Part shown: one piece after another, positions 1-64,000 of the stretch
How the letters are laid out: each line of letters begins with the position of its first letter
Numbering within the stretch: the first letter of the stretch is position 1
From: Liolophura sinensis
Lineage: Eukaryota; Mollusca; Polyplacophora; Chitonida; Chitonidae
Length of the DNA stretch: 64,000 nucleotides
Direction: 5' to 3'
Assembly: GCF_032854445.1 (NCBI RefSeq)
Contig: NC_088301.1
Coordinates: 6,620,044 to 6,684,043 of the forward strand
Made by a program: the position numbers and the translations under genes
The notes under the pieces: generated by a model
What the model was told of the DNA's origin: nothing
Databases searched by the model: none
What the model saw: the letters and a program-made list of their open reading frames with translations, nothing else

Positions 1-497
1 TTTAGGATTTATGTCAAAGGGGTGGAATGAAAGACTTTGATACAGTTCTCAGGAAAATCTTGAAGTCTTAAAAGAACAGACCACCTTTGAATAAAGTAAG
101 CATCATTGCAAAAGGCTACAGACTTGTATTTCACATCTGGGATAGTTGGTTAAGCCCGGCGATTTCCGTGAGCCATAAAACTGACATTCAAACTGACTGA
201 AAAATCCTTGAATATGATGTTAAACAACAGTGAAATTAATAAATGAATGAAAGGCCATTTCGTGGTGATTCCTAAATCAATTCATGATATCGTCATTTTT
301 TGTCTTGACAGTTAATAAAATACGAATTTTTTGGGGACTTCCTAGACAACATTGAACAATCATTGAAGTCACCAGATTCTTTTTTGCTGCTAAACATGGT
401 GTTAATGCTGGTATATTTCTATGTTCAACATGAATATAGATGAGCTACTGCAGGTACATCTACGCATGTATTTGTATTGTAATGATGTGAAATAAAG

Positions 498-690
498 GAC
501 TGCGTGGCCGAGTGGTCAGACTGAGCCTGCTAGCTTAGTCCAGTGACCCAGGAGGTCACCCTGGCTTCCTTTCCAGTCGTAATATGTGAAGATGAGTTAG
601 GAAGTTATGCCTCTAATGCTTTTTGACAGTTCGGCCTCATTTGTGGCTATTATAATATTATGTAAGTGATGGACGATGTCATGTGTTCAT
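498..690 (+). mobile_element. possible tRNA-headed SINE
   Basis: gactgcgtggccgagtggtc resembles a Leu/Ser tRNA A-box region, and the following sequence does not continue as a tRNA. In the first NOL10 intron of the window; family assignment uncertain. Confidence 0.35.
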
Positions 691-928
691 AAGGCAAAAG
701 TGTGTTATCACTTTATCCTTCAAAATATAAATAATAATTTTAATAGACTGCAAATTTTTGTACAGTTTGGGATAGCAAATCATACTGTCTAAATCCTTGG
801 TTACCCCTGCTTGTAGAGAGCAGAGGCTTTTACAGTGGAGTAGCTCTTACAGTCATAAAGTTTATGTATCCATGTCAGCATGAAATTGTCTGCTTACACT
901 TATGGCAGGCTGTTGCTTTACATTTCAG

Positions 929-1007
929 GGACTTGGGACAGCGCCGAAATGGTGTGCCTTTCTGGATAACATTACAGAGGAGTTGGAGGAGACTGCTTCC
1001 TCTATAG
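929..1007 (+). CDS. NOL10: NOL10 exon (first in window)
   Basis: Acceptor tttcag before 929 and donor gtaaat after 1007. Phase 0 in, one base carried out. Encodes GLGTAPKWCAFLDNITEELE and onward, the conserved segment following the WD40 region. Confidence 0.9.
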
Positions 1008-4000
1008 GTAAATACAGACACATCAACAGCATCAGTGTAACTACAATGAGGTTTGCAAGGATAAAACTTTGTGTTGTGCCAACAGTATGAGATACAGGCG
1101 CAGACTGTCGGGCAGGCATAAATTCTGTAGTATTGCTACATTTCTTGGAAATGACAAAGTTAATATCAAAGGCAACCAGGGTTCAAGCTCAGGTCGTTTT
1201 GTACCAAGGACTTTAAAAATGGTACTTGCTGCTAACTAGCTTTGGCAGCATGGATTCACCTTGCCAGAACCTATGTACACATACCTAATGACTCTTCATC
1301 ATTATATGGCTGAAAAATTGCATGACGTTTAACCCCATACATTCATACATACATACCTACAAAGTTAATAAGAAACAGGGATGCCTGTTGTGTCCTGAAG
1401 GCATTAAGTTCCCTTCTAATCATGACCTTTGTTTTACAATAACGACACCATGAAATATAAGCTTGGAACTTATCAATAAATATCTAGTTATGTCAAATTT
1501 CCTAAAATTCTTCCCCCCCCCCCCCCAAAAGTGTGTAAATGTCATAAAATATTAATTTTGGAGCTACAAGTTATAATATCATCCTAGCTTAACTTTTAAA
1601 CAAAACTCAAAACATCTTCAATTTTTTAGGATCAGCAGAACTCTCAGAATTAGACAAAATGGGTAACTTTGGCATGGACGAAAGTTTAGGTCATTTACTG
1701 TAATATTGAGTTGTTGTTTTTGTGACATGTCTGTTGTATACTACACGCACATGTATCTCTCTTGGCAGTTTATGATGATTACAAATTTGTAACAAGACGA
1801 GAACTGGACGATCTTGGCCTCTCTCACCTGATTGGCTCCAGTCTGTTACGAGCGTACATGCATGGCTTTTTCATGGACATGCGTCTATACAACAAGGTAT
1901 GATAGTACCCCAATTCCTCAACCTTTTCGCATATGAAAGAGCAACTTTCAGTGCAATTTATGAACCTTTATGATGTTATTTTGAAGACAAAATTACATTG
2001 TTTATGTGGGCCAATTTCAGGGCTTCACAAAAAATATTACTTTACCAGTCTACACAAAATAATGCTTTAAGAATATGCCTGAATAAACACCTTGAAAACA
2101 CGGGAAAAGATTGAAGAATGACAGTACTCTGTACATGTACATACACGTAGGCCTACCTGGTGAAATTGCTGACAAATTTGGGATACATTTATACTAATCA
2201 GGGGTTAAAATGTTTGGTCATTCCCTCATTCTTAAGAATTCAAACTAAAAATGATGACCTGAATTTGAGGCCAGATCATCAAAAAGATGACTTTAGACCG
2301 TGCATAATTTCATTCACTTAGTTGATTGTTTGTTTTTTGTCAACTTAATGGCAGTTTTACAATGTCTCTAAATGGAATCTAATACATTTCTTAAATCATA
2401 TTGGAAGATCTTAATTTTTATAAAAGTCATCACTCTGAAGAGCTCGAAATATCAAAAATTTTTACCCCTGTACTTTGTACAGCGTAAATACATGTACTAA
2501 AATCAATACGTAGTGGAATTTAGAAGAAAATACACAAAGTTCTTTGAAGCTGGTTACTCCTGCCCACACATGTTTAGGGGCCTGAAGGTGGTTACTCTTG
2601 CTCACACATGTTCAGGGGCCTGAAGCTGGTTACTCTTGCCTGCACACGTTCAGGCTGGCATGAAGCTGGTTACTCCTGCCCACACATGTTCAGGGGCCTG
2701 AAGCTGGTTACTCTTGCTCACACATGTTCAGGGGCCTGTTTCACGAAGTGCACATAGCGCTACGTTAACATAACTACGATAGCAGTGTAATACCTATAGT
2801 TCCGGTCGCCATGGAAGTTAAGTACATGTAATGTTATGTCCACTTCATGAAAAGGGCGCGTGCAAATCAAGTATACAATGTAGATTTCATGTTGATAGAT
2901 TTCATATTTCATCTGAAATATTGCCAGTGTGGTGTTGAGCCATAATCATTCATTCATTAAGCTAGATAGATGGGAAGTTTGAACATAAAACTTCCTGTAG
3001 TGCACATGTGCATATAGAGGGTTTTGCAGGACCTTTGCATGTCTCTATTGTTGTTATTATTATTATTACTATTTATTATTGTTATTATACTTTGCACATT
3101 TTGTTCTGTTATTGGGTACTTAATAGGCCAAGTCCATAGCTGATCCCTTTGCCTATGAGGAATACAGGAAGAGTAAAATACGAGAGAAGATAGAGCATGC
3201 TAGAGAGAACCGTGTTCGACTCAAGGTAAGATTTTGTAGACATCATGCCCTATTTGGCATTAGAGTTGCAGGCTTCAGAGTTGGTTTCTGTATATTCAGT
3301 TCTGAATAACTTTGAGCCCCCTGAATACCAACTTATCTGTGTAACTGTTAACATTACATGTATGTGAGTAATCATAGCCCATAAGGGCCCCTCCATGGGC
3401 AAGCTGCCAGGCTGTGTCCAGATCCGAAGCAGTGAGATCGTATGTGCTTGAACATAACAGCGTATCAGCGTCAGCCTTTAATTACAGATGCACCTTGGTA
3501 TGGTACCTGGTACCTGCCCGCCATCATATTAGCGATATATTCTGGAATACTGCTTAAATAAATAAATAACCTTTAGTTACAAAAAATAAGAATATGGTTC
3601 TGTTTTGTTGAAATGGTGAAAAAAATAAATATTGTACAGCAATATTTATTGTACAGCAGTATTTATTGTATAGCAGTATTATTGTACAGCAGTATTTATT
3701 GTATAGCAGTATTTATTGTACAGCAGTATTGTATAGCAGTATTTATTGTACAGCAATATGTATTGTACTGCAGTATTTATTGTACGTGTATATATAATTT
3801 CTTCTGCAGAAACTGCCTCGAGTGAACAGAATGTTGGCGGAGAAGCTAGTGGAGCAGGAAGAGAATCCTGGCTTTGGCAAGAAGGGAAAGAAGGTGAGTT
3901 GGGAGGGGGGCAGGGGAAGTTGAGCATGTGTGTGAGGTTGTCGTACAGGTGATGGGGTTGTAGGGTGGCATGTTTGGGGTATCTTCTATCTGTCCAGGCT

Positions 4001-7000
4001 AAATATAGATGCAAGATGTTGCCATGGATATCCAAAATTTGACTATTATAATTAGCTAATACGAACGCAGTGAGGTGAGGCCAAAGGCTGAGGCGAGCTA
4101 AGAATGGCCTATAGGCAAGGTGTAAGCTAAATACATTTACCTGACCTATTCGTGAGGCACGGTAAATGTGACCACGGAACTTCGGTTTCTTAGATAGCTG
4201 CTGTGTTGAAAGAACTATGGGAAAATAGCAAGAAAGTGTCATCTGCACCAGAATCTAAAAATGATCAGCACTGCACACTTATAATTTCACAGCCCTATGG
4301 CACACAATCACCATTAATCTTTTAGACAGCATTTTCTTTCTAGGCCATTTTTAGTCAAAGTTGGTGTAAGAGACCAAAGGCGAAAACGCAAAAAAGTTCA
4401 GCATGAAGGCATCCTAGCAATCACGTGCAAATCAGCGATCGGCTGCAACAGACTTTCAAGTTTCACATCACTCAGTTGAGACTAAATTAATGCTTTTCAA
4501 ATGGAAAGCTTTACTAGATGTTTTACTCAGTCACAAACTAACTTCCCTTTTTATTGATTTATTTTTTTGTTAAGGTAAAGACAGTACACAACATAACTTA
4601 TGCTGTAGGCAAAAAAAAAAACAGTACAAAAATCGAATTGTTTAGTTCCTTTCATTGACATGTTGTCAATGACCTTATATTTCATTAACAATTTATTTCA
4701 GTTACCTCACACTCGATTGATAAAATGAGTAAACATTTATCCAAAAGAAGTAGAGACATGAGTGCATGCAGACAGACAGTGAAAAATGCATTGTGCAGCA
4801 AGTGAAGTGTAAATGACATCTGATGATATATTTCAGGCGGGAAGTGAAATGAGGTTCATTGAAGAGATTTTATTATCGGCATTTCTACATGTATACGTCA
4901 ATATCATTTCAGACAAATGTCCCGATTTTCTCCTGTCATAATGCTGTCCATTGTCGTAGTCAAACACCCTTTGGTACGGCGTAAAACTTCAATCAAATAA
5001 ATAAATCAATCAAATACACCCGTTATATAATCAGTATAAATAATATACATGTATTTCAGTTTATTACAAACTTGTTTTCATCTCTACCTGTTTCTTTTTT
5101 TGTTTAATTTCATGAGCCATATACATTACAGGTTTTGAAATCAGATCACCAATAATTATCCAGTCTATTAGAAAGCCTTTTACAGGTTTTGGCGCACATC
5201 CTGCGATTTTGTTCATAGTTCACGTATGTGTGATTATCCAGTCTATTAGAATGCCTTTTACAGGTTTTGGAGCACATCCTGCGATTTTGTTCATAGTTCA
5301 CATGTGTGTAATTATCCAGTCTATGAGAAAGCCTTTTACAGGTTTTGCAGCACATCCTGCGATTTTGTTCATAGTTCACGTATGCGTAATTATCCAGTCT
5401 ATTAGAAAGCCTTTTACAGGTTTTGGAGCACATCCTGCGATTTTGTTCATAGTTCACATATGTGTAATTATCCAGTCTATGAGAAAGCCTTTTACAGGTT
5501 TTGCTGCACATCCTGCGATTTTGTTCATAGTTCACGTATGTGTGATTATCCAGTCTATTAGAAAGCCTTTTACAGGTTTTGGAGCACATCCTGCGATTTT
5601 GTTCATAGTTCACATATGTGTAATTATCCAGTCTATTAGAAAGCCTTTTACAGGTTTTGGAGCACATCCTGCGATTTTGTTCATAGTTCACGTATGTGTG
5701 ATTATCCAGTCTATGAGAAAGCCTTTTACAGGTTTTGCTGCACATCCTGCGATTTTGTTCATAGTTCACGTATGCGTAATTATCCAGTCTATTAGAAAGC
5801 CTTTTACAGGTTTTGGAGCACATCCTGCGATTTTGTTCATGGTTCACGTATGTGTGATTATCCAGTCTATTAGAAAGCCTTTTACAGGTTTTGGAGCACA
5901 TCCTGCGATTTTGTTCATAGTTAATGTATGTGTAATTATCCAGTCTATGAGAAAGCCTTTTACAGGTTTTGGAGCACATCCTGCGATTTTGTTCATAGTT
6001 AATGTATGTGTAATTATCCAGTCTATGAGAAAGCCTTTTACAGGTTTTGCTGCACATCCTGCGATTTTGTTCATAGTTCATGTATGCGTAATTATCCAGT
6101 CTATGAGAAAGCCTTTTACAGGTTTTGCTGCACATCCTGTGATTTTGTTCATAGTTCATGTATGCATAATTATCCAGTCTGTGAGAAAGCCTTTTACAGG
6201 TTTTGCAGCACATCCTGCGATTTTGTTCATAGTTCATGTATGCGTAATTATCCAGTCTATGAGAAAGCCTTTTACAGGTTTTGCAGCACATCCTGTGATT
6301 TTGTTCATAGTTCATGTATGTGTAATTATCCAGTCTATGAGAAAGCCTTTTACAGGTTTTGGAGCACATCCTGCGATTTTGTTCATAATTCACGTGTGTG
6401 TGATTATCCAGTCTGTGAGAAAGCCTTTTACAGGTTTTTGAGCACATCCTGCGATTTTGTTCATAGTTCACATATGTGTAATTATCCAGTCTATTAGAAA
6501 GCCTTTTACAGGTTTTGGAGCACATCGTGAGATTTTGTTCATAGTTCACGTATGTGTGATTATCCAGTCTGTGAGAAAGCCTTTTACAGGTTTTGCAGCA
6601 CATCCTGCGATTTTGTTCATAGTTCACGTATGTGTGATTATCCAGTCCATTTAGAAAGCCTTTTACAGGTTTTGGAGCACATCCTGCGATTTTGTTCATA
6701 GTTCACGTATGTGTAATTATCCAGTCCATGAGAAAGCCTTTTACAGGTTTTTGAGCACATCCTGCGATTTTGTTCATAGTTCACGTATGTGTAATTATCC
6801 AGTCTATTAGAAAGCCTTTTACAGGTTTTTGAGCACATCCTGCGATTTTGTTCATGGTTCACGTACGTGTGATTATCCAGTCTGTGAGAAAGCCTTTTAC
6901 AGGTTTTGCTGCACATCCTGCGATTTTGTTCATAGTTCACGTATGTGTGATTATCCAGTCTATGAGAAAGCCTTTTACAGGTTTTGGAGCACATCCTGCG

Positions 7001-10000
7001 ATTTTGTTCATAGTTCACATATGCGTAATTATCCAGTCTATGAGAAAGCCTTTTACAGGTTTTGGAGCACATCCTGCGATTTTGTTCATGGTTCACGTAT
7101 GTGTGATTATCCAGTCTATTAGAAAGCCTTTTACAGGTTTTGGAGCACATCCTGCGATTTTGTTCATAGTTAATGTATGTGTAATTATCCAGTCTATGAG
7201 AAAGCCTTTTACAGGTTTTGGAGCACATCCTGCGATTTTGTTCATAGTTAATGTATGTGTAATTATCCAGTCTATGAGAAAGCCTTTTACAGGTTTTGCT
7301 GCACATCCTGCGATTTTGTTCATAGTTCATGTATGCGTAATTATCCAGTCTATGAGAAAGCCTTTTACAGGTTTTGCTGCACATCCTGTGATTTTGTTCA
7401 TAGTTCATGTATGCATAATTATCCAGTCTGTGAGAAAGCCTTTTACAGGTTTTGCAGCACATCCTGCGATTTTGTTCATAGTTCATGTATGCGTAATTAT
7501 CCAGTCTATGAGAAAGCCTTTTACAGGTTTTGCAGCACATCCTGTGATTTTGTTCATAGTTCATGTATGTGTAATTATCCAGTCTGTGAGAAAGCCTTTT
7601 ACAGGTTTTGGAGCACATCCTGCGATTTTGTTCATAGTTCACGTGTGTGTGATTATCCAGTCTGTGAGAAAGCCTTTTACAGGTTTTTGAGCACATCCTG
7701 CGATTTTGTTCATAGTTCACATATGTGTAATTATCCAGTCTATTAGAAAGCCTTTTACAGGTTTTGGAGCACATCGTGAGATTTTGTTCATAGTTCACGT
7801 ATGTGTGATTATCCAGTCTGTGAGAAAGCCTTTTACAGGTTTTGCAGCACATCCTGCGATTTTGTTCATAGTTCACGTATGTGTGATTATCCAGTCCATT
7901 TAGAAAGCCTTTTACAGGTTTTGGAGCACATCCTGCGATTTTGTTCATAGTTCACGTATGTGTAATTATCCAGTCCATGAGAAAGCCTTTTACAGGTTTT
8001 TGAGCACATCCTGCGATTTTGTTCATAGTTCACGTATGTGTAATTATCCAGTCTATTAGAAAGCCTTTTACAGGTTTTTGAGCACATCCTGCGATTTTGT
8101 TCATGGTTCACGTACGTGTGATTATCCAGTCTGTGAGAAAGCCTTTTACAGGTTTTGCTGCACATCCTGCGATTTTGTTCATAGTTCACGTATGTGTGAT
8201 TATCCAGTCTATGAGAAAGCCTTTTACAGGTTTTGGAGCACATCCTGCGATTTTGTTCATAGTTCACATATGTGTAATTATCCAGTCTATGAGAAAGCCT
8301 TTTACAGGTTTTGGAGCACATCCTGAGATTTTGTTCATAGTTCATGTATGTGTAATTATCCAGTCTATGAGAAAGCCTTTTACAGGTTTTGCTGCACATC
8401 CTGCGATTTTGTTCATAGTTCACGTATGCGTAATTATCCAGTCTATTAGAAAGCCTTTTACAGGTTTTGGAGCACATCCTGCGATTTTGTTCATAGTTCA
8501 CGTATGTGTGATTATCCAGTCTATTAGAAAGCCTTTTACAGGTTTTGCTGCACATCCTGCGATTTTGTTCATAGTTAATGTATGTGTAATTATCCAGTCT
8601 ATGAGAAAGCCTTTTACAGGTTTTGGAGCACATCCTGCGATTTTGTTCATAGTTAATGTATGTGTAATTATCCAGTCTATGAGAAAGCCTTTTACAGGTT
8701 TTGGAGCACATCCTGCGATTTTGTTCATAGTTCATGTATGCGTAATTATCCAGTCTATGAGAAAGCCTTTTACAGGTTTTGCTGCACATCCTGCGATTTT
8801 GTTCATAGTTCATGTATGCGTAATTATCCAGTCTGTGAGAAAGCCTTTTACAGGTTTTGCAGCACATCCTGCGATTTTGTTCATAGTTCATGTATGCGTA
8901 ATTATCCAGTCTGTGAGAAAGCCTTTTACAGGTTTTGGAGCACATCCTGTGATTTTGTTCATAGTTCATGTATGCGTAATTATCCAGTCTGTGAGAAAGC
9001 CTTTTACAGGTTTTGCAGCATATCCTGCGATTTTGTTCATAGTTCACGTATGTGTGATTATCCAGTCTGTGAGAAAGCCTTTTACAGGTTTTTGAGCACA
9101 TCCTGCGATTTTGTTCATAGTTCACATATGTGTAATTATCCAGTCTATTAGAAAGCCTTTTACAGGTTTTGGAGCACATCGTGCGATTTTGTTCATGGTT
9201 CACGTATGTGTGATTATCCAGTCTGTGAGAAAGCCTTTTACAGGTTTTGCAGCACATCCTGCGATTTTGTTCATGGTTCACGTATGTGTGATTATCCAGT
9301 CCATTTAGAAAGCCTTTTACAGGTTTTGCAGCACATCCTGCGATTTTGTTCATAGTTCACGTATGTGTAATTATCCAGTCCATGAGAAAGCCTTTTACAG
9401 GTTTTTGAGCACATCCTGCGATTTTGTTCATAGTTCACGTATGTGTAATTATCCAGTCTATTAGAAAGCCTTTTACAGGTTTTTGAGCACATCCTGCGAT
9501 TTTGTTCATGGTTCACGTACGTGTGATTATCCAGTCTGTGAGAAAGCCTTTTACAGGTTTTGCAGCATATCCTGCGATTTTGTTCATAGTTCACATATGT
9601 GTAATTATCCAGCCTATGAGAAAGCCTTTTACAGGTTTTGGAGCACATCCTGCGATTTTGTTCATAGTTCATGTATGCGTAATTATTTTATAATATGTAA
9701 TATACTAATTAGAATGTTAATGTGCAAATTATGGATATAACAGTTTCCTGTTAGAGCTGCAAACATGGACAGTAATCACTGAAGTATAAGGCTGTAAGCC
9801 TGAAAAGAGTATTAGCCACCCAAGTTTAAGACATAAGACCATCCAGACTGATCTATACAGGTGGTGGTAGCTTAACATGGATGTTACCAGTTTGAGTTCA
9901 CAGCCTGCAACGAATTATTATATCAAAGCAAAGGATCTATGTTTTGACAAGGTTTATATCATACATGGCGTACCAGAAATCTAGGATCACATTTCAGTGA

Positions 10001-13000
10001 CTTCTTTCCCTCTCTGACCATATGTGGGAAGGTCTGTCAGCAACCTGCGTATGGTCGTAGCTTTCTCCAGGGCTCTGCCTGGTTTCCTCCCGGCATAATG
10101 CTGGTCACTGTTGACTAAAGGGAGTAGGGCATAAAGCATCAATCAAATAAAAAATAAATAAATAAATCAGTGACTTCTCAAATTATTATTTTTTTCCCTG
10201 TTGGCCCCATTTTAATTATCCATGCTGTAGAAGGCTGTGAGTCTGATGGAACAGCTAATTATAAGCGAAAGACTTTTCCCCGATAATAGCCAAGCAAACA
10301 GCGTTTAAAGAGCAGAAAAATTGAAGAATGGAGAAATGCACCACATGCAACACACATATAAGTATTTGATAAATTCTTTGGTTACTATTTCAGCTACTGT
10401 AAATATAGATAATAGTTTAGTTATAATTTGCCTAAAACTGTATAGATGTATATGTAGGCCTACACACTACCTTTGGCCTTTAGGCCTATTTCATAGTATT
10501 AATTATTTTAAATGAATATCTATTCTAGGTATCTATTAAAGTCATGTATTTTGTCCACATTGCATTGTCCACAAGAAAAGAAGATCTGACTGTCTGATCT
10601 TCAGTCACTATAATATTTATAAATTGACTTTGTAATGCTAATGTGGATTTTGTAATGCTAATGTGGATTTTGTAAGGCTAATGTGGACTTTGTAAGGCTA
10701 ATGTTTCATGGTTGTGAGCTGGTTCATGCTTTACCATACATAAGAGATTGTACTTAATAATGCTTCAGATCTGAATGGGGTGGGAGAATTCAAAAGAAAA
10801 GCACAAATTGGTAAATCTGAATTTATGATTTGTTTTCAGGAGCCAGTAGGAAGTTTATTGAAGGATGACCGTTTCTCAGCCATGTTCCAAAACCCTGACT
10901 TTCAAGTGGACACAGAGAGTGAGGAGTACAAGCTGCTTAACCCTGTGGTCTCCAAGCTGGACAAGCAGAGGATGAAAAAACACAAACTGCCACCTGGTGG
11001 CCAGCAGTTTGAGGAAGTGGAGGTAACTGTATTTTATAACAAAATTTATGACTATTTTATGGTACGGTACACATATAGTTAGGGCTTTTTTACCAGCTCT
11101 GAGATGGGTTGGCCATGTTCCCAGTTTAGCCATGTTTCCCACGTCAATCTTTCTGAATCGTTACAATCACAAACATGGAATGCGATACTGTTGTCTGTGC
11201 TGCTCTCGTAGTCCCAATGTTGTACACCACAAAAAGAGGCGTCCTGTGATCTTAAAGTACTTCTGAATTCATATCACCGCATTATGCTGGAATAATAAAG
11301 ACCATAGCATCGCAGTTAACATAAATGTAACCGACTCGGACCGTATCAGAACTTTACCAACCGCCATCTTCGAATCATGTGACTCCATTCCTACTCTCCC
11401 CAAAATGAAGATCATCTCCTTTTTCACAATAGTTGATTATACGTAGGGTTCCTTTCTGTTCATTAAGATACAAATTAAAGACTCTCAAATAATTTGTCAA
11501 TCACCGTTTAGATTGTGTACGTCTCATTGGTTTCAATCAAATCATTCCACGAGTTTATAATTTTTTGATGAAGCCAAGTGCAGCCAACTCAAATTTAAAA
11601 TGACGGTCAGCAGAGTTTGGCTTATTGCCGATGTAATAGGTATGTTTGTTTAAATTCTGATGGAAAGGTCTTTATTATTCACAAATAACTAGGTTATATG
11701 AAGTAAAAGTTACTGAAGGATTACAGGAAACATTTTTTGGTAGCGTACAGCTTCGACACGTTGTGGACAGCACGTGCAAAACATCAGTGTTACCGGTTTA
11801 GTGAATGAAAGAGAACAGATCTGTATATCTGCAAATTAAGTTGGGAAGAATGAAACAGATCTCAAATCTAGCTGTTTACAACAATCCGACAGTAATATGA
11901 GAATTTCGAAATGCTGAAATTTTAAAGTGAGAAATTGACATTCCCCTCCACCCCCACCCCAAAAAAGCCTGCAAACTTGACTTCTGGATGCTTCAGTGAA
12001 AGTTAATGAATCGGCAGTGCTGTATGATATGGTTTGTAAACAAACTTCATGGTAAATGTCAGAACACAAATGAATGAAATGTGAAAGGAACGTGTGTTTG
12101 ATCGTCATAATTTGACCTTGTTTTGACCTTGGGATCACAGGGTGGGCAAAGCGATGGAAGTCCCGATGATGATGAGGACAGTAGCAGCAATGATGAAGAT
12201 GAGAGGGCGTGGAAGGCTGAACTCAAAAAGCAGCACCGCCTCTTAAGAACGGAAAAGCGACTGAGGCGTCACCATGACGACGAGAGTACCTCACAGAAGC
12301 CCAAATTCTATGAGATCAAGGAAGGGGCAGAATTCAAAAGCTTAAAAGATAAAAGTAAACAGTCAAAAGTATTGAAGTGAGTACAAGGACATTGAGTAGC
12401 AAGTTAATTACGACTGTTTACATTTTTATGTCTTAGACTAACGTGCTGTTACATAAAATAACTTGTATCATAGTGTTTGTTTGCACAGGTCTGACAGCAA
12501 CCTGCAGATGGTCATGGGTTTCCCCAGGCTGCCCAGTTTCCTCCCACCAAATAAATAAACAAATTTACGTGTACAAGAGACCAATTTTCCGACAACATAC
12601 CGTTGATTAGCCATGACGTGTTTAGACATTCATGTCATCACTGGCACATTGGCATGTAAGAAATGTCATGATAGTTAGTAGTATTTTTAAGGGAGCAATC
12701 ATCATGAAAATGTAATACTTATTTGAGTTCATCCTTGGTGGAGCAGAAAGTGTAATGTATGTGACAGGGTATGTGGTGGGCCTTGGACATGTTGGAAACT
12801 GAGAAAAGCTATTGAAATTGAGAGTGACCTTTCCAGGCCTTAAAACCAAGTGGTTTTGTGGTTGGGTATGGAAATTGAGAGTGACCTTTCTAGGCCTTGA
12901 AAACCAAGTGGTTTTGTGGTTGGGAATGGAAATTGAGAGTGACCTTTCCAGGCCTTGAAAACCAAGTGGTTTTGTGGTTTGGTATGGAAATTGAGAGTGA

Positions 13001-16000
13001 CTTTTCCAGGCCTTGAAAACCAAGTGGTTTTGTGGTTGGGTATGGAAATTAAGAGTACAGGGGACAAACAACTTGAGGTATTAATGACTGTCTATACATG
13101 GACATGTAGTGTGAAGACTTTCTCTTAGAAAAATTTGTTTCCCAGCATCTGTTAGATTGCTTAATTAACTGCTGTATTTGGGAGAAATTAGATCATTTTC
13201 CATTGCTCTAAGCTTGTATGACTACAAATATTTATTCCAAGTAGCCTGGAAAATGTGAATATTGGCTCTGGGAAAAGCAGTGTAGGAAGTAGTTTGTATG
13301 GCTACAGCCGTTTGACCCTTCTAGATTATTATAGGTGTAGCTTGATGGACTGAAATACATAAAAGAAAATATGTATTTGTGTGAAACACTGTATTTCCCC
13401 TACTGAAAAATTTGGCCTCTAAAAATACACTTTGAGAGGCATATAAAGCCAATATTTGACTTTTGCTGAAAAAATAATCAAACTTCACTAATATGCTCTG
13501 TATATGGTGGATGAATCCAGCTATCCGAATCCAGAAAACTGTGTCACTTTAACTTAAGATGAAATACACCAGATTAATGTACTTTTACCATGGTAAATCT
13601 AGAGCCAAAAATTTGTAGCCCATATGAAAATGACCGATTTGTTAAGTATTAAATACTTCATCGTCCAAATGAGGAACATCCCCATAAAGGAGCTACCCTA
13701 ATTCCTCGACCCTTTCAACCACCACTGCAACTAATATTTTGAAACATTCTGAGATAACTTTGGGTTGTAGAGAAATGTTTTGTGCAGTTTTCTGAAGCTT
13801 GGATCTTTATTGACACAAGAAAATCGATCGAATCGCACAGAAAAATGTGCTTCAGCGGTTGAAAAGGGGGAAGATTTACAGTATTAAAAATGGGAAAAAC
13901 TAGTATTCAATCACTGATGGATTGATTGAGGGGTTGTTTAAAGGAGAAGAAAACGATGTAAATATCAGATGAAAGAGTGTGAAAAGTCATTTACAATTAT
14001 TGTCTTTTTTCTTTCAGGAGAAAAGAGTATTAGAAAATATTTTTGTATAACGGGTAGTTGACACCACATCTTGGTCTATATCGCCTACACATTATAATGT
14101 TGTAAATAAGGATGTGGTGCATGTCTATTATTTAAATCAATGTAAGTTTGTTGTCTATATCCAAAGACATTAAATTTTGATTACAAAAATATTTATGAAT
14201 ATATTTAAAAATATAAATGATTAAAATTCAGGTTGAACATATTTGTTACATCCTCATTTAAAACATTATTATGACAACATATAAAAAGGGGTGGTCCCAA
14301 ATACCCACCATACAAAAATTATTTTCAAATGAATTTTTCTCATGAGAATTCAAAAAACAAAGACCATATATATAACTCTTTCATCTGAACTTCATGTAAT
14401 TTTTATGTTTTCCCCACGTTCAGTGCTCTGCTCAAGAATACGTCGCTTTAATGTATATGTAATGGGACGGTGGTCATGGTGGAGGAAAATGGGGGTGCCT
14501 GGAGCTAATCATTGGCCTTTTTGTAGTATCTGGAGTTAAGCATTGGCCTTTTTGTAGTACCTGGAGTTAAGCACTGGCCTTTTTAAAGTACCTGAAGTTA
14601 AGCACTGGCCTTTTTGTAGTACCTGGAGTTAAGCACTGGCCTTTTTGTAGTACCATGGAGTTAATCATTGGCATTTTGTAGTACCATGGAGTTAATCATT
14701 GGCATTTTGTAGTACCTGGAGTTAATCATTGGCGTTTTGTAGTACCATGGAGTTAATCATTGGCATTTTGTAGTACCATGGAGTAAATCATTGGCATTTT
14801 GTAGTACCTGAAGTTAATCATTGGCATTTTGTAGTACCTGGAGTTAATCATTGGCGTTTTGTAGTACCTGGAGTTAATCATTGGCGTTTTGTAGTACCAT
14901 GGAGTTAATCATTGGCATTTTGTAGTACCATAGAGTTAATCATTGGCATTTTGTAGTACCTGGAGTTAATCACTGGCCTTTTTGTAGTACCTGGAGTTAA
15001 GCATTGGCCTTTTTGTAGTACCTCGAGATAATCATTGGCCTTTTTGTAGTACCTGGAGTTAAGCATTGGCCTTTTTGTAATACCTGGAGTTAGTCATTGG
15101 CCTTTTTGTAGTACCTGGAGGTAAGCATTGGTCTTTTTGTTATACCTGACAAACTACTTAAAGCTTCTGCCGAAACAGTACGATCTGGACTAGAACATGT
15201 GACCTCATGGGTCAATGGCATGACGTTGGCAGCAAGTCAGTGCTTTAAGCATCTGAGCCAGCAAGTGATCGAAGTGTTGTATGTTTACAGGAAGAGTTTA
15301 GCTGAGAGACTGGAGGATGAAGTGGACCAATCAGAGATCAGGCAGGCTGGCAACTCCATTGGCAACAAGGAACTCACCTTCTCACTGAAAAAGGTACATG
15401 TAATTCCACCCAGGCTGTTACTGTATTATTAAACTTGTTTAATAAGGGCTGTGACTCAAAAGTACTGCATTGTATTGAACTCGGCTTTTGCATGCATGTA
15501 TCACACATTGCTGCATTGCATGGTTTTTAATTGCAGTAAATTGCAACCTTCATAACAGCCTCTTTTTGTGTTTTAGAAACTATGTGAAGGTGGTGTCTTC
15601 TTTATTAAGTTGGAGTTTAGAAATCTTGTTGGTGCTGCACAACAGCTCTTTGGTAGCTTTGAACCAAATGTTTTTTTGTTTTTTTTTGTCTTTTCCTTTA
15701 GTATTGTGTAATCATTTAGGTCTGGAATGACAAGCACAGTGGTTAACCTCCAAGACAACAGTCTTTGCAAGGCATCAAGGGTTGTAGTTGCTAAAAATGC
15801 ATGTGTTGAAATTTTAGAGAAGGTGCGGTTTATACATATGCACAATGCCTAACTGATACATTGTGTTCTGTTCCAGCCCAAAACAGAGAGTCGTCGTCAG
15901 TTACTGAGCAAACAACACCATGCGGAAAGACGAAAGATCCGCAGGTCTGCTGCTGATATATCCAAGGGCTTCAAAACCAAACCAAAGTTCTGGATGGGCA

Positions 16001-16014
16001 AGAGAGTCAAGTGA
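929..16014 (+). CDS. NOL10: NOL10, nucleolar protein 10 (C-terminal part, 8 exons, 5' end outside window)
   Basis: Conserved nucleolar protein involved in ribosome biogenesis (small-subunit processome component, the Enp2 family). The N-terminal WD40 region would lie left of the window. Eight exons are visible: 929-1007, 1769-1896, 3127-3225, 3810-3893, 10840-11022, 12141-12376, 15291-15393 and 15877-16014. All have AG/GT borders and compatible phases, giving 349 residues and a TGA stop. Recognisable pieces are GTAPKWCAFLDN, HLIGSSLLRAYMHGFFMD, a NUC153-type segment (DDRFSAMFQNPDFQVD), an acidic stretch (DDDEDSSSNDEDE), KFYEIKEGAEFKS and a basic C-terminus. Introns 4, 5 and 6 are swollen by a 78-bp satellite (intron 4), a dispersed repeat (intron 5), and 58-bp and 30-bp arrays (intron 6). 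The gene is convergent with TOE1, and the two stop codons are about 2.9 kb apart. Identification is from remembered family sequence; the exon structure is read directly. Confidence 0.93.
1240..1365 (+). mobile_element. SINE family B tail fragment
   Basis: cctaatgactcttcatcatt and atatggctgaaaaattgcat gacgtttaacccc match the 3' end of the 38055 copy; followed by cattcatacatacata. Confidence 0.7.
1769..1896 (+). CDS. NOL10: NOL10 exon
   Basis: Acceptor ttggcag, donor gtatga, 128 bases. With one carried base it encodes VYDDYKFVTRRELDDLGLSH and the very conserved LLRAYMHGFFMDMRLYNK. Confidence 0.92.
2546..2737. repeat. 38-bp tandem array, 5 copies
   Basis: Unit gaagctggttactcttgccc acacatgttcaggggcct repeats at 2546, 2584, 2622, 2662 and 2700. 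In the NOL10 intron between exons 2 and 3 of the window. Confidence 0.9.
3127..3225 (+). CDS. NOL10: NOL10 exon
   Basis: Acceptor taatag, donor gtaaga, 33 whole codons. Encodes AKSIADPFAYEEYRKSKIRE and a charged helical stretch ending in RVRLK. Confidence 0.9.
3632..3790. repeat. ~17-bp tandem array upstream of NOL10 acceptor
   Basis: Variants of attgtacagcagtattt and attgtatagcagtattt. Each contains cag acceptor-like triplets; it ends about 20 bases before the real acceptor at 3809. Confidence 0.85.
3810..3893 (+). CDS. NOL10: NOL10 exon
   Basis: Acceptor cttctgcag, donor gtgagt, 28 codons. Encodes KLPRVNRMLAEKLVEQEENP and a lysine-rich end. A short array built on attgtacagcagtattt ends about 20 bases upstream of the acceptor. 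Confidence 0.9.
4925..5030 (+). mobile_element. SINE family A, 5'-truncated
   Basis: ctgtcataatgctgtccatt and tacggcgtaaaacttcaatc aaataaataaatc. Lies just left of the 78-bp satellite. Confidence 0.75.
5150..9688. repeat. 78-bp satellite array, ~58 copies, with higher-order structure
   Basis: Unit begins attatccagtctattagaaa gccttttacaggttttggag and is 78 bases long. Variants differ at a handful of sites (ctatta/ctatga/ctgtga; ggagca/gcagca/gctgca; cacgta/catgta/aatgta). A marker variant with an extra t (ccagtccatttag) recurs at 6642, 7891 and 9296. This gives larger periods of 1249 (16 units+1) and 1405 (18 units+1). Lies wholly in a NOL10 intron. The long open frames on both strands reflect a stop-free unit whose length is a multiple of three. 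Confidence 0.96.
10010..10172 (+). mobile_element. SINE family A, body and tail
   Basis: gtcagcaacctgcgtatggt, ggtttcctcccggcataatg and a tail ending aatcaaataaaaaataaata. Lies about 320 bases right of the 78-bp satellite. Confidence 0.8.
10626..10708. repeat. 20-bp tandem array, 4 copies
   Basis: tgtaatgctaatgtggattt repeated at 10631, 10651, 10671 and 10691, in the NOL10 satellite-bearing intron. Confidence 0.9.
10840..11022 (+). CDS. NOL10: NOL10 exon with NUC153-type segment
   Basis: Acceptor gttttcag, donor gtaact, 61 codons. Encodes LLKDDRFSAMFQNPDFQVD followed by SEEYKLLNPVVSK, the NUC153 motif typical of NOL10/Enp2 proteins. It follows the very large satellite-bearing intron (3894-10839). 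Confidence 0.93.
11085..11885 (+). repeat. dispersed ~0.8-0.9 kb repeat, copy A
   Basis: Collinear with 62450-63345: shared blocks include agctctgagatg, ctgaattcatatcac, taaatgtaacc, ccatcttcgaatcatgtgac, gtagcgtacagctt and agatctcaaatct. Ends carry a possible inverted TCTGAGAT motif. No open reading frame. In the NOL10 intron after the NUC153 exon. Confidence 0.8.
12141..12376 (+). CDS. NOL10: NOL10 exon, acidic and basic region
   Basis: Acceptor gatcacag, donor gtgagt, two bases carried out. Encodes an acidic run (DDDEDSSSNDEDE), a charged helix and KFYEIKEGAEFKSLKDK, which is characteristic of the family. Confidence 0.9.
12480..12562 (+). mobile_element. SINE family A fragment
   Basis: gacagcaacctgcagatggt catgggtttcc then cctcccaccaaataaataaa. 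Internally deleted. Confidence 0.7.
12813..13062. repeat. 58-bp tandem array, ~4.3 copies
   Basis: gaaattgagagtgacctttc starts at 12813, 12871, 12929, 12987 and 13045. Each unit holds a short dyad aaaccaagtggttt. Confidence 0.93.
14499..15150. repeat. 30-bp tandem array, ~21 copies
   Basis: Unit tggagttaatcattggcatt ttgtagtacc with variants (cctttttg, accatgga). It ends about 140 bases before the NOL10 acceptor at 15290. Confidence 0.93.
15291..15393 (+). CDS. NOL10: NOL10 exon
   Basis: Acceptor gtttacag, donor gtacat. With two carried bases it encodes KSLAERLEDEVDQSEIRQAG and NKELTFSLKK. Confidence 0.9.
15877..16014 (+). CDS. NOL10: NOL10 last coding exon
   Basis: Acceptor gttccag; 45 codons then TGA at 16012-16014. 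Encodes RRQLLSKQHHAERRKIRRSA and FWMGKRVK, the basic nucleolar-type C-terminus. Confidence 0.92.
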   Translation, partial: PKTESRRQLLSKQHHAERRKIRRSAADISKGFKTKPKFWMGKRVK

Positions 16015-16224
16015 ATGTGGTACGGGAGTCTGGAAACGGCTGCATGTTTGTCTATGAACATTGATTGTGTAAATGTACTTCTTGTGGACAATAGATTCAC
16101 CACTGGGTGCGCTACATAAAGTCACACATCATATGATGACATGGTGGGTGTACAAGTCAAATACATTGTGTTTTTTCATAAACACAGCAGTGGTTCATGC
16201 CATTTCTTTTTGTGAATCAAGTGA

Positions 16225-16830
16225 TTGGAGCCATCTTGTGTACAGGTTGATAGCTGGAGTCGTCTTGTGAACAGGCCAAATAGTTGGAGGCATCTTGTGT
16301 ACAGGTCAAAAGGTTGGACATCTTTTGCACGGGTCAAGTGGTTGGACCATCTTGTGCACAGGTCAGATGATTGGAGCCATCTTGTGCACAGTTCCAAAGT
16401 TTGGACATCTTTTGCACGGGTAAAATGGTTGGAGCCATCTTGTGTACAGGTCAAATGGTTGGAGCCATCTTGTGTTCCAGTCAGTGGTGGGAGCCATATT
16501 GTGTACAGGTCAAGTGGTTGGACCAAACTGTGTACATGTCAAATGGTTGGAGCCATCTTGTGTACAGGTCAAATGGTTGGAGCCATCTTGTGTACAGGCC
16601 AAATGGTTGGAGCCATCTTGTGTTCCGGTCAGGGGTTGGAGCCATATTGTGTACAGGTCAACTGTGTACATGTCAAATGGTTGGAGCCATATGGTGTACA
16701 GGTCAAATGGTAACAGCCATTTTGTGTATGGGTGAAGTGATTGGAGCCATTTTGTGTACAGGTCACATGGTTACAGCCACCTTGTGTACAGGTCGGTTGT
16801 AGCCATTTTGTGTGCTGGCCAAATGATTTA
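16225..16830. repeat. ~30-bp array downstream of NOL10 stop
   Basis: Unit ggttggagccatcttgtgta caggtcaaat, variable length, starting about 210 bases after the stop, so possibly in the 3'UTR. Confidence 0.9.
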
Positions 16831-17889
16831 AGTCCAGTAACATACTGTAAATCTTCAACGTTTTTGATCTAAGACGCACTTTTTTTCAGTGGAATTTATG
16901 CAAACAATGATTATGAAAATTCTTTGTGTCCGTAAATACACAAGTTCCATAAAACTGTGCAAATCATTTCTCTATCACCTATAGTTCTCTCGGAATGTTG
17001 CAAAATATTGGTTGCAGAGGTGGATGAAAAGGTTGAAGAATGAGGGTAAGCTACACGTATAGGTGTGTAATGGGTTGGGCTCGGTTGTCTGCAAGTCCAG
17101 TGGTTGAGAGGCGGGTCTCTGTCTTGAATTTTGTAGCATAAACAGTAAAAATACACCTGAAATATAGAGCATGTTCATACTAAATGCATCTGCTCATCAG
17201 AATTTCTGATTTAATTAAAAAAATATGTTTGTATGTATGAAAAGTTATCTGTTAGGATTATGCAACGGTACATACAGTTTTATATATGTACTACTGTGAA
17301 AAAGACATTCAAAACATGTTAATCTTGATTAAAGTCACATGCACTTCTTGTAATTCTTGGGCTGAAAACGTATGTGGTGTTGGAGTCGAGATTTGATTGG
17401 TTGGAAAGCCCTGATTTACACAAGTCTGTCTGTGAGTCCGGTGCTCTTAGAGAGAGGGTCAGTTCTTGAAGTGTACTTACTGTTAAGTACAGCCCTTTAA
17501 AAATACAGCAAAGTTAAATTTATGTTTCTTGTAGGATAGCATAATGATGGTAGTTAAAGGATAATACATGTAATGTATGGTTTTTTGTTTTTTTTGTTTT
17601 GTATTTTTCAAACGCTGAATACTGATCATCATGTAGGTGCAATTCATGAAACTGGTCCCTGTTTAATCACTGTCATCTGTTATCATTCATCTGTTACACT
17701 GTACAAGTTACAAATTTCATCTCACAATGAAAGAAAAGAATAAAACTGAAAATAAATTTATTCATATTCTTGTGCATAGGATAGATGAAGTAAATGCGTC
17801 TTATGGAATATACAGATTGCCAGTAAGGTACAGGTGACATAACAAATGTAGTTAGGAAAGTTTAAATGGCAGATATAAGATGTGGGCTA

Positions 17890-18160
17890 TACACTGCTCA
17901 TCGTATAGTGCTCACCAGACACTGCTTACCAGACATTGCCCTCAACTTGCTGCTTTACAAGACATTGCTCACTATCTGACTCTCACCAGACACCGCTCAC
18001 TACGCTATACTCACCTGACATTGCTGACTATGCTGCTCACCAAACATTGCCCACTACTTGCTGCTTAACAGACATTGCTCACTATTTGACTCTCACCAGA
18101 CACTGCTCACTACGCTATACTCACCTGACTATGCTGCTCACCTGACACTGATTGCACACA
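17890..18160. repeat. irregular tandem repeats
   Basis: Degenerate units such as tcaccagacattgctcacta and ctacgctatactcacctgac between the NOL10 and TOE1 3' ends. Confidence 0.75.
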
Positions 18161-18206
18161 ATATGCAGTTCCCCCAGAAACTTTTACTGAGCATAACTCG
18201 GATGGC

Positions 18207-18212
18207 TTTATT
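18207..18212 (-). terminator. candidate TOE1 poly(A) signal
   Basis: AATAAA on the minus strand about 660 bases past the TOE1 stop, after the 91-bp copies. One plausible signal; no transcript evidence. Confidence 0.3.
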
Positions 18213-18596
18213 TGTTTTATGTGTTCACGAAGTACAATGTAAACCATATGCAACGCAGAATACACTTTATGGGAAGGCTAATAAAGTCTTTTTACAGCAG
18301 ATGAAAATGAAAACATCTCTATGATGCAGATGCACAAAATAACGTTTCAACATCTGAAATTACTGTAACTTACATATCTGTCACCACCGTGCAAATCAAA
18401 ATTGGACATCAACTACAACTGTCTGTCTATTTACTTTATATTTGATTGTTGCTGAATGTTATACTCAAGGATTTTCACTTTTATGGGTGGAGAAAACCCA
18501 TGGTGTCTTAGTAACAAATTTCCCACATGTGACACACAAAAGTATGCCATATCTGCGGAAGGCTAGTCGTCTTAAACAAGCTGATACAAGAGAGAA

Positions 18597-18962
18597 CTAC
18601 AATGATAACGAGCGTAACATTTCCAGCTTCTCTGTGCGCTGTTTGGATGTTTTACAGTAACTATTCTTTGTGACAATCATGGGGATACTATAATGGCAAC
18701 AAGCATAACATTTCCAGCTTCTCTGTGTGCTGTTCGGATGTTTTACAGTAACTATTCTTTGTGACAATCATGGGGATACTATAATGGCAACAAGCGTAAC
18801 ATTTCCAGCTTCTCTGTGTGCTGTTTGGATGTTTTACAGTAACTATTCTTTGTGACAATCATGGGGATACTATAATGGCAACGAGCGTAAGATTTCCAAC
18901 TTCTCTGTGTGCTGTTTGGATGTTTTACAGTAACTACTCTTTGTGACAATCATGGGGATACT
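18597..18962 (-). repeat. 91-bp tandem duplication of the TOE1 terminal coding segment, 4 copies
   Basis: Copies begin at 18618, 18709, 18800 and 18891 (catttccagcttctctgtg and its coding-copy variant gatttccaacttctctgtg), period 91. The copy at 18870-18962 is the real end of TOE1 (from SIPMIVTKS to LRSLPL and stop). The other three lie past the stop and keep the same reading pattern with few changes. Confidence 0.94.
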
Positions 18963-19550
18963 CTTTCCACTGAGGCAGACTTTGTTAACCAACTCTTCCA
19001 ATCCCCAGTCTGATAATGATACCTTATTCTTGTGACCTGAGGAAAGAGCACTACCATATCGCGCGACAAAAGTGGCCATGGCAAACCCAGTCATAAAGGC
19101 ATCAAAGCCAGCTCGATGACCTTTGTTACCGTTTGTGTAAATTGCCTGTGGTTTGGACAGATCTTCGACTCCTGCTATTTTTTCACTGATTGTCTGCAAT
19201 ATCTCCCTGCTTTCAGGCTCTTTGCTCTCCTCACTCTGATCTGCATTTGCACCATTCAAGCCAAAAGTTCTGTCCTCAGGGGACATTTTTTTCTGTTTAC
19301 ATAGGGAACCAGCTTCTGCACCATTCCTCTGATCATCCCTACACTCCACTGTGCTGTTCATAACCTCTGTACTGCTATGTGGAGTGTCTGGAAGACACTG
19401 TGCCCCTTTGGTGCTCTGGTCTTCTTCGCAATGATGCTTACGTTTGCGATATCTGCGTCTCTTCTTGGTCACCACATCTTCGCAGTCCAGGATCAGGTCT
19501 ATGTCATGAGATTTGGTGCACTCTCGTCTCTTGATACACCATCCATGTGA
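18870..19550 (-). CDS. TOE1: TOE1 exon 7 (last)
   Basis: Acceptor gtccacag. Encodes SHGWCIKRRECTKSHDIDL, a basic run, an acidic low-complexity linker, HRAGFDAFMTGFAMATF and the final LEILRSLPL before TAG at 18872-18870. The last ~31 codons lie inside the 91-bp tandem unit. Confidence 0.92.
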   Translation of the reverse strand, partial: SHGWCIKRRECTKSHDIDLILDCEDVVTKKRRRYRKRKHHCEEDQSTKGAQCLPDTPHSSTEVMNSTVECRDDQRNGAEAGSLCKQKKMSPEDRTFGLNGANADQSEESKEPESREILQTISEKIAGVEDLSKPQAIYTNGNKGHRAGFDAFMTGFAMATFVARYGSALSSGHKNKVSLSDWGLEELVNKVCLSGKSIPMIVTKSSYCKTSKQHTEKLEILRSLPL

Positions 19551-22500
19551 CTGTGGACAGAAAAGATTCTGTGTCAAATCTAGAGAATTACATTAATAAT
19601 TGTGATAAGGAGAAACTTTTCCCAATCTGTTTAACTACAAACAGACAGCAATATGTGTCAAATCTAGAGAATTACATTAATAATTGTGATAAGGAGAAAC
19701 TTTTCCTAATCTGTTTAACTGCAAACAGACAGCAATATGGGTCAAATCTAGAGAATTACAGTAATAATTGTGATAAGGAGAAACTTTTCCCAATCTGTTT
19801 AACTACAAACAGACAGCGATATGTGTCAAATGTAGAGAATTACATTAATAATTGTGATAAGGAGAAACTTTTCCCAATCTGTTTAACTGCAAACAGACAG
19901 CAATATGGGTCAAATCTAGAGAATTACAGTAATAATTGTGATAAGGAGAAACTTTTCCCAATCTGTTTAACTGTAAACAGACAGCAATAAGTGTCAAATG
20001 TAGAGAATTACACTAATAATTGCAATAATCCTGACGTGGACAAACACTTTTACACCATCCATGTGACTGTAAACAGAAAGAATTCAGTGTCAAATGTGAG
20101 GATTTCCAGTACTAACAGTCATGATACAAGACTCACAAATTTGCAACAGTTATGACATTCCTGAAGACCTCATTACGTGAATGGTCCGTGTTAAAACATT
20201 GGTTGTCAAACATCTGACCAAACCATAGACCAACACAGCACCTTATAGAACTACTGTAACGTCTGACCAACCCACAGACCAACAGAGCACCTTATAGAGC
20301 TACTGTAACGTCTGACCAACCCACAGACCAACAGAGCACCTTATAGAGCTACTGTAACGTCTGACCAACCCACAGACCAACAGAGCACCTTATAGAGCTA
20401 CTGTAACATCTGACCAACCCACAGACCAACAGAGCACCTCATAGAGCTACTGTAACATCTGACCAACCCACAGACCAACAGAGCACCTTATAGAGCTACT
20501 GTAACGTCTGACCAACCCAGACCAGCAGAGCACCTTTTAGAGCTACTGTAACGTCTGACCAACCCACAGACCAGCAGAGCACCTTATAGAGCTACTGTAA
20601 CGTTTGATCAACCCAAAGGCCAACAAAGCACCTTATAGAGCTACTGTAACGTCTGACCAACCCACAGACCAACAGAGCACCTTATAGAGCTACTGTAATG
20701 TCTGACCACCTTATAGAGGTACTGTGACGTCTGACCAACCCACAGACCAGCAGAGCACGTTATAGAGCTACTGTAACGTCTGACCAACCCACAGACCAAC
20801 AGAGCACCTCATAGAGCTACTGTAACGTCTGACCAACCAACAGAGCACCTTATAGAGCTACTGTAATGTCTGACCACCTTATAGAGGTACTGTAACGTCT
20901 GACCAACCCACAGACCAACAGAGCACCTTATAGAGGTACTGTAACGTCTGACCAACCCACAGAGCACCTCACAGAGCTACTGTAACGTCTCACCAACCCA
21001 CAGACCAGCAGAGCACCTTATAGAGCTACTGTAACGTTTGATTAACCCACAGGCCAACAGAGCACCTTATAGAGCTACTGTAATGTCAGACCAACAGAGC
21101 ACCTTACAGAGCTACTGTAATGTCTGACCACCTTATAGAGGTACTGTAATGTCTGACCAACCCACAGACCAACAGAGCACCTTATAGAGCTACTGTAACG
21201 TCTGACCAACCCACAGACCAGCAGAGCACCTTATAGAGGTACTGTAACATTTGATCAACCCACAGACCAACAGAGCACCTTATAGAGCTATTGAACGTCA
21301 GACCAACAGAGCACCTTATAGAGCTACTGTAATGTCTGACCACCTTACAGAGGTACTGTAACGTCTGACCAACCCACAGACCAACAGAGCACCTTATACA
21401 GCTACTGTAACATCACACCAACAGAGCACCTTATAGAGCTACTGTAATGTCTGACCACCTTACAGAGGTACTGTAACGTCTGACCAACCCACAGACCAAC
21501 AGAGCACCTTATAGAGCTACTGTAATGTCTGACCAACCCACAGACCAACAGAGCACCTTATAGAGCTACTGTAATGTCTGACCAACCCACAGACCAACAG
21601 AGCCCCCTACAGACTTACAGTACTTGATGTAGCTAAAAAAGCTGTTTTATTGGGGTCACATACATGGGCTTGTAAAATAAAATAATTCGGAATCTAGAAT
21701 GAAACACGTAGACAAATGAAAACAGATCAAATTTTCTTTCAACACTTTCTTCCCCTGATGCATTGCTTTCTGGATAGGCAGTAGAGGCAAATATGTGGAA
21801 AAGTAGAATTAACCGCTTATTGCACCTCACAATGGAAGTATTGTGTACATTATTACGGGATCAATTTATTGTGGGGAAAACGCATGCCTGTGCCTTAGTT
21901 ACCACCCTCAAGAACTTCGCACTGATAAATCTTTTAAACACAAATAAAGGTAAAAAAAAAAAAAAAATAATTAAAGATTCTTCTTACCAATAAAGTATGT
22001 TTTGCTCTAATGTAGTACAATCTCGATAGGCAGTAGAGGAAACCATAAGGCAAAACAGAAATACTTATGGAAGGACTACAAGAAATACAACTCACAGCAA
22101 AGTTGTCACAGACCAGTCCCCTCATGACCTTGAGAATCTCTGGATGGGGCAGAGGTCGGCTGGGGTCAGGGGCAGTACAGCTTCTGTAGGTGACAGAGGT
22201 CTGTTGAGCTGGATACTTGGGAAAAGTCAGTTCCACATGAGGGCAACCTCCATCTGCTGAATTTTCTCTCAAACTGAAAGTTCAATAAATCAATGGGTAG
22301 ATAACTGTATGCATACAAATATATCTTTTCATAACTGGAAGTTTGTACATACCTGGCAGTCATGATCTAAGCCCAGGCAGGTAGTGCCACGCACACTTGA
22401 TGAGCATTTGCACGATCAATCAAAATGATGCAAAAATGATTTGTCTGTGTCACTATGGATACAAGCTTCTACGTAACACTATGCAAATTATTTTTCCACA

Positions 22501-25500
22501 CCCCATATGTCTGTCTCGTATCTATACACATGTGCACACACACATGTACTTGTACATACAAATACCAGTATGTAAATTTACATTATACACTACAACCCTG
22601 TCATGGATACCAGACAGGCCATTTAGTGAGCAGGCCATTGCTGAGTACTCAGCTGGCCATTTAGTGAGGAAGCCATTGCTGAGTACTGAGCGGGCCATTT
22701 AGTGAGGAAGCCATTGCTGAGTACTGAGCAGGCCATTTAGTGAGGAAGCCATTGCTGAGTACTGAGCGGGCCATTTAGTGAGGAAGCCATTGCTGAGTAC
22801 TGAGCAGGCCATTTAGTGAGGAAGCCATTGCTGAGTGCCCAATAGGCCATTTAGTGAGCAGGCCATTGCTGAGTACTGAGCGGGCCATTTAGTGAGGAAG
22901 CCATTGCTGAGTACTAGCACGCCATTTAGTGAGGAAGCCATTGCTGAGTGCCGAATAGGCCATTTAGTGAGAAGGCCATTGCTGAGTACTGAGCGGGCCA
23001 TTTAGTGAGGAAGCCATTGCTGAGTACTGAGCAGGCCATTTAGTGAGGAAGCCATTGCTGAGTGCCGAATAGGCCATTTAGTGAGCAGGCCATTGCTGAG
23101 TACTGAGCGGGCCATTTAGTGAGGAAGCCATTGCTGAGTACTAGCACGCCATTTAGTGAGGAAGCCATTGCTGAGTGCCGAATAGGCCATTTAGTGAGCA
23201 GGCCATTGCTGAGTACTGAGCAGGCCATTGCTGAGTCCTGAGCAGGCCATTGCTGAGTACTGATCACGCCATTGCTGAGTACTGATCAGGCCATTGCTGA
23301 GTACTGAGCAGGCCATTTGCTGAGTACTGAGCAGGCCATTGCTGAGAACTGATCAGGCCATTACTGAGTACTGATCAGGCCATTACTGAGTACTGATCAG
23401 GCCATTGTTGAGTACTGAGCAGGCCATCCCTGAGTACTGATCTGGCCACCTCCTAAGCAGGCCATCCCTGAGTAATGATCTGGCAGTCTACTGAGAAGGC
23501 CATCCCCGAGTACTGATCTGGCCATATACAGAGCAGGCCATCCCTGAGTACTGATTTGGCCATCCCCGAGTACTGATCTGGCCACCTCCTAAGCAGGCCA
23601 TCCCTGAGTACTGATCTGGCCATCTACTGAGAAGGCCATCCCCAAGTAATGATCTGGCAGTCTACTGAGAAGGCCATCCCCAAGTACTGATCTGGCCATA
23701 TACAGAGCAGGCCATCCCTGAGTACTGATTTGGCCATCCCCGATTACTGATCTGGCCACCTCCTAAGCAGGCCATCCCTGAGTACTGATCTGGCCATCTA
23801 CTGAGCAGGCCATCCCGGAGTACTGATCTGGCCATCTACAGAGCAGGCCATCCCCGAGTACTGATCTGGCCATCTCCTCAAAAGGCCATCCCTAAGTACT
23901 GATCTCGCCATATACAGAGCAGGCCATCCCCAAGTAATGATCTGGCCATCTCCTCAGAAGGCCATCCCTGAGTACTGATCTCGCCATCTACTGAGCAGGC
24001 CATCTCTGAGAACTGATCTCGCCATCTACTGAGCAGGCCATCCCTGAGTACTGATCTGGCCATATACAGAGCAGGCCATCCCCAAGTAATGATCTGGCCA
24101 TCTCCTCAGAAGGCCATCCCTGAGTACTGATCTGGCCATCTACTAAGCAGGCCATCCCCAAGTAATGATCTGGCCATCTCCTCAGAAGGCCATCCCTGAG
24201 TAATGATCTGGCAGTCTACTGAGAAGGCCATCCCCGAGTACTGATCTGGCCATATACAGAGCAGGCCATCCCTGAGTACTGATTTGGCCATCCCCGAGTA
24301 CTGATCTGGCCACCTCCTAAGCAGGCCATCCCTGAGTAATGAACAGGCCATCTATTAAGCAGGCCATCTCTGAGTATATTTATAACACTAACAGCTGACC
24401 CATAACATTAATCACAGTCAGATTGAATCCTAAGCTCCATATTAATCTGATTAAACAATAATAATCTAGAATATCAAGGAATTTTTCACAGTCTATTAGA
24501 AATGACCTCATATCTCTCTAAGGAATTGCACTTTTAGGGGCAAACAAATGTCATAAAATACCACTTTGCAGTATAATATCAACCAATAAACTTTCCAACA
24601 AACCTCAAAACATCCTTCAGAATCGAGAATAAAAAGCAACATAGTTGTGGATCAAATTTTAGGTTATTTACCACAATCACCATAATATTATTGTATTGCA
24701 GTGTGATACATGTATGATTTCTCATCACTTTTCACCTTCTAGTCACACTTTGATATGTATAATCATGATCAAACAGGCAATTAGCTGGTGAAAAATGCCG
24801 TGAAACTGGAAGTAATTTACTGTACAGAAAACCATAACTTACCTCTTGTGGAAAACGTAATCTAGGTAGGAAGCCGGAAAATGAGCGACAAACTCGGAAA
24901 TGTACTTTGTGTCATAAACTCCTGCTTCAAATATCTCAGAAATGTCCGAGACAAATGTACCAAGTGAGGCTGGAAGTGTGGCATAGAGATTCTCATAGAG
25001 AAAGCCAAGGTCAACGAAAGCATTGTGGAACACCACAGGAACTTGACTGAGGATGATATGAGCAAAGAGACTTCGTATTCCAGGCTTATCCAAGCTTAAT
25101 TTAGTCTGAAAAAAAAGCGACTTGACTGAGCATGTGTGTAAGTAAAAAGACTTCACATAGCAGACTTAATTAGGTCTGAAAAACACACTATACATATTTT
25201 ACTAAAGATGGCATATGAACAAAGAGACTTAATATTCCAGGCCTATCCGGAAGGCTTTTAACTTGGAGATGAACAAACAACAGAATAGCTCTTATAACTT
25301 ACCATATCCTCACCCTTATCATATGGGATTCCTTGAGAATATTGTTTGTTGAAGTCAAATCCATGGTCCACCAGGAATCTCAGGGCTTCTGCCTCCACCA
25401 CATAGTCTTGCTGACACAATACAGATATGTTAAATGTCTGAACCATATACTTCATCGCAAAGTCACACTGAAGCTTTTCTCTGTTAGTGCAAGGTTTGTC

Positions 25501-28500
25501 TCCCTTCATGCAGTTGCCCTCTTGTGTAGAAGGTAAAAACTTGTAAGCCGATATTCCCAAGGAAACAATGGCTCTGGTGTTTGCTATGTGACTGATAGCT
25601 TTGTACCTCTCCTCCACACATCTGCAATCAATCAGATAGTGATCAAGAACATTTCACTTACACAACGATGACAAACATTTTATGGTGGAAGGAATTTGAA
25701 AGCAACTGGAGCCTTGGGGTATCACACGACCATCCACAAGTTGCTGGCAGACGACCCCACATACAACCATAGAGGAAGTCAGAATGAACTGGACTTGAAC
25801 TCCCAGCGACCACATTGCTGAGAGGCTCCTAAGTCAATGTGCTGCACTAGCCACGGAAGGCCCATATGAGGGCGTGGTAAATTCCCCGAGTGCTCAATGT
25901 TAAGAGATGACTTCCCAATAATTAGTACCCAAAGGAATAAACACTTCTATGTAAACTAAGGTTAGAAACACGCAAGATTCAGATATATAAGGAGATTCAA
26001 GTAGTGATGGTAGGATATAATTTGGCTATGCTGGCAGTATACAGGCTTCAGTGAGTAGAGTCCTCAGGTGTATTTCAATTTTATTTTTATGGTACAACAT
26101 CATTGTTTCCCAAAAATTATTCTTGTCATAACTTTTAGCAAGTTGTGGTAATCTTCTGGATTAAAAAAGTATATTTTTTTGCTTTATAAAACAGTTGTCA
26201 GTTTTTAAGTCATTTACCGTGATAACTGTGCTGTGAAATCACATAACAGATGTTCTAAGGTGAAATCACATGAACATGACAGCTGTTCTAAGGTGAAATC
26301 ACAGGAGCACGATAGTTGTACTACGGTGAAATCACAGGAAAGTGACAGCTGTTCTAAGGTGAAATCACACGAACATGATAGCTGTTCTAAGGTGAAATCA
26401 CAGGAACACGATATCTGTTCTAAGGTGAAATCACAGGAACATGATAGTTGTTCTAATAAGAAATCACAGTAACATATAACTGTTCTAAGGTAAAAGTCAT
26501 AGGTACATGATAACCAATCTAAGGTTACAGGTACATGATCAGTGTTGTAAGGTGAAATCAAAGGTACATGATAACTGTTCTAATGTTTAATCACAGGTAT
26601 TTTACAACTGTTATTATAATGTTCGCATATTGATTTCTTAACCCATAGTTCTTTTCAAATGGAACTGTTTAATTTAATTGTACCTTATTTCAAATAACCC
26701 AGATGTTAAGTAAGGTTACTTATATTAATGGCAAATTAGGCTGTAAATAAGGCTATGGCATTGATACAAAGCTTGTATTAATCACAGGTGAAATCACAGA
26801 TACATGATAACTGTTGTAAGGTACAAGTCACAGGTACATAACTCTTCTAAGGTAAAGTTGTACACTGAAGAACAGAAGAGGTGCTTATGTATGCAAGAAT
26901 AAAAAAATCCATGTATTACAACGCATGTACTACCACAGAGTACTTGTATATTTACTTGTATACCTTGGATTTTCATATAATACAGAAATTCTGAAATACC
27001 CACTTTGCATTTAGCCATTTTCTGTCTCCCAATCCACTCAGTTCCTGTACATAAAGAGAAAAGGGGAGACCTGGTCAATTCAATGGCTAAACATGTGGAG
27101 AACATGTACTGAGAACTTATTTATTTGATCGGTGTTTCACATCATACTCAACAATATTTCACTTATACCAAGGCGGCCAGCATTATTTATTTACGCACAT
27201 ATTTGATCAGTTTTTTATGCAGTACTTAAGACTGTTTCACTTGTACACATGTACGTTGACATCCTCCATTATGGCAGGGAAAACCCGTTCAGAGCCAGGG
27301 AAAAATCCACAACCATTCACAGGTTGTTGGAGACCTTCCCATGTACCAGTGGAGATAAGGCCAATATGAGCTGGACTTGAACTTATAGTGACTGCATTCG
27401 TGAGAGGCTTCTGGTCATTGTGCTGCACTACTAGGCTAACCACTAGGCCACAGAGGCCACCATGTACTCAGAAATTCATCAACACTATATCGACACAGCA
27501 TATACATGTATTTTGAGGCAGCCATATTCTCTGTCAGTGTAGTCAGCACAAGATTTTAGAAGCGTTTCAAATCAGACGCTCTAATAATTTGTGATACCCG
27601 TCCGTCTTAGAATATATATTCTGTACTATCGTTCATCAGCACAAGCATGGTATAAAACCTGTCCATACCTAATTTTTTGTTCGTTTATCTGATTGGTGTT
27701 TAACGCCATACTCAAGAATATTTCACTTCATATGACAGCCACTAGCATTATGGTTGGAGGAAACAGGGCAGAGCTTGCCATGCCTAAATGTATGAATAAA
27801 TACAACATATTCTTGTGTTCCATTAACACTGTTAATCTTCAGTCTTACAACATTACCGTATCCAAGGCGACAAACGTAGCTGATTTGACAGCCAGCACTA
27901 AGGAAGGCCAGACTTCCGTCAGGTTCTCACTGTTCACATCTATCACTGGCACCCTCATAGTGAACTGCCTAAAGACAAAAAGCCAGCCCTGGAGACACAA
28001 ATAAATACACATGTTCACATAATTACTATGAACCATATTGGTCTTAGATGACTATGTCTGCTATTTTATGTCTGTACTAATAAAATTAACCTATCTGGCC
28101 TATTTGGTTACTTCTTTACAATGCTTATGGCCCCAAAAAAAGCGAAATCCCCAACTGCCAATGTTGACAAGTTGAACTTGAATAAACATGGATACTTCAA
28201 TGGTATTAGGCCCTATCATCGGGGCGGCACTGTGGTACTTGAAGACCCCAAGCATTTTGAAAAGGTAACTTGGCAGGTTGTGGAGATTGTTAATTGACTG
28301 TTTTTCAAAACTTTATCCAAAAGGGGTGAATGGGAGTAATTAAGAAATGATTTTGCGAGTACCAGTCAACACACAGAGCTTCGGCTAATACTATATGCAA
28401 ACCTTCACACATTTAATTAAGTGATTTGGTTTCGCTGGTTTTTGGTTTTTAATTACTGGTACCTCAGATATACACTTGTAAGAAATGAGTCAGCGTTGGG

Positions 28501-28862
28501 TGTACAACAAGAAGTAAAAAAGTGACGTAAAGAGACACGTGGAAAGCAGCATGTAAACACAAACCTCATAAACAAGTCCCTCACAGACGTCTCTGCTGAT
28601 GGTTGAGACTACAATTTGTTGTTGTTGTTGTCGTCGCGGTTGTTTGTGTACTCCGTGCAAGCGGCACCAACTTAAAAGTTTCTGGATCTATGGTGGTGAT
28701 ATATACAGACAGAGTGATACGTAATCAGGAGGCTATCGCATCTGGCAAGTTTTCCAAATCATCTTCATGTTACTCAAGTTTATACCTAAGCTTCCGCTGT
28801 CGTTCCAGCGTCGTTGCTGCCCTCCACGCGTTGACGCAGCTCTCCGTCGCAGGGCCATTCAT
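18870..28862 (-). CDS. TOE1: TOE1, target of EGR1 protein 1 (nuclear DEDD-family 3' exonuclease), 7 exons
   Basis: Nuclear CAF1-family deadenylase/3' exonuclease that trims 3' ends of small nuclear RNAs (family knowledge). Exons in transcript order: 28862-28786, 27968-27857, 27044-27004, 25621-25303, 25105-24843, 22273-22096 and 19550-18870. Phases agree at every junction and total 556 codons. Catalytic features: D62-T-E64, split by an intron (ALDT | ELSGLGDRK); D215 in FHNAFVDLGFLY; D248 in YDTKYISEF. A CCCH finger C326-x8-C335-x5-C341-x3-H345 is completed across the last junction and followed by SHDIDL, a basic nuclear-localisation-like run (KKRRRYRKRKHH) and the conserved HRAGFDAFMTG. The first exon is the least certain. 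Introns carry 33-, 38-, 49- and 84-bp arrays. The 3' end is a 91-bp tandem duplication. Confidence 0.92.
19573..20090 (-). repeat. 84-bp tandem array derived from the TOE1 exon 7 acceptor
   Basis: gtcaaatctagagaattaca and following sequence repeats every 84 bases, five times. The outermost copy (20045-20090) preserves tacaccatccatgtgactgt almost exactly as at the true junction (19536-19555). The array therefore carries decayed intron-exon junctions in TOE1 intron 6. Confidence 0.92.
20205..21625. repeat. 49-bp tandem array, ~28 copies
   Basis: Unit gtctgaccaacccacagacc aacagagcaccttatagagc tactgtaac, with deleted variants. In TOE1 intron 6. Confidence 0.95.
22096..22273 (-). CDS. TOE1: TOE1 exon 6
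   Basis: Acceptor actttcag, donor GCT|gtgagt. Encodes a proline-rich linker and ends VCDNFA, giving the first Cys of the CCCH finger. Confidence 0.9.
22600..24375. repeat. 38-bp tandem array with two subfamilies
   Basis: Left half: ccattgctgagtactgagcg ggccatttagtgaggaag. Right half: ccatccctgagtactgatct ggccatctactgagcagg. A stretch of 22-bp short units (about 23210-23410) joins them. In TOE1 intron 5, about 330 bases from exon 6 and 470 from exon 5. Confidence 0.95.
24843..25105 (-). CDS. TOE1: TOE1 exon 5
   Basis: Acceptor ttttttcag, donor AG|gtaagt. Encodes VPVVFHNAFVDLGFLYENLY and GVYDTKYISEF, with two catalytic Asp residues, ending YLDYVFHK. Confidence 0.93.
25303..25621 (-). CDS. TOE1: TOE1 exon 4
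   Basis: Acceptor gattgcag, donor ATG|gtaagt. Encodes CVEERYKAISHIANTRAIVS through FDFNKQYSQGIPYDKGEDM, the central nuclease fold. Confidence 0.93.
25700..25865 (-). mobile_element. SINE family A, head portion
   Basis: On minus: gggccttccgtggctagtgc agcac with gttcaagtcc. Same head as the 27205 copy. In TOE1 intron 3. Confidence 0.78.
26225..26600. repeat. 33-bp tandem array, ~10 copies
   Basis: Unit gaaatcacaggaacatgata gctgttctaaggt. Two degenerate units recur at about 26783-26855. In TOE1 intron 3. Confidence 0.93.
27004..27044 (-). CDS. TOE1: TOE1 exon 3 (41-base micro-exon)
   Basis: Acceptor tgtacag, donor gtgggt. Encodes ELSGLGDRKWLNA plus two bases of the next Lys. It supplies the catalytic Glu of the DxE motif. 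Family alignment length (14 residues) and phase both match. Confidence 0.9.
27205..27465 (-). mobile_element. near full-length SINE family A with tRNA head
   Basis: On minus the head reads ggcctctgtggcctagtggt tag (A box) and gttcaagtcc (B box), typical of Pol III promoters, then the family body. A tail fragment lies alongside at 27120-27180. In TOE1 intron 2. Confidence 0.85.
27672..27790 (-). mobile_element. SINE family A tail copy
   Basis: gattggtgtttaacgccata ctcaagaatatttcactt, followed by the gaggaaacagggcagagc body. In TOE1 intron 2. Confidence 0.8.
27857..27968 (-). CDS. TOE1: TOE1 exon 2
   Basis: Acceptor gtctttag, donor GATACG|gtaatg. Encodes MRVPVIDVNSENLTEVWPSL and VKSATFVALDT, bringing the first catalytic Asp. 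A second acceptor four bases later (27964) is also possible. Confidence 0.88.
28121..28264 (+). CDS. unassigned coding-like first exon inside TOE1 intron 1
   Basis: ATG at 28121 (second ATG 28127) opens a frame encoding MAPKKAKSPTANVDKLNLNK then HGYFNGIRPYHRGGTVVLED and PKHFEK, ending at AAG|gtaact (28264/28265). Composition is protein-like: lysine start, then Gly/Pro/aromatic-rich. I do not recognise the family. It lies on the opposite strand to TOE1, between its predicted exons 1 and 2. It could be the first exon of an unrelated + strand gene or an exapted fragment. No next exon was assigned. Confidence 0.4.
28786..28862 (-). CDS. TOE1: TOE1 predicted first exon
   Basis: ATG at 28862-28860 with an in-frame TGA a few codons upstream. 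It encodes MNGPATESCVNAWRAATTLE and ends CTTAG|GTATAA. Phase 2 fits exactly the acceptor TTTAG|G at 27969/27968. The N-terminus of this family is poorly conserved, so support is phase, CpG-richer sequence and a TATA-like motif only. The alternative start is ATG 27958. Confidence 0.5.
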
Positions 28863-28900
28863 GAAGCTCACAAGCGCTGAAACTGTTCAAAACTCCAATC

Positions 28901-28910
28901 CTTTATAAAA
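28901..28910 (-). promoter_or_regulatory. TATA-like motif upstream of predicted TOE1 start
   Basis: TTTTATAAAG on the minus strand, about 39-48 bases upstream of the predicted TOE1 ATG and next to CpG-richer sequence (28600-28870). Position fits a core promoter with a very short leader. It could be coincidence in AT-rich DNA. Confidence 0.3.
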
Positions 28911-29154
28911 GCGCAACGGACTTACCAGTACTGAACTCGACCAGCAAGTCTGTACCATAAAATGCAAAATGACATTTGATTCGTTGTTTACTTTCACTCA
29001 GCGTTGAAAAAAAAATTGTGCAGGGTGCCAACCGATACAACTAGTGATGAAGTTCATCAATTAAATGTGTGTGAGCAACACATGTAGTATTATCGAGAGT
29101 CGAGAAATCCCAAGTAAAGTTGTCTTTATAGTGCACGTTTATTCTTCCTCAAAG

Positions 29155-29370
29155 TATCACTACGGTCTGGCTCTACGAACTGACCAACGTTCTCCACGGA
29201 CCGAGCTCTATCCGGCTTATTCGTCATGGTTCCTTAAGGTATCACCACGGTTTGGCTCTACGAACTGATCAACGTGCTCCACGGATCGAGTACGATGTGG
29301 GTTGGTCGCCATGGTTCGTCAAGGTATCACTACGGTCTGGCTCTACGGATTGACCAACATTCTCCACTGA
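29155..29370. repeat. 85-bp tandem array, ~2.5 copies
   Basis: tacggtctggctctacgaac recurs at 29161, 29246 and 29331, just upstream (minus orientation) of the predicted TOE1 start region. Confidence 0.88.
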
Positions 29371-30223
29371 CCATATAGCATGAAATATTGGTGTGCTGAT
29401 GTTGGCATATGACATATACACCTGTAGGAATGGTCAACCAACTATAAAGGCCCCTATTAACTCCCAGAGCTATTGAGACATTGTTAATTGGGCCATGTTG
29501 ATCTCTCTGGGATGGGTGGGTGTTTGTCATTGGCGGAGTGAGGTGACTTGCAGTGGCAACATTTGAGAAATTGAAAAAAGTTTATTTTATGAAATAAATA
29601 GCACGGAGGAGATTTTACAACAATGCTTACGATGAAAAAAAACAATATGTTCATGGATGAAAACTACTACACGGAGTAAAAAACGCAACCAACCAAATAT
29701 ATAAATAAATAAATAAACGGACAGTTTTTGAGATAATTGATAACATAATTCAGTAGATACATCCTGTTGTTGTTCTTGTTAGCAAAGGTAATTTTAAGTG
29801 GTCATCCTCAAAATTCGATAAAAAGACAAATAGCACAGTTTTCTTTATGGTTTTTCAGTTATTATTATATGGGTTTCGCTTAGAAAACACCCATGGAACA
29901 CATTGCAATACATACCATTGTAGGAGGCAACCCAAGTCTCACCTGTAAGCCTTATTGCATCAGAGGGCCTCCACAATTAACACCTCAACAACAACTCATG
30001 ATCTATAGCTTATGTTTTTTAACTGTACCATAAATGATTGTGTGAAATAGAAACAATGCATGACCTCCTTTCTTCATTGTTATGTCCAGACAGTTTGTTC
30101 TTGAGACTTAACCGTCATATGGAGCCATTTCCTGAGCAACGCATCATAATCTAGAGTTCTGTCATATGACAAATTCATAAAACCGTCCTCTGAGCCTGTG
30201 CATGCACATGCGCGAGGATTTAA

Positions 30224-30254
30224 ATAAACTACCAGGCAAAAGAAAGGTTTCACC
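30224..30254 (+). repeat. left terminal inverted repeat of Tc1 element
   Basis: Reads ataaactaccaggcaaaaga and on to ttcacc. It is the exact reverse complement of 31735-31765. Confidence 0.93.
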
Positions 30255-31762
30255 GTTTTTTTGTCATAAAAAAGTAAAAACGCGGTTCCGGGTTTGATTC
30301 TAAGCAGGACTTAGTGTATGACTGCATCGTTTCCTCTACCAGAACGCATCGTCACGAACGAAGCAATTGGAATTGTGAAATTGCGACCACATGCAAAACG
30401 TCCTTTTGAGGCATGGCTCGTGATGCACGTGAGGTAATGTTGCATAAATACTCTTGCTCGAAAGAGCAGACATTCAGTGACCGAAAAAACACCAACAGTA
30501 TGCCAAGACTTACGCAAGCGCAACGAGACCAGGCCATCGGTATGTCCACCATGGGTGTCTCTCAACGTCACATTGCAAGAACGTTCAACTGCAGCCAAAC
30601 CACCATCAGGAGGTTGTTGATACGCTATCAGCAGACAGGCCAGACCCAAAACAGACCAAGATCGGGAAGACCGAGGGTAACAACTGCGGCTGAAGATCGC
30701 TACATCCGGCAGTTCCACCTCCGAAACCGATTCGTCACGGCGACGGCACTAGGCCATGTCATCAGTCCCAGAACAACACTGCGTCGTCTTCGTTCAGCTG
30801 GTTTACGACCTTACCGCCCCTTCCGTGGGATGGCCTTGACCCTTTTACATCGTCAACGCAGATTGCGATGGGCACGTATTGTACGTCGGTGGCAGCGACG
30901 TGACTGGGCGAGAGTGTTGTTTACAGACGAGAGCAGGTTCTGTCTATTCAGGAACGATGGCAGAGTTCGATTTTTCCGACGAAGAGGCGAGCGTCTCGCG
31001 CCAAACTGCGTAAGAGAGGTTTATCCGTTTGGAGGCGGAGGCGTCATGGTTTGGGGAGGGATTTGTGACCAAATGAAGACGCAACTGGTTATTGTGCGAG
31101 GTAATCTGACTGGCCAGCGATACGTTGATGAGGTACTGAGACCTGTCGTCGTTCCTTTCCTCCGACGACAGCCAAGAGGATCGATCTTGCAACACGACAA
31201 CGCAAGACCTCACACTGCCTGCATTGTTACAGACTACCTCGAGACCGTAAACGTCATCGTGTTGCCCTGGCCAGCCAACTCACCAGACATGAACCCCATT
31301 GAGCATCTCTGGGATCACCTTGACCGCCGTTTGAGACAGCTGGTGCCTCCTCCAACTAACCAACAGGAACTTGAGCAAGCTCTGTTAAACCTATGGAACG
31401 TTATCCTTGGTGACGTCATCCGGCGACTGACGACGTCAATTCGGAGGCGTGTGCTTGCTTGTATTGATGCCCAGGGTGGCCACACTCGCTACTGATGACT
31501 GTAGTCCTTCATTTCTGTGGATACTGTGACTTTACATGCACTTGCCAGTTAATTTTAAATTTGTGTAATTTTTTTCTTCTGACCCCTTGTCTCTTTCATT
31601 GTGTTTTGTGACCAATTGAATGCCAATATTTTAAAGCCTTTTTGAGAGAATATTTCACAATGATTCCTGTTTATAAACCAATCTTCTTAATTCTTATATC
31701 TGCCTTTGTTTTTGTTTTAAGTGCTCAAGAAGTGGGTGAAACCTTTCTTTTGCCTGGTAGTT
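30227..31762 (+). mobile_element. intact Tc1/mariner-type transposon
   Basis: A 1536-bp element bounded by TA dinucleotides (30225-30226 and 31763-31764). Identical 31-base inverted arms lie at 30224-30254 and 31735-31765, counting the TA and one neighbouring base. It encodes one uninterrupted transposase in the + direction. Perfect arms plus an open frame point to a young insertion, possibly still active. It is visibly more GC-rich than its surroundings. Sits between TOE1 and AADAT. Confidence 0.93.
30500..31495 (+). CDS. Tc1-like DD34E transposase
   Basis: Cuts and rejoins the element ends at TA targets in the nucleus (family knowledge). The protein from ATG 30500 is 331 residues, the usual Tc1 length. 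Start MPRLTQAQRDQAIGM opens the paired helix-turn-helix DNA-binding region (about 1-50), followed by the GRPR motif near residue 56-59 and the second HTH. The DDE triad is visible: D143 in FTDESRF, D233 in QHDNARPH and E268 in NPIEHLWD, with 34 residues between the last two. The frame is open 29 codons further upstream (from 30413), but homology begins at 30500. No stop or frameshift is seen. Stop is TGA at 31493-31495. Confidence 0.94.
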   Translation: MPRLTQAQRDQAIGMSTMGVSQRHIARTFNCSQTTIRRLLIRYQQTGQTQNRPRSGRPRVTTAAEDRYIRQFHLRNRFVTATALGHVISPRTTLRRLRSAGLRPYRPFRGMALTLLHRQRRLRWARIVRRWQRRDWARVLFTDESRFCLFRNDGRVRFFRRRGERLAPNCVREVYPFGGGGVMVWGGICDQMKTQLVIVRGNLTGQRYVDEVLRPVVVPFLRRQPRGSILQHDNARPHTACIVTDYLETVNVIVLPWPANSPDMNPIEHLWDHLDRRLRQLVPPPTNQQELEQALLNLWNVILGDVIRRLTTSIRRRVLACIDAQGGHTRY

Positions 31763-31765
31763 TAT
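31735..31765 (-). repeat. right terminal inverted repeat of Tc1 element
   Basis: Reads ggtgaaacctttcttttgcc then tggtagtttat on +. It is the exact reverse complement of the left arm; homology stops immediately inside both arms. Confidence 0.93.
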
Positions 31766-32079
31766 AACACTGTACATCATATATTTTCCCAGAGTGCACT
31801 GAAATATAAACACACAAAATATAAAGAGTAAAATCAGAGCTGCGGCGGCAGTGTGCTAGTTGAAATGTCGACCTTTGTCAAATTCCCTCAGTGAGGGATT
31901 TATTCACTGTGTTAACCTGACATTGACCGAGTATAATGACGTGGAAGTGACAAGTACTGGAAGTGGAAGTACTGTTAACTATTCGTTTACATTGCTATTG
32001 TGCTTATAAGTGAATAGTATCTTGGTACCTGTGTTAACCAACTTGATTATGCTATGTTCATACAATCACTTCTATGAGA

Positions 32080-33055
32080 ACTGCGGAAATCCGGAACCTG
32101 GAGGTAATTGTCTTTTACATTGTACTTCACCTTATACCATCTATTGATTTTCATGTCGAAAGCCTTACTTCGTAGTTTCAACATGATCTTGTAAGGTTAC
32201 GGCTAAAATACTGCTAATGTGGAGATCAACACCTATCATTCATTGAGAACAGCTTCGGTAACAGCAACTTTACATAAAATTAAAGAGATTAATTACACTA
32301 TTTCACATGATACACGAAATAAGAAACACACTCAAAATTATCAAAATTTTCTTACATGAGGGATTATTTATTTATTTGATTGGTGTTTTACGCCGTTACA
32401 TGAAGGGTTAAGGCTTTACGCTATACATAGGTAGTGTTACAGGTATACTCGTCATCACGACCGTTCAGTCTGTATTTAAAAGGTGATTACTGAAACCATA
32501 GATACGCGCAAGCCCGTAATTAACCCACATGCTTCAATAGTTATTGGGATTTGGAAACGGGAATATCTCACTGAATCTGACTGTAGGTCGTGACCGAGAG
32601 GTCCTCCATCACCACTTCAACCAGATAGGGTCTTTGGAGTGGACTTAATAGGGGATACAATGATACTTCGGAAATTTAAACATTGTACAGAAATTATCGG
32701 CTTTTTAGTCTGCATTATGGTGAACCTGTGAATCTGCACCACGATGTTGCGACTGAAGCCATCGTGCCATTCTCTGCAGTAAAATGTCGTTGTCAGACGC
32801 TGTTGGTCTGAGCAAAAGCCGCCTCTTCAAACTTCGTGAAGGGAATTATGGACATGTCTCAGCGGAAGATTGTTTTAAATTGTCCTAGAATCAGAATGGA
32901 CGTCTTTTAAGATTATGAAGTTGACGTGTTTCTAAGTATGAGTTGCGGAGCGGTTCATTCTGAATATACGCTCAGAATGGCTTTTCATGAAGGTTGTGAA
33001 AATTGAACACCAGCATTGAAAACTGTTGACTATACTTCCCTTGGATGACTATGTC
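32080..33055 (+). repeat. diverged dispersed repeat
   Basis: aaatccggaacctggaggta and tgtcttttacattgtacttc acctt recur almost unchanged at 35815-35885. Later phrases (ttgagaacagcttcggtaac; tgcaccacgatgttgcgac) have weaker counterparts at 37440-37570. No coding capacity seen. A family A SINE tail fragment lies inside at 32365-32405. Confidence 0.55.
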
Positions 33056-33061
33056 CTAATA

Positions 33062-33925
33062 TTTAGAGGTTCGAGTCATTCAGACTCGAATCCCTATTAT
33101 ATCTCTTCATCTTATTAGAGGTTCGAGCCATTCAGACTCGAATCCCTATTATATCTCTTCACCTTATTAGAGGTTACAGCCATTTAGACTCGAATCCCTA
33201 TTATATCTCTTCACCTTATTAGAGGTTCGAGCCATTCAGACTCGAATCCCTGTTATATCTCTTCACCTTATTAGAGGTTACAACCATTTAGACTCGAATC
33301 CCTATTATATCTCTTCACCTTATTAGAGGTTCGAGCCATTCAGACTCGAATCCCTATTATATCTCTTCACCTTATTACAGGTTACAGCCATTTAGACTTG
33401 AATTCCTATTATATCTCTTCACCTTATTAGAGGTTCGAGCCATTCAGACTCGAATCCCTGTTATATCTCTTCACCTTATTAGAGGTTCGAGCCATTCAGA
33501 CTCGAATCCCTATTATATCTCTTCACCTAATTAGAGGTTACAGTCATTCAGGCTCCAATCCCTATTATATCTCTTCACCTTATTAGAGGTTACAGTCATT
33601 CAGGCTCGAATCCCTGTTATATCTCTTCACCTTATTATAGGTTACAGTCATTCAGGCTCGAATCCCTGTTATATCTCTTCGCCTTATTAGAGGTTACAGT
33701 CATTCAGGCTCCAATCCCTATTATATCTCTTCACCTTATTAGAGGTTACAGTCATTCAGGCTCGAATCCCTGTTATATCTCTTCACCTTGTTAGAGGTTT
33801 GATCCCTTCGAGCTTGAATCCCTATTATATCTCTTTACCTTATTAGAGGTTACAGTCATTCAGGCTCCAATCCCTATTATATCTCTTCACCTTAGCTCGA
33901 ATCCCTATTGTATCTGTTCAGATTA
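33062..33925. repeat. 52-bp tandem array, ~16 copies
   Basis: Unit cttattagaggttcgagcca ttcagactcgaatccctatt atatctcttcac. The ttcgag...ctcgaa arms form a 6-bp hairpin in intact units; many units have ttacag instead and lose it. Confidence 0.94.
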
Positions 33926-35811
33926 TTATTATTCTCATTAAAATCATGGAGCGTTTTTTTGTTGTTGAGAAAACGGTTAATCAGACATTTATGGAACTTA
34001 AGTATGTTTTTGATAAGGACCTGTAACTGTGCACCTTAACTTTTGGGAACTTCTGATCAGATGACTTGGAGGCCATGTTGGATTTTGTGCAATACAAAGA
34101 AAATTCTATTCTCCCGAACGGCTAATGCGATTGGATTGGGACTAAAACTGTAGTTGCAGCAAACTTAGGCATGTTTAATCTGTTCATGGGGACAAGCTCA
34201 CTTTGGGTGGAAATGTCAGGTGTATATAATTTTTAAACTGTTGAAAATGTCACTGGGGGAAATATTTTATCTAATGCAGTTTTCGAGACTGATTTCGTAC
34301 ATGCAAGTTTTGCTAAACCGGAAGTGAAACTGGAAGCCGGCAAGGAGTCAAATTTTACTTAACCCTCTAAAGGAAGCCCGTCAATTGGAAGGAATACATG
34401 CTAAAAAAAGAATCGCTCATTTTTTTTTTTTACATTTTTAAACCTAAGTAACCTCTGTAAATAAAAAGACAAGGCAGAAATAAAACTTTTGTATGTAGTA
34501 GACCTGGAGATAAACAATAGCGAGTAAATATTTGAGTGTCCTGAGTCACGTGACCTGGCTGCCATGTTGGGTTGATATAAAAACATTTGAGCGTCATTTT
34601 GTCCAAGACCCCATGTTTCATTAACTTGAAATTTAGAACACGTAACATGCTAAAAACACCATTCAGATAAACAAAAGTAACGCGGCATCGGCCGGAAATA
34701 CTGACTTGAACCCTGGCATTGCTGCTTTAGTAGCTATATTTTACCTCGTATTCCTTCTTAGTTCTTTGGTGGTATGTTGAAAATGAGACTGATAGTAAGA
34801 TCATATATAGGCCTAACAGTTTTTCATGTTTACAATACCATCGGTCAGTTTAATGGATGACGAAATCAAAAGACAGCATCAAATATAACGTTCTAATTTA
34901 ACGACGATAAAGTTTACAGTAAAAGTTTTGGTTATCGCCAGTCTAGTTTCTCCATTGAAACATACATACATGCATCGGAACAACTTCGCTTCAAAACAAT
35001 CTATCACTTGGGCGACACTACTTCAAAGTAGGGCTTATCCCTTATATGCATCCTACCGATCAATCAAATCAATTAACTGGGGACAGGTCAATGTGCCGGC
35101 GGAGGGGACAAAAGTTACTTAATTTATGATGTGTTTGCTAAATATGAAGACCCTTAAAGTAGGCAGAGCAGAACACGGTTCAAATGAGGAGAACATTAAT
35201 AATGATTTTCTATCTCTTTTTTCCCGTGTTTTGCATTAGACTGAGCCACAAATACACCTGACACTATTTCATTCTTCCCAGCTTAGCTTTCAGAAATACA
35301 CATCTGTATTCTTCCATTCACTAACCTTGAACTCGGTCTTTTCGAGTGTTCTATCCTCATTTTGTCAAAGCTAACATCAAAATTGACAAAAAAATTGTAC
35401 CTGTCGCAAGGAAATGTGATTTTCGTTATTCGTAAATGGCGTCCTAATTGCGTTGTTGTTGTCTTCATTATTACCGTTATAATGAGGTGATATGAATTCA
35501 GAATGACTTTTAACGTTAAGGAAAACCAGTTTTCGTCGCCTACATCTTTCACATTTTGAGGGTATCGCTGACAGCAGGACCGAGGTCCAGGTTGGTGAAT
35601 GTAACCATGGATAGCGGTTAATGTGAAAGCTAAGCTAGAAACCCAGCAACCAATCTCAGGACTAAACTACAGGGCACGTCTGTTTGTTTTGTTGTCTCCA
35701 GGTGTAGAGAACAAACAACCCTGGAAAAATCTGATTACAAGAGTTAGGGTATTTTGGGGGTTTCCAAATTCCGAGCTTTTCTGGCGGGAGCCACTTTTTG
35801 GTGAGTGGAGA

Positions 35812-35885
35812 AATCCGGAACCTCGAGGTAACTGTCTTTTACATTGTACTTCACCTTCACTTGTCATTCGCTTTTTTCCCACGCA
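35812..35885 (+). repeat. second copy of the 32080 repeat segment
   Basis: About 50 of the first bases match 32085-32135 nearly exactly (aaatccggaacctcgaggta through cattgtacttcacctt). Confidence 0.7.
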
Positions 35886-36029
35886 TTATCTCAAGAACTG
35901 ATATTCTCACGGTAAGGAGAGTGCATGAGTGATGACATACAGACACTGTCAGTCGTGTCGGAGATATCATCTGTTAAACCGACTACACGCAGCAGTCCGA
36001 CGCACTACTCTTTCACTTATTTATTTCCT

Positions 36030-36160
36030 CTCCGACAGTAAGTGGCAAGGTATTCCAGCAACCTGCGGATGGTGGTTGGTTTTCCCCGGGCTCTGTCCGG
36101 TTTCCTCCAACAATAATGTTGGCCACCGTCGTATAAGTGAAATATTCTGGTGTAAAAGTA
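36030..36160 (+). mobile_element. SINE family A copy
   Basis: cagcaacctgcggatggtgg, ggtttcctccaacaataatg and cgtcgtataagtgaaatatt. Confidence 0.8.
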
Positions 36161-37004
36161 CTTCAAAATAGTGAATGTTTCAGCAACAGCTCTCAAATGG
36201 ACTTTCGCGGCAAACGAATGTGGTACACCCAAGTGTCTAGGGGTCTGCTTTAGGGGTATCAAATTAGCTATGGTCCAGCTGGTCCCAGACGAGGGCATAA
36301 ACGTACGGGTCGAGCGTCTGGGGCCAGTTAAAGGTTTGATACGGGAGGTGACGTATCAGATCTATCATGCAACTTGTAAGGGGTTTGCCCTCAGAGATAA
36401 GGGTACAACTGTCTTATATGGTACTCAGTAAGTTTGATAATTCACTGGTTCTTCAGCAGGGAAGATCACATAGTAACATCCCAGTGTGAGTTTTTCATCC
36501 AGACACTTCCCTTGTTAACCCTCCCTGCTGAGCAACTGCCAGCTGTACAAGTTTGTCACTTTTGTCTAAATTTCAGTTCCTAATTCACTCAACTTTTAGA
36601 GTCAGTTCAGGTAATACAAAAGGAACAAAACTTCATTTTATTCGTAAGACTGGTTATTGGTCATGCCAGTTTCTGACGACTTTGTACAGGTGATTCCCGG
36701 CCTTGACCTTAATACCCTTTATGTGACTCCCTCTGGTGTTGACCCCTAGAAACTCTGCCACCATGAATCTGATATTCAATCCAATTTGATTACTATAATA
36801 AATAATACATCAGTTTATTACCACGTTTTTTATCACCCTGCGATGTATGTTTCATATAATTAAAAACTGATCACACAACAGAGATGGTTTCTCTTTACTT
36901 TTTGTGTATTCAAAGACATACGAATGTAGTATGGTTTTTTTGACGACATGCATTTACAAATCTCAATCAGGATTGTTAGTTGATATGGGATGCTCTTGAA
37001 CTTG

Positions 37005-37155
37005 ATTTTGTTTATTAGATTTGTGTTTAATGCTATGTACGGCTGACTTTTCCACTTATTGGGACGGCAATCAGCTTTGTGAATGAAGGAAACCGGAGTG
37101 CTTGTAGAAAACCACAACCGTTCGGCATGTGCCTGTGATACCTTCTCCCGTAATT
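37005..37155 (-). mobile_element. diverged SINE family A copy
   Basis: tttattagatttgtgtttaa tgctatgtacggctg and gaaggaaaccggagtg; older, more diverged than other copies. Confidence 0.6.
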
Positions 37156-38054
37156 CTGTAACTAAGGCAACAAGATTCTATAGAGCATCGTCTATTATCT
37201 GTGTTTTTTTTTTTGCTTTTTTTGAAATTATAAGTGTTTTGGATTCTTAGCTGCATTTAAAGATGTCCACTTTTTGTCTTTTTGAATTTTGGATCGATGT
37301 TTTGATTGGAAGTCTTGTGGAAAGACTTATTATTAACCCGGAAGGCTCATCTTGGTTGACGGCTGGTATACCAGAGTCTGTTTCAACGCATAGTTAACTA
37401 CTTCCTAAGTTCGAACCTATATCCTCGAAACGATATGTTAAAACCTTACCATTCACTGGGAACAGCTTCTGTAGACTTCTGTAAGGTTAAGGAGAATCTC
37501 ATTGTTGGGGTTTTCATTGCTACAATGTTTTGATCGATACTGCGAATGTGCACTATGATGTTGTGACGAGCTATCGCCGCATCGACTAGGATAGTATTAT
37601 TGTCTCACATTAAGGCTGCTTGTGATAAGACGATTCTGCCACACTGGCATCATCTGGCTTTAGAGAGTAACAGATCGTCATTTCCCATCTCTCTGCTTTT
37701 TGAGCCTCGTATTATGAGAAACGTGAGAAACGTACAAGTACTGACAACAATTCTGTAATGGAGACCATGCCAGATGGAAACTGTATAGTGCAGGAGATGT
37801 CGTGAACCATTCGTCTCGAAAACTAAGCCTATGAAGATTAACATTATGAAGTAGAAAAAGTATGCTAACTGCATTTACGTTATACACAATAATGTGGGCT
37901 TTCGACAGTAGCCTGTGGCGCTGCGTGTCACTGAGAAAAGGCAATTTTGAATATAAACACCATTCTGAAAAGTAACATACTACAGTACCAGTACTGTAGT
38001 CCCACCATTTTATACCCACCCCCAGACACCGGCCATGCTTCTTTCATCCTTACC

Positions 38055-38410
38055 GGCCCGGATAGCACAGTTGGTAGAGCGTCCGCTTCGGGATCGGTAG
38101 ATCCAGGATCAATCTTAGATCAAGTCACACCTAACACTTTAAAAGAGGAAGTTGTAACTTCCTCGCTTGGCGTTCAGCATGAAGGGGATAGTGCAACGAC
38201 TGGTTGACCCGTATCAGTATAATGGCTCGGGCGGGGCGGCTTACTTGCCTTCGGTAAGTCGTCTCAGTGAAGCAGCACTAAATAAAAGAGCGGTGGAAAT
38301 CCGTCCTGCAACAAGGAGGCACATTACACGTACATGCACCCTAATGATTCCTTCGTCGTCATATGACTGAAAAATTGTTGAGTACGACGTTAAACCCCAA
38401 GCATTCACTC
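38055..38410 (+). mobile_element. full-length tRNA-derived SINE, family B
   Basis: tRNA-like head with A box tagcacagttgg (38063-38074) and a B-box-like ggatcaatc (38106-38114), a unique body (cctcgcttggcgttcagcat) and a tail ending cgacgttaaaccccaagcat then cattcactcact. Body or tail fragments recur at 1240-1365, 2905-2965, 51165-51230 and 56690-57060. Confidence 0.85.
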
Positions 38411-39855
38411 ACTCACTCTTTCATTCTTCATTGAAGGTAGTAATGACATAGATTCTGTCTTCATTCTTTTTTTTTTTTTTGAAAGTCCATCATGTTGTTT
38501 CAACATCTCGTGAACTGGAATATCACAAGAGTAAGCCAGCTCTCCAAAGTGCTGTTTCTGATGGTGGAGTGGATCGTTAATACCACGGGTAACTCCTCAA
38601 GCAAGGTAGTTGCAGAGTGCATTACATTCAAACAAATTCACACCGCGTAATAATTCTTCTAGTAAACCAGCTGGGCAGCATCCGAATCAGGAAAGTTTCA
38701 CTTCACATAAAAGTATACGTTTACTTTTGTAATGTAAAGGTTACATTATGTCTTGTACATGACCAAATGTAAACGTTCAGCTATTTGGGTGGAGTGTGGG
38801 ATGTTCCCGTACCTGAGCATACAAACATGTTTACTGATTGTTACTTATGTAAAAAATTACTATTTCGAGTAAAAATGCATTACCTCATCTTATACATGTG
38901 AAATGTTTATTGTAAAAAATAAACATTTACACAATATGTGTAAAATAGTATTCGCTGAATTTCCGATTGTACCATTGCGTGTCCGACATCTCGAACTGCT
39001 TGCCTTAGTAACGTGGTCGATGTGGCTACACAAAAGGCATAGTGGTGGGCACGAGACACAATTAAATGGCACACACCATACAAAATATACAATGCTGGAA
39101 TTGAGACTAAAGCGTATAGGATGTCAAGGGAGGTTTTTGGACTTGACGAGTCTAACACCATGAGATAATTGAAGAATGCAGTCTTGCATTTCAGATGAGT
39201 TAGACATACTTGAATCGTAGCTTATAAATATTCTTGGCAGACACTGTACAAATAAGCACGAAATAAAAAGCACTAAAAGTTTGGTTGGGTTGTTTTTCTT
39301 TGTATCCCTTTGTGACAGAGGATATAGTATAACACAGCGAAGAGGATGCAACCTGATGTCGGGTCTTAACGATCTGTCACGCTCGGATTCATAACATAAA
39401 CACTAGGGTATGGATATGAATAATATGAATATTACTAAAGTTTAATGAATCGACTATGGTCTAAATTCCCTACTTATCCCTCGCATCCTTTTACAAATTG
39501 AAACGAATGGAACGAAAGCCAATTTTCCTCCAACATGGCAACAAAAATTGCACAAGTACTAAAAACTACAATCTTTTCATTTAGAAAGTTCCTGGGCAGA
39601 AGTTTATTTGTGATTCACTGTGATTTAAGACCGTAAATGGGCCAAACAGTTTCTCACGTCTACAATAGCATCGGTCTGTTCTATAGAGATGGTATCAATG
39701 ATTCGTTCCATAAATTAAAACTACTTTGTTTTAGTACAACAGATTATTTTATAAGGTGTGCATACATTTTTTTTTTCAAATTCATTCAGGATGTTGGTCA
39801 CCATTTCAGGTCTTCTGCTATGCGTAGCCTGTGAGTTCCACGGAGCCTGACTCAG
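38411..39855. other. intergenic stretch, nothing recognised
   Basis: AT-rich sequence with no domain, array or full mobile element that I can name. Confidence 0.45.
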
Positions 39856-40104
39856 CCAGATTTCTTGCATGAGATTAACAGGAACCTGACTGATGTAAAT
39901 CGTCACCTGTTAAGGCTGGCCAAGATTATACCCAGGCTCAACACCTACGTGAGGGGTGCTGAACAGGTGGCTCCTGGGCCGAGATGGCCATCACTTAGCC
40001 CTTTAGAGATCAACGAGGTAGCGGAAACCATTCTGAAACGATGTACTGTGACCATCCATGACGTCAACGTCGACACTGCCCGCCTGTCACTTTCACTGCA
40101 CTAG
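39856..40104 (+). CDS. unassigned coding-like exon (82 codons, ends in stop)
   Basis: After a possible acceptor (ctgactcag|CCA) the frame reads PDFLHEINRNLTDVNRHLLR, LAKIIPRLNTYVRGAEQ, then a Pro/Trp linker and EVAETILKRCTVTIHDVNVD to TAG at 40102. Amphipathic helical pattern and codon use look protein-like. A separate frame just upstream (39791 on) reads like a signal peptide (MLVTISGLLLCVACEFHGA) then stops, one base out of phase. Could be a last exon, a decayed small gene, or chance. Family not recognised. Confidence 0.35.
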   Translation, partial: PDFLHEINRNLTDVNRHLLRLAKIIPRLNTYVRGAEQVAPGPRWPSLSPLEINEVAETILKRCTVTIHDVNVDTARLSLSLH

Positions 40105-40744
40105 TAAGTCATCTAGGCATAAATGCAAATTTTCAACAAAACTGGTTATTACCAGTGCAAGTTGTTAGTCACTGGGCGTCTCTTCCTCAACACTCAACTT
40201 GAGGGCGTGGTCGTTCTATGTCGTCGGTATTAAACCAACCAGCCCCCCTAAAACTAAAACTAAAAGGTGGAAGGAGACATATTTACTCTAAATGGTTTAA
40301 ACGCATGTGTTGCTGGCTAACAACAGATCTGTTAACAGTGTTGGCGCACTATGCGCTTGACAAGACAACAGCTATATCTATACACCACTTCCTCGTGGCT
40401 ATAGCCCAACAAACAACAGGCCCATCTGTTATAAAACATTTCAAAGAAGAAAGCCAATTTAAAACGCCAACAAATATTTAATATAATATATAATTCACGA
40501 GAGGAAATATCATGGCCTTCGCGAACACTTTTAAGGAATGTAGTGAATGCCATACCCAGAGTATCTAGCCTACAGTGAAATTCACACTAATTACCGATCG
40601 CGAATGTGGTATTACCAATGCTATTCAAAAACATTTCATAAACTGCCAACTACTTCATTGCTGCAATCATTTAAAGCGAAATTTAAAATGTTTGTTCAAC
40701 AAATGTGTAACAAATTTGTAGAATCCTCAAATATACAATCTCCA

Positions 40745-40965
40745 TTTTGTTTGATTCGTGTTTTACGATACACTCAAGGATATTCCACTTATAAGATGGC
40801 GGCCAGGGAAGAAACTGGGCAGGGCCCACGGAAAATCTACGACCATCCTGAGGACCTTCTACAGTCTATAGAAGTTATCTAATAGCATGACATCAGAGGA
40901 AGAAACTGGGTAGAGCCGAGGGAAAACCTACGACCATCCGCAGGTTGCTGCTAGACCTTCTTCAG
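40745..40965 (-). mobile_element. two adjacent SINE family A pieces
   Basis: gatggcggccagggaagaaa ctgggcagggcccac at 40795 onward, and a second body piece gaagaaactgggtagagccg at 40898 onward with caggttgctgctagacc. Confidence 0.7.
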
Positions 40966-42135
40966 TCTATATAAGTTATCTAATAGCATTACTTCAGTCA
41001 GAAATAGAGAGTGACTTTTTATCAGTCAAATGCAGTTCTTGTCATTCTTTGGGGGCATTGGGTAATAGAAAAGCACGACGCACTGTTTGATCCATTTTCA
41101 GGAGTCGCTAACAGTATATCTGAATCACTGTAATGCTGCAATGTCTAACCACCTATTAATCAGTAACACCCAGAAGCAATTGATATCGAACATGTATCCA
41201 CTAATAACCTATTTGCCTATAAGATGCCATTGTCATGGCAAAAATGGCCAGCCACATCTCCAGAATGTCACGACTACTTGTATATGTGGCCACCCACCTC
41301 TCCTGAATGTCACTAATACCTCTCACTTCGCTTGTGTTGGGAACGAAAATCTACTCTAGCATCAGAAGAATTAAACTTTCTATTTCTTGCTCTGCTCCAC
41401 CCATTAAACTCTCCAGAAAATTTTCAACAATAATCAGTAATTAAATCTTAGCACACTCTACAACTACAGTCTTGGTATGTTGACACATATTTTATACTGT
41501 GACGCATGTTTACAAACAACACGAAAAATCTTCATTTGTTTGGTATTAGCAATATTTTGTTTACCTAAGAAGATTGCTATATAGTGTGCCTATATATCCT
41601 TGTATAGTGTATGTCATTACGTATGTGCTGGCCCAGTGTTAACATATGGTTCAATACGATTATTCCAAATGAATCCAATCCAACCTTTAGTTTTATATAT
41701 TGGCACGTACAGCATACTATAGCGGCTATAAAAATAAGCCCGTTTTAGTGATCATTTCAAATTTATATACCCCAGACATAGACTAAAGTTATCGGCGTTT
41801 TCCTAGACGTGTGTATAAATTGTCAACAGTAAGCTTAGTCTGTATGTACTTTTCTGTAAAAAAGATTCATAAAATAAAACCTAGCCTTATGCGTGCACAC
41901 AGCATGTTATTGTACCAGTTAGACGAGCCATCACGAACATCTCTGTTTACGATGGCTCTCCCTGTTTGAACAGCACAGTGCACATGTCCTGGATCATACA
42001 TGGACCGCAGATTCAGTCAACGGTTCGTGTACAGCTATAGCTATATACCCTTTGGAAATTGCGAATATTCTATAACCAGATGAAATCTGTGTCACATCTT
42101 ACATAAGGCCAGCACTGGAAGCTTTCACAGCCGAC

Positions 42136-54019
<11,884 letters not shown>

Positions 54020-54059
54020 AAACAGAAGATATCGATATGGATATGACGACCATAACGGA

Positions 54060-54430
54060 TTCATTACATACGCTTAGAGCTATATATCATAGGCTTACAG
54101 CTAAATCACATAGGCTTACAGCTAAATCCTATACGCTTACAGCTAAATCATATACGCTTGCAGCTAAATCACATAGGTTTACAGCTAAATCACATAGGCT
54201 GTAAGTCACAAACGCTTGCAGCTAAGTAACATAGGCTCACAGCTAAATCTCAAAGGTTTACAACTAAATCGCATAGGTTTCATACAGCTAAATCACATAG
54301 GCTTATAGCTACATCACATAGGCTTACAGCTAAATCTCAAAGGCTTACAGCTAAATCACAGAAGCTTTACACAGCTAAAGCATATAGGCTTAGAGCTAAA
54401 TTACATACGCTTACAGCCAAGTCACTTGCC
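54060..54430. repeat. ~20-bp array in AADAT 3' UTR
   Basis: cataggcttacagctaaatc a repeated with small variations, between the AADAT stop and the first AATAAA. Confidence 0.9.
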
Positions 54431-54443
54431 CTTCCTTCTTTGA

Positions 54444-54449
54444 AATAAA
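54444..54449 (+). terminator. candidate AADAT poly(A) signal
   Basis: First AATAAA after the AADAT stop, about 425 bases downstream, just past the 20-bp 3'UTR array. Inferred from position. Confidence 0.45.
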
Positions 54450-55007
54450 TAGAGATTTCCAAATAGCACAGCTCCAATGTGAACCACTGTAACATAGTTG
54501 TGTTTAAAGTCTTTTAAACCAAAATAAGTACGTGTAGACGTTTCATTAATGTTTTCCCACCAAGTCTGTTTCAGTTTTAGTCAGTTCACTTTATATGTTA
54601 ACTACACCAAGAGGAGTATAAAAATGTTTTTTTTTGTGGCATACGGGGGACCATTTTCATGGAATTTGTTCAAGACCATATATTAATGTAGTCAAAACAA
54701 ACAAAAGAGCTTTGATATACTCTCCATAGAGGAATCAATAAAACAGGATTGCTGTATCAGCACGAGATTTTATGAGTTAGTGATTTTATTGTGTGACTTG
54801 GCAGACAGGGAATCTCGTCGTGTATATATCTTGTTGCTTTGCTAAGAATTTTCTCAACGAAATTACGTTAGTAATTTTTATGACGGAACAATTTGCTGCA
54901 CTGAGCAGGAATCGACCACATCCGAGCAGACGCTCTCTTCATGCGCAAATCTTTAAATTTCAACAGTTTATGAGTTTATATATTTACTTATATAAAGAGT
55001 GAATGTA

Positions 55008-55110
55008 TTTATTTATTTATTTGACTGCTGCATGTACCTTGCCTGCACAAGAATTTTTCACTTATATACAAGATGGCGGTCAGTTTTACGGATGGGAGAA
55101 ACTGGGGAGC
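55008..55110 (-). mobile_element. diverged SINE family A tail
   Basis: tatttatttatttgactgct gcatg, then gaatttttcacttatataca agatggcgg. Just left of the 39-bp array. Confidence 0.65.
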
Positions 55111-55284
55111 TTGGTGTAAACATTTTCTACGTGTTTGAACAATACAATATGTTAAATGCTGTAAAATGCTTGCAAGCTGTAAAATACTGTTGACTATAAC
55201 ATTTATAATGCCTTAGACGACAGCTAAAAGTGTTTATTTAACATAAAATGGTGTTCAGTGTAATGTTAGGTTAAAATGTAAAAA

Positions 55285-56490
55285 GTGGTAACCTAACATT
55301 TCAAGTGTTTTCCCTCCTCCTCCACCGTACCGTAACCTAATATCACAAGTGTTTCCCTCCTCTGCCACTGTAATCTAACATTACAAGTGTTTTGCCATCC
55401 TCCTTCACGGTAACCTAACATTACAAGTGTTTTCCCTCCTCCTCCACGTTAATCCAGCATTACAAGTGTTTTGCCATCCTCCTTCACGGTAACCTAACAT
55501 TACAAGTGTTTTCCTTCCTCTGCAACTGTTTCCTCCTCTGCCCCTGTAACCTAACATTACAAGTGTTTTCCCTCCTCCTCCACGGTAATCCAACATTACA
55601 AGTTTTTGCCATCCCCCTCCACGGTAACCTAACATTACAAGTGTGCTTTGTCATCCTCCTCCACGGTAACCTAACATTACAAGTGCTTTCCCATCTCCGC
55701 CACTGTAACCTAATATTACAAGTGTTTTCCCTCCTCTGCCACTGTAATCTAACATTACAAGTGCTTTCCCATCTCCGCCACTGTAATCTGACATTACAAC
55801 TGTTTTCCCATCCTTCACCACTGTAATCTGACATTACAAGTGTTTTCCCTCCTCCGCCACTGTAATCTAACATTACAAGTGCTTTCCCATCTCCGCCACT
55901 GTAATCTGACATTACAACTGTTTTCCCATCCTTCACCACTGTAATCTGACATTACAACTGTTTTCCCATCCTTCACCACTGTAATCTGACATTACAAGTG
56001 CTTTCCCATCTCCGCCACTGTAATCTGACATTACAACTGTTTTCCCATCCTTCACCACTGTAATCTGACATTACAAGTGTTTTTCATCCTCCGTCACTGT
56101 AACCTAATATTACAAGTGTTTTTCCTCCTCTGCCACTGGAACCTAACATTACAAGTGTTTTCCCTCCTCCGCCACGGGAACCTAACAGTATAAGTGTTTT
56201 CCCGCATCTACCACGGTAACCTAACGTTACAAGTGTTTGTCCATCCCCCACCACTGTAACCTAACACTACAACTGCTTTCTCTCCTCCGCCATTGTAACC
56301 TAACATTACAAGTGTTTTTCATTCTCCGCCATTGGAACCTAACATTACAGGTGTTTTCCCTCCTCCGCCACTGTAATCTAACATTACAAGTGTTTTGCCA
56401 TCCTCCTCCACTGGAACCTAACATGACAAATGTTTTCCATCCTCCACCACGGTAACCTAACACTACAAGTGTTTTCCCTCCTCCGCCACC
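55285..56490. repeat. 39-bp tandem array, ~30 copies
   Basis: Unit ctccgccactgtaatctaac attacaagtgttttccctc; period 39 measured at 55741/55780. Open frames on both strands follow from the multiple-of-three length. Confidence 0.95.
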
Positions 56491-56689
56491 GCCAAAAATG
56501 TTGGATTTAACATCATTAATGTAACATAAAACATTTCAATTCTTAGAGGGAATTTTTGAGCATTGTATATACATAAATGGTGTTGTTTAGAGATTTACAC
56601 TACAGTAGGAAGGAGATGCTGATAATTAGTATCTTTGCTACAATGATCCTATATACAGTATGTAATGTAAGGTGGACTTTAAAAATAGT

Positions 56690-57060
56690 AATTGCTGCTG
56701 CCTCGCTTGGCGCTTAGCACTGAGAAGGTAGAGCAAAGAAACAGGACTGGTTGTCCCGGTGTCAGTATAATATTATGTCATGTCTGGTGTGTTCGGCATG
56801 GTAGTTCAGTGGCAGTATGCACTCTCCCTGCCGCATACACTCTCCCTGCCGCATGCACTCTCCCTGCCGCGAGAAGACACAGTATATTTATACACACCCA
56901 ATTTATTTATTTATTTATTTGATTGGTGTTTTACGCCGTACTCAAGAATATTTCACTTATACGACGGTGGCTATACACACCCAATGATTCCTCTTTGGTA
57001 TTTGACTGTAAAGTGGTTAAGTGCAACTTAAAAATCCCAAGCATACATACACAGACATAT
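56690..57060 (+). mobile_element. family B SINE copy interrupted by a family A SINE
   Basis: Body (cctcgcttggcgcttagcac) and tail (ccaatgattcctctttggta) match 38160-38400. The copy is split at 56903-56971 by a family A tail flanked by a 14-base duplication. Confidence 0.82.
56903..56971 (-). mobile_element. 5'-truncated SINE family A with 14-bp target duplication
   Basis: Consists only of the family tail. The 14 bases tatacacacccaat occur on both sides (56889-56902 and 56972-56985), a clean mark of LINE-type insertion into the family B copy. Confidence 0.88.
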
Positions 57061-57559
57061 ATACATACACTCTTCATACGAGGATTTAAATTAATCCAAA
57101 ACCCTGACACACACTTGGCGAACGAAAAAAATGATTCCACACATGAAGGGCTTGTGCCAGATAGCTACTACCTCATGCTGTCTTTTCTAAGACTACATAC
57201 ACGGGCAATTCTAACAGCGACAGTTTTGAGAAGATCTTCCTTATGGATTTAGCTTTGCATGTGAGCCGCGTATTCTATTGAGAGTAGTGTCCCTTTGATA
57301 AGGTTGGGAGCGCTCCTTGCAGATTGGTTTCATGTAAGCTTAATATTTATAACCGTCAACAAGTCTTTCAATTGTTCGAGATGAATTTTATATAATCCAC
57401 TTTAAAAGAAAAAGGTTAAGAGACTTCAAGTTTCAATTTTACACGTATGTTTTTGTGTAAGAGAACTGATATGAATGTTTTTGTCCGATCGTGAAAACCA
57501 GGTGCGTTTTCTTATTTCAACCACACAAGTATAAGGTCGAAAACACACCTACACGAAAA

Positions 57560-58380
57560 TGCAAAGGTCGAAGAGGCGATTGGAGCTATCGACTGACTCC
57601 GGGGAATATCTGGCATACTCTTACACTACGGTAAACAACACAAATATACATGACATACAAAGATGACTAAGTATAAACGAACATAATAATGAAAACTCAA
57701 CACAAAAAACACGGGATATTTTGCTCGTGCCACTATTGTAGAGAAACTTTGCAGATATAATGCTCTATCGATGACACAAAGAAGGCTTTGACATATTCTT
57801 TCAGTACATCCGACACAAACGTACATAATTTGGCAAAATTACAAAAATATTATGATAACTGAAAACCTTCTTACTCGGGATATTTTCTTAAGACTAAAAA
57901 TCACAAAATGACAAATTTATAAAATAGACACCTTTGACCATTAACTGTAAATCTGAAACAAACACCACAATAAATTACTTATTCATTTATTTGATGTGAG
58001 TTTTACGCCGTTCTTAAGAATATATTTCTTATAGGCCTACGAAGGCGGCCAGTATTATGGAGGGAGGAACCGGAAAGTAAAAACCCAAGACCATCCACAG
58101 GTTGCGAAACACCACATTACAAACAAAATGCCTAATTTAGCATCACCTTTAATAATACATGTCCCCATCACCAATTCGAGATATTTTCGCACAGCTAGCG
58201 GTACGAAAATAATCTACGGCGTATCGATCGGCACCAAGAATACTGAAGCAATTTCGATATAAACACATGTAAAAAACCAGGCGAATTCGAGATATTTTTG
58301 TAGAAGCAGTTCTGTACTAAAACTCTGAAGAGAATGGCCTATTGGTGCAAAGGAAACTTTTATATACTCTTTTTTGTTTG
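57560..58380. repeat. cluster of diverged ~100-200 bp related units
   Basis: The phrase cgagatatttt or cgggatatttt recurs at about 57714, 57877, 58179 and 58288. Three of these are followed by related atcgatgacacaaag / atcgatcggcaccaag / attggtgcaaagg blocks. On minus they read like a repeated short peptide, with stops. Family not recognised. Confidence 0.45.
57975..58115 (-). mobile_element. SINE family A copy
   Basis: tatttgatgtgagttttacg ccgttcttaagaat, then gaaggcggccagtattatgg agggagg. Confidence 0.78.
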
Positions 58381-58796
58381 TTTGTGTTTTTTTCTTATAA
58401 ATGTCCCTTAAGGCACATTTTTCTTATTATTACATTACCGCGGATTTAATTTTACAATAATGAAATAAAAGGCTTTAAACTTTACATGTGTTTATTGTAT
58501 TACGGTAATAGATTGTACCAAAGCTTGTAGGATAATACTTACAGTAAAACGGATTGTTCAGGTAAACCGACTTGTAGTCCTTATTTTAAGGTCTTAACAA
58601 GCTGGGTTTTTGTTTCTCCGGTAATTGAATATAGTCACAGAGAGAAACGGTGAAATACTTTCATGTTCGTTTAAGCTTTTAAAGGAGTCTTCGAAGGTTA
58701 TGCATATATAGCCTGCGCACAGTATGTTAGGAGTTGGCCCTCACTGGCTTTTACGTTATATCCAGTAGTCTTGATTTTGCTCGTGTAGTTGTGATT

Positions 58797-58945
58797 TCTT
58801 TATTTGGTTGGTGTTTCCATCCGTCGTCAAGAATATTTCACTTATACGACCACAGCCAGCATTATCGTGTGAGGAAACCGGACAGAGCCCGGGGAAACCC
58901 ACGACCATTTGCAGGTTACTAGCAAACCTTCTCACGTACGTGTAG
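58797..58945 (-). mobile_element. SINE family A copy
   Basis: ctttatttggttggtgtttc catccgtcgtcaagaat and gtgaggaaaccggacagagc ccgggg. Confidence 0.83.
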
Positions 58946-60474
58946 TAAGGAGGGAAAGGTAAGTGGTCACTTGGTGTAAATGATCACTGTTAATGGTCTC
59001 TATTTTCCCTCCAACAGTGAACGTCCAGCGACAGCGCACTGACAAGAGACTCAGATCGGAAGTCCAACAGCAGAAATCAGCGGACGAAAACTGGAAGTTA
59101 ATTTGCTCTCTTGCCTGTTCGACCTTTTAACAGGGACAAAACCTCAGAAGATTTAGGCGAACACCTGAAATCACAAAGAAAATCCCGAAAGTGCGATGCT
59201 GCACCATCTTCGCATTTTCGGGTTTTCACCTGTCATTTTAAGGTTTTTTGACTATGCCCTGTCGACGTTAGCATTTTTATAAGGTTGAAAGAAAGAAAAC
59301 GCGCTTGGCTGCATTCGGCCTTCATACTGGACCGAACGTGGTTAGTATTTTCCCTAGTGTTATGTGAGATTGTAAATTGTTGTCCTGGACTTACGTAACA
59401 AAGTATTAAGTTTATAAAGATCTATGCATTCAGCGTGATATTGGTTTAGTGCTGGTGCATATTTCGCTGCCTGCCTTCCTTTGTATTATTACACTTATAA
59501 CTTCCCACCAGTAATATGACACAATCTGTAGGCACTATATTTTAGACTATAGTACATATGGTTGTTAATCTAACGATGCCACACCTACCATCTATGGCTG
59601 GGTTACAAAATCTGAGCCTAGCGCAGATAAATAACCTTGTAAAGAGATTTGGCCGGCCTATACATATGTGACGGTACTTGTTCTCACTACTTAGAGGAGC
59701 GAAGTGTAAAAGAGGGTGGAAATGATAACATGTAGAAGTGGCGATGAAGAAGAAGAAGAATGACGTGTGTAACGACCAGGTATGGCAACGCGCACACTGC
59801 AGGTGTAGGCCTACGTAGGTAGGCCCCGGCCAGGTATTCGCCTCGTACGGCAAACTGTGTGCATACTCTATATTGGGCCTGTTCATAAATGCTTTTTGTT
59901 TGCCAAACCATTTCACTAATAAAAGCTAATTGAACAACAGGGCTGAGGTCCTATTTTGGTGTTCACACCTGTGAATTCACCAAGTACACCAACTGACCCC
60001 AGAAGAGGGTGCGGGCGGATCGGGCACACAACCGCTGAACCTAATCGTACAACATCAAAGCCTAGGGAAGAAATCCACGTACAAACATACACAAAATAAA
60101 ACGTCTGAAATTCGGCACGCCATTCAGCAGACCGGGACAAATATTTACTCTGATTCCGCGAAATGCGTCAGCCGATTTGGACTGTTTCTCCGCCTACTTT
60201 TCGCGTTTTGTTCCTATCTTCTTCGAGTTTTTTTCCTAGACGCATATATGGTGTTTGGCTTGTTATAATCAAAAACAGTAACCCACCCGAATAGTGTCTT
60301 GCTAAAGGATAGAGCACAAAAGTGCTTAAATTTCTGTAAATTGATAGCGGTAAACCTTTTTTGTTTTTCTGTGCCCTATTTTTACCGAATAGGGCAGTTT
60401 TGTCATGCTATAGTTCTTAAAGAAAAGGTTTTTTTTACTTAAATACAGCGGACAGGCATGGTCTGAATATCTCT
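58946..60474. other. intergenic stretch, no gene supported
   Basis: Only the hairpin near 59200 stands out. Minus-strand frames at 59542-60140 show no family features. Confidence 0.45.
59178..59227. other. 18-19 bp hairpin
   Basis: Arms gaaaatcccgaaagtgcga (59178-59196) and tcgcattttcgggttttc (59210-59227) pair around a 13-base loop, with one bulge and one G-T pair. Lies in otherwise featureless sequence. Confidence 0.6.
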
Positions 60475-61625
60475 AGTGTCTCATTTTGTTATCACATTTT
60501 ATGTTGTCATGAATATGGACATATCTGATCATCTCTTGTATCAAGTTTATGTTGTCATCGTTATGGACATATCTGATGATCGTTAACATCACGTTTATGT
60601 TGTTATGGGTGTGCACATATCTGATCATCTCTTGTATCACGTTTATTTTGTCATGGGTGTGCACATATCTGATGATCTCTTGTATCACGTTTATGTTGTC
60701 ATGGGCATGGGCATATCTGATGATCTCTACTATCACGTTTATGTTGTTATGGTTGTGCACATATCTAAAGATCTCTTGTATCACGTTTATGTTGTTATGG
60801 GTGTGCACATATCTGATAATCTCTTGTATCACGTTTATGTTGTTATAGGTGTGCACATATCTGATGGTTTTCAGTATCACGTTTATGTAGTTATGGGTGT
60901 ACACATATCTGATGATGTCTAGTATCATGTTTATTTGTTATGGGTGTACACATATCTGATGATGTCTAGTATCATGTTTATTTGTTATGGGTATGCACAT
61001 ATCTGATGATCTCTAAGATCACGTTTATGTAATTATGGGCGTACACGTATCTGATGATCTCCAGTATCAGGTTTACGTTGTTATGGATATGCATATATCT
61101 AATAATCTCTTGTTTCACGTTTATGTTGTTATGGGTGTGCACATATCTGATGATCTGTTGTATTACGTTTATGTTGTTATGGGCGTACACGTATCTGATG
61201 ATCTACAGTATCAGGTTTATGTTGTTATTGGTGTGCACATATCTGATCATCTCTTGTATCACGTTTATGTTAGTATGAGTGTGTACATATCTGATGATCT
61301 GTTGTATCACGTTTATGTTAGTATGAGTGTGTACATATCTGATGATCTGTTGTATCACGTTTATGTTGTTATGAGTGTGTACATATCTGATGATCTGTTG
61401 TATCACGTTTATGTTAGTATGAGTGTGTACATATCTGATGATCTCTCGTATCACGTTTATGTTAGTATGAGTGTGTACATATCTGATGATCTGTTGTATC
61501 ACGTTTATGTTGTTATGAGTGTGTACATATCTGATGATCTGTTGTATCACGTTTATGTTAGTATGAGTGTGTACATATCTGATGATCTGTTGTATCATGT
61601 TTAAGCTGTTGTGGGTATGCATGCA
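60475..61625. repeat. 48-bp tandem array, ~24 copies
   Basis: Unit tgatgatctcttgtatcacg tttatgttgttatgggtgtg cacatatc. Right half is more homogeneous (gagtgtgtacatatc variants). Gives 16-residue repeat frames on both strands, not taken as genes. Confidence 0.95.
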
Positions 61626-61639
61626 TCTGATGTTCTGAT

Positions 61640-62449
61640 GATGTAATCTAGTGGCCAAGGACACCTACCCTGCAGGGCAGTGGATTTAGTAGACATTACC
61701 TTCATTCACTATACCCGATAATAGTGTACAGGGAACGTAGCCTACATATCCACTGCTATGGTGGGTAAGGCAAGGGGCACCGTTTTACATCCATTTGAAC
61801 ACTATTAAGTTCATGTTGGAAGTTATATATTATATATGTCATGTTAGTCCCAGTTTTACGGAAACTTCAAGTTTTAATTAAAATCATGCCTGAAAACCAC
61901 ATTTTTGCTTGTTTGCACACAAAAATAAACAATGGTTTATGCTTTTCAGAGCAGATTTATTATTGCTGTTCGATGGGAATGAAAACTACCAGAGGCCTCT
62001 CCTTTCACATTAGTTTTATACAGTTTACTGCTGTTCTCAGATCTATGTTAACATAATGGCTTGCCATGGGTGTAGGTATGGGTCGGACGTGCTTTCTTCT
62101 TTTTATTTTCTGCGCCTGCCGTGTGTCACTTTACAGCTTAGAATTTCGAGAAGATTCTGCATCGACGCTAAGATACTCAATGTCTTTATCTTTCCATTCT
62201 CATGCATTCGATTATGAGATTTGTCACAATAAGTATAACAAAATAGATAAGTAATAAAAAAAATAAACAATACGAAATAATAATAATAAAAAAGTAATCC
62301 AAAAAATAATAAAAAACAAAAAATGAAAAACAATTTGGGTACCGTGCAGCTTGAAGTATTCTCTCAATCATAACCCGAAAGACCTTTCTAGGCTTATATA
62401 TATGCAGTTAATTTCGGTTTCTGTTATACATACTAGATTCTTCTTAATA
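61640..62449. other. intergenic stretch, nothing recognised
   Basis: AT-rich. 62250-62330 is a simple A/T-rich tract (aataataataaaa type). Confidence 0.45.
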
Positions 62450-63345
62450 AGTACTAGCTCTGAGATGAGCTGCCAGGTTTGTATTGCTTAGCTTCCAAAT
62501 TAAAGTCGTTCTGAATTCATATCACATCATTCTACGTAGAGGAATAGTAGAGGTCATAACGTCGCAATTAATACAAATGTAACCAACGCATCCACACGGA
62601 AAGCATCCAAGGCGCCATTTTCGAATCACGTGACTTCGTAATGGTTTATTGTGGAATTGGTTGCTTTATTTAAAATTAAGAGCTTTTTCACAGTAGTTGC
62701 TTATATTTTTTTTTGTTTAATAATAAAAAAAAACAAAAATTAAATTTAAGTCAAATTGCTAATTGTCGCTTTTATTGTGTACATACTTTTTGTTTTAATT
62801 CAAACGTCCCACGAGTTAATCTTTCTTCGGAAGGTGCCCAGAGCGTCCGACAGGAATCGAAAATGGCGGTTAGCGAGATTTGGCTGGCACATTTGTGTTA
62901 ATAGGGGAGTTTCGAATTCGAACTCTTTTATCGCAGAGAGTAAAAAAAAACCCCTACTGTATCATTTGATTTGTCAAAATGTTAGGCAACTATTTATCTG
63001 GAACACGGTGAAACAGGTGAACGATAACTTAATGTCAACAAAGGTTGCCGAACATTTTTTTAGGAAATCACGTGATACAGCAGGACTGCTTTTTACAGTT
63101 GTTTAACTACTCGAAATCCTCATATTGTGACATTACGGTCTTTCTTATTTACGAATAAAAATTGACTACATATACATGACATGAAGTAGAAATTTATGTA
63201 AGAAACCTTGTTTTTGTAGCGTACAGCTTTGACGCATTGTGTGCAGCACACTAGAAAATACCAGTTCTAGGTAGTGAATGGAAGAGTACCTATCTTTATT
63301 TCTGAAAGCTAATCACGGAAGTATTAAATAGATCTCAGATCTAAA
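62450..63345 (+). repeat. dispersed ~0.9 kb repeat, copy B
   Basis: Same order of blocks as copy A, diverged by substitutions and small indels. Start tagctctgagatgagct and end agatctcagatctaaat give a short imperfect inverted pair, suggesting a non-autonomous DNA transposon. Family unidentified. Confidence 0.8.
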
Positions 63346-63347
63346 TA

Positions 63348-63445
63348 TTTATTTACTTAATTGATTGATGTTTTATTTCGTACTCAAGAAAATTTCACTC
63401 ATTCGATAGCGGCCAGTATTATGTTGGGAGAAAATCAAGATTTAA
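63348..63445 (-). mobile_element. SINE family A tail
   Basis: tttacttaattgattgatgt tttatttcgtactcaagaaa atttcactc, abutting the right end of dispersed repeat copy B. Confidence 0.72.
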
Positions 63446-64000
63446 ATATGCCGAAGTATAGCCAGCGGTTTGAACAGGTGCGCTGTGAAGGTGGAAATGA
63501 AATGTTGTACAGCACTACTGATCTGCTTGAGGAGAGGTAGGAAGTAGTGTGTAACGATGTACACTGTGTGAACATAGACCTACATTGTAACGATGATCCA
63601 TAGCATTCATGGAATATTTAACGCGTAGAACATTATAGGTAGGCCTTTTTCTTTTTACTCTTGCTTCTGTTATAATCCGCCATGCAGATAACACATTTTG
63701 TATTCTTAATCTTTCTATATGATATTGTAATAACTCTTTCTAAATATTTATATGTTTTAATGAAAGTTGGACAGATAACGGGAATTTAACATTTGACTTC
63801 TTCTTGTTTTCAGTTACTTACCTGAATATTGTACTTGGCTAAATATACAGACACACATTCAGATTGCTGTGGCCGCACACCATCAGATTGCTGTGCATAT
63901 CTGCATGAGTGTCACATGTGGGAAGAAAATGTTGGGGGGTGGGGGGTGGTGGAGTCGAAATTTCGACTTACTTCTCACACTCATTTACAGAAGAAACCTC
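63446..64000. other. right edge, nothing recognised
   Basis: No exon with convincing splice sites and family similarity. A short G-rich stretch (ggggggtggggggtggtgg) is near 63935. Confidence 0.4.

Follow-up and report, generated by a model that had tools for sequence, protein, structure and literature searches.

A 78-bp intronic minisatellite with nested multi-unit blocks in Liolophura sinensis, probably born inside a dispersed repeat element

The window analysed here is a 64,000-nucleotide stretch of the Liolophura sinensis genome (GCF_032854445.1, NC_088301.1, positions 6,620,044 to 6,684,043, forward strand), and all coordinates below refer to it. Two predicted exons frame the locus: an upstream exon at 3810-3893, which ends AAG/GTGAGT and is weakly matched to residues 443-463 of Nucleolar protein 10 (E 0.75), and an exon starting at 10840, which is preceded by TTGTTTTCAG, matches residues 478-520 of the same chain (E 2.2e-14) and contains the NUC153 domain. 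These matches on both sides agree with an earlier reading made from sequence alone (the sequence-only reading), which had placed a tandem array inside a NOL10 intron, and the intron is treated as predicted throughout. Features of the locus are collected in Table 1.

Table 1. Coordinates of the predicted intron, the tandem array and the flanking element
Feature	Position	Strand	Basis or remark
NOL10 intron containing the array, predicted	3894..10839	+	flanking exon matches; 6946 bp, array 65% of it
Left part of dispersed non-coding element	4038..5162 (left limit ~4038-4213)	+	pairwise matches to five genomic copies; genome search of 4600-5150
78-bp tandem array, 58 units and 7 bases of the next	5153..9686	+	Tandem Repeats Finder, motif spacing, unit comparison
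Deletion junction, upstream ...AATAATTA fused to unit core TCCAGTC...	5153..5163	+	alignment with other copies
Units 1-9, outside the 16-unit blocks; 8-9 at the edge, matching 42-43	5153..5854	+	unit distances
Block A, units 10-25	5855..7103	+	differs from block B 6 times across 16 units, including 3 in the last one
Marker unit 20, 79 bp	6635..6713	+	
Block B, units 26-41, near-identical to A	7104..8352	+	unit distances
Marker unit 36, 79 bp	7884..7962	+	
Block C, units 44-58, older diverged copy	8509..9679	+	differences over 15 units each: 24 from B, 25 from A
Marker unit 54, 79 bp	9289..9367	+	
Right part of the same element	9712..10508 (right limit ~10453-10508)	+	matches to other genomic copies

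Tandem Repeats Finder reported a single array with a period of 78, 58.1 copies and 94% matches, in line with the roughly 58 units claimed at 5150-9688. Unit length was 78 bp in 55 units and 79 bp in the remaining three, and no unit was skipped, because 58 occurrences of T[AG]ATTATCCAG follow one another along the array at spacings of 78 or 79 only. The recurring marker with one extra base was likewise recovered, as the three 79-bp units, whose starts are separated by 1249 bp (16x78+1) and 1405 bp (18x78+1). Two units differ on average at 4.99 of 79 columns (93.7% alike). The long open frames at 6006-6497 and 7255-7746 are by themselves no evidence of coding; with a period of 78, divisible by 3, the same frame carries on from unit to unit, and stops are sparse in it. 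A coding repeat was rejected on this basis and on the position of the array between predicted exons. A structured RNA was considered as well, but no Rfam family was found at gathering thresholds within the window.

Units were then compared by their separation along the array. The mean unit difference was 2.13 at lag 34, 3.05 at lag 16 and 3.35 at lag 18, against 4.58 between adjacent units (lag 1), as expected from the claim that units in the same position of neighbouring blocks are closer than adjacent ones. With unit order shuffled 5000 times, means at lags 34, 16 and 18 never fell below 3.83, 4.02 and 4.00, and when the best of lags 1-44 was taken from each shuffle the observed values were reached by 0, 0 and 4 of the 5000, respectively (a first run had spanned lags 1-30, without lag 34, and was repeated over lags 1-44). 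The nearest relative lay at lag 16, 18 or 34 for 43 of the 58 units (mean 6.4 and maximum 22 in 2000 shuffles). An adjacent unit was the sole nearest relative of none of the 58 and shared that place in a tie for one, the opposite of an array in which nearest neighbours are always adjacent.

Exact identity was found between units 10-15 and 26-31 and between units 17-23 and 33-39, and 3 sites differ between blocks A and B across 15 units (10-24 versus 26-40). For the third block the match extends across about 15 units, with two flanking units besides (42-43, like 8-9), so what had been described as an 18-unit block is the 16-unit block in diverged form with two units added; the marker spacings behind the 16- and 18-unit description stand, and units 1-7 form no block at all. 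Blocks are thus more alike than the units within a block, as in a higher-order repeat, here with three blocks only and the third diverged. Two duplications of nested blocks fit this pattern and suffice for it, the older spanning about 18 units and the recent one 16 units.

An assembly duplication of block A as block B (for instance two VNTR alleles placed in series, in an array truly of about 42 units with one older block repeat) would account for the few differences between them, which are low for two old copies. We regard it as improbable, though the best of the alternatives: A and B are not identical, the 24-25 differences of each from C show an older block duplication as well, and 4.5 kb is short for long reads.

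Comparable multi-unit periods were sought in other arrays, taking the best of many lags as a descriptive score, which falls for arrays bearing indels. Twelve arrays of the window were selected for their size (those at 22615-23554 and 23325-24292 overlap). The 11 besides the present one comprised six in which a multi-unit lag outscored the single-unit lag, four in which none did and one tie; in the array at 23325-24292 the best lag, 174 bp, does not correspond to an integral number of 38-bp units. Elsewhere, among 7 of about 12 arrays of at least 200 bp in eight sampled stretches, 3 of the 7 had no multi-unit lag above the single-unit lag. The multi-unit pattern is therefore common here but not general.

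The 609-Mb assembly was searched for the unit, with all genome repeat counts taken as lower bounds. At least 70 matches were found, 58 of them in this array and 12 at other loci, each a single diverged copy (12/12); no second array of the 78-bp unit was found in this search, in which 13/13 first-look candidates were scored. One dispersed non-coding repeat, whose copies can be aligned across some 2-2.6 kb, contains these 12 copies as well as the two flanks of the array, and unit and flanks match the same element family in the same order. The flanks are collinear in five copies (in L025r only in part), as for a tandem repeat derived from a transposon, and the unit is single in the copies elsewhere. 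Calling the element a transposon is an inference from its dispersal: its ends are roughly alignable, an end-to-end inverted-repeat test was not significant in four of five copies and weak in the window copy (p 0.018), inverted-repeat arms in two copies were mostly A/T-rich or internal, and the longest stop-to-stop frame in the spans from five copies was 104 aa, short of the long open frame of an autonomous element.

The spacer between the flanks was estimated in the other copies from 34 of the 64 left-flank matches and 31 of the 59 right-flank matches (40 scored candidates behind each list), requiring a left match reaching query base 480, a right match starting by base 80 and a gap of <6000. 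Left matches that reached base 480 and were omitted were the window's own and those at C5:6067401 and C6:63547853, the latter two having no right-flank match nearby; omitted right matches started after base 80 or were the window itself. In the 21 other copies with both flanks among the matches listed, the spacer was 181-884 bp (median 393) versus 4539 bp here, so that a comparable expansion was seen in 0/21. The two copies with the longest spacers were inspected and contain no array of 78-bp units, although a 45-bp repeat in 3 copies is present in one of them.

Alignment of the array start placed a junction within the first unit. Past AATAATTA, four of the five left-flank copies continue into other sequence (the fifth, L022, is unaligned at that point), and the AATAATTA/TCCAGTC fusion opens the other units as well, with A or G at base 2. 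Each unit combines about 70 bp of element interior with TAATTA, which lies 340-370 bp upstream of it in the element, so a deletion preceded or accompanied amplification. Following the last unit, a stretch of about 20 bases is unmatched in the other copies. In likeness to the dispersed copies, units score 13-17 of 18, with means of 16.0 for units 1-9 versus 14.7 for units 10-58, and the left end of the array looks closer to the ancestor.

Taken together, we consider it very probable from these comparisons that the array is a single-locus, VNTR-like minisatellite that arose within a copy of an old, dispersed repeat element, itself non-coding, in the NOL10 intron and then grew step-wise. Minisatellites or VNTRs have units of 10-100 bp and totals of 0.5-30 kb and differ in copy number between alleles; this single-locus array lies within both size ranges. 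Comparison with the other copies shows that an internal deletion, here or in a near ancestor, first joined ...AATAATTA to TCCAGTC..., sequences that sit 340-370 bp apart elsewhere. The 78-bp stretch from one TAATTAT to the next may then have been duplicated in tandem, with the 7-bp repeat (read from the window copy alone) as microhomology, and the array expanded via slippage or unequal exchange, its units meanwhile diverging to about 6%. Finally, in the order indicated by the block pattern, a block of about 18 units would have been duplicated and later one of 16 units again, giving blocks A, B and C; the mechanism of block duplication is inferred, and its outcome resembles a higher-order repeat.

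A function for the array was also weighed. Columns 24-39 of the unit do not vary in any of the 58 units, and CCTTTTACAG/G, in the NOL10 sense, falls in this 16-bp stretch; the acceptor-like motif Y6NCAGG occurs 58 times on the + strand of the array and 0 times on the - strand, versus 2 (+ strand) and 3 (- strand) in the rest of the window. Such a transcribed bank of 58 acceptor-like motifs might act as decoy or recursive splice sites, its invariance reflecting splicing use and its copy-number alleles tuning NOL10 output, in which case junctions would be expected at TTTTACAG/ within units. We find this very unlikely: the motif is inherited from the element (the majority of dispersed copies have TCTTTTACAGG), any motif is multiplied by a repeated unit, and under random placement an invariant stretch of at least 16 columns arises 6% of the time, for which reason functional constraint was not accepted. 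No finding here requires a function; most likely the array is neutral ballast that is removed when the intron is spliced.

The least credible alternative is an intronic outpost of a centromeric-kind satellite (the sequence-only reading had called the higher-order repeats alpha-satellite-like). In its favour are multi-unit blocks more alike than neighbouring units, and centromeric satellite may be missing or withheld in the assembly. It was rejected because the search of the assembly gave one array and 12 diverged single copies, not a large family with many long arrays, and because the unit derives from the element interior. The contrast between block and unit identity is also small, given that units already average 93.7% alike, and the CENP-B box core is absent from both strands of the array. 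The CENP-B box is absent from many centromeric satellites too.

On the minisatellite reading the locus is a clean case: array birth can be followed in one place, from element copy through internal deletion, junction-defined unit and tandem growth to two ordered block duplications. Since nested block duplication yields a higher-order pattern in an intronic minisatellite, such a pattern does not by itself mark a centromeric satellite. Current views are not overturned by either point, and the array seems an ordinary, if well-preserved, instance of a process already known.

Four known systems come closest to the NOL10 array. Irregular higher-order repeats occur in human VNTRs, among them the non-centromeric array of 61-bp repeats at Xp22.33 (PMC2588610), which makes the statement that such structure is normally centromeric too strong; like the NOL10 array, the Xp22.33 array has short units grouped into irregular, kilobase-sized multi-unit blocks, and unlike it is 18 kb long and pseudoautosomal. 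Satellites arising from central parts of DNA transposons, and internal arrays driven by microhomology, have been reviewed (PMC12628747). Those derived from DNA transposons or MITEs share with the NOL10 array an origin in the element interior, short direct repeats and internal deletion, whereas at NOL10 one array was found, neither dispersed nor heterochromatic in the assembly, and the host element is a putative transposon. The oyster Helentron-type element Cg_HINE, of a kind marked by subTIR, microsatellite and palindrome, likewise carries central tandem repeats within a dispersed non-autonomous element, but its arrays belong to the element family (PMC7492417), whereas the NOL10 element has a single unit in its other copies (12/12). 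PcH-sat of the limpet Patella caerulea, derived from Nin-SINE, is also a tandem repeat from a mobile-element fragment, and occupies pericentromeric positions on five chromosome pairs, in contrast to the one intronic locus described here (PMC11121367).

Taken on its own sequence and on other genomic copies of its surroundings, the 78-bp tandem array in NOL10 is a minisatellite: it arose within a dispersed element and then probably underwent two nested block duplications. Its extent and its numbers of units and 79-bp markers, as claimed by the sequence-only reading, were borne out (see table). Across the 58 units, the mean pairwise difference was 4.99 of 79 columns (identity 93.7%), with 22/79 columns variable. 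The motif T[AG]ATTATCCAG, a fusion that opens the units, occurred 58 times at spacings of 78 or 79 only, and the right end of the array held 7 bases of the next unit, TAATTAT. Past the last unit lay about 20 A/T-rich bases (9680-9712) without a counterpart in other copies of the element.

Coordinates of the array, its blocks, the enclosing element copy and the host gene
Feature	Position	Strand	Detail
NOL10_2nd domain	about 1768-1902		upstream of array
Exon left of array	3810-3893	+	ends AAG/GTGAGT; weak match to 7mq8 'Nucleolar protein 10' residues 443-463, E 0.75
Predicted NOL10 intron	3894-10839		6946 bp
Enclosing element copy	left limit about 4038-4213, right limit about 10453-10508		from flank matches to other copies
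78-bp tandem array	5153-9686		58 units: 55 of 78 bp, 3 of 79 bp
79-bp marker units	starts 6635, 7884, 9289		
Block A	5855-7103		units 10-25
Block B	7104-8352		units 26-41
Block C	8509-9679		units 44-58
Exon right of array	from 10840, behind TTGTTTTCAG	+	same 7mq8 chain, residues 478-520, E 2.2e-14; carries NUC153 domain

Units were compared at each lag, the distance between them counted in units. Mean differences were 2.13 at lag 34, 3.05 at lag 16, 3.35 at lag 18 and 4.58 at lag 1, and the lowest means among 5000 shuffles of unit order were 3.83, 4.02 and 4.00 for lags 34, 16 and 18, respectively; when the best of lags 1-44 was taken from each shuffle, the observed values for these three lags were reached in 0, 0 and 4 of 5000. 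The nearest relative lay at lag 16, 18 or 34 for 43/58 units (mean 6.4 and maximum 22 in 2000 shuffles) and was solely an adjacent unit for none of the 58, and the multi-unit pattern therefore stands against the possibility, raised with the original claim, that nearest relatives are always adjacent.

Blocks A and B differed at 3 sites across their first 15 units and at 6 across 16; that they are a single block duplicated by the assembly is considered improbable. Over 15 units each, block C differed from A at 25 sites and from B at 24, and units 8-9 resembled units 42-43 with one difference each. The simplest history suggested by these distances would have two steps, an early duplication spanning about 18 units and a recent 16-unit one nested in it.

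A search of the 609-Mb assembly, with 13/13 first-look candidates scored, returned 70 matches to the unit, comprising the 58 in the array and 12 elsewhere (79-88% identity), where it occurred once per locus. Both array flanks matched one repeat family in collinear order, and the array therefore sits inside a copy of a dispersed element. Flank searches listed 64 matches on the left (40 of roughly 1126 first-look candidates scored) and 59 on the right (40 of roughly 2831), each including the window's own. The left flank of other copies (...AATAATTA) ran on into 340-370 bp absent from the window before reaching the unit core TCCAGTC...GTATGC; this junction was alignable in 4/5 other copies, the exception being L022. 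Left flank and unit core were fused directly in the window, and since that fusion opens the units, loss of the 340-370 bp would have preceded, or coincided with, the first tandem duplication. Since the array ends with TAATTAT, a 7-bp direct repeat may have bounded the original 78 bp on both sides. The estimated flank-to-flank spacer was 181-884 bp (median 393) in 21/21 other copies with both flanks listed, compared with 4539 bp here; neither the 715-bp nor the 884-bp spacer, the longest of these, contained a 78-bp array, and one of them held three copies of a 45-bp repeat. Units 1-9 were nearer the dispersed-copy majority than units 10-58 (mean 16.0 vs 14.7 of 18 sites), from which the array may have grown towards its right end.

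The element is called here a dispersed, non-coding repeat, with no open frame >104 aa in spans from five copies. It is probably non-autonomous, and we infer it to be a transposon. Inverted ends suspected by eye were not significant in 4/5 copies; the window copy reached p 0.018.

The host gene, NOL10, lies on the + strand. Its exons on either side of the array encode stretches that lie close together in the protein. A coding exon overlooked in between is therefore unlikely, and the interval is taken as one predicted intron, 65% of which is array. Every unit carried CCTTTTACAG/G, which reads as an acceptor-like motif in NOL10 orientation and falls inside an invariant 16-bp stretch. Within the array the motif occurred 58 times on + and never on -, against 2 and 3 occurrences, respectively, in the remainder of the window. 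Because the motif was inherited from the dispersed element and such an invariant run has a 6% chance, a splice-acceptor role stays speculation. Nothing found requires a function for the array.

By exact 15-mer matches, a multi-unit lag beat the single-unit lag in 6/11 other arrays tested in the window (1 tie, 4 not) and was ahead, sometimes by a small margin, in 4/7 arrays from eight 10-kb stretches elsewhere, both being raw counts without a significance test. The top block-lag value among window arrays tested was that of the 78-bp array (0.58 at 1249 bp). Periods of 227 bp (6 units, 6 x 38) at 22615-23554 and 156 bp (3 units, 3 x 52) at 33063-33894 beat the respective single-unit periods. The window is rich in minisatellites, tandem repeats of period >=10 occupying 25% of it (19% without the 78-bp array) vs 11.6% of the eight sampled stretches. 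Also present were a 360-aa open frame at 30413-31495 (+), a Tc1/mariner-like transposase by its DDE_3 and Tc3-type HTH domain matches; a frame at 49505-49966 (+), probably an exon, with weak hits (E 2e-5 and 5e-6) to models of class I/II aminotransferases; a frame at 53077-53508 with no match; and a 235-aa frame at 18870-19577 (-) that overlaps two tandem arrays (the end of one with 91-bp units, the start of another with 84-bp units) and whose similarity to the end of the CAF1 ribonuclease model fell below the cut-off (21.4 vs 24.2 bits).

General-topic literature searching, without the species name, did not find this locus. Parallels are described in several sources: irregular higher-order repeats, 1.6 and 2.5 kb long, characterize the human Xp22.33 61-bp VNTR, and introns house some large human arrays (PMC2588610); human NBPF genes provide further higher-order repeats outside centromeres; a review covers satellites that stem from the central parts of DNA transposons, as well as internal arrays growing via microhomologies of 5 bp or more (PMC12628747); and such element-linked tandem repeats occur in molluscs (PMC7492417, PMC11121367). 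The likeness to alpha satellite proposed in the sequence-only reading holds for pattern, in the multi-unit blocks, and not for kind, which on the evidence here is that of a minisatellite inside a dispersed element.
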